The position numbers and the translations under genes are program-made. Shown one piece after another: positions 1-64,000 of a stretch of 64,000 nt of DNA. Position 1 is the stretch's first letter; the number at the start of each line of letters is the position of its first letter. The notes below the pieces were generated by a model that saw only the letters and a list, made by a program, of their open reading frames with translations, ran no database searches and was not told where the DNA came from. Origin of the DNA: Candidatus Desulfofervidaceae bacterium. GTDB taxonomy: Bacteria > Desulfobacterota > Desulfofervidia > Desulfofervidales > Desulfofervidaceae. The DNA lies in assembly GCA_027038965.1 (NCBI GenBank), contig JALWFG010000018.1, positions 62,001 to 126,000 on the forward strand. The letters run 5' to 3'.

Positions 1-269
1 TTCTCTGGATAAAATTTCTTATCAAACCTATACTTAGAAAACTCCATTTCAAATTTGAAGATAGCTTAAGTTTAAAAAAAAGTCAACATTTCAGGGAAAC
101 TATTCAAACACTATATTTCGGAAGACATATTATTTATTAAAACTCTAAACTTTAGGTTAATAAAGCTTGTTCAGTTTTGACAATTAACCAGTAAAAGTAA
201 AATGGAATGAAGTGCAACATTTTGCGGTTATAAGTTGACTTTTAAAGGTTCTAATGATATCTTGGGAGT

Positions 270-1436
270 ATGAGACTTAACATATCTTTAATATTGCATA
301 TTTTTTTGTTTCTATTAACCGTTGTTTATTTTCCATCTAATTGTTATAGTGCCTCTCCAGGCATTACCGATAAACAGATATTGGTTGGGACCTCAGCGGC
401 CTTAAGAGGACATGCTGCTTTTTTAGGGAAAAGTATTGTTTATGGATTAAGAACCTATTTTAATTATATTAACGACAAAGGGGGAATCAATGGGCGAGAA
501 ATTCGGCATATTGCCTACGATGACGATTATAATCCACCACTTATGATAAGCAATGTAAGAAAGCTCATTTATGAAGACAAGGTTTTTGCCTTGATTGGTT
601 TGGTAGGAACTCCAACTACCTTGACCATTTTAAAGATTATAGAAAAAAATAGGATTCCTCTACTCTTTCCATTTACAGGGGCTGAGCAGTTGCGGTATCC
701 CTTGAAAAGATATGTTTTTAACCTTCGGGCCAGTTACTGGGATGAATGCGCCAAGGCAGTAGATTATCTCATCAAACATGGTAAAAAACGGATTGCTGTA
801 TTTTACCAAAACGATGCCTATGGTTTAAACGGCCGTACTGGTGTAGACCGAAGGCTTATAAAATACGATTTGCGAATTATAGCCGAAGCCACTTACACTC
901 GCGGTTGCACAAAGGTTATAAAGCAAGTAGAAACCCTAAAGCAATTCCACCCCGATGCCATTGTAATGATAGGGACTTATGACGCCTGTGCTGCCTTCAT
1001 AAAAGAGGCCATTAAAAGAGGAATGGCAGACACCTGGTTTTTTAACGTTTCTTTTGTAGGCACCTATCAATTGGCAAAATTGCTTAAAGATACAAATGCC
1101 ACTGTATTTGTAACCCAAGTAGTCCCTCCTCCAAACGAAACTTCTTTACCAGTAGTGAAAGAGTACCATCAATTGCTCAAATTATATTTTCCAGAAGTTA
1201 GGCCTAGTTTTATTGGTCTGGAAGGCTTTTTGGATGCCAAGCTATTTGTTTATGCCTTAAAAAAGGCGGGGCGAAATTTAAGTCAAGAGGCCCTCATAAC
1301 AAGCCTTGAGAGTATACACAACCTAGACCTGGGAATTGGACAAATGATCAATTTTGGCCCCACGAATCACCAAGGCTGGCATCATGTTTATATAACACAA
1401 ATTAAAAATGGGAAAATCTTTCTTATCAAGAATTAA
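270..1436 (+). CDS. Periplasmic ABC-type substrate-binding protein (Leu/Ile/Val-binding family)
   Basis: The 388-residue product has a hydrophobic signal peptide (about residues 5-27, ending CYSA). The rest resembles the periplasmic-binding type-1 fold of branched-chain amino-acid receptors: an early ITDKQILVGTSAAL segment, then a GGINGREI motif and a VFALIGLVGTPTTL segment. The ATG at 270 follows a GGGAG at about 264. No permease or ATPase genes are adjacent. Instead the 3' end overlaps the start of a hybrid histidine kinase by 29 nt, so I infer that it delivers a ligand signal to the kinase rather than feeding a transporter. The ligand cannot be read from sequence. The family call is firm, the sensory role is inference. 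Confidence 0.85.
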   Translation: MRLNISLILHIFLFLLTVVYFPSNCYSASPGITDKQILVGTSAALRGHAAFLGKSIVYGLRTYFNYINDKGGINGREIRHIAYDDDYNPPLMISNVRKLIYEDKVFALIGLVGTPTTLTILKIIEKNRIPLLFPFTGAEQLRYPLKRYVFNLRASYWDECAKAVDYLIKHGKKRIAVFYQNDAYGLNGRTGVDRRLIKYDLRIIAEATYTRGCTKVIKQVETLKQFHPDAIVMIGTYDACAAFIKEAIKRGMADTWFFNVSFVGTYQLAKLLKDTNATVFVTQVVPPPNETSLPVVKEYHQLLKLYFPEVRPSFIGLEGFLDAKLFVYALKKAGRNLSQEALITSLESIHNLDLGIGQMINFGPTNHQGWHHVYITQIKNGKIFLIKN

Positions 1437-3564
1437 AAGTCTCTTTGAGCTTAAAAGTCCTTATCGTTTCACGCGGATCTTTGCCCTCAAGATGTTTCCC
1501 TTATCCTTCTTGGTGGGGCTATTTATCTGCGTTGCCATCCCCGCTAGCTATTATTTTATCCGAACCCAAGATATAAAAAAAGAGGCCGGTGTTCATGCCG
1601 AATACCTAGCTTCCATCTTCAAAGAAGTAGTGGAAACTACGCCAGAAACATGGGAAGAAGGCATTCGGTCTTATATCTCTCGCACCAATATCTCCTTTGT
1701 GAAGATTTACGACCGTAACCGAAGCTTGGTTTCTGAAATTTATGCCCCAAGCTTCTCTCCTAAAACCTCATTTATCACTGAAGAAAAAGCCGCTTATTAT
1801 GCTGGCAAGGTATATGCCTTTGTAGTAGTAGGAATCAGTTTAGCAACTACCAAAGCAGAGGCCTTAAGACTGTTGTTTTATTCTGGGGTTTCAGGCACCT
1901 TTATTGGAATTCTGCTTTTTTTATTACCTGTTTTAGAGATTAATCGGGTGGAAGAACAGGTAAACGAATCCCGGAAACAGTTGTTAGATGAACAGGAAAA
2001 ATTAAAACTCTCAGAAGAAAAATACAGAGCTCTATTTGAGTTTGCCCCTGATGGCATCGTGATTTCTACCAAAGATGGTAAAATTGTGTCCTATAACCAA
2101 TCTTTCTTAAACATCTTTAGTCTATCTGAAAGGGACATAGAAAAACTGAACATGAAAGAGCTTTATCTTCAATCTACCATTAGGGATGAAATTATGAAAG
2201 AGCTTCACGAAAAGGGATATGTACAAAACCGAGAAGTCTTTTTGAAAAAGGGAAACGAGCAAATGCCTGCCCTGATTTCTTTGAAACTGATAAGATGCCA
2301 AGCCTTGTCGAGCGAAATATGCACCGATAATCCTGAACAAATGCTAGTAGAAAACATCATTCGGGACATAAGCGTCCAAAAAAAGATGGAACAACAATTA
2401 ATTCAGGCCCAAAAGATGGAAAGCATTGGGGTTCTAGCAGGCGGTGTGGCCCATGATTTTAATAACCTTTTGGCCGGAGTTTTGGGATATGCCGAGTTAA
2501 TAAAGGCACACATTGACTCTATTTCTGGCGGTGAGGATAAAGAAAATCCTATTTATCGCTATGCAGAGATGATTGAAAAATCAGCCAATAGGGCATCTGA
2601 TCTAACCCAAAAGCTTCTTGCCTTTGCTAGAAGAAGCGAATTCCAAGTAGAATCCGTTAACTTAAACGAAATCATAGAAGAAACAGTAGATATATTAAGT
2701 CGTACGATTGAAAAGACAATTATCATCAAAAAGGAATTAGAGCCCAATCTGGATTTAGTAGAGGCCGATCCCTCTCAAATGAATCAAGCATTGCTCAACA
2801 TTTGCATAAATGCCAGGGACGCCATGCCAAATGGTGGTATTTTAAAAATCAAAACCTTCAACACACATTTGGAAAGAAAATTTTTCATCACCGGGGATAC
2901 CAGCAGGCCAGGGAATTATGTTGCCGTAGAAATAAGTGATACAGGCCTTGGGATAGACAAAAGCATTATTCATCGCATCTTTGAGCCTTTTTTTACCACC
3001 AAGGGCAAAACAAAGGGCACCGGATTAGGACTTTCAATGGTGTATGGCATTGTTAGAAAACACGGTGGATATATAGATGTAAAAAGCGAGCTTGGACATG
3101 GAAGCGTATTCACCATTTACCTACCAGTATGTGAAGGAAAAACTAGACAGCGTAAGGAAGAAATATGTAAAAAAGCCGACTTAGATAAAGGAAGGGGAAG
3201 AATCCTGGTTGTCGATGATGAAGAAATCGTAAGGGAATTGGCTAAAGAAATCTTAACCCAAAGGGGTTATGAGGTAATACTAGCCGAAGATGGAATTGAA
3301 GGTATTTCCCTTTATCAAAGGAACAAAATTGACCTTGTAATTTTGGATATGGTCATGCCTAAAAAAACGGGGCAAGAGGTCTTTGAAGAACTTAAAAAGA
3401 TAGATCCAGATGGAAGGGTAGTTATTGCGACAGGATACAGTATAGAACAACAGGCTCAAGAAATGTTATCTAAGGGGGCTTTAGGATTGGTAAAAAAACC
3501 TTATCAAATTGAAGAGCTCTTAACAATTGTCAAAAAGGCATTACAAACAGGGATTACCCCTTGA
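1408..3564 (+). CDS. Membrane hybrid sensor histidine kinase (PAS-HisKA-HATPase-REC)
   Basis: 718 residues. Two membrane segments (about 28-51 and 152-174) bracket a periplasmic sensor region of about 100 residues. A coiled linker and a PAS domain (about 205-325) follow. The HisKA H-box is GVAHDFNNLL with the phosphoacceptor His near 349. The HATPase has N, G1 (DTGLGID) and G2 (GTGLGLSM) boxes at about 455-575. A C-terminal receiver has acidic residues VVDDEE near 602 and the phospho-Asp near 647 (LDMVMPKK). The DFNNLL-type H-box is typical of group 4 hybrid kinases. The start lies inside the upstream binding-protein gene, and no clear ribosome site precedes it, so translational coupling is likely. 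No DNA-binding regulator is adjacent, so the output is unknown. Confidence 0.9.
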   Translation: MGKSFLSRIKSLFELKSPYRFTRIFALKMFPLSFLVGLFICVAIPASYYFIRTQDIKKEAGVHAEYLASIFKEVVETTPETWEEGIRSYISRTNISFVKIYDRNRSLVSEIYAPSFSPKTSFITEEKAAYYAGKVYAFVVVGISLATTKAEALRLLFYSGVSGTFIGILLFLLPVLEINRVEEQVNESRKQLLDEQEKLKLSEEKYRALFEFAPDGIVISTKDGKIVSYNQSFLNIFSLSERDIEKLNMKELYLQSTIRDEIMKELHEKGYVQNREVFLKKGNEQMPALISLKLIRCQALSSEICTDNPEQMLVENIIRDISVQKKMEQQLIQAQKMESIGVLAGGVAHDFNNLLAGVLGYAELIKAHIDSISGGEDKENPIYRYAEMIEKSANRASDLTQKLLAFARRSEFQVESVNLNEIIEETVDILSRTIEKTIIIKKELEPNLDLVEADPSQMNQALLNICINARDAMPNGGILKIKTFNTHLERKFFITGDTSRPGNYVAVEISDTGLGIDKSIIHRIFEPFFTTKGKTKGTGLGLSMVYGIVRKHGGYIDVKSELGHGSVFTIYLPVCEGKTRQRKEEICKKADLDKGRGRILVVDDEEIVRELAKEILTQRGYEVILAEDGIEGISLYQRNKIDLVILDMVMPKKTGQEVFEELKKIDPDGRVVIATGYSIEQQAQEMLSKGALGLVKKPYQIEELLTIVKKALQTGITP

Positions 3565-3576
3565 AGAATAATCCCT
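3549..3576. repeat. Inverted repeat across convergent stop codons
   Basis: An 8-bp perfect inverted repeat, AGGGATTA (3549-3556) and TAATCCCT (3569-3576), spans the stops of the plus-strand kinase and the minus-strand cytochrome. A short T run follows on the plus strand at about 3584. It may be a weak bidirectional terminator. Confidence 0.4.
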
Positions 3577-4732
3577 ATTCGTCCTTTTTAGTGTGACACA
3601 CAAAGCAACCACAGTTGGTATTGGCTGTGCCTGCTTCGCAAGCAGTATAATCCCATCTTAAAATGTCAGGATAAGGTGAACCGTGTGGTCTATGGCAAGA
3701 AAGACACATTACTTGATCATCAGTAGTTACTGTGCTTGAGGGCCCACTCCCATCAAGGGCATCAATATTGGCTCTTGCAATGGGTGCCAACGGATTATAA
3801 GGGCCAAATGTCGTCCCATCAGGAGTGTTGTAAATATATTCAGTTCCTTTTACTTCACTAAATTTTATATCTACGGGATGTCTATGCCAAGGGCTACTGG
3901 TACTACCATCGCTCCAATAAGTATAAAACGGCGAATTATAAAATCCTGCATGACAACCGGCGCAAAAATCACTAATAGATTCATATCCTCCGCCGAAACT
4001 GCTTGGTCGACTTGTTTCCCCTGCATATTCATTGTGTTGAGTTGAGCTAGGGTTTTGTTCCCAATCAGGGTCTTCTATACCCTTTACCCCTGGGTTGGTA
4101 TGCCAAGGAATATTGGGTACATCTGGCAAGCCTATCCTTTCGCTTGCTGGTCCCAAAAACCGATAGTAACATCCGGCCGTGGTCCCATAACCCACCACAT
4201 TGGTAAAAACCCCTCCTGGATGGTCATCTTTATGGTGTTGAGGGGTGTGACAACTATAACAATGCGTCGTCTGATCGTGGCAAACTGCACACTGACCTCC
4301 AGAAACAGGAGCTCCTGGCGCACTAGTTAAATTAGCATCCGCCGAAATCTCAGGAATACTTAGGACATTGTGCCCATAAGCATCTCCATTTTTCACAACC
4401 CAATAAAAATTGCCACCTGCAAGTGGCTGTGTAGGCTCAACGGCTGAATTATAAACAATGGGGATCCTACTTTCTCCTCCTGCCGGCCCAATAGTGACAA
4501 TAGTGTCTCCATTTTGGGTATTAGTATGGCAACCCACACAATCTTTCACTAAAAGGTCGGTATTAGGGCCTGAACCTCCCCAATTGGTAGGCCAAGGTGT
4601 TTGACTAAAGTGCATGGTATGGCAGTTAGAGCAAACACCAGTTACTTTAGCATAAACAATTGAAATGTAAAAGAAAATGCTTAATATGGATAAAATAACG
4701 ACAGATATAACTTTTCCTTTTAACAACTTCAT
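3575..4732 (-). CDS. OmcS/OmcE-like secreted multiheme cytochrome c, 7 CXXCH
   Basis: 385 residues with a signal peptide (about 1-28, ending VYA). Seven CXXCH motifs are visible: CSNCH (34-38), CVGCH (65-69), CAVCH, CYSCH, CAGCH, CLSCH and CFVCH near the C-terminus. The order of landmarks matches the filament-forming cytochrome OmcS: CxxCHTMHxS at the N-terminus, a GGNFYWV segment followed by GHNV, YRFLG, a CAGCH with a following HRHP, CLSCHRPHGS with LRWDYT, and a terminal CxxCH. OmcS itself has six hemes; here an additional CAVCH precedes CYSCH. It lies 82 nt after its paralogue, probably in the same transcript, with its own GGAGG-like ribosome site. Assignment to the family is by remembered sequence resemblance; polymerisation is inference. 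Confidence 0.85.
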   Translation of the reverse strand: MKLLKGKVISVVILSILSIFFYISIVYAKVTGVCSNCHTMHFSQTPWPTNWGGSGPNTDLLVKDCVGCHTNTQNGDTIVTIGPAGGESRIPIVYNSAVEPTQPLAGGNFYWVVKNGDAYGHNVLSIPEISADANLTSAPGAPVSGGQCAVCHDQTTHCYSCHTPQHHKDDHPGGVFTNVVGYGTTAGCYYRFLGPASERIGLPDVPNIPWHTNPGVKGIEDPDWEQNPSSTQHNEYAGETSRPSSFGGGYESISDFCAGCHAGFYNSPFYTYWSDGSTSSPWHRHPVDIKFSEVKGTEYIYNTPDGTTFGPYNPLAPIARANIDALDGSGPSSTVTTDDQVMCLSCHRPHGSPYPDILRWDYTACEAGTANTNCGCFVCHTKKDE

Positions 4733-4814
4733 CCCGCCCCCCTCCCTTTCCTAAAAACACAATAACAAGGCAAACCCTTTAAACGGGGTCTACCTTGTAA
4801 ACCCAATCAACTTA

Positions 4815-5963
4815 TTAATAGACACCCTTCTGAGTATGGCAGATAAAGCAACCGCACCCAGTGGAAGTGGTACTTCCTGCTGTACATGTACTGTAATCCC
4901 ATCTTAGAAGATCTGCATTCTCACTTCCGTGAGCCCTGTGACAGGAAATGCAAAGCACAATATCATTTGTCCCTGTGCCGGGGTTTACCGTAGATTGGAC
5001 TCCATTGCTTAAGTCCACTTCGCCCACCGGAGCCACAACACTGTAAGGATTACCAGTTCCGGTACCACCGTTGTAGTAATAATATTCCGTTCCAGAACCA
5101 GGCAGGGCAATATCGGTAGGATGTCTTAACCATGGATGGGTGCTCCCCCCGATTTGACTATGAAAGTAACCATGACATTCAGCACAAAGATAGCTGATGG
5201 TAGTTTTGTCAGCATAGCTGGCATTGCCGTTTGCCCCTTTGTATTCATTATGGTCGGTGGAATTATCAGAAGCGGTATATTCCCAGTCACTATCCTCAAT
5301 CCCCAAGATACCGGCTAGGAAGCGATAGCTCTTTCCAACGCTACTGCCGTCAATGGTGGAGTCGTCTGTGTGGTGAGCACCATAAATGGCCGCAAAGTCA
5401 TCTGCTTGGGTGTGGTCACCGTGACAACCGTAGGTGCCAGCACAGGTAAGCTGAGTTGTCCAAGTTGTAGCACCACCAGCTACCTGGCCAAAGGTAAAAC
5501 CTGAGGTAGCACTAGGATCCCAACCAGGAGGGGTTAACCCTAGATTACTATCCTGACCAACCAAATAAGAAACATTATGTCCTGCAGTATCATCCCCGTT
5601 TACTACCCAATAAAAATTGCCGCCAGCTAAAGTGTGACCTGGTCCAGTAGTTCCTGGATCGGTAGTCATATTCACTACTGGGATATTCCCTGTTTTTATA
5701 GCACTACTGCCACTATGACAACCTACGCAATCGCTCACTGTAAGGGCCCGAAACGGCCCAGTCGCCCCTGAAGGGGTGCTTGTAGGCCATTGGCTCGGCC
5801 AAGGGGTCTGGCTATAGTGCATGGTATGACAGTTGGCACAAGGCCCACTTACCTTTGCGTAACCTACACCATAGAAACCCAATACAAAACTCAAACACAA
5901 AATCAACCACATCCAACCTTTCTTTTGCCCTTTTATCACTTTTGTTTCTCTCTTGCCTCCCAT
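4815..5963 (-). CDS. OmcS/OmcE-like secreted multiheme cytochrome c, 5 CXXCH plus one CX5CH
   Basis: 382 residues with a signal peptide (hydrophobic segment about 16-36, ending GYA). Heme motifs are CANCH (followed by TMHYSQ), CVGCH, a non-standard C-AGTYG-CH, CAECH, CISCH and CFICH, giving six if the CX5CH binds heme, the same number as OmcS. The GGNFYWV, GHNV, YRFL, HPTDIALP and LRWDYS landmarks match the downstream 7-heme paralogue, so the pair is a tandem duplication that has diverged. It is the first gene of the pair and has a good sigma-70-like promoter with a palindromic spacer upstream, and a strong purine-rich ribosome site. Likely exported and surface-associated; nanowire function is inference from the family. 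Confidence 0.85.
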   Translation of the reverse strand: MGGKRETKVIKGQKKGWMWLILCLSFVLGFYGVGYAKVSGPCANCHTMHYSQTPWPSQWPTSTPSGATGPFRALTVSDCVGCHSGSSAIKTGNIPVVNMTTDPGTTGPGHTLAGGNFYWVVNGDDTAGHNVSYLVGQDSNLGLTPPGWDPSATSGFTFGQVAGGATTWTTQLTCAGTYGCHGDHTQADDFAAIYGAHHTDDSTIDGSSVGKSYRFLAGILGIEDSDWEYTASDNSTDHNEYKGANGNASYADKTTISYLCAECHGYFHSQIGGSTHPWLRHPTDIALPGSGTEYYYYNGGTGTGNPYSVVAPVGEVDLSNGVQSTVNPGTGTNDIVLCISCHRAHGSENADLLRWDYSTCTAGSTTSTGCGCFICHTQKGVY

Positions 5964-5994
5964 ATCCTCTCCCTCCCTTCCTTATTCTAAAATT

Positions 5995-6024
5995 ATATTA
6001 AGCATTTTCACAATGCTTTGTCAA
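5995..6024 (-). promoter_or_regulatory. Promoter with palindromic spacer ahead of the OmcS-like pair
   Basis: Reading the minus strand, a perfect -35 TTGACA (6019-6024) and -10 TAATAT (5995-6000) are 18 nt apart, about 35 nt upstream of the cytochrome ATG. The spacer contains an inverted repeat AGCATT-N5-AATGCT (6001-6017). Its position between -35 and -10 is what one expects of a repressor operator. No regulator can be named. Confidence 0.5.
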
Positions 6025-6217
6025 TAGTGGAGTGCAAAAAGCGTTCCAAAAGTATAAAATCAATTTGTTTGTCCCTTTATAAACATTTTCTCTTTAAATC
6101 GCACCTCAACCCATTTTGGCCAGGCAACAAAAAACACAATAAGAGTAACAAACATAAACAAACAAAACGACAAATTTTGTCATATAAATGACAAAGTTTC
6201 GACATTTTTTGTTGCTT

Positions 6218-7090
6218 TCACAAATTGGCATAATCAATATGTCCTTTAAATCTTCGATGCCACCAGAACCACTGCTCGGGATATTTAAAGGCATATTTTT
6301 CCATAACTTTCATTATCTCGCCTAAAATTTCTTCTATTTCTAGCTTATCTATTTTTATCTCAGACTCACAAACAACCTGATGTCGAAATCCTTTTTGACA
6401 CAATGCAAAAACCGGTATAATAGAGGCCCCTGTTCTCTGAGCAAGCACAGCTGGGCTTCTAGGCACAGGAACTCTATACCCAAAAAAGGGAATAAGGGCC
6501 TTATGTTTCGGGGCATTTTGGTCAAACTGGATAAAAAGCATCCCCCCCTTTTTCAAGTGTCTGGCACATAAAATAGCTGCCTTTTTGTTTTCCCGGGCAT
6601 GGATAAATTTCAGTCCAAATCGTCTTTCAAAGAGATTGATGGCCTTGCCACCTATTCCCCTTTGAGGAACTTTGGCCACTACGGCTATATCATAGCCCCT
6701 AAGGGCTAAAATAGAAACCATTAGAGGGAAATTGCCTACATGGGCACTAACTATAATAGCACCCCTACCCTTCATATAAGCCGCCTTTAAATTTTCCTCC
6801 CCTTTAATTTTCCATTTTTGGAGCCAGGTCTCAGGTTCTAAATTCATTATTTTCCCTATTTCTAAAATATTTCTGATGAAATAATAGAGATTGGTCTTAA
6901 GAATTGTCTCTTTTTGATTGGAAGAAAGCCTTTCATTGAAGACCAGGTTGAGGTTGGCCATAGCAATCTTGCGACGCCTTGATAGGAAGGGATAGAATAA
7001 ATTTGCCAGGCCCTGAGCGATTAAATCCAGCAAATTCCAGGGAATAATGTCAAAACACTTAAGAACAAGAGGGATTATCTTTTGGGGCAT
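6218..7090 (-). CDS. LpxL/HtrB-family lysophospholipid (lipid A) acyltransferase
   Basis: About 290 residues from the ATG at 7090; a TTG at 7117 in the same frame is a weaker alternative. The family transfers an acyl chain onto Kdo-lipid A or related lipids at the inner membrane. Visible support includes the N-terminal SRRRKIAMANLNLVF segment, the AHVGNFPL motif near residue 115, a GGMLFIQFDQNAP region and the C-terminal YPEQWFWWHRRFK signature. The usual catalytic HX4(D/E) motif reads H-V-G-N-F-P here, so the acidic partner is replaced by proline. The gene overlaps the 3' end of the tRNA methyltransferase by about 30 nt, so the two are co-transcribed. Confidence 0.85.
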   Translation of the reverse strand: MPQKIIPLVLKCFDIIPWNLLDLIAQGLANLFYPFLSRRRKIAMANLNLVFNERLSSNQKETILKTNLYYFIRNILEIGKIMNLEPETWLQKWKIKGEENLKAAYMKGRGAIIVSAHVGNFPLMVSILALRGYDIAVVAKVPQRGIGGKAINLFERRFGLKFIHARENKKAAILCARHLKKGGMLFIQFDQNAPKHKALIPFFGYRVPVPRSPAVLAQRTGASIIPVFALCQKGFRHQVVCESEIKIDKLEIEEILGEIMKVMEKYAFKYPEQWFWWHRRFKGHIDYANL

Positions 7091-7859
7091 TGGTTCTTGT
7101 CCATACCTTTCTGGCAAAGATTAGGTATCCTGTATGGGCTACCATACGGTCAAAGGGACGCAATCTTTCGGCCACAGGTTTGAAACGCCTGAGCAAAATT
7201 TCCATTACTTCTACTTCAATAAAGGGCATGGGCTCTATTCTTTTCAAGATTTCACTTATTTGATTGGTTGTGGGAACAAGCATTCCAAGCATACATCCGC
7301 CCTTGAGGGCCTTCCAGGCCTGTTCCAAGTAACGCCAGGGCTCGCGCACATCCAGAAAAACGGCATCTGCATTCCTCTCGTCAAACCCCTCTTCCAGGTC
7401 TTTCACTTTAAGCTCTACCCACTCACTAAGCCCCACTTTTCTCAGGTTCTCCAAACATACCTTGGCAAATCGTTCTTCCCTTTCATAGCTGAAGACCTTT
7501 CCATGAGGGCGCACCCACCAGGCCAGGGTCATGGTCAAGGCCCCACTCCCAGCACCGCATTCAAGCACCTTTGCCCCCGGAGCAATACCCATTCGCATTA
7601 AGATGTATCCCAATTCTTTAGGATAGATAATCTGGGTATGCCGTTTTAAATGGTGGATAAAATCATAAAGGGTAGGCTTAAGTGTAAAAAAGGAAACGCC
7701 TTTATGGGTTTTAACCACTTCGCCAGGTTTTATCTTACAAAGAGAACCCAAATCAATATCCCCGTGATGAGTACTAAACTTCCTTTCTTCCACCTTTACT
7801 AAAAATCGCTTTCCATCAGGGGAGATAAGTAAGACAAGGTCATTTTTTTGCCAATACAT
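7059..7859 (-). CDS. trmI: tRNA (adenine-58-N1)-methyltransferase
   Basis: 266 residues, the usual TrmI length. It methylates A58 in the T loop of tRNA using S-adenosylmethionine; the mark is important at high temperature. The N-terminal beta domain is followed by a Rossmann SAM-binding fold with LECGAGSGALTMTL (about residues 98-111), an acidic ribose-binding loop (YEREERFA) and DAVFLDVREPW. The KRHTQIIYPKELGYIL segment just before the SAM motif is diagnostic for the family. It lies 18 nt after a CBS-domain gene and overlaps the acyltransferase, forming a three-gene minus-strand unit. Confidence 0.92.
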   Translation of the reverse strand: MYWQKNDLVLLISPDGKRFLVKVEERKFSTHHGDIDLGSLCKIKPGEVVKTHKGVSFFTLKPTLYDFIHHLKRHTQIIYPKELGYILMRMGIAPGAKVLECGAGSGALTMTLAWWVRPHGKVFSYEREERFAKVCLENLRKVGLSEWVELKVKDLEEGFDERNADAVFLDVREPWRYLEQAWKALKGGCMLGMLVPTTNQISEILKRIEPMPFIEVEVMEILLRRFKPVAERLRPFDRMVAHTGYLIFARKVWTRTNAPKDNPSCS

Positions 7860-7877
7860 AATCTTGAAAATCGAGCT

Positions 7878-8477
7878 TTAAGGAAAATTATCAATAACCT
7901 TATAACCTTGATTGGTTAATTCCTCTATGATGGGCCTTAAAGGACACTTCTCCAACCGAAAGGAATAAATGGTTTCTTCCTCATTAGGTAAAATGCCCAG
8001 GCTTATAATCTTGCCATGATGCTGATGAATTATGTTATAAACCTTTTTAAAATCAGCCGGGTCATCCCCTATGACTACATCTAACCTGGACCCTGCGGTC
8101 AAAATACCCATAATCTCAATAAAGGCCCTTAGAATATCAGTAGTGGTCAGGATCCCCACAAGCCTTCTGTCTTGAACGACCGGTAAACCACCTATTTTAT
8201 AGGTATAAATAAGGGTGGCCGCTGTCTCTATATCCTCATCTGGAGAAACGGTAATCGGTTCAGTAATCATGACATCTTTTACCTTTATCTCTTCCAACAT
8301 GGCTGGAATCAACAACTGCCTTAGGTCGCTCTCGGTTACAAGCCCTATGAATTCATCATCCTCTACTACAGGCAAATGGCGAATAGAATACTTCTCCATG
8401 AGATGGATAGCTTCTTTGATATCCGTTTCTCTATCAACGGTAATGACATCTTTCACCATCCACTTGGAAACATGCAT
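7878..8477 (-). CDS. Tandem CBS-domain protein with C-terminal ACT-like region
   Basis: 199 residues. Two CBS domains (about 1-58 and 68-125) are clear: VKDVITVDRETDIKEA followed by RHLPVVEDDEFIGLVTESD, then MITEPITVSPDED followed by GGLPVVQDRRLVGILTTTD. Residues from about 130 onward resemble an ACT-like fold (GSRLDVVIGDDPADFKKVY). CBS pairs bind adenine nucleotides; CBS-ACT proteins of this size are common in Desulfobacterota and are annotated as acetoin utilisation AcuB-like, but no acu genes are nearby. It is first in the minus-strand unit and divergent from the gcv operon. Confidence 0.85.
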   Translation of the reverse strand: MHVSKWMVKDVITVDRETDIKEAIHLMEKYSIRHLPVVEDDEFIGLVTESDLRQLLIPAMLEEIKVKDVMITEPITVSPDEDIETAATLIYTYKIGGLPVVQDRRLVGILTTTDILRAFIEIMGILTAGSRLDVVIGDDPADFKKVYNIIHQHHGKIISLGILPNEEETIYSFRLEKCPLRPIIEELTNQGYKVIDNFP

Positions 8478-8505
8478 ATCTTCTTTTTAAAGCAAAGCCA
8501 AGCAG

Positions 8506-8534
8506 TTGTCAATGTGTGTGGAATGATGTATGTA
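8506..8534 (+). promoter_or_regulatory. Candidate sigma-70 promoter of the glycine cleavage operon
   Basis: TTGTCA (8506-8511) and TATGTA (8529-8534) are separated by 17 nt and end 34 nt before the gcvT ATG. I see no glycine riboswitch fold in the short leader. Confidence 0.45.
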
Positions 8535-8568
8535 ATGGACACAAAATTGGGTATGAGGTAACTTAATT

Positions 8569-9657
8569 ATGGACGGTTATAAAACTCCCCTTTATGAAAG
8601 GCATTTGCAATTGAAGGCCAAAATAGCGCCTTTCGCAGGCTGGCTCATGCCCATCCAATACACAAGCATCTTGGAAGAGCATCGTTGGACACGAACCCAA
8701 TGCAGCCTCTTTGATACCTGCCATATGGGTGAAATTCTTATTTCTGGGAGCCTTAATGAAAGCGGTCTTGATAAAGTGGTAACCATGAACCTTAAAGACC
8801 TACCGATAGGCAGATGCGCCTATGGATTTATGCTCAATGAAAGGGGTGGCATTATTGATGACTTAATTGTTTACAAACTGGCTGAAGATAAATGGATGCT
8901 TGTAGTCAACGCCGGACCTTTAGAAAAGGATGTAGCGCATTTAAAGAAGCATATCAAGACAGGACTAAAAAATGTCTCTTCTGAAACGGCCAAACTTGAC
9001 TTACAGGGTCCCTTTTCTAGGGAAATTTTAAAACAGTGGGTTACATCAAAAGGCCTGGATAAGCTTAAATACTACCATTTTTCCCATTTTCCTTTACTTG
9101 GGAAACAGACGCTCATCAGCCGCACCGGCTATACTGGAGAGTTAGGTTTTGAATTTTATGTCCCTGCTTCAAAGGCCGAGGATCTCTGGGAATTATTTTT
9201 ATCGGATAAACGGGTCAAACCAGCCGGGCTTGGGGCCAGGGATACCCTGAGGCTAGAGATGGGTTATCCCTTATATGGACAGGATTTAACCGAGGACACT
9301 ACCCCGCTTGAGGCAGGACTAAGCCGATTTGTAGATTTTAACAAGGATTTTATTGGCAAAGACGCCCTTTTAAAACAAAAGAAGGTGGGTATCACAAAAA
9401 GATTGGTGGGATTTGTGGCCGACACCCGCCGCGCCCCGAGGCACGGTTATAAAATCTGGGCAGACAATCAGGAAGTGGGCCTTATTACCAGTGGTAGCTT
9501 TGCACCTAGCCTAGGCAAGGGCATTGGAATGGGCTATGTAAACACAGAATATGCCAAGGCAGGCCAGCAAATTGTTATAGGAGATGGCCGAGTAGAAATA
9601 AAGGCCGTTATTGCCAAAAGGCCTTTTTATAAAGGCGGGTCTTTGCATATTGGTTGA
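8569..9657 (+). CDS. gcvT: Aminomethyltransferase, glycine cleavage T protein
   Basis: 362 residues, the usual length. It transfers the aminomethyl carbon from lipoylated H protein to tetrahydrofolate, releasing ammonia. The N-terminal KTPLYERHLQLKAKIAPFAGW and SLFDTCHMGEI segments, the SRTGYTGELGFEFY motif (about 180-195), the GLGARDTLRLEMGYPLYGQD stretch and the C-terminal barrel are typical. ATG with GAGGTAA ribosome site. First gene of a seven-gene plus-strand glycine cleavage and lipoylation operon. Confidence 0.95.
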   Translation: MDGYKTPLYERHLQLKAKIAPFAGWLMPIQYTSILEEHRWTRTQCSLFDTCHMGEILISGSLNESGLDKVVTMNLKDLPIGRCAYGFMLNERGGIIDDLIVYKLAEDKWMLVVNAGPLEKDVAHLKKHIKTGLKNVSSETAKLDLQGPFSREILKQWVTSKGLDKLKYYHFSHFPLLGKQTLISRTGYTGELGFEFYVPASKAEDLWELFLSDKRVKPAGLGARDTLRLEMGYPLYGQDLTEDTTPLEAGLSRFVDFNKDFIGKDALLKQKKVGITKRLVGFVADTRRAPRHGYKIWADNQEVGLITSGSFAPSLGKGIGMGYVNTEYAKAGQQIVIGDGRVEIKAVIAKRPFYKGGSLHIG

Positions 9658-9822
9658 ATTTATGGATTAATTATGGATTTTGAATTATGAATTTTGGATT
9701 GTAGATGGTGGAGTGGAGAAGTAGGAGATAAGGTGGAAAGAAGTGGAAGTAAGGATAGGTGGTCTTTTAACTTTGAACACATTTAACTTAGAACTTTGAA
9801 CCAATTTTTTAAGGAGGACGGC
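9658..9822 (+). other. Intergenic spacer between gcvT and gcvH with degenerate short repeats
   Basis: 165 nt without a coding signal. It holds near-repeats such as AACTTTGAAC (about 9768) and AACTTTGAAC again (about 9791), and G-rich tracts of GGTGGA/GGTGGAAA type. A GGAGGAC ribosome site for gcvH ends it. No riboswitch or terminator is recognisable. Confidence 0.4.
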
Positions 9823-10209
9823 ATGAACATTCCTCAAGATTTGCTTTATACCAAGGAACATGAATGGATCAAAATTGAGGGCAATAAAGGAAAGGTAGGT
9901 ATCACCGATTATGCTCAATCGGCCCTTGGAGATGTTACCTTTGTGGAATTACCAGAAGTAGGACAAAAGGTAAAGCAATTTGAACCCTTTGCCTCGGTTG
10001 AGTCGGTCAAATCTGTCTCTGATGTCTATGCCCCAATGTCAGGCACAGTAGTAGAGGCAAACGAAAGGCTTGAACAATCTCCAGAGTTGATCAATCAATC
10101 CCCTTATGAAGAGGGGTGGATTGCCACTATAGAAATCGCCAATTTGGCCGAAAGGGAAAATTTACTCACGCCAGAAGCCTACAAGCGGTATTTGGAGGAA
10201 GAGGCATGA
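9823..10209 (+). CDS. gcvH: Glycine cleavage system H protein (lipoyl carrier)
   Basis: 128 residues from the ATG at 9823, which follows AAGGAGGAC at ideal spacing; an in-frame upstream ATG at 9796 lacks a site. The lipoyl-attachment lysine sits in FASVESVKSVSDVYAP (about residue 64). The protein carries the aminomethyl intermediate between the P, T and L proteins. The start MNIPQDLLYTKEHEW is characteristic. Its stop overlaps the gcvPA start (ATGA). Confidence 0.95.
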   Translation: MNIPQDLLYTKEHEWIKIEGNKGKVGITDYAQSALGDVTFVELPEVGQKVKQFEPFASVESVKSVSDVYAPMSGTVVEANERLEQSPELINQSPYEEGWIATIEIANLAERENLLTPEAYKRYLEEEA

Positions 10210-11528
10210 GTTATATTCCTCATACCGATAAAGAAGTTGAAGAAATGCTTGAGGTCATCGGTGTGAACTCTATCGCTGAGCTTTTTTCTGATATTAAAGA
10301 GGACTTGCGGCCTAAATCATTTAACTTGCCTGAAGGCAAATCAGAACTTGAAGTCAAAACCAAGCTCGGAGCCTTGGCCTCAAAGAACGAGTTAAAAATC
10401 AATTTTGTTGGCGGTGGGGCCTATGACCACTATATTCCCGCTGCCGTAGAGGCCTTAGCCTCAAGAAGTGAATTCTACACTGCCTATACCCCTTATCAGG
10501 CCGAATGCTCTCAAGGCATTTTACAAGCCATGTTTGAATTCCAAACGGCCATTTGTGCCTTGACAGAAATGGATGTGGCTAATGCCTCTTTATATGATGG
10601 GGCCACCGCCCTGGCCGAGGCTGTGCTCATGGCATTGCGACTTAAACCAGACCGCACCAAGGTGGTCATAGACGGGGGTCTAAACCCGCTTTATAAAAGG
10701 GTCCTTAATACCTACATGACCAATCTGCCAGTTGAATTGGTCTATTTACCATCCGAAATTAACCCCAATCCAAAGGCCATTTCAAGCCATCTGGACGAAA
10801 ATGCCGCGGCAGTGGTGATTCAAAATCCCAACTTTTTTGGAACCGTGGCTGATTATACCAAAGTAATTAAGGCAGCACATGAAACTAACGCCTTGGCCAT
10901 CGTGGTATTTTATCCCCTTTCTCTTGGACTTATAAAGACGCCTGGAGAAATGGATGCCGATATCGCCGTAGGTGAGGGGCAAAGTTTAGGATTGCCCCTG
11001 AGCTTTGGGGGACCGTATTTGGGGCTTATGACCTGTAAAAGGGAGTTTGTGCGCAAAATGCCAGGACGGGTCATAGGTGAAACTATAGATAGTCAAGGGC
11101 AAAGGGCCTTTGTGCTTACCCTTCAAGCCAGAGAACAACACATCAGACGCCAAAAGGCTACTTCTAACATCTGTACCAATGCCGCCTTATGTGCCTTAAG
11201 GGCAGTCATATTCCTCTCTTTACTGGGCAAAGAAGGATTTCAAAAGCTGGCCTGGCTTAATTATCAAAAGGCAGAATTTGCCAAAAAGGCCGTTCAAGAA
11301 ATCGCAGGCCTTGAGATAGAAAATGAGTCCACATTTAATGAATTTGTAGTTCGGTTAAAAGGTCCGGCTGAAGGGGTGGTAAATCATTTGCTAGATAAAG
11401 GTATCGCTGCAGGCATACCGCTTTCCAAATTCTATCCAGAAATGGGAAACTTGCTTTTGGTGGCGGTTACCGAAAAACGTAGCCAAGAAGAAATCATGCA
11501 GTTGGTAGAGGGACTAAAATGCGCTTGA
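10206..11528 (+). CDS. gcvPA: Glycine dehydrogenase (decarboxylating) subunit 1
   Basis: 440 residues from the ATG at 10206, overlapping the gcvH stop by 4 nt; an earlier in-frame ATG at 10116 lies within gcvH and is rejected. The alpha half of the two-subunit P protein: typical N-terminus (MSYIPHTDKEVEEMLEVIG), YTPYQAECSQGILQAMFEFQ-type active-site region, and GGPYLGLMTCKREFVRKMPG. Split gcvPA and gcvPB is common in thermophiles and Gram-positives. Works with gcvPB to decarboxylate glycine; in reverse it could fix CO2 in the reductive glycine route. Confidence 0.95.
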   Translation: MSYIPHTDKEVEEMLEVIGVNSIAELFSDIKEDLRPKSFNLPEGKSELEVKTKLGALASKNELKINFVGGGAYDHYIPAAVEALASRSEFYTAYTPYQAECSQGILQAMFEFQTAICALTEMDVANASLYDGATALAEAVLMALRLKPDRTKVVIDGGLNPLYKRVLNTYMTNLPVELVYLPSEINPNPKAISSHLDENAAAVVIQNPNFFGTVADYTKVIKAAHETNALAIVVFYPLSLGLIKTPGEMDADIAVGEGQSLGLPLSFGGPYLGLMTCKREFVRKMPGRVIGETIDSQGQRAFVLTLQAREQHIRRQKATSNICTNAALCALRAVIFLSLLGKEGFQKLAWLNYQKAEFAKKAVQEIAGLEIENESTFNEFVVRLKGPAEGVVNHLLDKGIAAGIPLSKFYPEMGNLLLVAVTEKRSQEEIMQLVEGLKCA

Positions 11529-12976
11529 TTTTTGAAAAATCAATTAATGGAAGAAAGGGGGTTAGGCTACCCAAATTGGATGTGCCCGAGCAATCGGATT
11601 TGCCTCAGGCGCTTAGGCGCAGGAAGAAGGCCTCCTTACCTGAAGTCGCTGAGCTAGATGTGGTAAGACACTTCACCCATCTTTCTCAGCGCAACATCGG
11701 TATAGATACCCATTTTTATCCCCTTGGCTCCTGCACCATGAAGTACAACCCCAAAATCTGTGAAGAAATTGCTAACCTAAGGGGATTTAGGGAACTCCAC
11801 CCCCTTATGCCCCTGATTAATCCCAATCTTGTCCAAGGGGCACTTGAGGTCATTTATGAAGCCGAGCGTCAGCTTTGTGAAATTACCGGTATGGACGCCT
11901 TTACCCTTCAGCCCTTGGCCGGGGCTCATGGAGAACTGACTGGACTCTTACTCATCACGGCCTTTCATAAATATCACAAACACAACAAAAGATATATCAT
12001 TGTGCCTGACTCTTCTCACGGCACCAATCCGGCCTCAGCCGCTATGTGTGGGTATGAAGTTATTGTCATTCCTACTGGCAAGGACGGCTGTATGGACCTT
12101 AATCTCTTTAAAGAGAAACTGAGCGATGAAGTGGCGGCGGTGATGCTCACCTGTCCTAATACCCTAGGCCTTTTTAACCCCCACATCAAGGAAATTGCCG
12201 AGCTAGCGCACAAGGCCGGGGCCTTAATGTATTATGACGGCGCCAACCTCAACGCCATTATGGGGAAGTTGCGTCCTGGGGATGTGGGTTTTGATGTGGT
12301 GCACTTAAATTTGCATAAGACCTTTGCAACCCCTCATGGCGGGGGTGGCCCCGGGGCTGGCCCTGTGGGGGTAAAAAAGACGCTGGAACCATTTTTGCCC
12401 ATTCCTAGGGTAAAAAAGGACAACCAAGGGTTTATCCTTGAAGAAAACGCCCCCCTTTCCATTGGTAAGGTGACTGCCTTCTATGGAAACTACGGGGTTG
12501 TTTTAAAGGCCTACGCCTATATCCTTCTACTTGGGAAAGAGGGCTTAATCAAGGCCAGCGAACACGCAGTGCTCAACGCCAACTATGTTCGGGCGAGACT
12601 TAAAGGGCATTATGAGATTCCCTATGACCGGGTTTGTATGCATGAATGCGTTGTGTCGGCCATCAAGCAAGCTAGGAAGGGCGTGCATGCCTTGGACATT
12701 GCCAAGGCCTTGATTGACAAGGGGTTTCATCCGCCTACTATGTATTTTCCTGCTATTGTCAAAGAGGCCTTGATGATTGAACCTACTGAAACTGAATCAA
12801 AACAGACCCTTGATGCCTTTATTGAGGCCATGATAGACATTGCCCGTTTGGCCGAAGAAGCCCCTGAGGCGGTAAAACAGGCACCCCTTACCACTCCGGT
12901 AGGTCGGGTGGACGAGGTAAGGGCCGCCAGAAGACCCATTTTGAAATATTTGCCCCGCTTCTATGAGGAGGAATAG
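11519..12976 (+). CDS. gcvPB: Glycine dehydrogenase (decarboxylating) subunit 2
   Basis: 485 residues. The PLP lysine is in NLHKTFATPHGGGGPG (about residue 264). FYPLGSCTMKYNPK and DSSHGTNPASAAMCGYE are family hallmarks. It overlaps gcvPA by 10 nt, so the two subunits are translationally coupled. The ending (RPILKYLPRF) is normal for the beta subunit, so the gene appears full-length. Confidence 0.95.
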   Translation: MRLIFEKSINGRKGVRLPKLDVPEQSDLPQALRRRKKASLPEVAELDVVRHFTHLSQRNIGIDTHFYPLGSCTMKYNPKICEEIANLRGFRELHPLMPLINPNLVQGALEVIYEAERQLCEITGMDAFTLQPLAGAHGELTGLLLITAFHKYHKHNKRYIIVPDSSHGTNPASAAMCGYEVIVIPTGKDGCMDLNLFKEKLSDEVAAVMLTCPNTLGLFNPHIKEIAELAHKAGALMYYDGANLNAIMGKLRPGDVGFDVVHLNLHKTFATPHGGGGPGAGPVGVKKTLEPFLPIPRVKKDNQGFILEENAPLSIGKVTAFYGNYGVVLKAYAYILLLGKEGLIKASEHAVLNANYVRARLKGHYEIPYDRVCMHECVVSAIKQARKGVHALDIAKALIDKGFHPPTMYFPAIVKEALMIEPTETESKQTLDAFIEAMIDIARLAEEAPEAVKQAPLTTPVGRVDEVRAARRPILKYLPRFYEEE

Positions 12977-12981
12977 TCATT

Positions 12982-13776
12982 GTGTCCCGGTGGAGATTGC
13001 TTTTATCGCCCCCAGCAGATCCCTATACCAATATGGCCGTTGACGAGGCCATATTGATGGCCTACGGTCAAAAGAAGGCCCTCCCTACCCTGAGAATCTA
13101 TGCCTGGTCACCGCCAGGTTTTTCTCTGGGGTACTTTCAAAAGGCAACAGAAGCACTTGACATCAAACGCTGTAGACAGGAAGGTATTCCCTTTGTCAGG
13201 CGTCTTACAGGTGGAGAAGCCATATTTCATCATCATGAGGTAACTTATAGTTTAGTATGCTCTCCGTCAGGGCTTGGGGTCAATAAATCGGTCAAAGAAG
13301 GCTTCAAACGCATCTGCGGCTTTCTCATAAGGACATACAAACGACTTGGACTTGAGGCCGCCTTTGCCGTAGACTTAGGATATGCCAAACGCTATCCCAA
13401 AAGTGCTCTTTGCTTTGCCTCTTACGAACCTTATGACGTTATCATTGCCGGGAAAAAGCTTGGTGGCAATGCTCAAAAAAGGCGTAAAAATGTCATTTTT
13501 CAACATGGTTCCATACCTTTAAAATTGGAGATAGACTATTTTTCACCCTTCCTCAAAAGCCCTGCCTTTGATTTAAAAAATCGGGTCTGCAGTCTTAAAG
13601 AAGTTCTTGGCAGAGAGGCTAAGTTTGAAGAAGTAGCCGAATATCTGAAATCCAGCTTTGAAGAAACTTTCGCAGTTTCTTTGATAGAACAGGAGCTTTC
13701 TGATATTGAAGAGAGCCTGGTTGAAGAACTCATTAACAAAAAATACAGGACAGAGGCATGGAATCTCAAGTATTAA
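12982..13776 (+). CDS. LipM-like octanoyltransferase / lipoate-protein ligase A family protein
   Basis: 264 residues from a GTG start 5 nt after gcvPB, with AGGAGGAA upstream. The BPL_LplA_LipB fold shows RRLTGGEAIFHHHEVTYS (about 70-88) and GKKLGGNAQKRRK with the acyl-binding lysine, then FQHGSIPL. A cysteine in ALCFASYEPYDVII occupies the position of the catalytic Cys of Bacillus LipM, and lipA is directly downstream with no lipB in the window. I therefore prefer an octanoyltransferase loading GcvH over a lipoate scavenging ligase, though LplA cannot be excluded. Confidence 0.8.
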   Translation: MSRWRLLLSPPADPYTNMAVDEAILMAYGQKKALPTLRIYAWSPPGFSLGYFQKATEALDIKRCRQEGIPFVRRLTGGEAIFHHHEVTYSLVCSPSGLGVNKSVKEGFKRICGFLIRTYKRLGLEAAFAVDLGYAKRYPKSALCFASYEPYDVIIAGKKLGGNAQKRRKNVIFQHGSIPLKLEIDYFSPFLKSPAFDLKNRVCSLKEVLGREAKFEEVAEYLKSSFEETFAVSLIEQELSDIEESLVEELINKKYRTEAWNLKY

Positions 13777-14639
13777 AAAAGCCCTGGTGGCTCAAAAAAA
13801 AGATAGATCTTAAGCTCTGCCACCATTTAAAGTGCCTTTTGCGTGATTTAAATTTACATACCATCTGCGAGGAGTCGGGCTGTCCTAATATCTCTGAATG
13901 TTTCGCCAGAGGCACGGCTACCTTTTTGATTTTAGGGGATGTATGCACCAGAAATTGCCGGTTTTGCGGAGTCAAAAAGGGAAGGCCCATGGCATTGGAT
14001 GAAGACGAACCCCAGCATGTCGCTGAGGCAGTCCGCCGTCTAGGGTTAAAACATGCTGTGATCACCAGCGTTACTAGAGATGATTTAGAAGATGGTGGGG
14101 CTGCCTATTTTGCAAAGACCATTGAGGCCATAAAGACTCTCACCCCTCAAGTCACCATTGAAGTGCTTATCCCAGACTTTCAAGGGAACAAAGAGGCCAT
14201 CAAGACCGTTGTAGAAGCTGGACCAGACATCATTGGACACAATGTGGAAACTGTGCCTAGGCTTTACCCAAAAGTCAGACCTAAGGCAAATTACAGGCGC
14301 TCTTTAGAAGTCTTGGAAACCGCCAAAAAGTTAGATAGCAAGCTCTACACCAAATCAGGGCTTATGTTGGGGTTGGGAGAAAGGGCATCAGAGGTAACCC
14401 AGGTATGTCAAGATTTGCGGGCCGTAAATTGTGATTTTTTGAGTTTGGGGCAGTATTTACCACCCAAAAGAAGTGCTTATCCGGTTAAAGAATACATCTT
14501 CCCCCAAAAGTTCGATTCTTATAAAAAAGAGGCCTTAAAAATGGGCTTTCTCTATGTAGCAAGTGGCCCTTTTGTCAGAAGTTCATATTTGGCAGAGGAA
14601 TACCTTAAAAAAATGAATGAACAAAGGACAACATTATGA
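13758..14639 (+). CDS. lipA: Lipoyl synthase (radical SAM)
   Basis: 293 residues. Two iron-sulfur cluster signatures are intact: CEESGCPNISEC (auxiliary cluster, residues about 37-48) and CTRNCRFC (radical SAM CX3CX2C, about 63-70). The C-terminal SGPFVRSSYLAEE supplies the conserved RSSY serine ligand. It inserts two sulfurs into octanoyl-H protein. It overlaps the LipM-like gene by 19 nt and the lpdA start by 4 nt. Confidence 0.95.
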   Translation: MESQVLKKPWWLKKKIDLKLCHHLKCLLRDLNLHTICEESGCPNISECFARGTATFLILGDVCTRNCRFCGVKKGRPMALDEDEPQHVAEAVRRLGLKHAVITSVTRDDLEDGGAAYFAKTIEAIKTLTPQVTIEVLIPDFQGNKEAIKTVVEAGPDIIGHNVETVPRLYPKVRPKANYRRSLEVLETAKKLDSKLYTKSGLMLGLGERASEVTQVCQDLRAVNCDFLSLGQYLPPKRSAYPVKEYIFPQKFDSYKKEALKMGFLYVASGPFVRSSYLAEEYLKKMNEQRTTL

Positions 14640-16036
14640 GCAAAATAAGCACGCCTTTTGATTTGGTCATCATTGGAGCGGGTCCAGGAGGATACACCGC
14701 GGCTGTAGTTGCGGCCCAGAAGGGGTTAAAGGTAGCCCTGATAGAAAAGGAAGAACTGGGAGGAACCTGCCTTAATAAAGGTTGCATTCCTACCAAGGCA
14801 TTGTTGAGTAGCGTGCGGCTCGGAGAACAAATAATCCAGCAAGCCAACGAATTTGGGCTTGAAATCAAGGGTAAGGTTTCGTTTGAAGGTATCTTCAAAA
14901 AAAAGGACCAAATTGTAAGGCGTCTGCGCCAGGGGCTTTCCTTTCTTTTAAAGAGCTATAACATCCAACTTATCCAAGGAAAGGCTCATTTTGTTTCTCC
15001 AGAAAGGATTAGAGTAGGTGAAGCCGAATTCGGTTTTAAAAATTGCATTATTGCCACTGGTTCAAGACCTGTTTCATTACCCGGGTTAGAACCAGATGGT
15101 CAATACATCCTCACCAGCGATCATCTTTTGGCCAATAATGAAATCCCTAGTTCTTTGGTCATTATTGGTGGTGGAGTCATCGGTATTGAGTTTGCCTGCA
15201 TCTTTAACGGCCTAGGCACAAAGGTTACCATTATTGAAGCCCTGCCTTCCATTCTACCGGGTATGGATAGAGAAATCACTCGCTTGCTTAGACAGGCCCT
15301 TGAAAGAAAGGGAATCAAAATTTTTTTAGGCCAAAGGGTGACCCAAGTAAATAAGGATTTACAGGGCGTAAGCCTAAGTCTTGCCAGGGGACAAGAGGTA
15401 AGGGCTAAAAGGGTCCTTGTGGCCATTGGCAGACGGCCTTATACCGAAGGTCTTAAACTTGAAAATGCAGGTCTTGAAATGGAAGACGGTCATATTGCCG
15501 TGAATAACCGTTTGGAAACAAAGACTCGCAATATCTATGCCATCGGGGATGTGATTGGAGGCACCCTTTTGGCCCATAAGGCCTGTACCGAGGCCACAGT
15601 GGCGGTCCAAAACATCGTGGGCAAACAAGTGGTGATGGACTATCGCCTTATCCCTCTATGCATCTTCAGCCACCCAGAGGTGGCCAGTGTAGGGTTAAAT
15701 GAAGAAGAGGCCCGTAAGAAGGGATTTACAGTAAAAATAGGCAAGTTTCCCTTTGCGGCCAATGGACGAGCCATGTGTGAAAGAAAGGGATTAGGATTGG
15801 TAAAGGTAGTTGGTGATAAAAACAGCGGTGTCATTTTAGGTATTCAGATTATTGGCCCCAGTGCCACAGAAGTTATTGCCACAGCCTCTATCTTGATTAA
15901 GTCCGAAATAAAAATGAAGGAAATCCCTCGGATTCTCTTTGCCCATCCCACCTATAGTGAATCAATCTATCAGGCCATTTTAAATATTTATAACGGGGCC
16001 ACTGATCTTCCTCAAACCCCTACTTCTAAGAGCTAA
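14636..16036 (+). CDS. lpdA: Dihydrolipoyl dehydrogenase (glycine cleavage L protein)
   Basis: 466 residues, normal length. FAD-binding GAGPGGYTAA, redox-active disulfide GGTCLNKGCIPTKA (about residues 43-55), NAD-binding GGGVIGIEFACIF, the second FAD motif YAIGDVIGG and the catalytic His-Glu in FAHPTYSE are all present. It reoxidises dihydrolipoyl-H protein with NAD. Last gene of the operon; its TAA overlaps the TAG of the convergent glycosyltransferase. Confidence 0.95.
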   Translation: MSKISTPFDLVIIGAGPGGYTAAVVAAQKGLKVALIEKEELGGTCLNKGCIPTKALLSSVRLGEQIIQQANEFGLEIKGKVSFEGIFKKKDQIVRRLRQGLSFLLKSYNIQLIQGKAHFVSPERIRVGEAEFGFKNCIIATGSRPVSLPGLEPDGQYILTSDHLLANNEIPSSLVIIGGGVIGIEFACIFNGLGTKVTIIEALPSILPGMDREITRLLRQALERKGIKIFLGQRVTQVNKDLQGVSLSLARGQEVRAKRVLVAIGRRPYTEGLKLENAGLEMEDGHIAVNNRLETKTRNIYAIGDVIGGTLLAHKACTEATVAVQNIVGKQVVMDYRLIPLCIFSHPEVASVGLNEEEARKKGFTVKIGKFPFAANGRAMCERKGLGLVKVVGDKNSGVILGIQIIGPSATEVIATASILIKSEIKMKEIPRILFAHPTYSESIYQAILNIYNGATDLPQTPTSKS

Positions 16037-16926
16037 CTTTCTCCTTGAGAGCTAAAAAGGTCTTGCAACAAAAACTTCAAATAAAGGGTTTCAGGAAGCG
16101 TCAGGTAAAACAGGGCCTCAAGGCCCTTGCCCCTCTTTAGACATCCCTGGCCATAGATTTGACATTTGTAAATCAGTTCTTGAAAGGCCAGATTGGTCGC
16201 TTCGTTTCTAAATGCATCCATCTTGGATTGAGACCTTGAAAGCTCATTATTAAAAAGCTTTAAGATAGACCTTATGCGCCATTTATCAAGCCCAGTTCTT
16301 CGGGACAGTTGGTCGGCGTGTCCGCCTCTCTTTACCACCAAGGCCTGAGGGATAAGATAAACTGGAAACCTGAGAGTGACCCTTAGCCACATGTCATAAT
16401 CTTCGCAAACAGGCATTTGTTCATCAAAAAGCCCAATTGTTTCAAACAATCTTCGGTGCATCATTACGGCTGAAGGGCTAATAAGGCACCGCCTCAAGCT
16501 TTGATTGAACATCCTTCCTGAGGGTTTGCGATGATATTTTTTAGGGTTCACTCTCCTTCCGTTTCTCACCCAGACCTCTTCTGTTTGGCAAATGAGAAGA
16601 TTTGAGGCCTGAGTTAAAAAATTTTTCTGAATCTCTAATTTTTTGGGCAACCACAAGTCATCTGAATCCAAAAAGGCAATAAATTCTCCTTGGGCATTTT
16701 TGATACCCACATTGCGGGCATGGCTTACGCCTTGATGAGGGCAATAAATGTAGCGAATTCGCCTGTCTTTAAAACTTTTTACCACCTTGGGGGTATCATC
16801 CTGTGAGCCATCATCTACGATTATGAGCTCAAACTCAGAGTAGGTTTGATGAAGAACCGAGTTAATGGCCTCTTTTAGAAAATGGCCACGATTGTATGTG
16901 GGAATGATAACGCTAATTTTGGGCAT
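16033..16926 (-). CDS. Family 2 glycosyltransferase
   Basis: 297 residues. GT-A fold: ISVIIPTYNRGHFLKEAINS at the N-terminus, VDDGSQDDTPKVV, and the metal-binding AFLDSDDLWLP. The CEDYDMWLR motif near the middle is the acceptor-side signature. No membrane segment, so a cytoplasmic enzyme for surface polysaccharide or glycoprotein. Sugar and acceptor unknown. It overlaps the upstream 98-residue gene by 14 nt and is the last gene of the UbiD to IspH-UbiA operon, although its function appears unrelated. Confidence 0.88.
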   Translation of the reverse strand: MPKISVIIPTYNRGHFLKEAINSVLHQTYSEFELIIVDDGSQDDTPKVVKSFKDRRIRYIYCPHQGVSHARNVGIKNAQGEFIAFLDSDDLWLPKKLEIQKNFLTQASNLLICQTEEVWVRNGRRVNPKKYHRKPSGRMFNQSLRRCLISPSAVMMHRRLFETIGLFDEQMPVCEDYDMWLRVTLRFPVYLIPQALVVKRGGHADQLSRRTGLDKWRIRSILKLFNNELSRSQSKMDAFRNEATNLAFQELIYKCQIYGQGCLKRGKGLEALFYLTLPETLYLKFLLQDLFSSQGES

Positions 16927-17209
16927 TTTTCAATACTGATTTGGCAATTTCCAACCAATCTTCAGGTACCCAGATAAAATATACCCCCAATTGGTCTGAA
17001 GAAACAGGATGAAGAAGATGTTTTAAGGGCTCAAGGAAGTGGGGAATACCATGTGTATCCAAAAGACCACAAACGAAATGGGCCTCATATTCAAATGGGG
17101 TCTTATAAAGCATTACCCAAGTTCCAGGGAGGCCACTTGGGTCCTTCAAGTGGGCGTCCTCAACTTCTCTTTTATTTTTTACAATGGGAAATTTGATAAT
17201 TTTGCTCAT
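16913..17209 (-). CDS. Small DUF2007-like protein
   Basis: 98 residues from the ATG at 17209, whose ATGA overlaps the stop of the IspH-UbiA gene; a TTG 12 nt earlier is less likely. The layout (VMLYKTPFEYEAHFVCGLLDTHGIPHFLE followed by GVYFIWVPEDWLEIAKSVL) resembles the small DUF2007 / putative signal-transducing domain, in which a ferredoxin-like fold reads as two beta-alpha-beta halves. Function unknown. Family resemblance is moderate. Confidence 0.65.
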   Translation of the reverse strand: MSKIIKFPIVKNKREVEDAHLKDPSGLPGTWVMLYKTPFEYEAHFVCGLLDTHGIPHFLEPLKHLLHPVSSDQLGVYFIWVPEDWLEIAKSVLKNAQN

Positions 17210-18903
17210 ATTAAGGCCCAAACTCCCATTAAAATCAGAAAGCCATCTACAAGGATATCAGATAAGAGTCCAGGACGAAGATATTTGTGTTCTATTTGCC
17301 ATAAATAGAGGAAAAAGGCCGCCAGGACCAAATTGTAAGGGATAAACAATCCCAACCTCCTTTGGGCAAAGGCACATCCCGTATTGATCCCAATAAATAT
17401 CAAAATAAGAAGATAGAGGAGTTTAAAATTTTTTCTTTCTCCCAGGACAATGGGCAAGGTCTCCTTGCCAAGCATCTGGTCTCCTTGAATATCCACCAAG
17501 TCATAGGTGCAGGTGCGAATAAAGGCCAGCCCAAAGAGATAAAAAAACGACCAAACGGCCTTAAGAGGAATATGAACGCCTGTTTTTAAAAAAAATGGGA
17601 AAAAACTCCCCAAGAAACTCCAAGTTAACGGGACAAAAATGGTCTTAGAACCCGGAAGATACTTCAATTTTACTTTGAAAAAAGGAATTTCCACATTGTA
17701 AAGTAATCCCAAAACCGTCAAAAGGAGGATGCATCCCAAGGCCATAGGAGAAGTGGCCGATAGAGCAAGGCTAAATGCAATACAACCTATTCCAATTCCA
17801 ACAAAGATCTTAAAAAAACGGCGATAAAATCCAAATCTTGTAGGGTCTGTAATATAGGTGTTTTTTAAATCGGTGAGATGATTTAACAGATGCATAGCCC
17901 AGAGATAAAAAAAGGTTATCACTGGTGCCTGGTCTAAGGGAATTTTGTTTAAACGCATACCCAAAATCGTCAAGCTTGCCCCGGCCAAGGCTGCCCAAAA
18001 ATTGGTTGATAAGGAAGACTTTAAAAACTTGTAAAAAAAACGCCATAAGAAGGGTTTTCTTTGGGTAATAATGTCCTCTATCCGATAGATTACCCGCCTG
18101 ATAAGCCAATAGGGAGTAGATGCCCCCGCCGTGACCGCAATCCGCTGAAAATTTTTTATTTCTTCAGGCAATTCAGCCTCTGTTTCAATATGGTAGGTCT
18201 TTATTCCACATCCCTGGGCAATTTGGACCAGACGCCTTGTATTGCCACTAATCCTTCCCCCAACGACAACAAAGACATCTGCCTGGCGAGCTAATCTCCT
18301 TACCTCCTCCTGCCGATTATGGGTTGCATTACAAACGGTATTGAAGACCTTAACCTCTTTATAACGCTGTTTAAGCCTCGCAGCGATTTCCTCAAACGTC
18401 CTTTCATTTTGAGTCGTCTGAGCTACGACTAAGACCTTCTCTACCTGCGGTAATTTCTCCACTTCTTCCAAATTCGTTACCACCCAAGCTTCATTATTGG
18501 CATAACTAACTAAACCCTTTACCTCAGGATGCTCCTTTTCTCCCACAATCACTACTTGATAGTGTTTTTTATAAAATTGCTGAATAATCTTTTGGACCTT
18601 CACCACTCGGGGACAAGTGGCATCTATAACAATCGCACCTTGTTGTCCAAGCCGCTTTTTGACCTCAAGGGGAACTCCATGAGCCCGAATCACCACAATG
18701 CTTCCAGCAGGGGCTTGTTCAGGTCTCTCAAGAATATGCACTCCTTGTCTTTCAAGAAGTTCCAATACCTGGGGGTTATGAATAATGGGGCCTAAGGTAA
18801 AAACCTGTCTATCTTTATACTTACGAGCGGTCTTAAAGACCAAATCAACTGCCCTTTTAACACCAAAACAAAATCCAGCCTTCTTAGCCAAAACAATCTT
18901 CAT
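17206..18903 (-). CDS. ispH: Fusion of HMB-PP reductase (IspH) and UbiA-family prenyltransferase
   Basis: 565 residues. Residues 1-280 are a complete IspH: Cys in AGFCFGVKRAVD (about 12), IDATCPRV (about 96) and NTVCNATHNRQ (about 197) for the 4Fe-4S cluster, with AHG, TTQ and TAGAST motifs. IspH makes IPP and DMAPP in the MEP pathway. Residues about 300-565 are a polytopic UbiA-type prenyltransferase with a clear second Asp motif (YDLVDIQGDQMLGKETLP); the first motif is degenerate (NHLTDLKNTYITDP). It follows a UbiD-family decarboxylase gene, which suggests the UbiA part acts like MqnP in futalosine-type menaquinone synthesis. The reading frame is continuous through the junction, so this is a real fusion in this sequence. 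Confidence 0.88.
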   Translation of the reverse strand: MKIVLAKKAGFCFGVKRAVDLVFKTARKYKDRQVFTLGPIIHNPQVLELLERQGVHILERPEQAPAGSIVVIRAHGVPLEVKKRLGQQGAIVIDATCPRVVKVQKIIQQFYKKHYQVVIVGEKEHPEVKGLVSYANNEAWVVTNLEEVEKLPQVEKVLVVAQTTQNERTFEEIAARLKQRYKEVKVFNTVCNATHNRQEEVRRLARQADVFVVVGGRISGNTRRLVQIAQGCGIKTYHIETEAELPEEIKNFQRIAVTAGASTPYWLIRRVIYRIEDIITQRKPFLWRFFYKFLKSSLSTNFWAALAGASLTILGMRLNKIPLDQAPVITFFYLWAMHLLNHLTDLKNTYITDPTRFGFYRRFFKIFVGIGIGCIAFSLALSATSPMALGCILLLTVLGLLYNVEIPFFKVKLKYLPGSKTIFVPLTWSFLGSFFPFFLKTGVHIPLKAVWSFFYLFGLAFIRTCTYDLVDIQGDQMLGKETLPIVLGERKNFKLLYLLILIFIGINTGCAFAQRRLGLFIPYNLVLAAFFLYLWQIEHKYLRPGLLSDILVDGFLILMGVWALI

Positions 18904-19026
18904 AAGGCTTCCTTAAACAGTGATTCAAAGATAATTCATAATACTGATGAATAGGTACTTTGGCAAGATCCCAAAATTTACAGTTATAAGTGGCTCAAAG
19001 GTGAAAAGAAGATAACCAACAGCAGT

Positions 19027-20484
19027 TTAATCCTTAAATAAATGGCTGATTTTTTCCCAAAGAATGTCTATTCTTTCTCTTACTTCCTTTTCCATTTCTA
19101 TCACCGGTGGCCACTCCCGCGTAAATCCCTCTTCTGGCCACTTACGTGTGGCATCTATGCCCATCTTGCTGCCTAAGAAAGGCAAAGGCGAGGCATGGTC
19201 AAGGGCATCCACTGGCCCTTCTACAAAAACAACATCCCGTTTAGGGTCAATGTTATTCCCGAGCCTCCAGAGGACCTCTGAAATATCTTGGACATTTACA
19301 TCTTTGTCAAAAATTACCACGATTTTCGTAAAACAAAGTTGCCCTAATCCCCAAATGGCCTGCATGACCTTTTTGGCATGTCCGGGATAGCGTTTGTCAA
19401 TGGCAACAAAGGCCAGATTGTGAAACACCCCTTCCATGGGCAAATTGATATCTACAATTTCTGGCAATTGTTTTTTAATCAGGGGTAAGAAAAGCCTTTC
19501 TGTGGCCTTGGCTAAATAGCAATCTTCCTGCGGGGGTCTACCTACAATGGTAGCGGGATAGATAAGATTTTTGCGGTGGGTAATGCAGGTAACATGAAAA
19601 ACAGGATACTTATCTGCCAAAGAATAATAACCTGTATGATCTCCAAAGGGACCTTCAAGACGTCGTTCGCCCGGTTCCACATAGCCTTCAAGTATGATTT
19701 GACTGCTAGCAGGAACTTCCTGATCAACCGTCAAACATTTCACCATTTCCACAGGTTCTCCTCTAAGAAAACCAGCAAACAACACCTCATCTATGTCTTC
19801 TGGCAAAGGGGCCGTAGCGGCATAGGTCATAGCAGGATCAGGTCCGATTGCCACTGCCACCTCAAGCCGCCTTCCCAATTCTTCGGCCACCCGATAATGT
19901 TGAGCCCCACCTTTGTGAGGATGCCAATGCATTCCGGTAGTATTTCTGTCATAGACTTGCATCCGATACATCCCCACATTTCTGACCCCTGTTAAGGGGT
20001 GCTTGGTAAATACAAGGGGCAGGGTAATAAACGGCCCGCCATCTAGGGGCCAGCAGTGAAGAATAGGGAATTTGCCCAAATCAACCTCATCTTCTCGGAG
20101 TATGACCTCCTGACAAGGTGCCTTTTTAATCATCTTGGGGAAAATATTGCTCAGGCGTTTCAATTTAGGTAAAAGCCTCAGTTTCTTAATGAGGCTATCA
20201 GGGGCCTCCATCTGCAAGAAGTCAAGGATTTGTTCCCCTAATTCATCTAGCCTATTCACCCCAAGGGCCATGCAAATTCGCTTAAAAGAACCAAAGGCAT
20301 TGGTCAAAACAGGAATTTGGTAACCTTTGACATTTTCAAATAAAAGGGCTGGCCCGTGCTTTTTGCACACTCTATCGGTAATTTCAGTAATTTCAAGGTA
20401 TGGGCTAATTGGGTCCTTAATCCGAATTAGCTCTTTTTCTTTTTCCAACTTTTTTATAAATGACTGTAGGTCCTTGTAGGCCAT
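19027..20484 (-). CDS. UbiD-family decarboxylase (menaquinone-type, MqnL-like)
   Basis: 485 residues from the ATG at 20484, preceded by GGGAG; a codon 30 nt upstream is also in frame but lacks a site. Prenylated-FMN-dependent decarboxylase family: GVRNVGMYRMQVYDRNTTGMHWHPHKGG, AIGPDPAM and EGPFGDHTGYYSLADKYPVF are diagnostic, including the catalytic Glu-rich region. With a UbiA-type enzyme as the next gene, the likely role is decarboxylation in menaquinone synthesis by the futalosine route. Other UbiD substrates cannot be excluded. No ubiX partner is visible. Confidence 0.88.
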   Translation of the reverse strand: MAYKDLQSFIKKLEKEKELIRIKDPISPYLEITEITDRVCKKHGPALLFENVKGYQIPVLTNAFGSFKRICMALGVNRLDELGEQILDFLQMEAPDSLIKKLRLLPKLKRLSNIFPKMIKKAPCQEVILREDEVDLGKFPILHCWPLDGGPFITLPLVFTKHPLTGVRNVGMYRMQVYDRNTTGMHWHPHKGGAQHYRVAEELGRRLEVAVAIGPDPAMTYAATAPLPEDIDEVLFAGFLRGEPVEMVKCLTVDQEVPASSQIILEGYVEPGERRLEGPFGDHTGYYSLADKYPVFHVTCITHRKNLIYPATIVGRPPQEDCYLAKATERLFLPLIKKQLPEIVDINLPMEGVFHNLAFVAIDKRYPGHAKKVMQAIWGLGQLCFTKIVVIFDKDVNVQDISEVLWRLGNNIDPKRDVVFVEGPVDALDHASPLPFLGSKMGIDATRKWPEEGFTREWPPVIEMEKEVRERIDILWEKISHLFKD

Positions 20485-20703
20485 AAAAACTCCCTTTTTG
20501 AGGTATTTGTACAATAATTGCTACCAAAAAACAAGTCAAAACCTGCGTTAGCTGGCCAGTTGCCTTAATTTTCCTTACCTTTGAGTTTAAAATACCGGGC
20601 AAGGAGGAGTTGATTCAAAACTAATTTAAATTATAATAGGAGATAGTTTGCCTCAAAAAGAGGCTATAGGGCAAATTAATTTTCCTTAAGTAGGGATGGA
20701 TAA

Positions 20704-22260
20704 ATGTCAGAAGTACTCTCTAAACTATCTCAAGATTCCAAAGAATTAAAACTGCCTTCCTTGCCGGCGGTTGCCATCAGAATCCTAGATGCCATCAAAA
20801 AAGGGAAATCCTTTGAGGAATTGGCCAAGATTATTAATGCCGACCCTGCCTTAAGTGCAAAGCTTTTGAAAATAGCAAATTCTGCCTTTTTTGCCTTACC
20901 CAAAAAGGTTGATTCGTTGCAGAAGGCGGTAAGTTTGGTTGGAACAGAGATGCTAAAAAATATTGCCCTTTCATTTGTAATTGTAAAGCACTTTTCATTT
21001 AAAAAAACATCTGAAAAGCAGTCAGGAACATCTAAAGACAATGCCGAAAAACGTCCTTTCGATTATAATCTTTTTTGGGAACGGGCCCTTACGGCCGCCG
21101 TAGCAGCCAAGATGTTAGCCCCGCTTTTAAATATAAAAGGAGCAGATCCCTTCACTACAGCTCTATTAATGGATATGGGTATAATGGTGATGTATCTTTG
21201 TAAGCCTCATGATTACACGCGGGTTTTAGAAGAAAAAATGATTTCAGACCTTCCTATAATAGAGGCAGAACATAAAGTCTTTTCCTTCGACCATCAAACG
21301 GTAGGGAGTGAGATATTGGAGCTTTGGCGTCTGCCAGAATCCATCTATATGCCTATAAAATATCACCACTTCCCTCAAAAGGCTCCTTCAAAATATAAGG
21401 GAATAGCAGAACTCTTGCACCTAGCTGATATAGCCGCTTCTATTTACCACAGCCATCAAACTGTAAACAATTTTAATTTGCTTAAAGAAACACTCATTGG
21501 AAGATATGGCTTTTCTCCAGATGATTTTGACGATTTTATAGATTCTATTGCCCAAAAAACTACAGAAATCATTTCTCTGTTTGAAGTTTCAACCGAAGAA
21601 ATAAGGCCTTATTCCCAGCTTTTGCAAGAAGCGAATGAAGAACTTGGAAAGTTAAATCTTTCATATGAACAACTACTGATAGAACTAAAACAGGAAAAAG
21701 AAAAGGCAGAGCGTTTGGCCCAGCAACTAAAGAAAGCCAATAAACATCTCAGAGAACTGGCTCTTAGAGACGGCCTGACGGGGTTATATAACCACCGTTT
21801 TTTTCAAGAGCTGTTGGATAAAGAATTAAATCGGGCTCAACGCTACGGACGTTCTCTCTCTTTGGTAATGATCGACATCGATTTTTTTAAAAAAGTCAAT
21901 GATACCTATGGGCATTTAACAGGCGACCTTGTTTTGAAACATCTGGTGGAAATTATTAAGTTTAACATCAGAAAATCTGATTTTGCCGCCAGATATGGTG
22001 GGGAGGAATTCATAATTATCTTACCTGACACGGATTTGAAAGGAGCGGTAACTTTTGCTGAACGTTTAAGGGACAAAGTAGAAAATATCTCTATCAAGAT
22101 AAACAAGCACACAATTAAGATAACTATAAGTTGCGGAGTAACCACCTATTGGCCTCAGTTGGGCTTCAAAACAAAGGCAGAGATAATTGAGACAGTCGAT
22201 AAAGCTCTTTATATCTCCAAAACATCTGGAAGGAATCGAGTTACTGCCCTAAGAATGTAA
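20704..22260 (+). CDS. HDOD domain - GGDEF diguanylate cyclase
   Basis: 518 residues. An HDOD domain (about 12-210; LPSLPAVAIRILDAI, INADPALSAKLLKIANSA) is followed by a helical region, a coiled coil (about 300-350) and a GGDEF domain (about 350-518). The active loop is GGEEF with an intact inhibitory site RKSD five residues before, so it should make cyclic di-GMP and be feedback regulated. Soluble, no membrane segment. Monocistronic; convergent with hsp20. The HDOD part probably mediates protein interaction; its input is unknown. Confidence 0.92.
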   Translation: MSEVLSKLSQDSKELKLPSLPAVAIRILDAIKKGKSFEELAKIINADPALSAKLLKIANSAFFALPKKVDSLQKAVSLVGTEMLKNIALSFVIVKHFSFKKTSEKQSGTSKDNAEKRPFDYNLFWERALTAAVAAKMLAPLLNIKGADPFTTALLMDMGIMVMYLCKPHDYTRVLEEKMISDLPIIEAEHKVFSFDHQTVGSEILELWRLPESIYMPIKYHHFPQKAPSKYKGIAELLHLADIAASIYHSHQTVNNFNLLKETLIGRYGFSPDDFDDFIDSIAQKTTEIISLFEVSTEEIRPYSQLLQEANEELGKLNLSYEQLLIELKQEKEKAERLAQQLKKANKHLRELALRDGLTGLYNHRFFQELLDKELNRAQRYGRSLSLVMIDIDFFKKVNDTYGHLTGDLVLKHLVEIIKFNIRKSDFAARYGGEEFIIILPDTDLKGAVTFAERLRDKVENISIKINKHTIKITISCGVTTYWPQLGFKTKAEIIETVDKALYISKTSGRNRVTALRM

Positions 22261-22263
22261 AAA

Positions 22264-22285
22264 GCCCACCTTAAAAAAGGCGGGC
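22264..22285 (-). terminator. Intrinsic terminator after hsp20
   Basis: Stem GCCCACCTT (22264-22272) and AAGGCGGGC (22277-22285) around a 4-nt loop. On the minus strand the single mismatch becomes a G-U pair and the stem is followed by TTTTT, so it terminates hsp20; on the plus strand no T run follows. Confidence 0.75.
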
Positions 22286-22295
22286 CTCAAAAAAG

Positions 22296-22736
22296 TTATT
22301 CAACTTTAATCTTAATCTCTTTCTTCTTTGCCTTTTCAGACTTGGGTAAGATAACCTTTAAAATACCATTTTTATAAGAAGCTTCAATCTTGTCTTCTTG
22401 AACCTCTACTGGCAACCTAATGCTCCTCATAAAACTACCATAACGTCTTTCAACCAGATGATAATTTTCATCCTTTTCTTCTTTCTCTTGTTTTTTCTCT
22501 CCTTTGATGGTCAACACATTTCCGCTTAAGCTAATTTCAACGTCTTTAGGATCAATGCCAGGCAATTCGGCCTTTACAACAAGATTGTCCTTGGTTTCAG
22601 TAACATCCAAAGCAGGAACCCAACTTTCTACAGGTTCCAAAACTCCCTTTCCAAAAAAGCTTTCCCAGAGTCTATCCATTTCTCTTCTTAGGCCTTCCAA
22701 TTCTCTTCTGGCATTCAATGGGAGAATTTCAAACAT
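22296..22736 (-). CDS. Small heat shock protein (Hsp20/alpha-crystallin)
   Basis: 146 residues. The alpha-crystallin domain (about 40-135) shows VPALDVTETKDNLVVKAELPG, the DVEISLSGNVLTIKGEKK strand and the closing NGILKVILPK motif. The C-terminal KKEIKIKVE supplies the I-x-I type oligomerisation tail. ATP-independent holdase in the cytoplasm. A GGAGGTGATG ribosome site precedes the ATG and a terminator follows. No CIRCE-type element is visible upstream. Confidence 0.95.
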   Translation of the reverse strand: MFEILPLNARRELEGLRREMDRLWESFFGKGVLEPVESWVPALDVTETKDNLVVKAELPGIDPKDVEISLSGNVLTIKGEKKQEKEEKDENYHLVERRYGSFMRSIRLPVEVQEDKIEASYKNGILKVILPKSEKAKKKEIKIKVE

Positions 22737-22974
22737 TCTCCATCACCTCCTTATTGTTTTTTTATTTACAACTTCTAGATAACAAATAATCATTGTTTGG
22801 AACAAGTCAAGATGTTGCTCTATCCCAAAATCTGCGGGTGGAGTGAACAAAATATTTAAAAATAAAACCATGCTTGCCCTAATTTTATTTTTATTTTTAG
22901 GAACTACTCAAAAATTGACTTTATAAAATTTAAGTGCTATTAAGACGGAGATTTAGTAAAGGGGAGTTAAGAAG

Positions 22975-24861
22975 ATGCTTAATTTTATGCGTAAACATGC
23001 TCAATCGTGGCTTATAAAGGTCATTTTTTTAGTAATTATCCTTGTTTTCATTTTTTGGGGGGTAGGGACCTTTAGGACCCATCGGGAATTAATCATTGCT
23101 AAGGTTAATGGCCAACCCATTTATTACAAAGAATACTCAGCACTTTTGAGGCAGGTTATAGAAAGTTATCGGTCTAGATTCAAGGATTTTAATGAAAATT
23201 GGATAAAAAGGCTCAACTTGAAACAGACGGTTCTAGATCAGCTCATTGAAAGAAGACTTATTCTCCAAGAGGCCCAAAAGATGGGACTCAAGGTTTCAGA
23301 TACAGAGTTATGGCAGCGGATTACTAGTTACCGTGTTTTTCAAAGAAACGGACAGTTTGACCCCAACCAATATAAGTCGGTTTTAGCCCGCTATCACTAT
23401 ACCCCTGTTCAATTCGAAACCTCGCTAAGAGAAGACATGCTAATTAGTCGCCTGCGTCATATTGTAGAAGGATTGGCCCATGTCTCCGAACCCGAACTTT
23501 ATGAAACTTATAAATGGATTAAGCAAAAAATAAATCTAGCCTTCATTTCATTTGATCCTGTCAAATTTGGCCAAAAGGTAAAACTAGATGAAGGAAGGTT
23601 GCTAGATTATTTTAAAAAGAACAAGCAAAAATATCTTGTCCCTCGCAGGATTAAATTGGTGTATTTAAAAATAGATATTCAAAGATTTCTGAACAAAGTA
23701 AATCCCTCCGAAAGGGAAATCCAAGACTATTACGAAGCCAATAAAGACCTGTTTTTTGAGCCTCAAAGGGTATGCGCCAAACACATCCTCTTTCGCCTTC
23801 CTCCAAATGCAGCTCCTGAGGAGGTAAAAAAGGTCAGAGCCAAGGCTCAAATGGTTTTGGCAGAGCTAAAAAAGGGAGCTAAATTTGAAGATATGGCCAA
23901 GAGGTATTCTGATGATAAGGCTAGTGCCAAGCAAGGTGGAGATTTGGGTTGCTTTCCTCGGGGAGTAATGGTCAAACCCTTTGAAAAAGCGGCTTTTGGC
24001 TTAAAAAAGGGGGCAATTTCTGATTTAGTAAGAACCCGTTTTGGATATCACATCATAAAGGTTTATGATATAAAACCGGCTCGAACCAAGTCACTTTCAG
24101 AAGTAAAAGACAAAATTGTCCAAAAATTGGAGCAGGAAAAGGCAAAGGAAAAGGCCCTAAAGGCAGCCAATCGCCTATATGCTCAAGCCGTTTTGGACAA
24201 AAGTTTAATTAAGGCAGCTCAAAAAGCTCATTTGGCCATTGAGACCTCTGGGTATATCTCGCCAAGAAACTGGCCATCATCTCTTCCCTCAGGTCTTAAA
24301 AAGGATATTTTAGCCCTTTCTCAAGGGGAAATAAGCGCTCCTTTGGAAACACCTAAGGGTTATTTGTTATGCCAAGTGGTAGAAGAAAGACCCCAACATT
24401 TACCCACCTTTGACGAGGTTAAAGAGCAAGTCAAAGCAGACTTTCTTAGGGAAGAAGGTCAAAAGATGGCCCTAAAGGCCGCACAGAAGGTCTTGGAAGA
24501 GATTAAAAAAGGCAAAAAATTGGAAGAAGTAGCCCGCAATTGCAATGAAAAGGTGGAAAATACTGGCCTCTTTTCTCCAGGTTGGATTCCCAAAGTAGGC
24601 TTTGATTTAAAGGTAGAAAAGGATTTGTTTTCATTGACCACGAAGCAACCATTGCTTAATTATGTAGCCAAAATCAACGGCAAGTTTTATGTCTTTTTTT
24701 TGAAAGAACGAAAGGATGTAGATGAAAGCCTTTATGAAAAAGAAAAAGACAATTTCAAAAAGAGGTTTTTGGAACAAAGAAGGGCCATTGTCTTTAATAC
24801 CTGGCTTAGGAAGTTACGGGAAAGGGCAAAAATAGAAATAAAGGAAAATGTAATTGAATAG
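22975..24861 (+). CDS. PpiD-like membrane-anchored peptidyl-prolyl isomerase
   Basis: 628 residues, the length of PpiD. One N-terminal membrane anchor (about 14-32, VIFLVIILVFIFWG) follows MLNFMRKHAQSW, the usual PpiD opening. A SurA-N-like chaperone region (40-210) precedes a parvulin domain (about 265-365; VCAKHILFRLPPNA, SDDKASAKQGGDLGCFPRG, RFGYHIIKV). A second, degenerate parvulin-like region follows. It assists folding of exported proteins at the periplasmic face of the inner membrane, relevant to the many secreted cytochromes. Preceded by a GGGGAG ribosome site. Confidence 0.9.
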   Translation: MLNFMRKHAQSWLIKVIFLVIILVFIFWGVGTFRTHRELIIAKVNGQPIYYKEYSALLRQVIESYRSRFKDFNENWIKRLNLKQTVLDQLIERRLILQEAQKMGLKVSDTELWQRITSYRVFQRNGQFDPNQYKSVLARYHYTPVQFETSLREDMLISRLRHIVEGLAHVSEPELYETYKWIKQKINLAFISFDPVKFGQKVKLDEGRLLDYFKKNKQKYLVPRRIKLVYLKIDIQRFLNKVNPSEREIQDYYEANKDLFFEPQRVCAKHILFRLPPNAAPEEVKKVRAKAQMVLAELKKGAKFEDMAKRYSDDKASAKQGGDLGCFPRGVMVKPFEKAAFGLKKGAISDLVRTRFGYHIIKVYDIKPARTKSLSEVKDKIVQKLEQEKAKEKALKAANRLYAQAVLDKSLIKAAQKAHLAIETSGYISPRNWPSSLPSGLKKDILALSQGEISAPLETPKGYLLCQVVEERPQHLPTFDEVKEQVKADFLREEGQKMALKAAQKVLEEIKKGKKLEEVARNCNEKVENTGLFSPGWIPKVGFDLKVEKDLFSLTTKQPLLNYVAKINGKFYVFFLKERKDVDESLYEKEKDNFKKRFLEQRRAIVFNTWLRKLRERAKIEIKENVIE

Positions 24862-24989
24862 TGGTTCAGAGGCTCAGGTAAAACACAAAAAGTTTAATAT
24901 TCTCTTAATGGCTGTATTTCTAGTAATGCAGTCCCAATTAAAGTAGGCCGTGATTTTGCCTTTGACACCCTTTTGTTTCTATTGTAAAA

Positions 24990-25772
24990 ATGGTTATGGC
25001 AATGATTGATGTCCAAAACCTACCTGATAAACGGCGGATTGGGATTGATAAAGTAGGCATTAAGGATATTCGGTATCCCATTACGGTCCTTGACCGAGTT
25101 TATGGAAAACAACACACTGTCGCCTCCATCAACATGTATGTAGGTCTCCCTCACCAATTTAAAGGTACGCACATGAGCCGCTTTGTGGAAATTCTAAATG
25201 AATATCATGGGGAACTGATAAGTTTAAAAAGTATAAAAGAGATTTTACATAAGATGAAAGAACGCTTAAATGCCGTATCGGCTCATTTGGAAATAGAGTT
25301 TCCTTATTTCATTGCCAAACAAGCCCCTATTTCTAAAACTCCGGGGCTTATGGAATACCGTTGTCGGATGCGGGGAAGTCTTAAAGAAAAGATTGATTTA
25401 GAGGTAGGTGTTCAAGTCCCTATATGCACACTCTGCCCTTGTTCTAAGGAAATTAGTGATTTTGGGGCCCACAATCAGCGGGGCATTGTAAATTTGAGGC
25501 TTAAGTTTAAAAAATTCATTTGGCTTGAAGACATCATTAAGCTTGTTGAAAAGGCAGGTTCAAGCGAGGTTTACTCAGTATTAAAGAGAGTTGATGAAAA
25601 GTATGTTACAGAATATGCTTATCAAAATCCCAAATTTGTGGAAGATGTGGTAAGAGAAATTGCCCAAAACCTCCTTTCAGATGATAATATAACCTGGTTT
25701 GCTGTAGAGGCCGAGAATTTTGAATCCATCCACAATCATAGTGCTTATGCTTATATTGAAAGAACAAAATAA
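24990..25772 (+). CDS. folE2: GTP cyclohydrolase IB (FolE2/MptA family)
   Basis: 260 residues. It opens the GTP ring to 7,8-dihydroneopterin triphosphate for folate and queuosine synthesis, and unlike FolE is not strictly zinc dependent. Support: IDVQNLPDKRRIGIDKVG at the start, HMSRFVEILNEY, the metal-binding VPICTLCPCSKEISDFGAHNQRG with the essential Cys, and EAENFESIHNHSAYA at the C-terminus. Three ATGs within the first five codons are possible starts and none has a good ribosome site. QueH and QueE are encoded elsewhere in the window. Confidence 0.92.
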   Translation: MVMAMIDVQNLPDKRRIGIDKVGIKDIRYPITVLDRVYGKQHTVASINMYVGLPHQFKGTHMSRFVEILNEYHGELISLKSIKEILHKMKERLNAVSAHLEIEFPYFIAKQAPISKTPGLMEYRCRMRGSLKEKIDLEVGVQVPICTLCPCSKEISDFGAHNQRGIVNLRLKFKKFIWLEDIIKLVEKAGSSEVYSVLKRVDEKYVTEYAYQNPKFVEDVVREIAQNLLSDDNITWFAVEAENFESIHNHSAYAYIERTK

Positions 25773-25832
25773 GACTACTAAAGTTATTAAAAAATGTCTT
25801 GCAATGACCCCTTTAAGGTAAAAGGTATGGTA

Positions 25833-25848
25833 AAACAAAATTTTGTTT
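25833..25848. repeat. 16-bp perfect palindrome upstream of a small gene
   Basis: AAACAAAATTTTGTTT lies about 15 nt upstream of the ATG at 25863 and just before a GGGGGG ribosome site. It could be an operator, or a chance A/T palindrome. Confidence 0.35.
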
Positions 25849-25862
25849 AGGGGGGATTAATC

Positions 25863-26117
25863 ATGTCTGAGATTAAGATGACGGCTGAGGTTCGCACCGA
25901 TTATGATTGTGAGGTGATTGGACTTCCAGCCGAAATGTGGGCAGAGGGTGTGTTTAAAATTGAAGGTGAAGAAGACTTTCACTTTGAAATTATTGCAGAA
26001 AAGAATCCAGTTATTCACATTGTAATAGGAGACGTTCAGTGGAAAGGAACCTTGCGAGGCCTCAAAGAACTGCTCAAACAAACCAAGCCGTCATTCCCAC
26101 AACAGATATTTGCTTAG
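25863..26117 (+). CDS. Small conserved-looking protein of unknown function
   Basis: 84 residues, acidic, soluble, no recognised domain. It starts with an ATG after a GGGGGGA ribosome site, so the start is credible. The composition (alternating charged and beta-branched residues such as FHFEIIAEKNPVIHIVIGD) suggests a small beta-rich fold with a C-terminal helix. Its last 79 nt are overlapped in another frame by the HD-domain gene downstream. I do not recognise it. Confidence 0.6.
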   Translation: MSEIKMTAEVRTDYDCEVIGLPAEMWAEGVFKIEGEEDFHFEIIAEKNPVIHIVIGDVQWKGTLRGLKELLKQTKPSFPQQIFA

Positions 26118-26629
26118 AATTACTGAAACGTTTTGGCACTTATCCAAACATTATTTCTCATTCAAGGCAAGTAGCTCGCATTGCGGTCTTTTTGGCCAAA
26201 GAGCTTCAAAAACGTGGGTTTAAGCTCAATATCGCCCTGACAGAAGCCGGCGCTTTGTTGCATGATATTGCTAAGGCATACAGCATTGAACATCCAGGCG
26301 TCAATCATGCTTCCCAAGGTGCTACTTGGTTGCGAGAATTGGGATACAATGAAGTAGCTGAAATAGTAGCCACCCATGTGGACTTACCAATGCCTTTTAA
26401 GATAAATGAAAGGGCCATTGTTAACTATGCCGATAAACGAGTCAAACATGACCAGATTGTTTCTCTAAAAGAACGTTTTGAAGACTTATTTTTAAGATAC
26501 GGGAAAAGTGAAGCCCAAATAAATCGGATTAAAAGGCTATACCAACGCACTCAAAAACTAGAAGAAATGATTTTCACATATTTGCCCTTCAGTCCCGATT
26601 TTCTAAATAATTTGGGAGGAAGGGGGTAA
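26039..26629 (+). CDS. HD-domain phosphohydrolase
   Basis: 196 residues from a GTG preceded by AGGAG at 7 nt. HD motif residues are visible: His in IISHSRQVARIAVF, LLHDIAK (HD pair) and an H in NHASQGATW and ATHVDLP. This matches the small HDIG-type metal phosphohydrolases related to the nucleotide-hydrolysing family. The start is buried 79 nt inside the upstream 84-residue gene, an unusually long overlap; a later start would leave the HD core intact but no good codon with a site is present. Its stop abuts the ddl ATG. Confidence 0.8.
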   Translation: MERNLARPQRTAQTNQAVIPTTDICLELLKRFGTYPNIISHSRQVARIAVFLAKELQKRGFKLNIALTEAGALLHDIAKAYSIEHPGVNHASQGATWLRELGYNEVAEIVATHVDLPMPFKINERAIVNYADKRVKHDQIVSLKERFEDLFLRYGKSEAQINRIKRLYQRTQKLEEMIFTYLPFSPDFLNNLGGRG

Positions 26630-27562
26630 ATGGGCCGATTGAAAGTAGCCCTTCTCTGTGGAGGAAAGTCTTCAGAAAGAGAGATTTCTTTTAAAAGCGG
26701 AAGACAGGTCAAGGCCGCCTTGCCAGCGGATAAATATGAAGTTATCATCTATGATCCTGCCAAAGATTTGGCCAAGCTTGTTCAGGATGCCTCCAACATT
26801 GATGTGGCGTTAGTCATGCTTCATGGTCGATATGGTGAGGACGGGACGGTTCAAGGGTTGCTTGATTTGCTTGGGATTCCTTATCAGTGCTCAGGGGTAC
26901 TGGCTAGCGCCTTGGCTATGGATAAAATAATGGCCAAAAGGATATTTCGGCTGGTGGGGCTACAAGTGCCTAAAGATATAGTATTAAACCAAGGGGAAAA
27001 TTATCAACCTGCTGAAATTATTTTGCGTTTGGGATTACCTCTAGTAGTAAAGCCCAGTGATGGAGGATCATCAATTGCCTTAAATTTGGTCAAAACGGAA
27101 GCCGAGTTGACAAAGGCCGTTGCTGATGCCTTAGTCCATAGTAAGACGGTTTTGATAGAGGAATATATTGAAGGCAGGGAAATTACTGGAGGCGTCCTAG
27201 GTAATAAAGACCTGATTGCTTTGCCCTTGGTAGAAATTGTGCCTCAAGGAGGCCATGAATTTTTTGACTATGAAGCCAAATATACGCCTGGGCTAACCCG
27301 AGAGATTTGTCCAGCCCCACTACCTGAAGAAATAACTATTAAGGCAAAAAAATGTGCCTTAAAGGCACATCAGGCCCTGGGATGCAAAGGATATAGTCGA
27401 ACAGATATGATTATCAGAGGAAATGAAATTTATGTTCTTGAATTAAACACCATTCCAGGTATGACTGAAATAAGTCTCTTTCCTCAAGCCGCTCGGGCTA
27501 TGGGAATTGGATTTAGTGAGCTTTTAGAAAAATTAATTGCTTTGGCACTGGAGGCACATTAA
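26630..27562 (+). CDS. ddl: D-alanine-D-alanine ligase
   Basis: 310 residues. ATP-grasp enzyme making the D-Ala-D-Ala dipeptide for peptidoglycan. Seen: LLCGGKSSEREISFKSG at the N-terminus, MLHGRYGEDGTVQGLLDLL, VVKPSDGGSSIAL in the ATP site, YSRTDMIIRG and LELNTIPGMTEISLFPQAA at the metal site. The ATG follows the upstream TAA directly, with GGAGGAAGGGGG as ribosome site. Confidence 0.94.
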   Translation: MGRLKVALLCGGKSSEREISFKSGRQVKAALPADKYEVIIYDPAKDLAKLVQDASNIDVALVMLHGRYGEDGTVQGLLDLLGIPYQCSGVLASALAMDKIMAKRIFRLVGLQVPKDIVLNQGENYQPAEIILRLGLPLVVKPSDGGSSIALNLVKTEAELTKAVADALVHSKTVLIEEYIEGREITGGVLGNKDLIALPLVEIVPQGGHEFFDYEAKYTPGLTREICPAPLPEEITIKAKKCALKAHQALGCKGYSRTDMIIRGNEIYVLELNTIPGMTEISLFPQAARAMGIGFSELLEKLIALALEAH

Positions 27563-27563
27563 A

Positions 27564-28376
27564 ATGGATGAGAAAACAAAGAAAATACTTGAAATACCAG
27601 TCAAATTCTATCATGAACTTCTTTATAAAAATAAATCTCATTATGAAAAACAATGGGATTTTTTGCATAATTGGGATATGGAACAACCGGACCTCAAAAG
27701 ATACAAAGTTGGTTATTGTCCCCAGACAGACGCTTTTAGCCAATATTACAAAAAAATCCTCTCCACCTACGCCCCTATTAAGGAAGCCCTTATCAAGCTG
27801 GGAATCATTTCATCTTCTTCCTCAGGATTAACGGATAGTCTTAAAGAAAACTATTTTTTTCCATGTTATGATGAAAGGGGAAATCTGTTCAATGTAATTC
27901 TCTATCATCCTCACAAAGGTTTCAGACTTCTCATTACCGAGGATAGACTAGGCGTCTTTGGATTGTGGCAGGAAAGCTACTGTTTAGAACAGCATGAATT
28001 TGTCTTTTTATTGCCTGACATTAAGTCTTTTTTTCATTTTAATCGGCTTCTTTTCCCCACGGGTTTTAATCCCTGCCTTGCCTGTATGAAAGGAATCAAT
28101 CCCCTTCTTATCGAACACTTGGAAAACTTGGGGGTAGGACAGGTCATTGCTATTGCTCAAAAGGTGCCTTCAAATATAGACACTTACCTCGAGATTGTAG
28201 AGATAAAAGATGAAGGGACACCTCTAAAAAACTTAAAAAAGGCCCTTCCCCATATGGCTAATCAGCAGTTTAGGCGTCTGATTGAAGTGGGATTGGAGGT
28301 AATGAAAGACGTAGAAATAAAAAGGAGACAAGCATGCGACAACTACTCTATGATGAAATCAGTGAATCAGACATAA
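27564..28376 (+). CDS. DnaG-like primase-core fragment protein (degenerate)
   Basis: 270 residues from the ATG at 27564, with GGAGG 9 nt upstream. The first 130 residues resemble the N-terminal part of the DnaG catalytic core: FYHELL, then RYKVGYCPQTDAFSQYYKKIL, LIKLGIISSSSSGLTDSLKENYFFPCYDERGNLFNVILY in place of the usual GL...RGRIIFPI segment. The following 130 residues could be a degraded Toprim-like region, but the catalytic Glu and DxD are not evident. No zinc finger and no helicase-binding domain. Resemblance is by eye; function unknown. Confidence 0.5.
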   Translation: MDEKTKKILEIPVKFYHELLYKNKSHYEKQWDFLHNWDMEQPDLKRYKVGYCPQTDAFSQYYKKILSTYAPIKEALIKLGIISSSSSGLTDSLKENYFFPCYDERGNLFNVILYHPHKGFRLLITEDRLGVFGLWQESYCLEQHEFVFLLPDIKSFFHFNRLLFPTGFNPCLACMKGINPLLIEHLENLGVGQVIAIAQKVPSNIDTYLEIVEIKDEGTPLKNLKKALPHMANQQFRRLIEVGLEVMKDVEIKRRQACDNYSMMKSVNQT

Positions 28377-28666
28377 AGAAAATAAAACGGTATTTAACCA
28401 AAAATGCCATTGCTTCGCCTCTAGGTGATATTTTTTGGATAAACTTACCTGAAGAACTTTATGATGAAACCCAAAAAAGTCATAAGGATTGTCAACCCTT
28501 CTACTTTGCCATAGAAATAGGCAGTAAATATCTCCGCATAGAACTTCTCATCCGAAGTCGGCAGCGACTTCATTGTCAGTGTATTAAATATGCCAATAAA
28601 TCGCAACGTGATTTTATCTTTGACTTTGCTGATAAATTAATGGAAAGATTAAAAGTCAGAACATGA
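28334..28666 (+). CDS. Hypothetical protein, 110 residues
   Basis: Starts with an ATG after AAAAGGAGAC, overlapping the DnaG-like gene by 43 nt. Soluble; no recognised motif. Contains a C-terminal amphipathic helix (DFIFDFADKLMERLK). The stop overlaps the PAP2 gene (ATGA). Tight coupling to both neighbours argues that it is real. Not recognised. Confidence 0.6.
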   Translation: MRQLLYDEISESDIKKIKRYLTKNAIASPLGDIFWINLPEELYDETQKSHKDCQPFYFAIEIGSKYLRIELLIRSRQRLHCQCIKYANKSQRDFIFDFADKLMERLKVRT

Positions 28667-29229
28667 ACCAAATCATTGCCCTTGATAAATCCCTTTTTTT
28701 ATGGATTAATAACCATCTGGCCTCAACTTGGTTAGACCCCCTTTTTTATTTGTTAAATTGGCTTGGAAATGGTTGGATACTGGCCCTTCTTACTGCCATT
28801 GGTCTATGGTTCCTTGACCCTAAGGTCTTCAAAAAATACTGGTTTTGGATGATGCTTTCTATGCTTTTAAGCGGCCTAGTGGTAGTTTCTTTAAAGTCTC
28901 TTATAGGACGTCCTCGTCCCCTAGCGGCCTTCGCCCCCCTCATTTCTGCAGGCAAGGTGCACATTCACAATATAGGACCTGCCCTCAAGTCTCGCTCCTT
29001 CCCCTCAGGTCATACCCAAAGTGCCTTTGCCATTGGCACCTACCTGGCCCTTATATTTAGACGAAGATGGTTCATTTTTATTGCCCTTGCAGCCTTGGTA
29101 GGTCTGGCTCGGATTTATGCAGGCGTGCATTATCCCCTTGATGTCTTCTGTGGAGCCATTATTGGCATCAGCGGAAGCATTCTCATTTATAGGTGGAGAG
29201 AAAGAAGTGCTCAGCCAAAAGCTAATTAG
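28663..29229 (+). CDS. PAP2-superfamily membrane phosphatase
   Basis: 188 residues with about five membrane helices. The three catalytic motifs are complete: KSLIGRPRP (about 78-86), PSGHT (about 111-115) and ARIYAGVHYPLDV (about 146-158). Substrate is probably a lipid phosphate such as undecaprenyl diphosphate or phosphatidylglycerophosphate, on the periplasmic face. Overlaps the preceding gene by 4 nt. The proximity to ddl would fit an undecaprenyl-diphosphate phosphatase role, but this is inference. Confidence 0.9.
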   Translation: MNQIIALDKSLFLWINNHLASTWLDPLFYLLNWLGNGWILALLTAIGLWFLDPKVFKKYWFWMMLSMLLSGLVVVSLKSLIGRPRPLAAFAPLISAGKVHIHNIGPALKSRSFPSGHTQSAFAIGTYLALIFRRRWFIFIALAALVGLARIYAGVHYPLDVFCGAIIGISGSILIYRWRERSAQPKAN

Positions 29230-30577
29230 ACAACTTCAAAAAATTGTGGGCAAACCATTCATAAGTACAAAGCCAGAAGACCTCTTTGTGTATAGCTATG
29301 ATGCCACTCAGATAAGGTGTCTTCCTGAAGCCGTTATCTTCCCAGAAACTGCCTTTCAAATATCTCAGATTCTTAAAATTTGCAATCTTTATCATCTTCC
29401 ACTGGTAGTAAGGGGAGCTGGTTCAGGAATGTCAGGAGGAGCAATTCCCATTAAAGGTGGGTTGGTACTGGTCATGAGTCGTTTTAACCGCATTTTAGAA
29501 ATTGATAAGGAAAACATGACCGTTTGGGTGGAACCAGGTGTAGTCACAGCGGAATTGCAAAGAAAGGTGGCTGAAAAAGGCCTTTTTTATCCCCCTGACC
29601 CAGCCAGTTTGAAATTCTCTACCATTGGAGGCAACGTAGCTGAATGTGCTGGTGGACCAAGGGCAGTAAAATATGGAGTTACTAAAGATTACGTCTTGGG
29701 GCTTGAAGTGGTATTGCCCACAGGAGAGATCATTCATACTGGCAAAAAAACCATAAAGCGAGTTACCGGCTATGATTTAACCTCTCTTTTCATAGGGTCT
29801 GAAGGAACCTTAGGAATTTTTACAAAAATTCTGCTGCGATTATTGCCCTTGCCAGAAACTAAGGCTACCTGCGTATTGGGATTGTCTGAACTAAAGGCAT
29901 TGCCCACCGTCCTGAACTCGCTTTTACGCCTTCAAGAACCCTTAACAGCCATAGAATTTATTGACGACCTTTGTCTTAGCTGTATTGCCCCCAAGCTACC
30001 TTTTAAACTGCCAAGGGTAGAAGGGCTCTTAATCCTTCAGATAGACGGCAGTATAGAAGGGGTAGCAGTAGCACATACCAAGCTCCTCCAATTGTTGAAG
30101 GGCCTTCCCGTTGTAGTGATCAGCACGGCCCTTAAAGAGGAAGCCGATCGGCTCTGGGAAATAAGAAGAGCCATTTCTCCCGCAGTCTTCCAGCTTGGGT
30201 CCAAAAAAAGCAGTCATGATATTGTAGTGCCTAGAGCAAGGCTTCTAGAAATGGTTCTAAAGATAAAGGAAATCCGAAGGGAGTTTGATTTACCTGTACT
30301 TTGTTTTGGCCACATTGGCGATGGCAACCTCCATGTAAATATCATGTACAATGATAATCAGGAAGAAAGGGCCCAAATGGCGACTGAGGCCGTTATCAAG
30401 GCAGCCTTATCGCTTGAAGGCACCATCAGCGGAGAACACGGCATTGGTCTTACCAAAGCCCGTTTCATGCCTTGGGAAATAGAGCCAGCGGCCTTGAAAG
30501 CTATGCAAAACCTAAAAAGGGTGTTTGACCCAAACAACATTCTAAATCCAGGCAAAATTTTTGTTGAAAGCAAATAG
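29207..30577 (+). CDS. FAD-linked oxidase, glycolate/D-lactate dehydrogenase GlcD-like
   Basis: 456 residues from a GTG at 29207, preceded by GGAGAGAAAGAA and overlapping PAP2 by 23 nt; ATGs further upstream are in the PAP2 gene. The FAD-binding-4 domain shows VVRGAGSGMSGGAIPIKGG and GGNVAECAGGPRAVKYGVT; the C-terminal FAD-oxidase domain has FGHIGDGNLHVNIMY and GTISGEHGIGLTKA, with the metal-site His. Oxidises a 2-hydroxy acid; the electron acceptor is unknown and no GlcF-type iron-sulfur gene is adjacent. Convergent with the next gene, only 1 nt between stops. Confidence 0.9.
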   Translation: MLSQKLIRQLQKIVGKPFISTKPEDLFVYSYDATQIRCLPEAVIFPETAFQISQILKICNLYHLPLVVRGAGSGMSGGAIPIKGGLVLVMSRFNRILEIDKENMTVWVEPGVVTAELQRKVAEKGLFYPPDPASLKFSTIGGNVAECAGGPRAVKYGVTKDYVLGLEVVLPTGEIIHTGKKTIKRVTGYDLTSLFIGSEGTLGIFTKILLRLLPLPETKATCVLGLSELKALPTVLNSLLRLQEPLTAIEFIDDLCLSCIAPKLPFKLPRVEGLLILQIDGSIEGVAVAHTKLLQLLKGLPVVVISTALKEEADRLWEIRRAISPAVFQLGSKKSSHDIVVPRARLLEMVLKIKEIRREFDLPVLCFGHIGDGNLHVNIMYNDNQEERAQMATEAVIKAALSLEGTISGEHGIGLTKARFMPWEIEPAALKAMQNLKRVFDPNNILNPGKIFVESK

Positions 30578-30578
30578 T

Positions 30579-31025
30579 TTATAATTTGAATTTTACATTT
30601 ACCTTAAATATTTTAACCGCTGGGAAGTTGTATATTTCCTCAACTCCAGTCTCTTTTTTTATCTCTTCAAGGGCCTGCTCAATGTCTTCCATTGTGGGAG
30701 CGATAAAGGTAAACCATATATTGTAAGGATCACGCCGTTGATAATTGTGGGTAACACCTTTGTACTGGTTGACCACCTTCACAAAGTGTTCAATCTTTTC
30801 TGGAGGCACCTTTGCTCCACAAAGGGTGCTTGCAAAACCAAGCTTATCGGAGTTAAAATTGGCTCCAATGCGCCGAATGTAACCCTTTTCTTTTAATCTT
30901 TTCACCCGCTCAATTACCTCTTCTTCGCTAAGACCTAATTTTTCGGCCACCTTGGCATAAGGCCGCGAAACTAAAGGAAAATTTGCTTGAATTTCATTAA
31001 CAATTTTCTTGTCTACATGATCCAT
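30579..31025 (-). CDS. Siroheme decarboxylase subunit (AhbA/AhbB, Lrp/AsnC fold)
   Basis: 148 residues. An N-terminal winged helix (KIVNEIQANFPLVSRPYAKVAEKLGLSEEEVIERVKRL) and RRIGANFNSDKLGF with a C-terminal Lrp-like domain. THNYQRRDPYNIWFTF is the pattern of the AhbA/AhbB and NirDLGH decarboxylases rather than of transcription factors. These remove two acetates of siroheme to 12,18-didecarboxysiroheme in the alternative heme pathway. The two subunits are hard to separate by eye; only one is in this window. Directly downstream of the radical SAM ahbD-like gene. Confidence 0.82.
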   Translation of the reverse strand: MDHVDKKIVNEIQANFPLVSRPYAKVAEKLGLSEEEVIERVKRLKEKGYIRRIGANFNSDKLGFASTLCGAKVPPEKIEHFVKVVNQYKGVTHNYQRRDPYNIWFTFIAPTMEDIEQALEEIKKETGVEEIYNFPAVKIFKVNVKFKL

Positions 31026-31028
31026 CTC

Positions 31029-32117
31029 TTACTCCTTTTTCAAGCCTTCATCTTTAATTACATTCATCCCCTTCGGCTGGTAAAGACACATGGGTTCTTC
31101 GGCCAAATAATCGCCAGTCAAGGCATAGGCCCTGGCCCGACATCCACCACATACCTGCCAATATTCACAACGTCCACATTTGCCTTTATAATTGCGTTTG
31201 TCTCTCAGTTTATTGAATACCTCTGAATGCACCCAAATATGCGAAAGGGGGGCCTGACGCACGTCTCCACACTCTACCTCAAGATACCCACAGGTTTGAA
31301 CCTTCCCCATGCTTGAAATGAAGCAAAACCCCATACCGGCTAGACACCCCCTAGTCACCGCATCAAGGCCATGGGTTTCATAAGTAACCTTTTGCCCTTT
31401 CTCTCTAGCCTTTTGTCTTAAAATGCGATAGTATTGCGGGGCACAGGTGGCCTTAACCTGAATGGGCCACTTGTCCTTTTGCTCCACTAGCCAACCAAGC
31501 ACCTGCTCATATTCTTGGGGTGTAATTACCTCCTTTTTCAAGGCTGCCCCCCTACCCATTGGCACAAGGAGAAAAATATGGTAGGCCACGGCGCCTAGCT
31601 CAACGGCCAAATCCCCAATAGAGGGAATTTCTTTCAGATTGCTCTTAGTTACCGTAGTGTTGATTTGAAAATCAAGCCCACCACTCTTTAAACATTCAAT
31701 TCCCGCCATAGTCCTTTCAAACGCCCCAGGGACTCCTCTAAAACCATCATGCTCTGCTGGGCTGGCTCCATCAATGCTCACACTTACTCTCTGAACCCCT
31801 GCCTCTTTCAGGTCCCTTACCCACTTAGGCGTCAACAAGGTCCCATTCGTAGCCAACACCATGCGTAGACCTTTATGAGCACCATAGGCCGCCAAATCTA
31901 AAACGTCCTCTCTCATCAAGGGCTCGCCCCCGGTAAGAATAATGATAGGACTGGCAAAAGATGCAATATCGTCTAAAATTTGTTTTGCTTCCTGAGTGGT
32001 TAATTCTCCTGCAATAGGTTTATCTATTGCCTTAGCCCGACAATGCTTACAGGCCAAATTACAGCGTTTAGTTAATTCCCAAGCAATCAGACGCAGAGGA
32101 GGAACCTTTTCTTCCAT
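31029..32117 (-). CDS. ahbD: Radical SAM heme synthase, AhbD-like (SPASM)
   Basis: 362 residues from the ATG at 32117. The CX3CX2C radical SAM motif is WELTKRCNLACKHCRAKA (about 18-30), followed by LTGGEP, and the SPASM region carries CGYLEVE and CGRCEYWQVCGGCRARAYA with further cysteines for auxiliary clusters. This pattern fits AhbD, which converts Fe-coproporphyrin III propionates to vinyls to yield heme b. AhbC, a relative, cannot be excluded, but neighbour context and the CGGCRARAYA segment favour AhbD. The window's cytochromes need this heme supply. Confidence 0.8.
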   Translation of the reverse strand: MEEKVPPLRLIAWELTKRCNLACKHCRAKAIDKPIAGELTTQEAKQILDDIASFASPIIILTGGEPLMREDVLDLAAYGAHKGLRMVLATNGTLLTPKWVRDLKEAGVQRVSVSIDGASPAEHDGFRGVPGAFERTMAGIECLKSGGLDFQINTTVTKSNLKEIPSIGDLAVELGAVAYHIFLLVPMGRGAALKKEVITPQEYEQVLGWLVEQKDKWPIQVKATCAPQYYRILRQKAREKGQKVTYETHGLDAVTRGCLAGMGFCFISSMGKVQTCGYLEVECGDVRQAPLSHIWVHSEVFNKLRDKRNYKGKCGRCEYWQVCGGCRARAYALTGDYLAEEPMCLYQPKGMNVIKDEGLKKE

Positions 32118-32190
32118 AATACACCTCACCCTCCTATTTTGACCTTTTTACACCAATTCTCGCCTTAAGGCAAACTTTCAAAATACTTTA

Positions 32191-34647
32191 CTAACAATTG
32201 CACATCATCACTGCTGGAGGTCTATCGGAAGGATATTCCTTAGGAGAAACCGGCTTGGTGGCTGGAGCTGGGGAAGGCTCCTTCAAGTTAATTGGAGAAA
32301 CCAATGCCTCTTTCAATACCTCATCCATGTGGGTCACCGTCACAACCTGAAGTGTTTTAAGGATTCTATTAGGAATTTCTCTTAAATCCTTTTCATTATC
32401 TTTAGGAATAATCACCTTTTTCACTCTACCCCTATGAGCAGCTAAAAGCTTTTCCTTTAACCCCCCAATGGGCAACACCCTTCCTCTTAAGGTAATTTCT
32501 CCAGTCATAGCAATGTCTCGCCTGACCGGAATTTTGGCCAAGGCTGAAACCAGGGCTGTGGCCATGGTAATACCGGCCGAGGGTCCATCTTTAGGGACCG
32601 CACCTTCAGGCACATGAATATGAATGTCGTATTTTTTATGAAAATCAGGTTCTAAACCCAACTGTTCGGCCCTAGTGCGAACATAACTTAAGGCCGCCCG
32701 AGCAGACTCCTGCATCACTTCACCCAACTTACCCGTAGTAATCAGTTTGCCCTCTCCTGGCATAATGGCCACTTCGGTTTGCAATAACTCTCCTCCAAAT
32801 TCGGTCCAGGCCAATCCTGTCACCACCCCAATTTCATCCTTTTCTTCTGTCTGTCCAAATCGATATTTAGGCACTCCGAGATATTTTATTAAGCTCTTGC
32901 ATGTAATCCTTACCTTTGTTTCCTTGCCTTTCTTAACAATCTCTTTGGCCACTTTTCGACAAATGGAAGCAATAGACCTCTCTAAATTTCTCACTCCGGC
33001 CTCTTTGGTATAAGAACGAATGATTTCATAAATGGCGTTGTCAGAAAAGGAGATATTTTCAGGCTTTAGCCCAGCGGCCTTAATCTGTTTGGGAATAAGG
33101 AATTGAACTGCAATGCTGTATTTTTCATATTCTGTATACCCTGGCAAGCGGATAATTTCCATTCTATCCTGCAGGGGCCAGGGGATAGAATGCAATGTAT
33201 TAGCCGTAGTAATGAAGAGAATATCTGACAAATCGTAATCCACATCCAGGTAATGGTCATTGAAGGCATAATTTTGCTCAGGGTCCAACACTTCTAGCAA
33301 TGCCGCAGCAGGGTCCCCCCTAAAATCAACCCCAAGTTTATCAATTTCATCTAGACAAAAGACAGGGTTATTTGTCTTCACCTTTCTCAAGGACTGGATT
33401 ATCTTGCCAGGCATGGCCCCAATATAGGTTCGTCTGTGCCCCCGAATTTCGGCTTCGTCTCTAACGCCTCCCAGAGATAAACGTACAAATTCCCTTCCTG
33501 TTGCTCGGGCAACAGATTTGGCCAAAGAGGTTTTTCCTACCCCAGGAGGGCCTACAAGACAAAGAATAGGCCCCTTTACCTTTTTGGCTAGATGTTGTAC
33601 TGCTAAGTATTCTAGAATCCTTTCTTTGGGCTCTTCTAAACCATAATGTTCCTCATCTAAAATACGTTTGGCTTCATCAATATCAAGCCGCACCTTAGCC
33701 CGACGTTTCCAAGGCAAAGAAACTAACCAATCTATATAGTTCCTCACTACTGTAGCCTCAGCAGACATAGGTGCCATTAGCTTCAACTTCTTCAATTCAT
33801 GGAGGGCCTTCTGCTTAGCTTCCTTTGACATTGGAGTAGTTTTTATCTTCTTCTCCAGCTCCCTTATCTCATCTTGAAAACCACCGTCTTCACCCATTTC
33901 CTTTTGGATGGCCTTCATTTGCTCAGTAAGATAATACTCACGCTGGGTCTTCTCCATTTGTTTTTTCACCCTAGCCTTGATACGTTGTTCTGTTTTGATA
34001 ATAGCAATCTCCCCTCGGGTAAGACCCAACACCAACTCCAAACGCTTGTTTACATCAGCCGTCTCAAGGACCCTTTGTTTCTGTTCAAGTTTCACTGCCA
34101 GGTGGGCTGCTATGGTATCACTTAAACGCTCTGGCTCCTCCATAGAGACAATATTATTAGTAATCTCCTGGGTTATTTTAGGATTGAGCTGAGCATATTC
34201 TTCAAAGGCAGAAACCAAAGAACGCTTAAGGGCTTCTGTTTCCACCGTAGGCTCAAATGTTTCTGAAATTTCCTCTACTTCTACCAAAAAGAAATCAGGA
34301 TTTGACAAATATTGACAAATCTTTCCTCTTTTCACTCCTTCGATAAGGACCTTTACCGTCCCATCTGGCAATTTCAATAGTTGAAGGATATTTCCAATAG
34401 TACCAACTGTAAAAATATCATTTTGACTAGGTTCATCAATTTGAGCGCTTTTTTGGGCTGCTAAGAAAAGCTTCTTGCCCATTGTCATAGCATGCTCTAA
34501 GGCAGCGATAGACTTTTTACGTCCCACAAAGAGGGGAATCACCATATGTGGAAAGACTACTACATCTCGCAGAGGCAAAAGAGGCAAAGTAATGTGTTCT
34601 TGTTTGTTTTCGTCCTTTGTCTCCTTGCTTCGGTTAAAAATAAACAT
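32191..34647 (-). CDS. lon: ATP-dependent protease Lon
   Basis: 818 residues from the ATG at 34647, which follows GGAGGAGGAG; a TTG 18 nt upstream overlaps that site and is rejected. LON substrate domain (about 18-210), AAA+ module with Walker [14 protein letters not shown] (about 355-367) and Walker B CLDEIDKL, then the protease domain with catalytic Ser in [11 protein letters not shown] and Lys in [14 protein letters not shown]. The tail ends MMCNC, an unusual cysteine pair. An 18-bp palindrome lies upstream. Confidence 0.96.
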
Positions 34648-34684
34648 CAAAAACTCCTCCTCCAAAATTTAATATTTAATCTTA

Positions 34685-34702
34685 TATGCTTTTAAAAGCA
34701 TA
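34685..34702. repeat. 18-bp perfect palindrome upstream of lon
   Basis: TATGCTTTTAAAAGCATA at 34685-34702, about 40 nt before the lon ATG and overlapping a possible -10 (TATAAG on the minus strand). Position and symmetry suit a repressor site. The regulator is not known. Confidence 0.4.
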
Positions 34703-34823
34703 ACCATTTTTGCTCTAAAAGGGAAGAGAGAAAGATAAAGAATTTAATTTTGACAACATCCAGGCCAGATTCAAACAATCATCAAGCGGGACAAAAACAT
34801 TTAATAACCATTTGACAAAGAAG

Positions 34824-36083
34824 CTAAGCGGTTTTTGCCTTCCGACCATAAATAATAAGTGGTTGCTCATTTTTAGTCACAACATCCTCGTTAATGACGC
34901 ATTCCCTTGCATCTTCTAAATCAGGTAGCACAAACATAATATCAAGTAGGATATTTTCAATAATACTTTTGAGCCCTCGAGCCCCTGTGTTTCTCTTTAT
35001 GGCCTCTTTGGCAATGGCCCTCAGGGCCCCTTCGGTAAATTTAAGTTCTACACCTTCCATTTTGAAAAGCTTTTGATATTGACGCACTACAGAGTTTTTA
35101 GGCTCCACAAGAATCTTAACCAAATCATCCTCTAAAAGGTCATTAATGGTGGCTACAACAGGAAAACGACCTACAAATTCAGGAATCAGACCATATCTTA
35201 TAAGGTCTTCAGGTTGAGTGTGTTTTAAAATATCCCCGATGTTTTCTCTCTTTTTACTCTTAATCTCGGCACCAAAACCAAGCCCCTTTTTGCCAATCCT
35301 TGATTGAATAATATCCTCCAATCCTACAAATGCCCCACCACAAATAAACAGAATATTTGTAGTATCAAGCCGTAAATACTCCTGCTGAGGATGCTTTCTC
35401 CCTCCCTTAGGAGGAATGTTAGCAATGGTTCCTTCCACAATCTTTAAAAGGGCCTGCTGCACCCCTTCACCAGAGACATCTCTGGTAATAGACGGGCTAT
35501 CGCCTGATTTCCGAGCAATTTTGTCAATCTCATCAATATATACAATCCCTTGAGAAGCCCTTTCCACATCATAATCCGCCGCTTGAACAAGAGAAAGAAG
35601 GATATTTTCCACGTCTTCACCTACATACCCAGCCTCGGTAAGGGTTGTAGCATCAGCAATGGTAAAGGGAACATTTAACAACCTGGCCAGGGTTTGAGCC
35701 AAAAGGGTCTTACCACAACCCGTGGGGCCTATAAGCAAAATGTTGGTCTTCTGAACCTCTACTCCATCTAGATCGGGTCGGGTGTGAATTCGTTTATAAT
35801 GGTTGTAAACTGCTACTGAAAGGATCTTTTTGGCCTGCTCTTGACCAATCACATATTCATCTAAAAAGGCCTTGATTTCACTCGGTTTTGGTAAAACAAA
35901 ACCCGTATCAAATTCGTCTCTTTCGTATTCTTCGGCCAAAATTTCGTTACAAAGTTCAATACATTCATCGCATATATATACTGAAGGCCCCGCAATCAAT
36001 TTGCGAACCTCGTCTTGGCTCTTCCCACAAAAGGAACAATGAAGTTTCTTCCCTTTTCCCCTGTTTCCTGTCATTTTTGCCAT
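34824..36083 (-). CDS. clpX: Clp protease ATP-binding subunit ClpX
   Basis: 419 residues. N-terminal zinc-binding domain CSFCGK and CDECIELC (about 17-42). Walker [13 protein letters not shown], Walker [13 protein letters not shown] and the pore loop AGYVGED are all present, with IGF-type loop residues LGFGAEI. It unfolds substrates for ClpP. Follows clpP immediately (1-nt step), so one unit tig-clpP-clpX on the minus strand. Confidence 0.96.
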
Positions 36084-36689
36084 TTATTTATCTCCTGTTT
36101 CCTTTAATTCTCTACCTTGAATTACCTTATCAATAATACCATACTCTTTGGCATCTTCGCTACTCATATAAAAGTCCCTTTCGGTATCTTCTTCAATCCG
36201 CCGCAGGGGTTGTCCCGTGTGTTTTGCCAAAATATCGTTTAAAACTCCCCTCAATCTTAGTATCTCCCGAGCTTGAATTTCTACCTCCGTAGCCTGCCCT
36301 TGAAATCCACCTAAGGGTTGATGGATAAGAATGCGAGCATGGGGCAAGGCATACCTCTTTCCTTTCTCTCCAGCCGCCAAAAGCACGGCTGCCATACTGG
36401 CCGCCTGCCCTACACAATAAGTACATACAGGAGCCTTTATATACTGCATGGTGTCATAAATCGCCAATCCTGCCGTAACTATTCCTCCTGGAGAGTTGAT
36501 GTAAAAGTGGATTTCCTTATCAGGGTCTTGCGATTCTAAAAAAAGCAACTGGGCAATAATAAGATTGGCAATATCATCATCAACACTACTCCCTAATAAG
36601 ATAATACGATCTTTCAATAAACGAGAATAAATATCGTAGGCCCGTTCTCCTCTTCCTGTTTGTTCAATTACAATGGGAATCAAGTTCAT
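36084..36689 (-). CDS. clpP: ATP-dependent Clp protease proteolytic subunit
   Basis: 201 residues. Catalytic triad: Ser in [14 protein letters not shown], His in [11 protein letters not shown], Asp in [13 protein letters not shown]. Start [23 protein letters not shown] is standard. Stop and the clpX start are adjacent. Forms the tetradecameric barrel with ClpX. Confidence 0.96.
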
Positions 36690-36692
36690 AAA

Positions 36693-38012
36693 TTACCCCT
36701 CTTCCTTATTTTCGGTGGTCTTTTTCTCTGGTTCTGAGGTCTCGGTCTTCTTTTCTACCTCTTTAATTTGGGCATTCTCTTTAAGGAATACAAGAACCTT
36801 CTCCCCAATAATTCGGGATTCAATCCGACCAATCACATACGGATTATTCATTTTTTCCACAGACACTTTAAGATGTTTGGCCATCATCTCCAACTCTTCT
36901 TTTACTTCTTCCTCCTCGGCCTTTATACCCTCTTTATCAGCAATGCGCCCTAAAATCAATTTTGCCTTCACTTTCTGTTCAGCCGTAGGGCGTAACTCTT
37001 TGCGATATTTCTCTAAGTCAATAGCCTTCCTTACCTCTGGGGTTGTAAATTGAAAGGCTCGATTTAACATATCTTCCAATTCCTCTTCTATTAGCGTTTC
37101 TGGAACATCTATTTCTGTTTTTTCTGTCAATTGGTTCAATATGTAATTTTTGATGTATTCATCGCGAATATTCTCTTTCTGTTCTTTAATCTGTTGGGCA
37201 ATGGCCTTCTTTAATTCATCTATCGTCTTATATTCACCAATTGTTTTCAGAAAATTTTCATCAAGCTCAGGCAACACCTTTTCTTTAGCCTCTTTAATGG
37301 TCAAATGCAACTCAATTTCTTTCCCCGCTAGTTCTTTATTTTGAAAATCTTCAGGATATTTGAGCTTTATAACTTTATTTTCCCCTACCTTTGCCCCAAT
37401 CAACTCCTTTTCAATGTCTTCATGGAGCTGCTTCTTCCCTAACTCTGCCATATAATCAGTCGCCTTAAAGTGCTCCAACGGCTCTCCATCTTGGAATCCC
37501 TGGAAATCCAAGACTACATAATCCCCTTCCTTCAAAGGACGAGGCTCGTCAATCTTCTGAAGCTCAGCATGGGTTTCTCTTAAACGGTTTATCTCGGCCT
37601 CAATTTCTGCTTCAGTAACTTCTATAGGGGTCACCTCCACTTCTATCCCCTTGTAATCAGACAGCTCAAATTCAGGAATGACTTCAACCATCACTGTATA
37701 TTCGAAATCATCATCTTCAGTAAGGGCACCTGGTTCAATCTCTCTTTCCTTAAGGGGTTTTAGTTTACTCTTTTCAAGGGCCTCGGGATATGTCTTTTCT
37801 ATCAAATTTCTTATGGCCGTAGCCGTAGCTTGGTTTTTATAAAGAGATCTTATAACCGACATAGGCACCTTGCCAGGTCGAAAACCCCTAAGCTTTGCCT
37901 TTTTACGGATATCTTTGTACACACTATCAATTTCCTCTTTTACCCTTTCCTTAGGAATAGTAACTTCCAATCTTCGTTTTGCGGGGCTGACTTCTTCTAC
38001 ATTAATCTCCAT
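36693..38012 (-). CDS. tig: Trigger factor
   Basis: 439 residues from the ATG at 38012, preceded by GAGG at 6 nt; in-frame codons further upstream extend into the tRNA-Leu gene and are not used. N-terminal ribosome-binding domain (EVSPAKRRLEVTIPKERV; the GFRPGKVP loop), PPIase domain (GDYVVLDFQGFQDGEPLE, about 155-235) and the long helical C-terminal arms. Ribosome-associated chaperone and prolyl isomerase. First of tig-clpP-clpX, 26 nt downstream of the tRNA. Confidence 0.95.
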   Translation of the reverse strand: MEINVEEVSPAKRRLEVTIPKERVKEEIDSVYKDIRKKAKLRGFRPGKVPMSVIRSLYKNQATATAIRNLIEKTYPEALEKSKLKPLKEREIEPGALTEDDDFEYTVMVEVIPEFELSDYKGIEVEVTPIEVTEAEIEAEINRLRETHAELQKIDEPRPLKEGDYVVLDFQGFQDGEPLEHFKATDYMAELGKKQLHEDIEKELIGAKVGENKVIKLKYPEDFQNKELAGKEIELHLTIKEAKEKVLPELDENFLKTIGEYKTIDELKKAIAQQIKEQKENIRDEYIKNYILNQLTEKTEIDVPETLIEEELEDMLNRAFQFTTPEVRKAIDLEKYRKELRPTAEQKVKAKLILGRIADKEGIKAEEEEVKEELEMMAKHLKVSVEKMNNPYVIGRIESRIIGEKVLVFLKENAQIKEVEKKTETSEPEKKTTENKEEG

Positions 38013-38037
38013 CACTAACCTCTTCTTCATAAAATTT

Positions 38038-38123
38038 TGGTGCGAGAGGCGGGACTCGAACCCGCACAGGCCATGCCCACCAGATCCTAAGTCTGGCGCG
38101 TCTGCCAATTCCGCCACTCTCGC
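38038..38123 (-). tRNA. tRNA-Leu (anticodon UAG)
   Basis: 86 nt with a 7-bp acceptor stem GCGAGAG/CTCTCGC, anticodon stem CCAGA/TCTGG with loop CTTAGGA (anticodon TAG), a long variable arm typical of a class II leucine tRNA, and a T arm GCGGG-TTCGAGT-CCCGC. The 3' CCA is encoded (38038-38040). The trigger factor ATG is 26 nt downstream. Confidence 0.97.
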
Positions 38124-38134
38124 ACAAGTTAAAA

Positions 38135-38161
38135 GTTATACTATTTGTATGCCTTAGTCAA
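38135..38161 (-). promoter_or_regulatory. Candidate promoter of tRNA-Leu
   Basis: Minus strand TTGACT (38156-38161) and TATAAC (38135-38140), spacing 15, ending 12 nt before the tRNA 5' end. The spacing is short but the position is right. Confidence 0.45.
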
Positions 38162-38462
38162 TCCCAAACCCAAAATCCTTGCCTCCTTTATTTTGGTTAA
38201 TAGCGGGTGGTTGATGGTGAATAGAAGCTAGCGTATAGCGGAAAGCGATTCTAGATAATTCTGAATTGGGCGGTCTTAGTTAAACGAGGTTGTAGACCTT
38301 GTCTTCTCATTTATTGTTGACATTAAGTCAAGTTTTATGTTAGTTTTTTAATAAAGTTGTTATTTTTAAGTACAAATTCTAACAAGACAGGAGGCCATTT
38401 TAATTATTGTGGCCCAATAAATACTCATCCAATGTAAATATCATCCTCAAAAGGAGCAAGTT
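38162..38462 (+). other. Intergenic region between tRNA-Leu and glgC
   Basis: About 300 nt with no coding signal. It has a low-complexity stretch (GGTGGTTGATGGTGAATAG-like, about 38207) of the kind seen in other spacers here. A TTGACA at 38317 has a poor -10 17 nt on, so a glgC promoter there is only a guess. The ribosome site AAAGGAG sits 5-10 nt ahead of the glgC TTG. Confidence 0.4.
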
Positions 38463-39692
38463 TTGAAGGACGTTAACCCCTTAGCAATGGTTTTGGCAGG
38501 AGGGAAAGGAGAAAGACTTTATCCTCTCACCCGACATCGAAGCAAACCAGCAGTGCATTTCGGAGGAATTTATCGACTGATAGATTTTGTCCTCTCCAAC
38601 CTTGTTAACTCCGGAGTTTATTCAATTTATGTGCTCACTCAATACAAGGCTCAGTCCTTGCTGCGACATTTACAATTGGGCTGGGTAAGTGCTCATCCCA
38701 TGGACAACTTTTTCATCCTACCTGTCCCTGCCCAAATGCGGATTCGGGAAACTTGGTATTTAGGCACTGCGGATGCCGTATATCAAAATATATATCTCAT
38801 TAAACAATTCAAACCCGATATTGTCCTAATTTTTAGCGCCGACCACGTTTATTTTATGAATATTAAGCAAATGATTGATTTTCATTTGAGTAGAAATGCT
38901 GATGTTACCGTAGCAACGGTTCGATATCCAATTGAAGAATGTAGCCGGTTTGGGGTTATTTCTGTGGATGAAGATTGGCGCATCAAGGAATTTCAAGAAA
39001 AACCTAAGCAACCTACGCCTATACCTGGCTGTAAAGACAAAGGGTTAATTTCTATGGGTAATTATATTTTCAATACAGATGTTCTTTTGGAGGAATTGAT
39101 GGCGGATGCTGAAACTGAAAATAGCTCCCATGACTTTGGAAAGGACATTCTGCCTCGGATTTGCAAGTCAAGAAAGGTATTTGCATACGATTTTTGCTCT
39201 AATAGAATTCCTGGTATCGAGAAAGGCAATCTTTGTTATTGGAAGGATGTGGGCACCATAAGCTCTTATTATGAGGCCAATATGGATTTAAAGAATCCCT
39301 TGCCTAGCTTAAACCTTTACAACCCAAAATGGCCAGTGCGGTCTGTAAAGTATCATGACCCCCCTGCCAAGGTAGTTATAGATGCCGAAGGCAGGGTAGG
39401 GCATTTGGAAAATAGCTTGATTGCTGGGGGCTCCATAGTGAGCGGTGGTTGGGTAAGAGATTCTATCATCGGAAGGAATGTGTATGTAGACAGTCGGGCC
39501 ATCATTGAAGAGTCTATTATCGTCGGAGATGTAGTGGTAAAAAGAAACGCCCAAATTAGAAGGGCCATAATTGATGAAGGCAATGTAATTGGAGAAGGTG
39601 AACAAATTGGATATGATTTAAACAAAGATGCCGAAAGGTTCTATGTTGACCCTCAATCTGGGATTGTAGTAGTGCCTAAAATCACAGCCTAA
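38463..39692 (+). CDS. glgC: Glucose-1-phosphate adenylyltransferase
   Basis: 409 residues from a TTG start with AAAAGGAG upstream. It makes ADP-glucose for glycogen. Seen: LAGGKGERLYPLTRHRSKPAVHFGG (the nucleotide-binding GGxGxRL loop), the YRLIDFVLSN segment, ADHVYFM, and left-handed beta-helix repeats at the C-terminus (about 300-409). Single gene; its TAA overlaps the stop of the convergent queH. No other glycogen genes are in the window. Confidence 0.93.
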   Translation: MKDVNPLAMVLAGGKGERLYPLTRHRSKPAVHFGGIYRLIDFVLSNLVNSGVYSIYVLTQYKAQSLLRHLQLGWVSAHPMDNFFILPVPAQMRIRETWYLGTADAVYQNIYLIKQFKPDIVLIFSADHVYFMNIKQMIDFHLSRNADVTVATVRYPIEECSRFGVISVDEDWRIKEFQEKPKQPTPIPGCKDKGLISMGNYIFNTDVLLEELMADAETENSSHDFGKDILPRICKSRKVFAYDFCSNRIPGIEKGNLCYWKDVGTISSYYEANMDLKNPLPSLNLYNPKWPVRSVKYHDPPAKVVIDAEGRVGHLENSLIAGGSIVSGGWVRDSIIGRNVYVDSRAIIEESIIVGDVVVKRNAQIRRAIIDEGNVIGEGEQIGYDLNKDAERFYVDPQSGIVVVPKITA

Positions 39693-40237
39693 TCGTCTAT
39701 GAGGGCTTTGGCAAAACGATCCCGCTCACTATAGATACAACCACAATATTGCTGTCTATACATGCCTAGTTGTCTGGAGATTTCAATACCTTCTTTCCAT
39801 CCCTTACGAAAGTCTTCATAATAAAAGTTTACACCGTGTTTTTTGGCCAGGGTCTCGGCGATTTCGCAAATAAGGTTGTGATTTTGGAATTTGCTGTAGA
39901 GAAGGGTAGTAGTAAAGGCATCAAATTTTCCATGTTTGGCCACCTGGGCAGTGGCTTCAAGGCGTTTATGATAACAAAAACGACACCGAATTCCAAAGGC
40001 CTCCCGAAAAACCACCCCTTGTAAAAACTCATCTAGTTCATATCGATCCCGCCAAATCATACGCAAATTAGCTTGGGCAGCATACTCCTTTAAGGTTTCT
40101 AAACGTCGTTTATATTCAGTAAAGGGATGGATGTTGGGATTATACCAAAAACCAAAGACATCTATGCCCTTTTCCCTCATGATTTTCAAGGGATAAATAG
40201 CACACGGGGCACAACAAATGTGGAGCAATACCCGCAT
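39689..40237 (-). CDS. queH: Epoxyqueuosine reductase QueH
   Basis: 182 residues from the ATG at 40237, whose GGAGG ribosome site covers an alternative TTG. QueH (formerly DUF208) reduces epoxyqueuosine in tRNA to queuosine. Conserved cysteines: CCAPCAIYPL at the start, RCRFCYHKRLEAT in the middle and YCGCIYSERDR at the end, holding a 4Fe-4S cluster. It is downstream of an HAD phosphatase gene with one nt between. Confidence 0.93.
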   Translation of the reverse strand: MRVLLHICCAPCAIYPLKIMREKGIDVFGFWYNPNIHPFTEYKRRLETLKEYAAQANLRMIWRDRYELDEFLQGVVFREAFGIRCRFCYHKRLEATAQVAKHGKFDAFTTTLLYSKFQNHNLICEIAETLAKKHGVNFYYEDFRKGWKEGIEISRQLGMYRQQYCGCIYSERDRFAKALIDD

Positions 40238-40238
40238 T

Positions 40239-40877
40239 TTATCCTCCAATCCCTAAAAGCTTAGAGAGTTCCAAAAAGCTGTTTACATAAAAATCCGCTG
40301 GCAAATGAGGTTGCTTATAAGCCACAAAGACTACCCCTGCCTGCCTGGCCATTTCTGCATCTACCTCTGCATCTCCCACATATACAACTTCTTGGCAATC
40401 AATCTTAAATATATCCATTATTTTATAAAGGGCCTCTGGGTTTGGTTTGACCCTTTTTACATCTAGGGCCGAAATAATCACCTCAAAAAAGTGGTGTAAA
40501 TCATATAGCTTTAACAACTTATGGATGGTATTGGTGCGACTCGTAGCCATACCAATTTTAAAGCGTCTTTTTAGGTTGGCCAAGGTCTCTTTCACATAGG
40601 GCTCTGGCCGCATATATTTAAGAAAATCGCAATAGTCAAGGTTTTTTCTGGCCTCAAGGGCCTGACGTTTCTGGTCAGGTTCTGGGAATAAAAAATCAAT
40701 TACCTCAAACACCGTATGACAATGAGCGAAATTTAGCTGGTCTTCTGTTAAAGGGGGCAACCCTACCGCCTTTAAAAGGGCATTATAATAAGCCCTATTG
40801 GCCTCTCTAGAATCAAAGAGCACCCCATCACAATCAAAGACTACTGCTTTGAAACAATGTGTCGCTTTGGTCTTCAT
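40239..40877 (-). CDS. HAD-superfamily hydrolase (phosphoglycolate phosphatase-like)
   Basis: 212 residues from the ATG at 40877; a TTG 33 nt upstream is also in frame. Motif I VVFDCDGVLFDS with the nucleophilic Asp, motif II MATSRTN, motif III with VKPNPEALYKIM and motif IV VYVGDAEVDAEMA are complete. Cap domain of subclass I. Substrate likely a small sugar or glycolate phosphate; not further defined. Confidence 0.88.
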   Translation of the reverse strand: MKTKATHCFKAVVFDCDGVLFDSREANRAYYNALLKAVGLPPLTEDQLNFAHCHTVFEVIDFLFPEPDQKRQALEARKNLDYCDFLKYMRPEPYVKETLANLKRRFKIGMATSRTNTIHKLLKLYDLHHFFEVIISALDVKRVKPNPEALYKIMDIFKIDCQEVVYVGDAEVDAEMARQAGVVFVAYKQPHLPADFYVNSFLELSKLLGIGG

Positions 40878-41002
40878 ATCTGTAAACTGCTGGATACTTT
40901 TAGCTACCAAGTCAGATGGTAAATATTCCTTAACTTTTCTTCAATTTGGTGCGCCAGTGCTTATATTTTTTCTAGCTCTCCTCCTAAAACTAAAAATCAC
41001 CT

Positions 41003-41254
41003 TTAGCTTTGTCCTGCATCTTTCCTAGGGACAGGATGTATACTTGCCAAAAGTGTCTTTATTTGTCTTATGTCAGCTTTAATTTCATCAATAGTCGGGT
41101 CTCCCAATAATTTTTCCCTTTCTTTTGTATAATCACCAGAACTTCTATCAAATTGTTGAATAAATCTTAACATACCTACTATACCTAAATGTTTTGTAAT
41201 ATTTTGGTAAGCGTTATGACAATTTAGATAACAAACATCTAAGTATATTTTCAT
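41003..41254 (-). CDS. Small ORF with PIN-toxin-like N-terminus joined to an antitoxin-like domain
   Basis: 83 residues with a GAGG ribosome site 5 nt before the ATG. The first 11 residues MKIYLDVCYLN match the start of a group of PIN-domain toxins. The remainder (HLGIVGMLRFIQQFDRSSGDYTKEREKLLG) matches small proteins of about 70-80 residues that I recall as the partner ORF of such toxins. The two parts do not belong together, so this is probably a rearranged toxin-antitoxin remnant. Whether it is translated or functional is uncertain. Confidence 0.45.
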   Translation of the reverse strand: MKIYLDVCYLNCHNAYQNITKHLGIVGMLRFIQQFDRSSGDYTKEREKLLGDPTIDEIKADIRQIKTLLASIHPVPRKDAGQS

Positions 41255-41362
41255 AGCACCTCAACATATCTCAAATATCTTAGTATAACGTCTATAAATT
41301 TAAAGCCTATCCATATTCTCTAAACTGCCATTACAAACAAGTAAAGTTTAAAACCCATCTCT

Positions 41363-41896
41363 CTATTTAAACACTTCTTCAGCCACATTGCACCAGATTT
41401 GATAAGTTTCTTTGGTATACAAGCAAAACATGATCTGTGTTAAGCTGGTATTCTCCGCCCTATCAAGATACTTTAAAGTGGTCTTTAACATTATGCTGGC
41501 TACCCAATCTTTAGGACAGCCAAAAATACCCGAACTTATGGCTGGAAAGACAATGCTTTTCAATCTATGTTTTTCAGCCAGTTTTAGGCTGTTCACCAGG
41601 GCGCTTTTTAATTTTTCCTCTTCGTTTCCTTCACCCCACCGAGGCCCTACGGCATGAATTACATAGCGAGCTTGAAGTTTGCCTGCCGTGGTAATCACCG
41701 CCTCACCGGCCTTAATAGGTGCCAGTTTATTACATTCTTCCTGAATTTCATATCCACCGGCCCGCAAAATGGCACCCGCTACCCCGCCTCCCATAACCAG
41801 ATCTTCACCCGCAGCATTGACAATAGCCTCGGCCTTAATCTTAGTAATATCTCCCTGCATAATTACCATTTGGGTATTTTTTACCTTAAACTCCAT
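41363..41896 (-). CDS. Macro-domain protein (ADP-ribose hydrolase type)
   Basis: 177 residues, one macro domain. VNAAGEDLVMGGGVAGAILRAGG is the ADP-ribose binding loop, followed by AVGPRW and the FPAISSGIFGCPK second loop. Members deacetylate O-acetyl-ADP-ribose or reverse mono-ADP-ribosylation. Overlaps the CBS-GGDEF gene by 16 nt, closing an abutting minus-strand operon. Confidence 0.92.
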   Translation of the reverse strand: MEFKVKNTQMVIMQGDITKIKAEAIVNAAGEDLVMGGGVAGAILRAGGYEIQEECNKLAPIKAGEAVITTAGKLQARYVIHAVGPRWGEGNEEEKLKSALVNSLKLAEKHRLKSIVFPAISSGIFGCPKDWVASIMLKTTLKYLDRAENTSLTQIMFCLYTKETYQIWCNVAEEVFK

Positions 41897-42789
41897 TGCC
41901 TTTCCCCTGCCATGGTTTTATCATAAACACATACCTTGCCCCGGCCAGATGCTTTTGCCTGATAAAGGGCCTTATCGGCAAGCTCCACTACGGTCCAGAT
42001 GGAATCTTCTTCGTGGATTTTCCCAAAGGTGGAAGCAACTCCAGCGCTAAATCTAATTTGAAACGTATGTCCTAAAACTTGCCACTTTCTCCTTCCTAAC
42101 CCTTCAAGCAGTTTCTGGGCCAGTTTAAAGGCCCCATCTTCAGGAGTGTTTACCGCCAAAATAATAAACTCATCTCCTCCAAAACGGGCCACAATATCCG
42201 TCTTGCGCACATTCTTTTTAAAAAATGCCCCTACTTCTTTGAGTAAAATATCTCCGGTGCGATGTCCGTAATTATCGTTAACTTCTTTAAAATTATCCAA
42301 ATCTATAAAAATCACCGAAAACTTTGTTTTCTCCGCCTTAAATTTCTCCAAGCTAAACTCTAAAAAACGTTTATTGTACACATCTGTAAGATGATCTTTC
42401 ACAGAAAAGTCATTGAGAAATTCAATGAAATCTGCATAAGAAACAATCCCTTTAAGCTCTCCCCTTTCATCTACAACTACCAAATGTTTGATATTGTATT
42501 TATGCAATAATTGAAAACACTGATAGTAAGTAACGTTTTGTGTTACCGTAATTAAACTCTTGCCTTTTTTTATCTTATCAAGTACATCCTTTACAGGCAT
42601 GTCCAAAGAATTAAATCGCCACACCGCCCTTATGACATCCGACTCAGTAAGGATATTTATTGCCTTTCCTCTTTCTACAATAACCACAGAACCTACCTTG
42701 TTTTCTGCCATAATTTGGGCACACTCGCCCAAGGTGTTGTCTTTAGAGGCGGTATAAATATTTTTTTTCATAATATCTTTTATAAGCAT
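41881..42789 (-). CDS. CBS-domain - GGDEF diguanylate cyclase
   Basis: 302 residues. Tandem CBS domains (about 1-125; IMKKNIYTASKDNTLGECA and HLVVVDERGELKGIV) then a GGDEF domain with intact FGGDEF and the RKTD inhibitory site. It should make cyclic di-GMP under control of an adenine nucleotide or related ligand. The start follows the queE stop directly. Soluble. Confidence 0.92.
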   Translation of the reverse strand: MLIKDIMKKNIYTASKDNTLGECAQIMAENKVGSVVIVERGKAINILTESDVIRAVWRFNSLDMPVKDVLDKIKKGKSLITVTQNVTYYQCFQLLHKYNIKHLVVVDERGELKGIVSYADFIEFLNDFSVKDHLTDVYNKRFLEFSLEKFKAEKTKFSVIFIDLDNFKEVNDNYGHRTGDILLKEVGAFFKKNVRKTDIVARFGGDEFIILAVNTPEDGAFKLAQKLLEGLGRRKWQVLGHTFQIRFSAGVASTFGKIHEEDSIWTVVELADKALYQAKASGRGKVCVYDKTMAGERQWSLR

Positions 42790-43428
42790 CTATCTTCCCC
42801 TCTTCTCTCCCCAGATGATTTTATGTAACTGTGGTTGCAACCTGACCCAGATTTGATCTTTCAAAATCCACTCTGCCAACTCCTTTAATTTCAATTCTTT
42901 AAATACCGCAGAAAACAATATTTGACAACGCTTGGACAAATCATATTTTTTCAATACAGCCTTTGCCCATTCATAGTCCTCTCTATTAGTCAAAACAAAC
43001 TTCACCTCATCTGTGGGTTTAATAAAATTAATATTTTCCCAACACATAAAGTCACTCATTCCACTCCCAGGACATTTAATATCCATCACCACGTTCGCAC
43101 CTTCAGGCAAAACAGAAATAGGTAAACTCCCATTCGTTTCTACTAAGACTTGATATCCCTTTTCTAGCAGGGATTTTATAAAAGGAACAACTTGAGGCTG
43201 TAATAAAGGTTCACCACCTGTAATGGTAACAAGCCTTGTTTTATAAGAACCAATGATTTCAAAGAGTTCTTTTGGACTGAGGTAACTGCCTTCCTCGTAG
43301 GCATAAGTGGTATCACAATAGCGGCACCTAAGATTACAGCCGCTCAAGCGGACAAATACGCAGGGATAACCTAAATAAGAGCTTTCTCCTTGAATGCTAT
43401 AAAATATTTCGTTTATTTTTAAATCCAT
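42790..43428 (-). CDS. queE: 7-carboxy-7-deazaguanine synthase
   Basis: 212 residues. Radical SAM enzyme of preQ0 and queuosine synthesis. IFYSIQGESSYLGYPCVFVR then CNLRCRYCDTTYAYEEG with CX3CX2C, and VTITGGEPLLQP are characteristic. Directly after the M50 protease gene (1-nt step). QueH lies 2.5 kb away; other que genes are absent from the window. Confidence 0.93.
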   Translation of the reverse strand: MDLKINEIFYSIQGESSYLGYPCVFVRLSGCNLRCRYCDTTYAYEEGSYLSPKELFEIIGSYKTRLVTITGGEPLLQPQVVPFIKSLLEKGYQVLVETNGSLPISVLPEGANVVMDIKCPGSGMSDFMCWENINFIKPTDEVKFVLTNREDYEWAKAVLKKYDLSKRCQILFSAVFKELKLKELAEWILKDQIWVRLQPQLHKIIWGEKRGR

Positions 43429-44061
43429 TTAACCTAAAAATGCCTTTATTAAAAGGTGCAAAGGCGGTATTACTAAATAATCTACGGTCCCTGTAAAGAC
43501 CAGCAACAATAATAAAAGCATCCCATAAGTTTCCAGTCTTTTATATGTCCACAAATATCTTTCTGGAATAAATCTTTCCACCAAATGACTTCCATCCAAC
43601 GGGGGAATGGGAATGAGATTAAAACAGGCCAAGCCCAGGTTTAAAATTACCCCTACCTTAAGCATTAAATAGACTGGGGTAAGGATATTAAGCCAAATTC
43701 CATGAGGAAGGGGCATTCTCCCCATAAATCGGTAAGCCAAGCTCAGAATAAAGGCCAGAATAATGTTACTTGCAGGACCAGCTAAGGCCACCCAAAACAT
43801 GTCCTTTTTGGGATTTTTGAAATAACTTGAGTTTACAGGCACAGGTTTGGCCCATCCAATCATTCCAGTAATAACGAAAACAAGCGTTCCCCAAAAATCA
43901 AGGTGTTTAAGAGGATTTAAGGTTAAGCGACCTGCCAAACGAGGAGTAGGGTCCCCAAGCTTATCGGCCACAAAACCATGAGCAAGCTCATGTACGGTTA
44001 CTGCAAGTAGAATAGGAGGGGCCATAAGGCTAATCTCCTGTAATTTTGCCCAAATATCCAT
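43429..44061 (-). CDS. Site-2-type M50 metalloprotease
   Basis: 210 residues, about four to five membrane segments. The active site is VTVHELAHGFVADKLGD (HExxH) and the third zinc ligand Asp in PPLDGSHL near residue 150. NPxxPLxHLDFWG-like NPLKHLDFWGTLV and PVNSSYF are typical of the small M50B group. Acts in the inner membrane on an unknown substrate. Confidence 0.9.
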   Translation of the reverse strand: MDIWAKLQEISLMAPPILLAVTVHELAHGFVADKLGDPTPRLAGRLTLNPLKHLDFWGTLVFVITGMIGWAKPVPVNSSYFKNPKKDMFWVALAGPASNIILAFILSLAYRFMGRMPLPHGIWLNILTPVYLMLKVGVILNLGLACFNLIPIPPLDGSHLVERFIPERYLWTYKRLETYGMLLLLLLVFTGTVDYLVIPPLHLLIKAFLG

Positions 44062-44069
44062 ATCTTCTC

Positions 44070-44702
44070 CTATCTATACTCTAGTTCCTGCCACGAAAGG
44101 GCCTTATCAATTTTATCTAATTTTACTACTGTTTTGGGTGTCGTTATGGTAATCAATCGGAACCGATGATATCGGTGCAGCCTTGTTAGAAGCTCTCCGC
44201 AGGCATAAGCCCTGTCTATCTGCGCGTCCGGGAAAGGCGCCTGCGCTGCCTTAATGAAAAAAAATGCCCTTTTAGGAACTTCTATCACGGCTTCATATTC
44301 TACAAAGACCAGCTTCCGCAAATAGGAAAGGACAGGAATATATTCCTCTGGATAAACCTTAGCAAGAAACTTTCGGGTCCAACTTTTGGGATGTCGCAAG
44401 TGTCCCTTTTTGTTTCGGGGCCATTTAAGGTCTAAAGGGAGTTTTAAGTAGGCATTGACCTCCTGCTCCAACTCTGTGAGATAAGGAACATGTTTCAATT
44501 TTTTGGCCTCATTTAAGAAATAATTAAGTAAAGGGCGGTTTTTATAACAAACTTTCGCTTGGGCTAATACCTCTTCAGGACATTGACAACCCACAAATTT
44601 ATTCAAAAATGCCCTAATCCCTAAATTACTTAGAATGGCTTGCAGCCGGGCTATTTGATAAGAACAATCAGATTGAGGGTTGGAGAGAGCAAAATCTACC
44701 AT
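44070..44702 (-). CDS. Hypothetical protein, 210 residues
   Basis: Soluble, basic, no signal or membrane segment. It has several cysteines near the N-terminus (SDCSYQ, GCQCPEE, KVCYKNR) and a conserved-looking basic middle (WPRNKKGHLRHPKSWTRKFLAKVYPEEYIPV). Not recognised. It sits 8 nt before the M50 gene and 14 nt after murJ, so it is part of the same minus-strand series. The coding frame is well supported by this packing. Confidence 0.65.
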   Translation of the reverse strand: MVDFALSNPQSDCSYQIARLQAILSNLGIRAFLNKFVGCQCPEEVLAQAKVCYKNRPLLNYFLNEAKKLKHVPYLTELEQEVNAYLKLPLDLKWPRNKKGHLRHPKSWTRKFLAKVYPEEYIPVLSYLRKLVFVEYEAVIEVPKRAFFFIKAAQAPFPDAQIDRAYACGELLTRLHRYHRFRLITITTPKTVVKLDKIDKALSWQELEYR

Positions 44703-44716
44703 AATTCTTTTTGGGC

Positions 44717-46261
44717 TTAAATCCCTTTTCTCAGGAACCTTTTAGCCAACAATGTCTTTATTGCATTTATTTCTTCGCATTGTAACACAAATGCTAAGCA
44801 AAAAAAAGTCAGGATCCCCAAAGGAATACCTATTAAAAGAATTATGCCACCATGAATCCAGAGTTTAAACCAATCAAGTATCAAGCCCATCCCTAAGGTG
44901 GCCAGCAAAATTTTGCCCAATTCCTGAAAAAAAGGGCCTTGAAACACCTTACCAATTTTCTTTTCTAAAAGGGCCGCCAGGATAAAAACGCTAATGGCTG
45001 CCACGATAGAAGTAGTCAAAGCCAATCCTGCATGCTTTAGGGGCTTCATGAGCAAAATCCCAAGAACGATATTGAAAATCAAACAAAGGGCATTTACCTT
45101 CACGGGTGTCTTGGTATCTTGGAGGGCATAAAAGGCATTATTTACAAACCTCAGGGCACTAAAAAAGGGCAGCCCTAAGGCATAGCAAAAAAGCGCCTGA
45201 GCCGTGGCTTCAGTAGAAATGGCACTAAAGGCCCCCCTTTGGAAAAAGACCGTTATAAGGGGTTTTCTCAGAAGAATAAGCCCCAAAGTAGCGGGTAAAA
45301 CCAAAAACAGGGTGGTTTTTAAAGAAAACAAAAAGGTCTGTTTAAAGGTATTTAATTCCTTCGAAACTGCCTGTTCAGAAAGGGTAGGCAAGCTAGCTGT
45401 TCCAAAGGAAAAGGCAAAAAGGGCTAGGGGGAACTGGACTAAACGATCGGCATAATAAAGATAGGACACACTGCCCTGTGGTAAAAATGAGGCCAAAATG
45501 GTGTTAATAAAAATACTGAGTTGATACACAGCCGCCCCTAAAACTGCGGGTAACATCAATTTAAAAATCTTCTTTAAGGCTGGATGAAAAGAAAGCAAGG
45601 GTTTAAGACTAAAGCCCTCTTTAAATAAAAACGGCACTTGCAGCCCAAGTTGTAAACAACCTCCCAACATAACACCCCAAGCGAGGGTGTAAACAGGTGT
45701 CCAACCAAAATGATGAGCCGTAATTAGAGAGAGAATCATAGACAGATTTAGCAAAGAATAACTAAAGGCAGGGGCCGCAAAATAACGCAATGAATTAAGA
45801 ATGGCAATGGCCAGGGCCGCAAGACAAATCAAAAGGACATAAGGGAACATAATTCGGCTAAGGGCTACAGTAAGATGAAATTTGGCAGGTATTTCTTGAA
45901 ACCCTGGAGCAATCAGTTTTATAATCCAAGGAGCAAAAAAAATGCCGCCAATGCTTATAAAAATTAGGATAAGGCTTAAAATTGTCCCTACAACTCTGGC
46001 CAAACAAATGGCTTCTTCTTTGGACTTAGAAGCAAGATATTCGGTGAAAACAGGCACAAAAACAATGACCATGCTGCCTTCAGCAAAAAGGCGACGCCAC
46101 AAATTAGGCAACCTGAAGGCAACAAAAAAGGCGTCGGCAGCCATACCTGTTCCTAAAAAATAGGCAATAGCCACCTCACGCCCAAATCCCAACACCCGAC
46201 TAAGCAATGTGCCGAGGGTATAAATGCCTGCTGCCCGAGCTATCTCCCTTTTAGAGGTCAT
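44717..46261 (-). CDS. murJ: Lipid II flippase MurJ (MviN)
   Basis: 514 residues with about 14 membrane helices. The start TLLSRVLGFGREVAIAYFLGTG and DAFFVAFRLPNLWRRLFAEGSM are the MurJ signature, and RVVNNAFYALQDTKTPVKV-like RFVNNAFYALQDTKTP completes it. Translocates lipid-linked peptidoglycan precursor across the inner membrane. First of a long abutting minus-strand series down to the macro-domain gene. Confidence 0.94.
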   Translation of the reverse strand: MTSKREIARAAGIYTLGTLLSRVLGFGREVAIAYFLGTGMAADAFFVAFRLPNLWRRLFAEGSMVIVFVPVFTEYLASKSKEEAICLARVVGTILSLILIFISIGGIFFAPWIIKLIAPGFQEIPAKFHLTVALSRIMFPYVLLICLAALAIAILNSLRYFAAPAFSYSLLNLSMILSLITAHHFGWTPVYTLAWGVMLGGCLQLGLQVPFLFKEGFSLKPLLSFHPALKKIFKLMLPAVLGAAVYQLSIFINTILASFLPQGSVSYLYYADRLVQFPLALFAFSFGTASLPTLSEQAVSKELNTFKQTFLFSLKTTLFLVLPATLGLILLRKPLITVFFQRGAFSAISTEATAQALFCYALGLPFFSALRFVNNAFYALQDTKTPVKVNALCLIFNIVLGILLMKPLKHAGLALTTSIVAAISVFILAALLEKKIGKVFQGPFFQELGKILLATLGMGLILDWFKLWIHGGIILLIGIPLGILTFFCLAFVLQCEEINAIKTLLAKRFLRKGI

Positions 46262-46298
46262 GTTTTTGGGTAGCAGGGAAAGGGGGGCATGTCAAGCT

Positions 46299-46592
46299 TT
46301 ACTTACCTTTGGCCTTTCTTTTGGAGGCCTTAAGAGGATTAATTCGTCTGCCGTTACCATTCTTGCCATTGCCATTTTTCACATGGGTAGCAAAATTGCA
46401 TTTCCCCAAACGCCATTTGGCTTTAGGATCAGGGCAAATACGGCAATATTTCCCCATTTCTGTTTCTACCACATGGGCACATCCTTCACAATTCTCAACG
46501 ATTGGGTGACAACAGCCTCCATTAAAACTGCACCCCTTTGGGGTCATAAAAGGACAAGGAACACCCTTTTTAACAGTTGAACACTCAAGCAT
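46299..46592 (-). CDS. PxxKW-family cysteine-rich protein
   Basis: 97 residues with ten cysteines in the first two thirds, a PKAKW motif (PxxKW) after CRICPD, GKCNFATHV, and a lysine-rich tail with repeated NGNGK. This family is found mainly in Desulfobacterota and related anaerobes; function unknown, possibly metal binding. Ribosome site GGTGAGGAGG precedes the ATG. Monocistronic, separated from murJ by 37 nt. Confidence 0.8.
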   Translation of the reverse strand: MLECSTVKKGVPCPFMTPKGCSFNGGCCHPIVENCEGCAHVVETEMGKYCRICPDPKAKWRLGKCNFATHVKNGNGKNGNGRRINPLKASKRKAKGK

Positions 46593-46801
46593 TTTTAAAA
46601 CCTCCTCACCTTGGAAATTACAGAGTCAAAACGGGCGAGTTTTTAGCAGAAAACTCAAGGGGTGTCAAGGCTAAATTCTACTAAATTTCAAAATTCCGAT
46701 TATACCATATGATGTTATCTCTGTCTTTGTTCAAACAATACTGGCAATAGAATTCAACAAGCTAATTGCGTTGCCCCCTCTCATTTTAAGGTAGAAGGTC
46801 A

Positions 46802-46879
46802 TCAAGCAACCTCCTGATAATACTCTTGATAAAAATGTCTTTCAAATTCAAGCGGGCTTAAATAGCTAAATTTTGTCAT
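46802..46879 (-). pseudogene. Short fragment resembling an IS transposase C-terminus
   Basis: A 25-codon frame from an ATG reads FSYLSPLEFERHFYQEYYQ and then stops. The YLSPLEFE pattern is common at the C-terminus of IS3-family OrfB proteins. A GGAGA lies upstream, but nothing else of an element is recognisable. Probably a decayed remnant. Confidence 0.4.
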
Positions 46880-47278
46880 ATTTATTCTCCAAAACTGAAG
46901 TGGCTATCATGCACCCCTAGAGATGCAGGACAGGTCAATCTAAACAAAAGTATAAAAGCAATTCAAAGGGCATAAATCGTCCCCTTGCCTGAGCGTGTTA
47001 AATAACGCCTGTAAAGTTCTCTTCCCGTCCTTTTTTGAGCTTTTTATTTTGCCCTGCAGGGGTAGGGTTAATATTTTGACAACTTCAGCGGGTTATCTTA
47101 AAATGGCGGGAGTAGGAAGCGAATGAGCTCACAGGGAGAGGGGAGGGTAGTTTGACTTCGGTTGATGGTGGATGAGGTCGCAAAGGGGATAGAGGGTTTA
47201 AATATTGGTGGTTTCCTGCTGTGTGCATGAAGGAGTCGCCCAGAGGAATGAAATATTGAGCATATCCGCAATGCGAAT

Positions 47279-47304
47279 GTCCTGCACCCCTAGGGGTGCA
47301 GGAC
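47279..47304. repeat. Perfect 26-bp palindrome
   Basis: Arms GTCCTGCACCCC and complementary GGGGTGCAGGAC around TA form a perfect inverted repeat. A related but decayed copy lies at about 46909-46934. It sits directly upstream of the 154-residue ORF and could be a cruciform, transposon end or regulatory site. Confidence 0.7.
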
Positions 47305-47310
47305 AAAATT

Positions 47311-47775
47311 ATGAATTACCGTATGATAGCAATTCAAGTTGGGGACCTATTAAAATACAATACAACTTTTAAAGAAATTAATCGTACTGCCAATTCTGTA
47401 TTTAACTTTTCAAAAGAGGATTTTCCAAATGAAAATATTACATCTGTAAGAGCACAATTAATTCATGACTGGATCCTCACATTAGCTAAACAAAAAATGA
47501 ACAATGATGAGCGAAACGAATTATTATGGAAATTCTTACACCTTATCACTCCATCAAACCTATTATCAGATAGTATTTTAAAAGAAGCTGGAATAAAAAT
47601 TTATTTAGATGAAGCATTAAACGAATTCTATTCCAGGAATTTTCATCCTTTAATTCATAAACATTGTATTCCACTACTAATTGCGTTGTTTGAACTTTAT
47701 ATTCCACATGGTTCAGATAAAACACTGCCTGTGCAGGTGCTTTTCTCGGTTGACAATTCTAAAAGAGAATGTTAA
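47311..47775 (+). CDS. Uncharacterised accessory protein, 154 residues
   Basis: ATG at 47311 with GGAC upstream inside the palindrome; a GTG at 47296 is a possible earlier start. All-helical, low-GC compared with its neighbours. The [19 protein letters not shown] and [11 protein letters not shown] segments suggest a conserved helical domain that I associate loosely with defence-type proteins, but I cannot name the family. It may be an N-terminal fragment of a larger protein, since it ends without a domain boundary before glyQ, 10 nt away. Signs of transfer: AT richness and adjacent palindrome. Confidence 0.45.
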
Positions 47776-47785
47776 TTCAGTGCCC

Positions 47786-48685
47786 ATGTATTTTCAGGAA
47801 ATTATCTTTAATTTAGAGCGTTATTGGTCTCAGCAAGGTTGTGTCATAGAACAACCTTATGATATAGAAGTAGGGGCAGGGACATTCCATCCCTCAACCT
47901 TTCTTCGGGTATTGGGGCCAGAACCTTGGCGGGTGGCCTATGTCCAACCCTCGCGTCGCCCCACCGACGGAAGGTATGGCCAAAATCCCAATCGTTTGCA
48001 ACATTATTACCAATATCAGGTCATCCTCAAACCTTCTCCATTAGATGTCCAGGAAATCTATCTTCAAAGCCTGGCAGCCCTAGGTATAGATTTGAAGGCA
48101 CACGACATCCGATTTGTAGAAGATGATTGGGAATCTCCTACCCTTGGAGCCTGGGGGTTGGGGTGGGAAGTTTGGCTTGATGGCATGGAGGTAACCCAAT
48201 TTACCTATTTTCAACAGGTGGGAGGCATAGACCTTGACCCCATTTCCGCTGAAATCACCTACGGATTAGAGCGAATTGCAATGTATTTGCAGGGTGTGGA
48301 TAATGTCTTTGAAATTGAATGGGCCCCAGGAATTTCGTATGGAGATATCCATTTCCAGGCAGAAGTAGAAGGATGCCAATACAATTTTGATTTGGCCAAT
48401 GTGGAACTGCTGCGTCAACTCTTTGATGAGTTTGAAAGAGAAGGTCAAAGGCTATTAGAATCTGGGGTGGTGGTGCCTGGCTATGAACATTGCCTTAAGT
48501 GTTCTCATATTTTTAACCTTTTAGACGCCAGGGGCGCTATTAGCGTCACAGAGAGAACTCGCTATATTGCTAGGGTAAGACACCTAGCACGGATGGCGGC
48601 TGAGGCATATTTGAAACAAAGAGAAAAACTTGGTTATCCGCTCCTTAAAAAGGTTGGCAAATCTTTAAAGGCAGGTAATATTTAG
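47786..48685 (+). CDS. glyQ: Glycyl-tRNA synthetase alpha subunit
   Basis: 299 residues from the ATG at 47786, giving the usual start [19 protein letters not shown]; in-frame codons upstream run into the previous [29 protein letters not shown] and the [16 protein letters not shown] motif are typical of the class II core of the bacterial alpha2beta2 enzyme. Followed by glyS 17 nt on. Confidence 0.95.
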
Positions 48686-48702
48686 CAACAGGACGCACAT
48701 AG

Positions 48703-50760
48703 ATGGGCAAAACACTACTTTTAGAAATTGGAACCGAGGAATTGCCTATAAGCATTTTTCCTGCCATTCTTGACCAAATGCAGGAAGTGCTGGCTGAAAG
48801 GCTTTCCAAGGCCGAACTTTCTTATGAAAGGATAGAGCCCTTTGCTACTCCAAGAAGGTTGGTGGTCTTTGTGAAAGGTTTGGCTGAAAGGCAGCCCGAT
48901 AGAATTCAGGAAGTCATCGGCCCTCCATACAAAGCGGCCTTTGATAAAAATAATCAGCCAACCAAGGCCGCCCTTGGATTTGCAAGGAAGCAGGGAGTTA
49001 CTCCCCAAGACTTGATTTCCATAGAGACCCCTAAAGGCAAATATGTGGCCGTGAGACTACACCAAAAGGGACGCAAAGCTCAAGAAGTCCTAAAGGACCT
49101 CCTACCTGACTATATTCTTTCTCTGTCCTTTCTCAAAACCATGCGCTGGAATTCTTATCAACTTCGCTTTGCCCGGCCCATCCATTGGATCCTGGCCCTT
49201 TTAGACCACGAGTTGGTCCCCTTTCAAATTGAGGCAATCGCTTCAAATAGAATCAGCTATGGCCACCGTTTTGTAGCCAATAAGCCGCTAGAAATTAATG
49301 AAACCAAACAATATTTGTCCTTGCTTAAAAAGAATTATGTAATTGTTCCCCACCAGACAAGGAAGGAAATAATCCTTGAGCATATAAAGACCCTAGCTAA
49401 AGAACTCCAGGGGCAACCGCTTATTGATGAGGATTTGCTCAATTGGGTAGTCTTCCTTACAGAGTATCCTTTGGCCGTAGAGGGAAAATTTGATGAGGAT
49501 TTTCTTTTATTGCCAGAGCCAGTCCTCATTACCGTTATGAAACACCACCAAAAGTTCTTTGCGATTCGGGGCAGGGATGGAAGGCTTTTACCGGCCTTCA
49601 TTGCTATTATTAATACCCCAATAAAGGACAAGTCTCTGGTCCGCATTGGTCTTGAAAGGGTGCTTAGGGCTCGCCTTGCCGATGCCAAGTTTTTCTATGA
49701 AGAAGATCTAAAAAAGCCACTCTCAGACAGGGTAGAAACACTCAAAGGCATTATCTTTCAAGCCAATTTGGGAACCATGTGGGAAAAAACAGGGCGGCTA
49801 AAAAGGATATGTCAGGAATTGGCCCAATTGATCAATTTTAGGGATATTCCTGAGCTCTTGAGGGCGGCTGAGTTATGTAAAGCCGATTTAACCACAGAAA
49901 TGGTCAATGAATTTCCTGAGCTTCAAGGGATAATGGGCGGAATTTATGCTCAAAGACAAGGAGAAAATAAAGAAGTGGCCGAGGCTATTGCCGAACATTA
50001 TCTTCCTACGGAATCGGGCGGAGAGATTCCTCAGACAGAAATGGGAATGCTGCTCAGTCTGGCGGATAAAATAGATAGCATTGTAGGCTGTTTTGGGGTT
50101 GGATTAGTCCCTACTGGCACGGCGGATCCCTTTGCCTTGAGGAGACAGGCCATTGGTATTTTACGGATACTGAAAGAAGGCAAAATGTCCCTTTCTCTTT
50201 TTGACCTTATGGATGCTGGGATTAGAGGATATGAAGGCCGTTTTGGATCAGAAATTAAAGAAAAACTCATTCCATTTTTTAAAAATCGCCTTGCCCACCT
50301 GCTTACAGAGGAAAATAATTCGTATGCTATTACAGAGGCCGTTCTGGCAGTTTTTGATGGTTATGTACCTGAATTATTTGCCAAGGCAAGGGCCCTTACC
50401 CAATTTGAGGCTCAACCAGAATTTGTCCCCTTTGTCATTGCCTACAAAAGGGTAACCCGAATTATTGAAACTGCTCCCTGTCAGTTGCCTAACCCTGAAC
50501 TTTTAAAAGAAAAAGAAGAGAGAAAGCTATATGAAAAGGTATTAGAAGTCAAAGACAGGATAACACCCCTTCTTGAAAAAAAGGATTACACTGAGGCCTT
50601 TAAGGCCCTGTTAGAATTAAAGCCCTTTATAGACAACTTTTTTGACCATGTCATGGTCATGGTAGAGGATGAAAATCTGCGTCAAAATCGGCTCGCTTTA
50701 CTTTCTCAAATCCAAGCCTTATTCTTAAAAATTGCCGATTTAAGTAAAATCCCCATTTAG
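48703..50760 (+). CDS. glyS: Glycyl-tRNA synthetase beta subunit
   Basis: 685 residues, full-length. LLLEIGTEELPISIFP start, the FATPRRLVVFV segment, TVMKHHQKFFAIRGRDG and the C-terminal DALR anticodon-binding region (FDGYVPELFAKARALTQF) are present. Partner of GlyQ. Convergent with ruvB, 20 nt apart; no clear terminator hairpin between. Confidence 0.95.
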   Translation: MGKTLLLEIGTEELPISIFPAILDQMQEVLAERLSKAELSYERIEPFATPRRLVVFVKGLAERQPDRIQEVIGPPYKAAFDKNNQPTKAALGFARKQGVTPQDLISIETPKGKYVAVRLHQKGRKAQEVLKDLLPDYILSLSFLKTMRWNSYQLRFARPIHWILALLDHELVPFQIEAIASNRISYGHRFVANKPLEINETKQYLSLLKKNYVIVPHQTRKEIILEHIKTLAKELQGQPLIDEDLLNWVVFLTEYPLAVEGKFDEDFLLLPEPVLITVMKHHQKFFAIRGRDGRLLPAFIAIINTPIKDKSLVRIGLERVLRARLADAKFFYEEDLKKPLSDRVETLKGIIFQANLGTMWEKTGRLKRICQELAQLINFRDIPELLRAAELCKADLTTEMVNEFPELQGIMGGIYAQRQGENKEVAEAIAEHYLPTESGGEIPQTEMGMLLSLADKIDSIVGCFGVGLVPTGTADPFALRRQAIGILRILKEGKMSLSLFDLMDAGIRGYEGRFGSEIKEKLIPFFKNRLAHLLTEENNSYAITEAVLAVFDGYVPELFAKARALTQFEAQPEFVPFVIAYKRVTRIIETAPCQLPNPELLKEKEERKLYEKVLEVKDRITPLLEKKDYTEAFKALLELKPFIDNFFDHVMVMVEDENLRQNRLALLSQIQALFLKIADLSKIPI

Positions 50761-50780
50761 CCATTTTTGTTAGAAAATTG

Positions 50781-51797
50781 TTAGAAAAGCCTTCCTGAGG
50801 TACTTGGCCTTCTTCCTAGGTGCGTATAGGCCGAAGGGGTGGCAATTCTGCCGCGGGTAGTTCTTTGCAAAAAACCCATCTGCACCAAGTATGGCTCATA
50901 GACCTCAGCAATAGTGTCCTTTTCTTCTCCAATGGCGGCTGCGAGGGTTTCCAAGCCTACAGGCCCACCTCCAAATTTATCAATAATGGTTAGCAGTATT
51001 TTTCTATCCAAAAGATCAAGTCCATACTCGTCTATTTCCAAAAGACCTAAGGCCTCTGCGGCAATCTCCTTATCAATATGGCCATTTGCCCTTACTTGGG
51101 CGTAGTCTCTCACCCGCTTTAACAGCCTAAGTGCTACCCTAGGTGTTCCTCGAGCCCGACGGGCAATTTCATACGCCCCTGAAGTGTCGATACTGATATT
51201 AAGGACTTGAGCGGCCTTAAGGACAATTCGTTGTAGTTCATCTGGGCTATAAAGATCAATGTGTAAAATAACCCCAAACCTGTCTCTTAAAGGGGAAGTC
51301 AGAAGGCCGGTTCTGGTAGTAGCCCCTACTAAGGTAAAACGAGGTAGGTCAATTTTGACAATCCGGGCACCCGCACCTTGGCCAATAACCAAATCCAGCT
51401 TAAAGTCCTCCATGGCCGGATAAAGGACTTCCTCTACGGCTGGATGCAAGCGATGAATTTCATCAATAAAAAGCACATCTTTTGGGCCGAGATTGGTCAA
51501 AATGGCCGCCAAGTCCCCAGGTCTTTCTAAAACAGGTCCTGAGGTAGTTTTGAGATTGACATTGAGTTCTTTAGAGATGATAATTGCCAAAGTGGTTTTC
51601 CCAAGTCCTGGAGAACCATGCAAAAGCACATGGTCTAAGGCTTCTCCCCTGGCCCTAGCGGCCTCAATAAAAATTTTTAGTTTCTTTTTTATCTGTTCTT
51701 GGCCACAAAATTCGTCCAAACTTTGGGGACGGAGCGTAACCTCCTCGTTTACTTCTAACCCTTGGGCTCGAGGATTTACCAACCGCTTTTCCATCAT
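50781..51797 (-). CDS. ruvB: Holliday junction branch-migration ATPase
   Basis: 338 residues. Walker [17 protein letters not shown], Walker [24 protein letters not shown], sensor [18 protein letters not shown] and a winged-helix C-terminus (PRGRxA-type [12 protein letters not shown]). Overlaps the ruvA stop by 4 nt; order ruvC-ruvA-ruvB on the minus strand. Confidence 0.96.
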
Positions 51798-52417
51798 AGT
51801 TGCCTTAAGGTTTCTTTAATTAATGCCTCCAAAGAAGGTATCGAATTAAATTTGGCCCAGGCCTTTTGGGCAGCACTTAGGGCCTCCCTTTTCTGATAAC
51901 CCAAATTTACCAGGGCCGAAACCACATCATCTATCAAGGCCAACCTTATATCTGCCTCTGCCCGACCCGTTCCCTTTGGGAACTCTGTTTCTGGCAAAGA
52001 AATGGGGCTTTCAGGAGGTGCCCACTTATCTTTTATTTCTAATAAGATACGTTGAGCCGTTTTGCGACCAATTCCTGGAATGGCCTTTAGTAAAGTGAAG
52101 TCCCCAGAACGAACAATTTCACCAAATGTTTCCGGTGAAATCCGAGATAGGATATTTAAGGCCAGCTTAGGACCAATGCCAGAAATATCTATCAATTTGG
52201 AAAAAAGTCTTTTTTCTTCCAAACTTGAGAACCCAAACAACTTTAAAACATTTTCTTTTACATAGGTATGTACATATAAACAAAGTTCAGTTCCCACTTC
52301 GGGAAGCTGAGAAAAGGTATTTAAGGACACTTCAAGTTCATAGCCCACTCCATTTGTCAAAATGATGATAAAGGTTGGGGTCTTGAGAAACAATTTCCCT
52401 TTTAGATATCCAATCAT
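51794..52417 (-). CDS. ruvA: Holliday junction DNA helicase subunit RuvA
   Basis: 207 residues. OB fold ([27 protein letters not shown]), two helix-hairpin-helix motifs ([17 protein letters not shown] and [17 protein letters not shown]) and a C-terminal domain binding RuvB. Overlaps ruvC by 4 nt. Confidence 0.95.
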
Positions 52418-52884
52418 AACCTTAATCTGTTGAGATGAGATAAGGCCGCTGCCAGGGCATCGGCGGCATGTTCCCCTGGCAGTTCGGTTAAATAAAGCAA
52501 TCTTTTAATCATAAATCTGACTTGTTCCTTAGTAGCCTGTCCATATCCCACTACCGCCTTTTTAATCTCGGTGGGAGAATAAGCAAAAACAGGTAATCCC
52601 CACCGCTGAGCCAACAACAAGGTAATTCCCTTAAAATGTCCCAAGATAAAAGCCGTTTTTACATTTCGGGCTACAAAAAGGTCCTCAATGGCCATCTCTT
52701 GAGGCATATATTGTTTAATTACCTTTTCTATCTCATCATAAAAAAAACAAAGCCTTTGAGATAGTTCTGCCTTGGGTGAAAGTCTTATCTCCCCCCAAGT
52801 CAAACACGTAATCTCTTGCCCCTGTTTTTCTACAATTCCATAACCACTCCGTCTAGAACCCAAATCCACGCCTACTACTCTCAT
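52414..52884 (-). CDS. ruvC: Crossover junction endodeoxyribonuclease
   Basis: 156 residues. Catalytic acids: Asp in VVGVDLGSRRSGYGIV, Glu in MAIEDLFVARN and the C-terminal Asp pair in GEHAADALAAALSH. Resolves Holliday junctions. Its ATG overlaps the yebC stop (TAATG). Confidence 0.95.
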   Translation of the reverse strand: MRVVGVDLGSRRSGYGIVEKQGQEITCLTWGEIRLSPKAELSQRLCFFYDEIEKVIKQYMPQEMAIEDLFVARNVKTAFILGHFKGITLLLAQRWGLPVFAYSPTEIKKAVVGYGQATKEQVRFMIKRLLYLTELPGEHAADALAAALSHLNRLRL

Positions 52885-53633
52885 TATGCCGCTTCAGCCA
52901 TGATTTCTTCTGGGATATCAAAATTGGTCCACACCTTCTGCACATCATCATGATCTTCTAAGGCCTCCATGAATTTCAATATCCGCTCGGCCTGACTTTT
53001 ATCAGTAATCTGGACTGTATTTTGGCAAATCATCCCAATTTCTGCCTGCTCATACGCCAATCCAGCTTCATCAAAGGCCCTTTTTACTGCCATAAAGTTT
53101 TCGGGCAAGGTAATAACTTCATATTCGTCGTCGCCCTCCCGGATATCCTCAGCCCCAGCCTCTAAGGCCGTTTCCATAAGCCTATCCTCTTCTACCTTAT
53201 CTTTGGCAAAGGAAAGAATCCCTTTCTTCTCAAACATCCATGAAACACAGCCAGTTTCCCCCAAATTACCCCCATACTTGCTAAAAATATAGCGTAATTC
53301 TCCTACAGTTCGGTTGCGGTTATCGGTCAAAACTGAAACCAAGACCGCAATGCCTCCAGGGCCATATCCTTCATAAGTCACTTCTTCGTAGCGTGTCCCT
53401 TCAAGCTCTCCAGTTCCTTTCTTAATAGCCCGCTCTATGTTTTCCTTGGGCATGTTTTCGGCCTTAGCGGCCTCAATAGCCGCCCTCAAACGAGGATTAC
53501 CATCAGGGTCTCCCCCGCCTAAACGGGCCGCTGTCATGATTTCCTTTATCAATTTGGTAAAAATTTTACCCCTTTTGGCATCCGTAGCCGCTTTTTTCCT
53601 CTTTATCTGTGCCCATTTAGAATGACCTGCCAT
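52884..53633 (-). CDS. YebC/PmpR-family regulatory protein (TACO1 type)
   Basis: 249 residues. [28 protein letters not shown] is the invariant start; [18 protein letters not shown] and [17 protein letters not shown] follow. The family affects translation of proline stretches or gene expression. Transcribed with ruvCAB, as in many bacteria. Confidence 0.95.
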
Positions 53634-53643
53634 ACTGACCTCC

Positions 53644-54228
53644 TCACTTTTTCTTTAAGGCAATTACAAATATTTCGCGACTTTCAGTCCTTGAACCACG
53701 GGGTTTAAACACCTTAACAAATGAAAAACCCCTCTTACATTCTAATAAAAAATCTTTCATTTCACCACCCTCTAACAGCTTGCAGATAAAATGCCCCCCA
53801 TGTGGCAAAAGGGTTAAGGCAACATCTAAGGCCCTTTTGGCGAGTTTAAATGACCGAAAGGCATCAGCATCCTTTATTCCTGTAGTAGATGGGGCCATAT
53901 CGCTAACTACCACGTCAAAGCAAGGAGCAATCTTTTGAGCCTCATGACAATCCCATTTCCAAATATCCCGTTGCCAAAAAGAAACAAATGCAGGGTGATT
54001 ATCCCATTTTATGGGCCTTATATCAATTCCAAGCACCTTACCCTTTTTCCCTACGGCCTTGGCAATGTATTGAAGCCAAGAACCTGGAGCAGCACCTAAA
54101 TCTAGGACCCTTTGTCCCCTTTTAAAAATGCGGTAGCGTTTATCAATTTCTTCTAATTTATATACCGAACGGGCTAAAAAACCCTCTTTTTTTGCCTTTT
54201 TAAAATAGGTGTCTTTGGGATTATACAT
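53644..54228 (-). CDS. rlmE: 23S rRNA 2'-O-ribose U2552 methyltransferase
   Basis: 194 residues. SAM-binding [12 protein letters not shown] (about 42-53), [11 protein letters not shown], and the catalytic K-D-K-E set with Lys in [11 protein letters not shown] and Lys in [12 protein letters not shown]. Methylates the A loop of 23S rRNA. Located 10 nt before yebC; upstream is the frameshifted toxin gene. Confidence 0.94.
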
Positions 54229-54233
54229 AATGT

Positions 54234-54555
54234 CTAAACGCAGCGGCGGGTAGCATTGTCCATCCGCTGGAAAGAAATATTAGGGAAATAATTTTTATAA
54301 ATATCTTTTCTATGAGCTACTCTTAAACAAACTACTTCTCTTTTTTCTTTATCTATTCTCAACCCAATCCGATAATCTCCTGCACGAATTTTATATTTAT
54401 CTCTAAATCCTTTCAATCTCTCTTATATAACCTAAAGAAAATGAATCACCTTCTTTTAATTCAATAAAAACGATCCTTTCAACTCTTTCCTGAATCTTTT
54501 GAGGAATTTTTGCTAATTCTTTTAAAAATTTTTTGGTATATTTAACTTTCCACAT
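54234..54555 (-). pseudogene. RelE/ParE-type toxin, frameshifted
   Basis: From the ATG at 54555 frame one reads MWKVKYTKKFLKELAKIPQ and ends at a TAG at 54403-54405 after GYIREIERI. The next frame continues the RelE pattern with LKGFRDKYKIRAGDYRIGL and a C-terminal VAHRKDIYKNYFP. A single-base change within about 54408-54424 joins the two halves into a normal-looking toxin of about 100 residues. As given, the toxin is broken, though the antitoxin is intact. A sequencing error is possible. Confidence 0.75.
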
Positions 54556-54748
54556 TTTTTAAGGACTTGTAATATTGAACTGCTTTCTCGTAATCTAAAA
54601 TATCGTCATTTTCTACCTCTTCCATCAATTTAGCTAATCCGTAATCTTCTAAAATTCGTTCAATTTTTTTAAAATCTTCTATAGAGAGAATAACTGCTAC
54701 AGGGACTTGATTTTCATCAACGATTATTTTTTTATCTATTTGTAACAT
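54542..54748 (-). CDS. Phd/YefM-like antitoxin
   Basis: 68 residues. MLQIDKKIIVDENQVPVAVILSIEDFKKIERILED matches the N-terminal DNA-binding part of Phd/YefM antitoxins, with an acidic C-terminal toxin-neutralising tail. It overlaps the toxin start by 14 nt, the usual arrangement. GGAAATG ribosome region precedes it. Intact, while the toxin is frameshifted. Confidence 0.75.
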   Translation of the reverse strand: MLQIDKKIIVDENQVPVAVILSIEDFKKIERILEDYGLAKLMEEVENDDILDYEKAVQYYKSLKNVES

Positions 54749-54873
54749 ATCATTTCCTCCAAAGATTTTCGGTTTTATTTTAAAACTTCTTTAAAATTTT
54801 TCAATCTAACTATTTTAACATAGAACTCCAAACTTGCTAGAGAAAAAAAATCAAATTTGGTAGAAATTTGAAT

Positions 54874-56718
54874 TTAACGCTCAACAGGTAAGATGATAAC
54901 ACAAGTTGTGCCTTTACCTATCTCACTCTCAAATACAATAGTTCCTCTATGTCCTTCTATAAGTTTTTTAGAAATAGCAAGCCCTAACCCACTGCCTTTG
55001 GACTTGGTTGTAAAGAAGGGATCAAAAATTTTTTTAAGGTCCTCTGGGGAAATTCCTTTTCCGGTATCTTTAACCGTAATTTCAATATTATCTCCCCTTA
55101 AAGCAGTAGTCACTGTCAAGGTCCCGCCTTCAGGCATGGCTTCAATGGCATTTTTTAAAACATTGAGTAATACCTGTTTTATCTGTCTTTCATCCAATAA
55201 GGTCTGAGGAATTTTCTTATCTAATGTCTTAACTAATTTAATCTTCTTCTCATTCAATGTGGGTCCTAACAAAATGAATATCTCTTCCAAAATTTTGTTA
55301 ATATTAGCAAGAGTAAATTGAGGTTTAGTAAATCTTGTAAAATCGCTAATATCAATAAGAAATTGGTTTAGTCTTTGAATTTCCTCAAGAATAATCTGGA
55401 GCTTTTGACGATTTTTCTCATCTTGACTCGATTTCAATAACTGTTGGGTAAAACCACCAATTATTATTAAAGGATTTTTGATCTCATGACAAATATAAGA
55501 TACCCCTCGACCTATGGTAGCCAGTCTTTCTGATTGCAAGATTTTTTCTTCCAACTCCCTTTTTTCTGTTAAATCTCTAAATACCGCTACAGTTCCCATC
55601 CTTTCGCCTTTTTCTGTAAAGATTAAGGCCGCAGAAAGCCACACAGGCACAGATTCTCCCGTTTTTTTCAAGACTTCTGTTTCATAATTTTTTAGCTTAC
55701 CTTTCCCTCCAAAGGCATCATCATATAAATCCCGCTCAATTCTCTTGGCCAAACCCGGGGGAAAGAGGTCCTTAAATTTCATCTTTCCAACCACTTCTTC
55801 ATGTGAATAACCGAAAATAGATTCTGCCCTATCATTAAACACCACAATGTTTCCTTCTGCATCTGTTCCAACAATGCCATCAATTGAATTTTCAATAAGA
55901 TTTCGCTGGAAGTCATACATTCGTTTTAATCTATCCCGAGATGACTTCAAATCAGAAGTTAGTTTTATTAAACTTCTTTGCATTTCTCTAAAGGCAGTAG
56001 TCAACTCCCCTATTTCATCCTTCGTCCGTACAGGGGGAATCTCTTTATCAAGGTTGCCAGATGCGATAGTTTTGGCAGCAGAGGTTAATCTTCTAACTGG
56101 GACGACTACCATGTAATGCAAGAGGGCACCAATTAGGCCAAATAGAAGTAAAAGCGTAATCAAAAAACTAATTATCAAACTGTTTCTATGATGTTCCAAC
56201 TTCTTCTCCACGCCATTCCAATCAAACCCAAGGGTCAACACTCCCAGTATTCGCTCTTCACTTCCATGGCATTTATAACAAGCCTTTTCATTAAAAATAG
56301 GAACGGCATACCTATATACCTTTTCATTCAACCTAGTTTCTATACCACTTGTTAATTTGTGAGAATTTAAAGCTTGCAAAGTTATTTTAGAAGTAGTAGG
56401 CTTACCAATCCTCTCAGGGGTGCCACTATATTTAATCACACCTTTCAAATTACAAAGATGAATTAACCTAAGATCCTTTAAGGCATTGATTCTTTCTAAG
56501 ATTGCTTGAACATACTCCATTTCTCCATCTAGCATAGGATACTCTATACTTTTCATAATGCTATCTGTAATATCAAAGGCCTTTTTTCTTGATTCTTCTA
56601 AAAAAACATTTTCATAGGTTTTCAAATCTCTGTAAGTAAAGGTAGCCAAAATTAAGACAAGAACTAAACCCAGACTTACAAGGAGTTTTACTCTTAGACT
56701 ATATAATAGACTAGCCAT
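54874..56718 (-). CDS. Sensor histidine kinase with periplasmic c-heme (CXXCH) sensor
   Basis: 614 residues. Membrane segments at about 10-28 and 181-202 enclose a periplasmic domain of about 150 residues containing one CYKCH (147-151), so heme c is likely bound and may be the redox or gas sensor. HAMP (about 200-255), PAS (about 270-390), HisKA with His near 411 (ICHEIKNPL) and HATPase (505-614; DTGKGI, GSGLGLAI) follow. The layout recalls DUF3365-type heme sensor kinases. Two nt after a tetraheme cytochrome gene; no receiver protein is adjacent, so the partner is elsewhere. Confidence 0.9.
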   Translation of the reverse strand: MASLLYSLRVKLLVSLGLVLVLILATFTYRDLKTYENVFLEESRKKAFDITDSIMKSIEYPMLDGEMEYVQAILERINALKDLRLIHLCNLKGVIKYSGTPERIGKPTTSKITLQALNSHKLTSGIETRLNEKVYRYAVPIFNEKACYKCHGSEERILGVLTLGFDWNGVEKKLEHHRNSLIISFLITLLLLFGLIGALLHYMVVVPVRRLTSAAKTIASGNLDKEIPPVRTKDEIGELTTAFREMQRSLIKLTSDLKSSRDRLKRMYDFQRNLIENSIDGIVGTDAEGNIVVFNDRAESIFGYSHEEVVGKMKFKDLFPPGLAKRIERDLYDDAFGGKGKLKNYETEVLKKTGESVPVWLSAALIFTEKGERMGTVAVFRDLTEKRELEEKILQSERLATIGRGVSYICHEIKNPLIIIGGFTQQLLKSSQDEKNRQKLQIILEEIQRLNQFLIDISDFTRFTKPQFTLANINKILEEIFILLGPTLNEKKIKLVKTLDKKIPQTLLDERQIKQVLLNVLKNAIEAMPEGGTLTVTTALRGDNIEITVKDTGKGISPEDLKKIFDPFFTTKSKGSGLGLAISKKLIEGHRGTIVFESEIGKGTTCVIILPVER

Positions 56719-56720
56719 TG

Positions 56721-57134
56721 TTAAAATTCTCTATGTCCATGTCGGCTATGACACTTAGTGCAAAGATTATGGGGGATTTTAATCGTTTTTCTCTTTTCTT
56801 CTACAGTTTTGGCCTTGATATGCAAACTAGCAGGCCCATGACATACTTCACATTGAACGTTTTTCAAATAGGGAGTCTTTTCTACACTAATAAAACCACC
56901 AGGCTTTCCGTATCCTGTCGTATGACAAGGCAAACATTGAGGGTCGTGCTCTTTGTGGCGCATTTCCAAGATACGGAAATTCCTAGAACGCTTAAATCCT
57001 GAATAGGCCTCAACAATGGCTGAGTGGCAGGGTCTACATTTTTCCATCCCTACATAGACGGCTTGGTCGGCAAAAACATTAGAAAAAAAACTGGAAGATA
57101 CGAAAAATACTAATATAGCAATCCTCTCTATCAT
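56721..57134 (-). CDS. Tetraheme cytochrome c, c554-like domain
   Basis: 137 residues with a signal peptide (about 1-22, ending VFA). Four CXXCH: CRPCH (with the YVGMEKC lead), CLPCH, CEVCH and CTKCH. CLPCHTTGYGKPGGF followed by VQCEVCHGPAS is the pattern of the cytochrome c554 family. Periplasmic. Two nt before the heme sensor kinase, hence co-transcribed; it may present electrons to, or be sensed by, that kinase. Function inferred. Confidence 0.88.
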   Translation of the reverse strand: MIERIAILVFFVSSSFFSNVFADQAVYVGMEKCRPCHSAIVEAYSGFKRSRNFRILEMRHKEHDPQCLPCHTTGYGKPGGFISVEKTPYLKNVQCEVCHGPASLHIKAKTVEEKRKTIKIPHNLCTKCHSRHGHREF

Positions 57135-57194
57135 TTCGTTAATATATCATTTCTAAAAAACGAAAACAATAATTTTTTGCATTCTAAAAATAGA

Positions 57195-57225
57195 AAGGCC
57201 GCATGGGTTTAATCCATGCGGCCTT
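57195..57225 (-). terminator. Intrinsic terminator after the 12-heme lipoprotein gene
   Basis: 12-bp perfect stem AAGGCCGCATGG (57195-57206) and CCATGCGGCCTT (57214-57225) with a 7-nt loop; on the minus strand a TTTTT lies a few nt beyond the stem. It separates the 12-heme genes from the tetraheme-kinase pair. Confidence 0.85.
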
Positions 57226-57256
57226 ATAATTAACCCTTTTTATTAAGCCATGTCTG

Positions 57257-58192
57257 CTATTTCTTCCCTCCTGTAGAAACCGTCTTAGTTGGCAAGTTGT
57301 GAGGATCTATATGGCAAGTCAAACAATTCGGGAATTTTTTAAGCAAGGCTGCACTATGAGGCTGTTCATGGCACTCTTGACATTTGGGGATATAGCCATG
57401 TTTGGTGTGACATTCAACACACGCAACATCATGATGTTTACTCTTGTTAGCCGCCAATGTTTTGACTATATCACCATGGCAAGCACTACAAATCTCGTTT
57501 GAAGTATCTGGCTTGAAGACCATGGGACGTGTTGGACTATGCACTGGATGACATTCCAAACATTGCTGATTAGTAGTTAAACTAGCCACATGAGGTTCGT
57601 GACAGTCCAAGCACGAGGGGATATAACCGTGTTTTTCATGGCAAAAAGAGCACTTTTGCTGGGCATGCTTACTAGGAAACTTTTTCATCTCTGCTAAAAT
57701 CTTGGGATGACACTTGTCACAATTTGCTTCTAAAACATCGCTCATAGGAACCCTTCTAGGCGCATGAGCCTCAACATGACATTTTTGACAATCTTTCAAC
57801 ACAGGGGCATTCTTCCCATGAGGATAGCCGTGACAATCGACACACTTAGGCACAATCTTATTCCAAATCTTTGCAGCCCTAAATACATGATATACTTTAT
57901 GGCAATTTGTGCATTGAAATTGGTGTTTCCCACCTTCCTTTAAAATTGTCTCATAAACTGAGGTGTGACAGCGTCCACATTCAGCAGGAGTCATAGGTTT
58001 TATTTCTGGAAGATACAACTGCTGCTTTTTTGATTCCTTTTTAGCTTCCTTTTTCAAGACTTTTGCTGCCGCGGCTTCTTTTTTAGAAGTTGGTGCAGTA
58101 GGCTTCTCTTTAATCTGAGGCTGAACACAGCCCACCAATGCAAGGGCCAAAACCAAACTGATTCCACCTAAAAAAGCAATTATCCTTTTCAT
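57257..58192 (-). CDS. 12-heme cytochrome c lipoprotein
   Basis: 311 residues. A lipoprotein signal with lipobox LVGC (Cys near 22) is followed by a Lys/Ala/Pro-rich linker and 12 CXXCH: CGRCH, CTNCH, CVDCH, CQKCH, CDKCH, CSFCH, CLDCH, CLECH, CSACH, CVECH, CQECH and CLTCH. Many are followed by a histidine within 2-6 residues, suggesting bis-His hemes. It is a paralogue of the gene upstream (shared NKxKHHD and AALLKKFPNC-like endings). Likely anchored in the inner or outer membrane and facing the periplasm. GGAGGGG ribosome site; terminator downstream. Confidence 0.9.
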   Translation of the reverse strand: MKRIIAFLGGISLVLALALVGCVQPQIKEKPTAPTSKKEAAAAKVLKKEAKKESKKQQLYLPEIKPMTPAECGRCHTSVYETILKEGGKHQFQCTNCHKVYHVFRAAKIWNKIVPKCVDCHGYPHGKNAPVLKDCQKCHVEAHAPRRVPMSDVLEANCDKCHPKILAEMKKFPSKHAQQKCSFCHEKHGYIPSCLDCHEPHVASLTTNQQCLECHPVHSPTRPMVFKPDTSNEICSACHGDIVKTLAANKSKHHDVACVECHTKHGYIPKCQECHEQPHSAALLKKFPNCLTCHIDPHNLPTKTVSTGGKK

Positions 58193-58204
58193 TTACTCCC
58201 CTCC

Positions 58205-58915
58205 TTATTTTACCAAAGCATGGGCATCATTATGACAGTCTATGCACTTAGGATATTTGGCCAACATTGCAGCTGGATGTGGAGTCCCATGGCAGGTTTC
58301 ACAGTCAGGCACTACCCCATGTTTATTACGATGGCAATAAACACAAGCCAAATCATGATGCTTGGTCTTATTCTTAGCTAGGGTATTTACGATATCATCG
58401 TGACATGGGGCACAAAAGCTATTAGGAGTATTATCTTTGTAAGTAATCACCAATGGCTGATGTGGTGGGTGACACATTAAACAATCTTTGTTGGTCATTT
58501 CGGCACTATGAGGCTCGTGGCATTTACTACATTTAGGAACAAACCTATGTTTAACATGACAGTCGTTACATGCCAACTTAGTATGAGCACTAGGGTGTGC
58601 CTTCAACTGTTGCTCTTCTTTAGTATGGCAGGTAAGACACTCCTTTACCAATTTACCCTTAAAGGCGATATTCAAAGGTTCATGGGGATTCTGGTGACAA
58701 CCTAAACAATTAGCCAGTTTATAATGGGGCTTACCAGAATGGCATTCACTACATTTAGGAATGGCCTTCTCTTTGGGATACATAGGAGGATGAACTTGGT
58801 GACAATCTAAACAACCAACTTCTGTCTTATGTTTGCCCCCGTGTTCCTGAACTTGCTTAACAATTTTAGGATGGCATTTAATACAATCCTTATTGCTTAA
58901 CTCAGGAGCTTCCAT
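58205..58915 (-). CDS. 12-heme cytochrome c, N-terminus separated by a frameshift
   Basis: 236 residues from the first ATG of the frame. Twelve CXXCH: CIKCH, CLDCH, CSECH, CLGCH, CLTCH, CNDCH, CSKCH, CLMCH, CAPCH, CVYCH, CETCH and CIDCH. It has no signal peptide in this frame, although c-heme attachment requires export. A good signal peptide lies directly upstream in the next frame (58928-59031), broken by an A8 tract. One base added in the tract joins them. Paralogue of the following 12-heme lipoprotein, 12 nt apart. As written, the gene would yield an unexported product; the full gene probably starts at 59031. Confidence 0.8.
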   Translation of the reverse strand: MEAPELSNKDCIKCHPKIVKQVQEHGGKHKTEVGCLDCHQVHPPMYPKEKAIPKCSECHSGKPHYKLANCLGCHQNPHEPLNIAFKGKLVKECLTCHTKEEQQLKAHPSAHTKLACNDCHVKHRFVPKCSKCHEPHSAEMTNKDCLMCHPPHQPLVITYKDNTPNSFCAPCHDDIVNTLAKNKTKHHDLACVYCHRNKHGVVPDCETCHGTPHPAAMLAKYPKCIDCHNDAHALVK

Positions 58916-58927
58916 CTGCTGAGGCTC

Positions 58928-59031
58928 TTTTTTTTCTTCTCTGCTGCATAACCATCCCGAACTCCCACACTAAAGAAAAGGGCTATTACAAAAAAACACA
59001 CCACATGCAAACTCAAACGTCTCCAAGTCAT
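58928..59031 (-). other. Out-of-frame signal peptide of the 12-heme cytochrome
   Basis: ATG at 59031 with a GGAGGGGGAGGG ribosome site. The translation opens MTWRRLSLHVVCFFVIALFF and continues through SVGVRDGYAA, a signal peptide ending in AA, then enters the A8 tract (58928-58935). Nine or six As would keep the frame into EPQQMEAPELSNKDC of the cytochrome. Confidence 0.75.
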
Positions 59032-59065
59032 TCCCTCCCCCTCCATTTCCACTGAATTACTTCAC

Positions 59066-59094
59066 CAAATAACACTTATTAGAAATGATGTCAA
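59066..59094 (-). promoter_or_regulatory. Promoter of the 12-heme cytochrome pair
   Basis: Minus strand perfect -35 TTGACA (59089-59094) and -10 TATTTG (59066-59071), spacing 17, about 35 nt before the signal-peptide ATG at 59031. It supports transcription from the signal peptide start rather than from 58915. Confidence 0.55.
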
Positions 59095-59188
59095 GAGAAA
59101 AATAAACTCCGTTTTTCCTTATGCAAGGCTTTAATTACAAAACTCATTTTAATACTATTAAGCAAAAGTCAAAACCTCCATTTCAAAT

Positions 59189-60055
59189 TCAGTGCAAATC
59201 AAATACTTGCACCCTGCCATTTCCAGTATCGACCACAAAAATCTTGCCTGTTCCGCTCAATAAAAGATACTGAGGGTAGTAAAACCTACCTTCCTTCCAA
59301 CCAAGTTTCCCAAATTTGCCAACCATTTCTCCGTTTGGGTTGAAAAGGATAATTTTTCCCTTTACTTTATCTAGCACATATAAAGTCCCCCTCTCGTCTA
59401 CATCTAGGCTAACCGGGGAAACTACCCCCTTTAATTTAATCACTCGCTCAAAATTACCCATAGGAGAATAAATAAATACCCGTTTTAAGAGTGAGTCCAA
59501 GACATAAAGGTGTCCATTGCGAACTTTAATATCATCAATTCCTGCTGCCTTTTCTTTAATCCATTTCTTCAGAGAGTATCCGCCTGCTTTTGGCTCAAAA
59601 ATGAATATGCATTTTTTCCCCTTATCAACTACATACAAGTAGCCATCATAAAAGGCCAATCGGTAAGGAATTACCCTTTGATGGTAAGCAGAAAAGTCCA
59701 AGGGCAAGATTTTCTTCTCTTTCAGATAAATAACATAGACTTTGTGATCGCCCGCACAACTAACAACAATCCTTCCTTTATCATCCCTTACCATGGCAAT
59801 AGGTAAGTTTAATTTGCCTCCGGCAGTAAATTCCGATATATATTTATACTGACTATTAAAAGAAACCAGCCTATTGTTCAAAGAATCGACTATATATAGT
59901 CTTTGCCTTCCTGAATCCCAAAAGGCAAACTGAGGTTGATTAAACACCAACTCATTGCCATAAATAACACCATCAAGTTCCGTTTTTACCCCAGCCCAAA
60001 GTCCAGTAGCCATGAGACAAATAGCACATATTATTAAAAGGCAACCCTTTCTCAC
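59189..60055 (-). CDS. Secreted NHL-repeat beta-propeller protein
   Basis: 288 residues with a signal peptide (about 1-21, ending LWA). About six NHL-type repeats are seen, e.g. FWDSGRQRLYIVDSLNNRLVSF, GHLYVLDSLLKRVFIY and GTLYVLDKVKGKIILF, closing with GKIFVVDTGNGRVQVF. No heme motif. A six-bladed propeller in the periplasm or outside, perhaps a scaffold for the cytochromes. It is 41 nt downstream of the 16-heme gene, last of the giant-cytochrome operon. NHL genes adjoin extracellular electron-transfer cytochromes in several lineages; that is recalled, not tested. Confidence 0.85.
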   Translation of the reverse strand: MRKGCLLIICAICLMATGLWAGVKTELDGVIYGNELVFNQPQFAFWDSGRQRLYIVDSLNNRLVSFNSQYKYISEFTAGGKLNLPIAMVRDDKGRIVVSCAGDHKVYVIYLKEKKILPLDFSAYHQRVIPYRLAFYDGYLYVVDKGKKCIFIFEPKAGGYSLKKWIKEKAAGIDDIKVRNGHLYVLDSLLKRVFIYSPMGNFERVIKLKGVVSPVSLDVDERGTLYVLDKVKGKIILFNPNGEMVGKFGKLGWKEGRFYYPQYLLLSGTGKIFVVDTGNGRVQVFDLH

Positions 60056-60096
60056 CTCAGCCCTCCTTTAATTTTGGTCTATCTAGCACAACTATG

Positions 60097-61299
60097 CTAG
60101 GTCCCTATTTGGTGACATTGGATACAAAGCTCCTTATTATGGTCAAAAATGACGTTATATTTATCCTTAGCCCCCATTGGATGATGGCATGTAATGCAAG
60201 TAATGGGCTGGTGATTACGGGGATCTATTGCCTTTTCCCCCATCGGATGGCTAAATTTAATGTGCTTTCCATGGCAACTTAAACAAGTATTTATACCACC
60301 CTGTTTAAGGAAAAACAAATCATTGCTGGCATGAACGTAATGACATACCAAACACTTTTTATTCTTTACATTGGGATGCTTATATCTATACTTTTTAGAA
60401 GCACTAAACAGCCTTCTTTTTGTTTCTTGATGGCAGGACAAGCAAATTCTGTATGGTCTAGCCTTTAACATCGGTCTCACATCTGCCCTATGAGGGCTGT
60501 GACAATCAAGACACGGATTTTGATTAAGACCTACCTCCAAGTGATTATAAATCCCCTTTTCCGCAAATACCTTAGGATGACACTTTAGACAAAGAGTGCT
60601 GTCTTTTGCCCTTAATTCACAGACCTCTCCATTTTTTATCTGGTGACATGCCTTACACTGCCCTTTAGCGTAGGGTTGATGGACGTATTGCCGTAGCAAA
60701 AATTTACCAGAAGCAGCATGGACATTATGGCAAGAAAGACAAGAAGTACTCTCCTTCATTTGCACCTTGTGAATCTGGCCGACTTTATTTTGGGAATGAC
60801 ATGCAAAACAAATTTCTTTAATGTTGGTTGTTAACAAAAATTGGTAGTTGCTTCCATGGGCCTTGTGGCAGGAAAGGCAATTTTGAGACACCGGTTTATG
60901 AACACGTTTCCCTATTAAAAGGTTATCTTTTTTGTGACATTGGAAACAAAGTTGCTTGGGTGGCTTCCTTAATAACCATTTATTAACCGAGGCATGGGGA
61001 TTATGACACTGGGTGCACTTACCATCAGCCACCGGAAGATGAGCATACTTAACCTTGACTTTTATATGACAAGAAAGACAGGTTTCTTTCACAGTTTTTT
61101 TCAAAAGATGCGGAGAATCTGAGGTATGGCTGCTATGGCATACAGTACATTCTCCCTTTTTCAGCGGAGAATGAACATAACCCATCTGTAATTGTTTCTT
61201 AATTTCAGCATGACAGTTTAAACAGGGCTTTTGGGCATACACTTCAAAAGAATAAAGGAGCAATCCTCCCACTAATATCCAAAAAAGACACCTTTTCAT
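60097..61299 (-). CDS. 16-heme secreted cytochrome c (paired CXXCH repeats)
   Basis: 400 residues with a signal peptide ending VYA (about residue 22). Sixteen CXXCH motifs run to within four residues of the C-terminus (CIQCH). They are arranged as eight paired-CXXCH modules of about 40-45 residues in which a CxxCHxxH is followed by a hydrophobic segment and a CLSCH/CFACH. The H of HxPxxxG segments probably gives distal ligands. Sister of the 26-heme gene one nt upstream. GGGGAGATAAG ribosome site. Periplasmic or extracellular; electron carrier. Confidence 0.92.
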   Translation of the reverse strand: MKRCLFWILVGGLLLYSFEVYAQKPCLNCHAEIKKQLQMGYVHSPLKKGECTVCHSSHTSDSPHLLKKTVKETCLSCHIKVKVKYAHLPVADGKCTQCHNPHASVNKWLLRKPPKQLCFQCHKKDNLLIGKRVHKPVSQNCLSCHKAHGSNYQFLLTTNIKEICFACHSQNKVGQIHKVQMKESTSCLSCHNVHAASGKFLLRQYVHQPYAKGQCKACHQIKNGEVCELRAKDSTLCLKCHPKVFAEKGIYNHLEVGLNQNPCLDCHSPHRADVRPMLKARPYRICLSCHQETKRRLFSASKKYRYKHPNVKNKKCLVCHYVHASNDLFFLKQGGINTCLSCHGKHIKFSHPMGEKAIDPRNHQPITCITCHHPMGAKDKYNVIFDHNKELCIQCHQIGT

Positions 61300-61300
61300 C

Positions 61301-63229
61301 TTATCTCCCCTTTAGAGTGTTATGGCATAACCTACATTTTCCTTCAGCAAAAGGCTTATGCAAAAACTTCTTAAACAATGCCTGACTCGTTGAGCTATGT
61401 GGAGTGTGACAGGAAGTGCAATCTACGTTTGTTAAACTCATACCAAAGTGCTTGGCTTCAAGAGATTTGTCCACTTGATGGCACTTTTGGCATAAACGAT
61501 CATTCTTAGCAACCAAAAGATACTGATTTTCGCTATAATGAGGATAATGACAGGTAAAACATCTTCCTTTCTCTACCGGAGGATGCACAAACACCTTGGC
61601 CTTGGCCTTTTTGATAATGTTTAAATGGCAGGAATAACAAAGTCCCTTCCAAGGCCGATAAAGCTGCCCTTTGATTTTACTGCCATGAGGATTATGACAA
61701 ACTACACACTGCCCCTCTTTTAAAGGCTCATGTACGTCTTTGGCCGTTTGAACCCTCACCTTTATTTCCTTGTGGCAACGATAACAATTATCAGACCCTG
61801 TGAGAATCAGCTCAAAACTATTATTAGAGGCGTGATGAGCATGGCACTTATCACAATTTCCCTGAGCAAATGGGGGATGAATAACTGTCCAATCCCTGCC
61901 CATATCACGATGACATTTCAAGCATATCCTCCGCCTATTGGCAAAGAGGAAAAATTTATAGGAAGAGGAATGGGGATTATGGCACTTATAACATTCCCCC
62001 TTTCGGGCTGGGGTATGAATATTTGTTTTTTTAAACTCTCTGGCTGTATCTTTATGGCAAGAAAAACATAATTGAGAACATTTTTGCGTTAATTCCCATT
62101 TGTAAGGGGAAGCGTGAGCATCGTGACACTTAAGACATTCCTCCTTTTGGGCTGGAGGATGCTTATAAAAACCTTCAAGCATCTTTCTTTGATGACAGGT
62201 AAAACAAGCACCTTTCCCTTGAGAAAGGAGATTCTTAAATGGCGCCGTATGAGGATTATGGCAAACTACACACTTGCCGTTAGCCACAGGGGTATGAAGA
62301 TGTTTCTGAGTGAGTTTCTTTTTCAATTGGACATGGCAACTAAGACAAAGTTTTTTCTCTGGCATTTTGGTAATGCCAACGTAATTGCTGGCGTGGGGAG
62401 AATGACATTTTAAACAATCATTTTGCTTAAACCCCAGATGGACACAGTTTTGATTGAAAGGGGCCTTATTGCGGTCATGACAAGAATAACACAACTTATT
62501 TATCGAAGCCTTCAATTTTAAAGGTTTCTTGGCGTTAGGTCCTGAATGGCACTTGTTACATTCTTTTTTGCACATGGGGACATGAGAATATTTCTTAAAT
62601 AGTCCCTTGTCTGCACTGCTGTGCGGGGTATGACAGTTCAAACAATCCTTACCTTTAATAGGATAATTTGCGTGGGCATCTATAAACTTTTTGTCTTGAG
62701 AATGGCAACTATAACATAGGTCTTCAGGAGTCTGCTTCAGCAATTTGGGATAGGCGCTCACATGGGGATTATGGCAAGTTTCACAGTTTTCAATAGGTTT
62801 ATGGACTATTTTTTGCTCGAATCTGGCCTTTTCATGGCAAGAAAGGCAGGTATCCTTAGGTCCTTTAACTAAATAAAACTTGTTGTTTCCTCCATGGGGA
62901 CTATGACACTTTAGACAATTTCCCTTGGAAAACGGTGGGTGTTTAACATTTCCTTTGGCGTTCTTAACATCCTTATGACAAGAAAAACAAAGTTGGGGCA
63001 AATTCTCTTTTAAATACACCCCCCCAATCAATCCATGAGGACGATGACACTTTTCGCAATTTTTCTCGGCTACCGGCGGGTGTACATATTTGGCTCCTGC
63101 CAATTTGGTATATTCCTTTTGGTGGCATTCAATGCAGCTTTTTTTTACACTAAGTTCGGGCGAAGGGGTAGGATGACAAGCCGTAAAACATATTCCCAAA
63201 AGCGCAATCAAAAAAATTACCTTTTTCAC
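61301..63229 (-). CDS. 26-heme cytochrome c lipoprotein (paired CXXCH repeats)
   Basis: 642 residues from a GTG at 63229, which has AGGAG at 6 nt; the TTG at 63235 touches that site and is less likely. A lipobox (CFTAC, Cys near 18) marks a lipoprotein. I count 26 CXXCH in 13 paired modules of about 45 residues with a recurring VHxPxxxGxCxxCHxPHxS...LCxxCH pattern. One of the largest heme counts for its length (about one heme per 25 residues). Likely at the outer membrane surface, spanning the envelope space. It follows the parvulin stop by 2 nt. Confidence 0.92.
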   Translation of the reverse strand: MKKVIFLIALLGICFTACHPTPSPELSVKKSCIECHQKEYTKLAGAKYVHPPVAEKNCEKCHRPHGLIGGVYLKENLPQLCFSCHKDVKNAKGNVKHPPFSKGNCLKCHSPHGGNNKFYLVKGPKDTCLSCHEKARFEQKIVHKPIENCETCHNPHVSAYPKLLKQTPEDLCYSCHSQDKKFIDAHANYPIKGKDCLNCHTPHSSADKGLFKKYSHVPMCKKECNKCHSGPNAKKPLKLKASINKLCYSCHDRNKAPFNQNCVHLGFKQNDCLKCHSPHASNYVGITKMPEKKLCLSCHVQLKKKLTQKHLHTPVANGKCVVCHNPHTAPFKNLLSQGKGACFTCHQRKMLEGFYKHPPAQKEECLKCHDAHASPYKWELTQKCSQLCFSCHKDTAREFKKTNIHTPARKGECYKCHNPHSSSYKFFLFANRRRICLKCHRDMGRDWTVIHPPFAQGNCDKCHAHHASNNSFELILTGSDNCYRCHKEIKVRVQTAKDVHEPLKEGQCVVCHNPHGSKIKGQLYRPWKGLCYSCHLNIIKKAKAKVFVHPPVEKGRCFTCHYPHYSENQYLLVAKNDRLCQKCHQVDKSLEAKHFGMSLTNVDCTSCHTPHSSTSQALFKKFLHKPFAEGKCRLCHNTLKGR

Positions 63230-63231
63230 TT

Positions 63232-63990
63232 TCAACTCCTAATTTGAAAATCTTTTTCCATTTTTTTAAACTCTTTTTCATTGATTTTTATCTTAGAAAA
63301 TTGGCGCAACTCCTTCAAATATTTGTCAAGAATTTCCCTAAATTTCTTATACCAAAGTTTCTTTTTAATGTCTAGCATAACTTTTTTGTACGGTAAAACC
63401 TCGCCTTCTTTTTTATCTTCTAAACGTAAGATAATAAACTTAAAGTTGTCTTTTAAAACAGGAGTAATCTCCCCAACTTTGAGTTGAGCCAAGCTTGCCC
63501 TTATCTTTGAAGGTAAACGGTTCGCTGAAACCCAACCAAGCAAACCACCATGTTTAGCAGTATCACTAACGGATTTTTTTCTGGCCAAAAGAGAAAAATC
63601 AGCCCCTGCTAACAGCTCTTCTCTAATTTCTTGGGCCTCTTTTTTAGTAGGAACTTTAATAATGCTTAGTTTATAACGGTCAGGCCCCCTAAAATCCTTT
63701 TTATGTCTCAAATAATATTGTTTCATCTCTTTTTCGCTCAGTTTGACTTGGGGAACAATAATTTTTTCTCTAAACGTAAGGGCCAAATAATAACGTTGGT
63801 ATCTTCTCAATGCCTTCTGCAATTGTTTATCTTTTTTAAAATAATTCTTTTTCAAAGCATATTGAGCAACCAAGATTTCATCTATAAGCTTGTTTAGAAC
63901 TTCTTTCTTTATCTTATTTTCGTCCAATTTTAGATGCCATCGTTCAGCCATTGCCTTTTGGCCCCAATAGTAATCTTTAAACACAGCCAT
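63232..63990 (-). CDS. Parvulin-type peptidyl-prolyl isomerase (partial, runs off window)
   Basis: 252 residues seen from an ATG at 63990, but the frame is open to the window edge, so the true N-terminus with signal peptide is probably outside. A SurA-N-like region (ERWHLKLDENKIKKEVLNKLIDEILVAQYAL) precedes a parvulin domain (about 100-200; SIIKVPTKKEAQEIREELLAG, KHGGLLGWVSANRLP) and a helical tail. It is directly upstream of the 26-heme gene, so a foldase for exported cytochromes is the likely job. Distinct from the PpiD-like protein at 22975. Confidence 0.85.
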   Translation of the reverse strand: MAVFKDYYWGQKAMAERWHLKLDENKIKKEVLNKLIDEILVAQYALKKNYFKKDKQLQKALRRYQRYYLALTFREKIIVPQVKLSEKEMKQYYLRHKKDFRGPDRYKLSIIKVPTKKEAQEIREELLAGADFSLLARKKSVSDTAKHGGLLGWVSANRLPSKIRASLAQLKVGEITPVLKDNFKFIILRLEDKKEGEVLPYKKVMLDIKKKLWYKKFREILDKYLKELRQFSKIKINEKEFKKMEKDFQIRS

Positions 63991-64000
63991 GAAATCTTTT

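Follow-up and report, generated by a model that had tools for sequence, protein, structure and literature searches.

The DNA analysed here, referred to below as the window, is a stretch of 64,000 nucleotides that forms part of contig C18 of the Desulfofervidaceae genome G000 (2.19 Mb in 21 contigs). On its minus strand lies a gene for a 12-heme cytochrome in which the signal peptide and the heme domain are read in two different frames. The following features, taken from the sequence and, for the heme frame, also from Pfam matches, describe the locus.

57257..58192, minus strand: tandem paralog downstream, an intact 12-heme lipoprotein-type cytochrome of 311 aa, 45% identical
58205..58969, minus strand: open frame of the 12-heme cytochrome
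58897..59031, minus strand: short zero-frame ORF of 44 aa (signal peptide and Lys-rich linker) with a TAA stop
58927..58933, minus strand: A_AAA_AAG heptamer in the zero frame, a putative slippery motif of dnaX-like type
58928..58935, minus strand: A8 tract at which the reading register changes
59033..59044, minus strand: purine-rich ribosome-binding site, GGAGGGGGAGGG
59089..59094, minus strand: TTGACA, the -35-like element of the gene's own putative promoter

The start codon at 59031-59029 on the minus strand opens the signal-peptide frame, whose product reads MTWRRLSLHVVCFFVIALFFSVGVRDGYA-AEKKKK... and ends at the TAA stop at 58899-58897; the signal peptide and its cleavage between (G)YA and AE were assessed by hydropathy and by eye. 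The A8 tract begins about 96-97 nt into the gene, counted from the A of the ATG, at codon 33. The 12-heme frame is one base out of register relative to the signal-peptide frame, has its first in-frame ATG at 58915 (giving 236 aa) and contains all 12 of its 12 CxxCH motifs, and hydropathy analysis of this frame found no hydrophobic stretch or signal peptide ahead of the hemes. The first-pass annotation of this DNA had described a cytochrome frame lacking an export signal, an intact signal peptide and ribosome site just upstream in another frame, and a switch between them at the A8 run. All of this was confirmed, the coordinates and the arithmetic of the one-base offset both being correct.

The 12-heme frame scored above the cut-off for the Pfam families Cytochrom_c3_2 and Cytochrome_C7. 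The NCBIfam search found no close equivalog for the protein, and its score against the DmsE family decaheme model (TIGR03508) was 40.9 bits, below the curated cut-off of 192.2. A fold was predicted for the 12-heme domain with a mean pLDDT of 87.9; as the PDB fold search with this model returned no match at E <= 0.001 and only three weak matches, the model is uninformative on the function of the protein.

Upstream of the gene, the promoter and start region aligned with those of the three nearest relatives, namely HotSeep-1 (G002), G003 and G005, in all of which CTTGACA is identical and a TGnTAT-like block is also kept. The promoter proposed at first pass is thus supported by a perfect and conserved TTGACA, although the -10 element beside it is poor and a promoter consensus scan detected no standard site of its type upstream of the gene.

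A homolog search of 395 genomes of the phylum (E <= 1e-30) matched the gene in 47 genomes, G000 included. From these matches a subset of 33 copies was inspected, comprising that of G000 and 32 more, drawn from 31 further genomes. Every one of the 32 relatives' copies, HotSeep-1 included, is a single ORF with an in-frame start and a strongly hydrophobic segment ahead of the first heme, G000 being the sole exception among the 33; 12 CxxCH motifs were present in 31 of the 32, and the remaining copy runs off a contig edge. Since the two frames in G000 together match this single-ORF layout, their pairing exceeds what chance would give, and by sequence comparison the gene is an ortholog of a conserved, predicted exported 12-heme c-type cytochrome of Desulfobacterota. 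Among the genes of the cluster that were compared, it has the highest conservation: identity to the three nearest relatives is 64-68%, whereas the large cytochrome reaches 52-54% and the NHL protein 43-49%.

Neither a frame break nor a comparable A-tract was found at the signal/heme junction in any of the 32 relatives' copies inspected. The break is, as far as these aligned copies indicate, private to G000, and a conserved recoding site was therefore rejected. The same-genus genome G001 yielded no match to the 12-heme gene, nor to its NHL neighbour, and matched the large cytochrome weakly; the search found no other genome of the species. The copy of HotSeep-1 (G002:C1:527706-528407) has 67% identity, 12 hemes, the same promoter element and, as in G000, a tandem 12-heme paralog downstream, but its signal peptide and hemes share one frame.

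The heme domain of the G000 copy is undecayed. In an alignment of 32 sequences, from which the contig-edge copy (G070) was excluded, it matched the consensus at every one of the 59 columns on which 30 or more of the 31 others agree, and it kept all 24 His columns shared by 30 or more of the 32 sequences. Its terminal branch in the 12-heme gene measured 0.30, versus 0.18-0.25 for its sisters, and in the intact paralog the G000 branch measured 0.58, versus 0.18-0.36. As the branch of the 12-heme gene is not long next to that of the intact paralog, there is no sign of relaxed constraint, and a long-standing pseudogene was rejected because of the intact heme domain and the normal branch length. 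A perfect heme domain would also fit a base-call error or an efficient bypass. Loss of a partner MtrAB-type conduit was considered as a driver of decay, as G000 has neither the porin nor a close copy of the decaheme of such a conduit. This was not decisive, since four other genomes (G156, G268, G180 and G248) likewise lack the porin yet keep an intact 12-heme gene.

The reliability of the assembly at homopolymers was estimated from samples covering at most about 28% of the G000 genome. A coding-frame model was applied to 77 A/T8 runs of a 430-kb sample, a call being clear when it held on both sides of the run and on one strand: 28 of the 29 clearly coding runs were in frame, the exception being the 12-heme tract itself, and the rest comprised 47 unclear runs and one strand change. 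The HotSeep-1 sample gave 40 of 40 clear runs in frame, with 55 unclear. Of 112 A/T8 runs in 607 kb of G000, 80 fall within an ORF that is 100 aa or longer and extends 45 nt or more beyond the run in both directions. The remaining 32, the 12-heme tract included, are mostly located close to the ends of genes or in intergenic DNA. Genome-wide, 16 of the 27 interior A9-10 runs are well inside ORFs of at least 100 aa, and none of the 52 G000 genes with a homolog in the HotSeep-1 sample is split. Calls at comparable tracts are sound, although one isolated error would still fit these figures. Systematic under-calling of homopolymers was rejected, because A8 and A9 runs are in frame and the drop at A9 is common to HotSeep-1. 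A scan of the 607 kb for cases in which an ORF with a signal peptide meets a frame change gave five matches, among which the 12-heme gene was judged by eye to be the only genuine case. The candidate at C18:39327 was rejected, its long frame having its own signal peptide. The 17 other frame-switch matches from the coding-frame test have upstream open frames of 71-804 aa and look like ordinary gene junctions.

Both same-genus genomes contain contigs that end in poly-T tracts tens of bases long (G000:C13:87451-87547 and G001:C3:64744-64896). These ends are probably an artefact of short-read assembly, which suggests that the G000 assembly was built from short reads. In such data, consensus errors at A8 or A9 are rare.

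Tract usage within genes was compared with expectations from a synonymous-codon shuffle of the genes in the G000 and HotSeep-1 samples. G000 genes do not avoid A8 (60 observed versus 60.3 expected), and T8 is mildly depleted (31 versus 45.1). A9 was observed twice versus 17.7 expected, these two being the only A9 runs counted in the sample, and A10 was absent versus 4.4 expected. The heptamer A_AAA_AAG, counted in frame, is over-represented (141 versus 80.1). HotSeep-1 genes follow the same pattern, with A8 at the expected level, A9 and longer depleted (A9, 4 versus 16.8 in its sample) and the heptamer over-represented. Genes of both genomes strongly avoid runs of A9/T9 or more, with a sharp threshold between eight and nine; nine is also described as the avoidance threshold in many genomes (PMC1088944, as far as consulted). 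The A8 tract class behaves as a mutable ceiling in genes. As A8 is undepleted and the heptamer over-represented, neither would be expected to slip much here, and a heptamer used so freely is unlikely to shift often.

Based on this evidence, we consider it very probable that a conserved exported cytochrome gene has here undergone a recent one-base register change or else contains an isolated base-call error. Between these, a genuine change by recent replication slippage is the favoured reading and is more probable than not: one base would have been lost when a lysine-codon A-run contracted. Translation from 59031 would then yield a secreted peptide of 44 residues, ending at 58897, whereas the heme frame might be entered at 58915 or by coupling; its product would remain in the cytoplasm, a compartment in which heme c is not attached. 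Only rare slippage during transcription, rare -1 frameshifting at the tract or re-expansion of the tract in some cells could give full-length exported protein, and if the allele is real, leakage at a low level is probable. A single-base consensus error, with the gene intact in the cell, is a less probable explanation that we regard as rather unlikely: the gene is otherwise perfect, its break falls within a homopolymer, and homology-validated singleton frame breaks are attributed mostly to sequencing errors by Antonov et al. 2013 (in the parts of PMC3711429 consulted), but comparable tracts in this assembly read in frame and the probable short-read origin makes an error at A8/A9 rare. The singleton frameshifted genes and homopolymer indel pseudogenes covered there resemble the present case in being homology-validated one-base breaks found in one genome with intact homologs. 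Unlike such pseudogenes, the G000 gene has an undecayed downstream domain, which indicates a break that is recent, erroneous or partly bypassed. The first-pass annotation had named a base-call error, a broken gene and slippage that regulates export as possible readings; the former two hold most of the probability, and the last is not supported.

Programmed or selected slippage would mean that the polymerase adds an A, or that ribosomes slip back by one base on A_AAA_AAG, with a defined share of the protein being exported as a result and the tract tuning cytochrome output. The zero frame reads AAG AAA AAA AAG and contains the heptamer at 58933-58927, and a -1 shift on it, or one added A in the transcript, would join the signal and heme frames. 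This geometry is not independent evidence, because the loss of one base from an A9 lysine run produces both the register and the heptamer automatically; a slippery-looking motif in a Lys-rich linker should be read with this caution, and only conservation or expression data can turn it into a mechanism. Downstream, a 78-nt fold was somewhat better than shuffled sequences (z -2.06, equalled by 7 of 200 shuffles), which is suggestive at most, and the other folds were unremarkable (z +0.62 at 40 nt, -0.24 at 61 nt and -0.23 for another); no convincing stimulatory structure was identified. Upstream of the motif, inspection by eye showed only GCAGAGAAG-type purines and no clear AGGAGG. In dnaX-type -1 ribosomal frameshifting, as treated in the parts of PMC4066793 consulted, the zero-frame heptamer and the direction of the shift are the same as here; unlike that type, however, the G000 site shows no convincing downstream structure or upstream SD-like stimulator, is not conserved, and uses a heptamer common in G000 genes. 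Unstimulated frameshift-prone heptamers in E. coli shift at only 2.1-10 times above a 0.055% background (same source). Transcriptional slippage has a precedent in Citrobacter rodentium tssM1, where an A11 tract slips at about 20-25% and yields about 20% full-length protein (according to the portion of PMC4256274 consulted). As in G000, the A-tract lies within a gene whose downstream domain is out of frame with its coding intact, but the tssM1 tract has 11 As and measured slippage, whereas that of G000 has eight, and the G000 break parts a signal peptide from a whole protein. With nine As in Thermus dnaX (PMC1088944, in the part consulted) and eleven in tssM1, these slippage cases have tracts longer than A8; within G000 genes, avoidance begins only at A9, which speaks against programmed transcriptional realignment at A8. 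The undecayed heme domain agrees with programmed slippage, but the absence of the site from all 32 relatives' copies and the free use of A8 and the heptamer in genes argue against it, and singletons of this kind are expected to be errors or recent indels (PMC3711429, in part). The recoding case is weak. An A8 rheostat, in which polymerase slippage and -1 frameshifting at the heptamer would let a small, constant fraction of the 12-heme cytochrome be exported in this relative of the methane-oxidation partner bacterium Ca. Desulfofervidus, is very unlikely; if it were true, export, and hence heme loading, would be a control point. Our literature search found no paper joining multiheme cytochromes, frameshifting and slippage, and a term search of PMC12977616 found no mention of frameshifts, indels or truncation; one of PMC12133095 likewise gave no match. 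Phase variation, in which the A-tract would act as a reversible on/off switch of the exported cytochrome, is a shade less probable still. Poly(A) near the 5' ends of genes has been proposed as a general switch (PMC2831843, as far as consulted), and the position of the tract early in the gene agrees with this; however, its length is ordinary for the G000 genome and it is not conserved in relatives.

The 12-heme gene forms part of a cluster of multiheme cytochrome genes, and its host family, the Desulfofervidaceae, includes a known syntrophic partner; whether the gene is truly broken therefore bears on electron exit or entry in these cells. Should the break be genuine, the function may be taken over by the paralog at 57257-58192, which lies downstream and is intact. 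Ahead of the 12-heme gene in the direction of transcription lie genes for an NHL protein, two large multiheme cytochromes, proteins judged PpiC-like by eye, and a 691-aa protein that has no family match and was taken to be a barrel. A tandem 12-heme pair, one member with a plain signal and one lipoprotein-like (57257-58915, minus strand, in the window), recurs across the phylum, and its role appears undescribed in the literature consulted.

HotSeep-1 is Ca. Desulfofervidus auxilii of the family Desulfofervidaceae (Table 1 of PMC10553843), the family to which G000 also belongs. In its genome the 12-heme pair is preceded by genes for a decaheme and for an MtrB-like porin, which belong to the GSU2203/GSU2204 families. 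This MtrB/GSU2204-type porin is split at an in-frame TGA (L058:15235-17460; G002:C1:525235-527460), which is probably a selenocysteine codon rather than a break, since the NCBIfam model names the family CXXCH-containing (seleno)protein. According to section 9 of PMC10553843, no periplasmic cytochrome gene adjoins the OmcKL-type conduit of HotSeep-1. If that conduit is the GSU2203/2204-like pair, as we infer, the locus L058:14199-19284 bears on the statement: an exported 12-heme cytochrome gene lies there 149 bp downstream of the porin's last ORF. Beside the cytochrome cluster of G000, a histidine kinase (54874-56718, minus strand, in the window) carries a CYKCHG heme-binding motif within a Tll0287/Mcp40H-20-like sensor domain, together with HAMP and PAS domains.

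Follow-up and report, generated by a model that had tools for sequence, protein, structure and literature searches.

Which structure is encoded by the giant multiheme cytochrome genes at the end of this stretch of DNA (the window, 64,000 nucleotides of contig JALWFG010000018.1, below contig C18), and do they form a surface conduit like those of electron-exchanging syntrophs, as the earlier note proposed? That the genes are part of the Oet/Osc system already described is well supported, and the proposal of a surface conduit is supported by the cluster of HotSeep-1, a member of the same family, and by an MtrB-like barrel.

Gene content and order

The ORFs for a parvulin, a 26-CXXCH cytochrome, a 16-CXXCH cytochrome and an NHL propeller are all real and follow in this order on the minus strand, and the ORFs, motif counts and Pfam domains bear out the earlier observation, with some corrections. 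Of the OscH-like parvulin foldase (63232..64000, minus strand) only the 3' part is in the window; the full gene (contig C18:125232-126875) runs on past the window end, which severs a protein of 547 aa that has two PPIC domains (Pfam) and is preceded by a signal peptide. It is followed by the OetB/OscI-like 26-heme cytochrome (61301..63235, minus strand), of 644 aa with a TTG start, and by the OetA/OscJ-like 16-heme cytochrome (60097..61299, minus strand), of 400 aa with a cleavable signal peptide. The exported NHL beta-propeller (59189..60055, minus strand), with the Pfam NHL and DUF5128 domains of a six-bladed propeller, lies outside the span 60097-63990 that had been given for the four genes. 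The steps between the genes had been put at 2, 1 and 41 nt, of which the 1 and 41 nt hold, whereas the parvulin and 26-heme genes, given the TTG start, overlap by 4 nt.

Next to these genes, a 12-heme cytochrome (58205..58915, minus strand), the signal peptide of which is in another frame just upstream (a frame change at an A run), has a 12-heme lipoprotein (57257..58192, minus strand) as its tandem partner, and this pair also adjoins the cluster in HotSeep-1 (genome G002), G003 and G008. The histidine kinase at 54874-56718 was not counted as a cluster regulator because its 70% orthologue sits elsewhere in G002 and G003. Likewise, the upstream DUF2250 HTH and FG-GAP genes were excluded from the operon because the sister species G001 retains both of them without the cluster.

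Beyond base 64000, the contig encodes a beta-barrel, a YVTN propeller, two PelC/LpoB-like proteins, an fn3 cytochrome and an OmcS-like cytochrome. The earlier note saw no porin in the window and left two options, a porin beyond 64000 or a system working without one; the first proved right, as the large OetI/OscE-like barrel (contig C18:131921-133996) was located 5.9 kb past the window end, which rules out the second. The OmcS-like cytochrome, of the hexaheme family, is found further upstream in the cluster (contig C18:136743-137846), also outside the window.

Cytochromes, barrel and small neighbours

The counts of 26 and 16 CXXCH motifs were confirmed and are far above those of shuffled residues (2000 shuffles), with means of 0.42 and 0.26 and maxima of 5 and 4 for the 26-heme and 16-heme proteins, respectively. 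All 26 motifs of the larger protein are invariant across 12 sequences, including relatives of 33-61% identity, and the protein falls in a fully supported Desulfofervidales clade with HotSeep-1 in the tree. Pfam assigns 13 Paired_CXXCH_1 stretches to the 26-heme protein and eight to the 16-heme protein, in agreement with the proposed paired modules; their length of about 45 residues was not upheld, the median two-motif repeat being 48 residues. The 26-heme protein is a probable lipoprotein: its own lipobox, FTAC, on which the earlier assignment depends, is imperfect, but a Cys occupies that site in 10 of the 12 orthologues.

Both cytochromes have profile matches to MtrA (6r2q_A), of 1e-29 for the 26-heme protein and 1.7e-31 for the 16-heme protein. 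The AlphaFold2 (AF2) model of the latter (pLDDT 82.5) has MtrA 6r2q_A as its sole significant PDB fold match (2.3e-6), the cytochrome models being heme-free and thus weak evidence. The barrel was modeled from a close orthologue at locus L072, not from the protein of the window genome, which is 44% identical to the HotSeep-1 barrel over 681 residues. This model (pLDDT 91) has about 28-31 long strands and an inserted domain at approximately residues 234-365, and its top PDB match is MtrB (6r2q_B, 1.6e-9); the resemblance is of fold only, no Pfam and no PDB sequence match having been found for the barrel, including none to MtrB. The TM-scores are below 0.5 (0.42-0.44 to MtrB and 0.32-0.46 to MtrA), and the likeness to MtrAB is therefore a resemblance and not proof of the same complex.

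The two small neighbor proteins (OscF-like and OscG-like) are paralogues, and the best solved match of their models is PelC, a lipoprotein of an export ring. The family profile of the OmcS-like protein matches OmcS (6ef8) at 7.5e-98 over its full length, and the His that follows the first motif is invariant in the family. In the window genome the third motif of this protein is CX5CH, where the HotSeep-1 protein has CXXCH. Only the family profile gave a PDB match for the OmcS-like protein; single-sequence phmmer searches against the PDB gave none for the OmcS-like, 8-heme and barrel proteins.

Known systems and conservation

The four-gene core of the locus, comprising a six-bladed propeller, the 16-heme and 26-heme cytochromes and a peptidyl-prolyl isomerase, had been described by Skennerton 2017 (PMC5539420), and Murali 2023 (PMC10553843) named the system OetABI and modeled it as a porin-cytochrome conduit. 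The adjacent barrel OetI is also present here as an orthologue of the HotSeep-1 barrel. The locus shares its core order and the 26 and 16 heme counts with the Oet of HotSeep-1 and the SEEP-SRB partners of ANME; the 26-heme protein is 54% identical to that of HotSeep-1, where the 12-heme pair is upstream of the cluster instead of downstream, and which lacks the fn3 cytochrome and the transmembrane (TM) protein found here between the Ig gene and hyp183.

In Geobacter, the same block corresponds to GSU2500-GSU2493, the osc "nanowire assembly" genes, with oscI as GSU2495 and oscJ as GSU2494, and PMC12977616 and PMC13194489 connect it with the maturation of OmcS and its secretion, assigning folding to OscH, secretion to OscE/F/G and morphology to OscD. 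All eight genes of this block (YVTN, barrel, two small proteins, PPIase, 26-heme, 16-heme and NHL) are present at the locus, as is the OmcS-family hexaheme gene upstream. Their order is the same in Geobacter sp. H2geo (L141) and Geomobilimonas luticola (L148), both with an OmcS-like gene upstream and both species named as carriers of the block in this literature. In contrast to the Geobacter loci, the window locus has the Ig gene, the fn3 cytochrome and the TM protein interposed, its host is a sulfate reducer and its 26-heme protein has about 35% identity to theirs.

From MtrCAB of Shewanella (6r2q), the locus differs by the barrel insert, the 16 and 26 hemes and the lack of any MtrC relative seen. 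The likeness to the PelB-PelC export channel lies in the paralogous pair; however, the barrel has no sign of being PelB, the cargo would be a protein instead of a polysaccharide, and the ring itself is putative.

The order YVTN-barrel-PelC/LpoB-like-(Ig)-hyp183-PPIase-26h-16h-NHL is common to HotSeep-1 and many relatives, and the block order is kept in most of the 80 named loci. Among those with enough flanking sequence, the parvulin PPIase is in the same position upstream of the 26-heme gene in 68/71, and the 16-heme gene is found in 65/72, NHL in 61/68, the PelC-like genes in 54/58 and the barrel in 54/56. Candidatus Desulfofervidus auxilii (HotSeep-1), of the same family as the host and with the same core cluster, is a heat-loving sulfate reducer fed by electrons from methane-eating archaea. 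The host genome, a member of the Desulfofervidaceae, carries dsrA and aprA. The cluster is absent from G001, a sister species within the genus of the host, and is therefore not essential to that genus.

Proposed working of the locus

Here it is proposed, as a fairly likely reading, that the four genes are the 3' core of an Oet/Osc locus for an outer-membrane machine, which would carry electrons through the envelope and would also make and hold an OmcS-type filament. Cytochromes that have just been exported would be handled by the parvulin, OscH, and by the PelC-like pair, OscF/OscG, within the periplasm and on the inner side of the outer membrane, which the large barrel (OetI/OscE) would cross. 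The 16-heme protein (OetA/OscJ) may sit in the barrel as a plug or beneath it in the periplasm, as MtrA does in MtrB, and the 26-heme lipoprotein (OetB/OscI), on the cell-surface side, would extend the heme chain. The OmcS-like and fn3 cytochromes would form or decorate the wire, with the propellers as scaffold, although what OmcS filaments do is a matter of dispute (PMC11077965). Electrons would probably move inward: a partner cell or a mineral would supply them, and periplasmic cytochromes would pass them to the enzymes of sulfate reduction; the system is probably used for electron uptake for this process. More tentatively, it may be a single hybrid machine instead of either a conduit or a secretion system, with an MtrAB-like electron wire assembled about an export ring of PelC type. 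One pore would then serve to export the filament, to anchor it and to contact it electrically, and the filament protein of this lineage would have a conserved CX5CH heme site where OmcS has its third CXXCH.

Somewhat unlikely is a porin-cytochrome conduit alone, following Murali 2023, with OetA in the periplasm, OetI as the barrel and OetB outside as a fixed wire that exports no filament, and with the parvulin and propellers serving only in folding. The MtrB-like barrel, the MtrA-like fold of the 16-heme protein, the lipobox-like Cys of most 26-heme orthologues and the name and model given in PMC10553843 agree with it, but it leaves unexplained the two conserved paralogues nearest to PelC and the constant company of OmcS-like cytochromes. 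The PelC-like pair can also be read as part of an apparatus for nanowire assembly and secretion only, in which OmcS-like protomers would be folded by the parvulin and exported by the barrel and this pair, and the giant cytochromes would act as chaperones or anchors instead of a transmembrane wire. This is improbable: the link of the Geobacter genes to OmcS, in PMC12977616 and PMC13194489, speaks for it, but a system that transfers no electrons would hardly account for the strict conservation of 26 and 16 heme sites, and the fold match of the 16-heme protein is MtrA. Very improbable is a nitrite or sulfur system (Nrf, Hmc or Tmc type) of respiratory cytochromes in the periplasm, which the earlier note named, with lack of conservation, as grounds against a surface conduit; it was rejected on NCBIfam scores and neighbor genes. 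In its favor, the host is a sulfate reducer and there is weak similarity to HmcA, TmcA and NrfH, as expected of any multiheme c-type protein. The scores, those of NrfH/NrfB included, are all far below the equivalog cut-offs (HmcA 37-39 bits against 400, TmcA 37-46 against 114, NrfH 37-55 against 134), no catalytic subunit is nearby and the genes are instead conserved together with the barrel and surface genes.

Two literatures treat this one locus under two names, Oet for a conduit and Osc for wire assembly, and the gene block joins them: its barrel and 16-heme protein resemble MtrAB and two neighbors resemble an export ring. On this view, deleting single genes in tractable carriers should give phenotypes that can be told apart. 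A genus in which one species has the cluster and its sister species does not offers a natural comparison for the ability to exchange electrons. The locus bears on how cytochrome wires leave the cell and remain connected, and on how syntrophic sulfate reducers take electrons from methane- and alkane-oxidizing archaea.

Genes on both sides of the window end

Four genes are packed on the minus strand at the window end, in the 5'->3' order parvulin (PPIase), a 644-aa protein with 26 CXXCH motifs, a 400-aa protein with 16 CXXCH motifs and a 288-aa NHL propeller (59189-60055), as read from the ORFs. The earlier note's account of this packing is real and well read, and all four genes were found, with the propeller outside the span it had given for them. 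The parvulin it had named has only its 3' end inside the window; reading past the end, the whole protein is 547 aa long and carries two PPIC domains as well as a signal peptide. Both motif counts lie far above chance, as shuffles of the same composition gave a mean of 0.42 and a maximum of 5 CXXCH for the 26-heme protein, and 0.26 and 4 for the 16-heme protein. Their histidine totals (55 and 35, respectively) suffice for two axial ligands per heme, and 26/26 motifs of the 26-heme protein are invariant across 12 aligned sequences, including relatives 33-61% identical.

The note had also suggested looking past base 64000 for a porin or further cytochromes, and both are there, the porin 5.9 kb beyond the window end. 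Going upstream along the operon, in window numbering carried on along the contig (C18 of the window genome, G000, on which the window covers 62001-126000), the cluster continues with hyp183 (65089-65640, G000:C18:127089-127640), a TM protein (65648-66199), a 5-heme fn3 cytochrome (66215-67375), an Ig-domain protein (67308-68672) with its SPOR/CsgG-like N-terminal part (68516-69346), an LpoB/CsgG-like lipoprotein (69343-69909, G000:C18:131343-131909), the 691-aa barrel-type porin, which Pfam does not recognise (69921-71996), a YVTN propeller (72013-73425), an 8-heme cytochrome (73416-74864) and an OmcS-like cytochrome (74743-75846, G000:C18:136743-137846). A frame change near T/A runs (G000:C18:130516-130672) separates the SPOR/CsgG-like and Ig-like parts, which share one frame in relatives.

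Folds and the OmcS-like cytochrome

The barrel was modelled on a relative's orthologue (L072:3135-5195), aligned with 29 others, in place of the window genome's own copy. The model (mean pLDDT 91) has about 28-31 strands of at least 10 residues and an inserted domain at about residues 234-365, perhaps discoidin-like from its sequence pattern. Its top solved-structure match was MtrB of the Shewanella porin-cytochrome complex (6r2q_B, E 1.6e-9), with TM-scores of just 0.42-0.44. For the window's own 16-heme protein, a model built with 29 orthologues (pLDDT 82.5) had MtrA (6r2q_A, E 2.3e-6) as its sole significant structure match, and MtrA was also the first match of the family profiles (1e-29 for the 26-heme and 1.7e-31 for the 16-heme protein). 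The PDB file labels 6r2q_A cystathionine beta-synthase; as chain A of the Mtr complex, it is read here as MtrA. The LpoB-like protein and hyp183 are mutually paralogous (hhalign 99.9%), their members being assigned by Pfam to LpoB, CsgG or GNA1162; the best solved match for both families is PelC, a polysaccharide export-ring lipoprotein (1.5e-10 and 4.2e-6, respectively).

The OmcS-like protein of the window genome has five CXXCH, with CAGTYGCHG (CX5CH) at the place of the third OmcS motif. Both cysteines of this segment are kept in 45/45 proteins having it, which come from the window genome as well as 29 named loci, and the aligned site is CXXCH in sister proteins, including one from HotSeep-1. 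The family profile matched OmcS over its full length (7.5e-98), a score raised by the Geobacter-type members of the alignment. The histidine after the first motif, which in OmcS ligates the heme of the next protomer, is invariant in the family. CX5CH may be a non-canonical heme-binding site in a wire-forming family; within the paper library searched, no text paired the term CX5CH with heme and cytochrome.

Distribution and genomic context

The window genome (2.19 Mb, 21 contigs) belongs to the Desulfofervidaceae, in a genus other than that of HotSeep-1 (Ca. Desulfofervidus auxilii). It is equipped for sulfate reduction, since dsrA and aprA are present, both above curated cut-offs. The 26-heme alignment was searched against 84,980 species genomes, and 116 places encode a relative. 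Partners were sought around the 26-heme gene with family profiles built here, only on contigs long enough; beside the best 80 of the 116 were found PPIase (68/71), 16-heme (65/72), NHL (61/68), hyp183 (60/64), LpoB-like (54/58) and barrel (54/56) genes, several misses being labelling artefacts in which the 26-heme and 16-heme genes were called as a single 42-heme frame. Among the carriers are Geomonas, Citrifermentans, Geobacter sp. H2geo, Anaeromyxobacter, Malonomonas and Thermosulfurimonas, as well as MAGs labelled Nitrospirae, Acidobacteria and Rokubacteria. In a tree of 82 26-heme proteins (quick method), the window protein groups with Candidatus Desulfofervidaceae bacterium AUK281, HotSeep-1, G003 (another relative's genome) and two further MAGs in a six-member clade that has full support, and the neighbouring clade contains an Eth-SRB1 genome. 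HotSeep-1 has the order OmcS-like, 8-heme-like, YVTN, barrel, LpoB-like, Ig, hyp183, PPIase, 26-heme, 16-heme and NHL. In the relative G021, a 1639-aa frame with 38 CXXCH (L058:11777-16696) adjoins the block.

The 100% complete genome of a sister species in the same genus has no 26-heme gene and no barrel. It retains both flanks, on two contigs (loci L157 and L158): FeoB, aldehyde dehydrogenase, FG-GAP, hyp109 and DUF2250 HTH to the left, RrmJ, YebC and RuvC/A/B to the right. Unrelated genes occupy the point where the cluster of the window genome starts, and the whole cluster is missing. In HotSeep-1 and G003, the cluster and the flanking genes are at separate places. The cluster behaves as a module gained, lost or moved. 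Also in the window, at 54874-57134, a histidine kinase gene and a tetraheme c554-like gene stand 2 nt apart. The kinase, whose Tll0287-like sensor region contains one CXXCH, is a possible heme-based redox sensor; its orthologues in HotSeep-1 and G003 sit away from the cluster. A 12-heme gene (58205-58915) has its signal peptide in a different frame (58916-59060); the frame switches within an A8 run, through either an assembly error or a real frameshift.

Relation to the Oet and Osc systems

The same core, with a six-bladed propeller, 16- and 26-heme cytochromes and PPIase, was described in SEEP-SRB1, Ca. D. auxilii and Desulfuromonadales, where its porin was not found (Skennerton et al. 2017, PMC5539420). 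The names OetA, for the periplasmic protein, OetI, for the porin, and OetB, for the extracellular lipoprotein, come from Murali et al. (2023, PMC10553843), who gave OmcX/OmcS-like proteins and the fibronectin cytochrome OetF as partners and reported Oet clusters for HotSeep-1 and its Desulfofervidales neighbours. According to PMC12977616 and PMC13194489, the Geobacter counterpart is GSU2500-GSU2493, with the 26-heme GSU2495 as oscI and GSU2494 as oscJ. This eight-gene order was seen directly in loci L141 and L148, from two species named as carriers, and by gene order the Osc letters can be putatively assigned in the window genome.

Neither name, Oet for a conduit or Osc for an exporter, accounts for all cluster genes. 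A plain exporter would use the barrel, the PelC-like pair and the foldase, but has no need of 42 strictly conserved hemes; for a plain conduit, the barrel would be needed together with both giant cytochromes, and the PelC-like pair would not. The simplest account is a hybrid of the two, an MtrAB-type porin-cytochrome wire whose pore would also export or anchor an OmcS-type filament. Gene content, order, conservation and folds are what the analysis shows; the electron path, its direction, the protein locations and the partner are inferred.

The cluster adds one more member to the Oet/Osc system already known and is ordinary in kind. It is of interest for joining the two descriptions, for its link to PelC, for a wire protein with CX5CH and for being absent from a sister species. 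As for direction, in a sulfate reducer of the Desulfofervidaceae electrons would most likely flow inwards.
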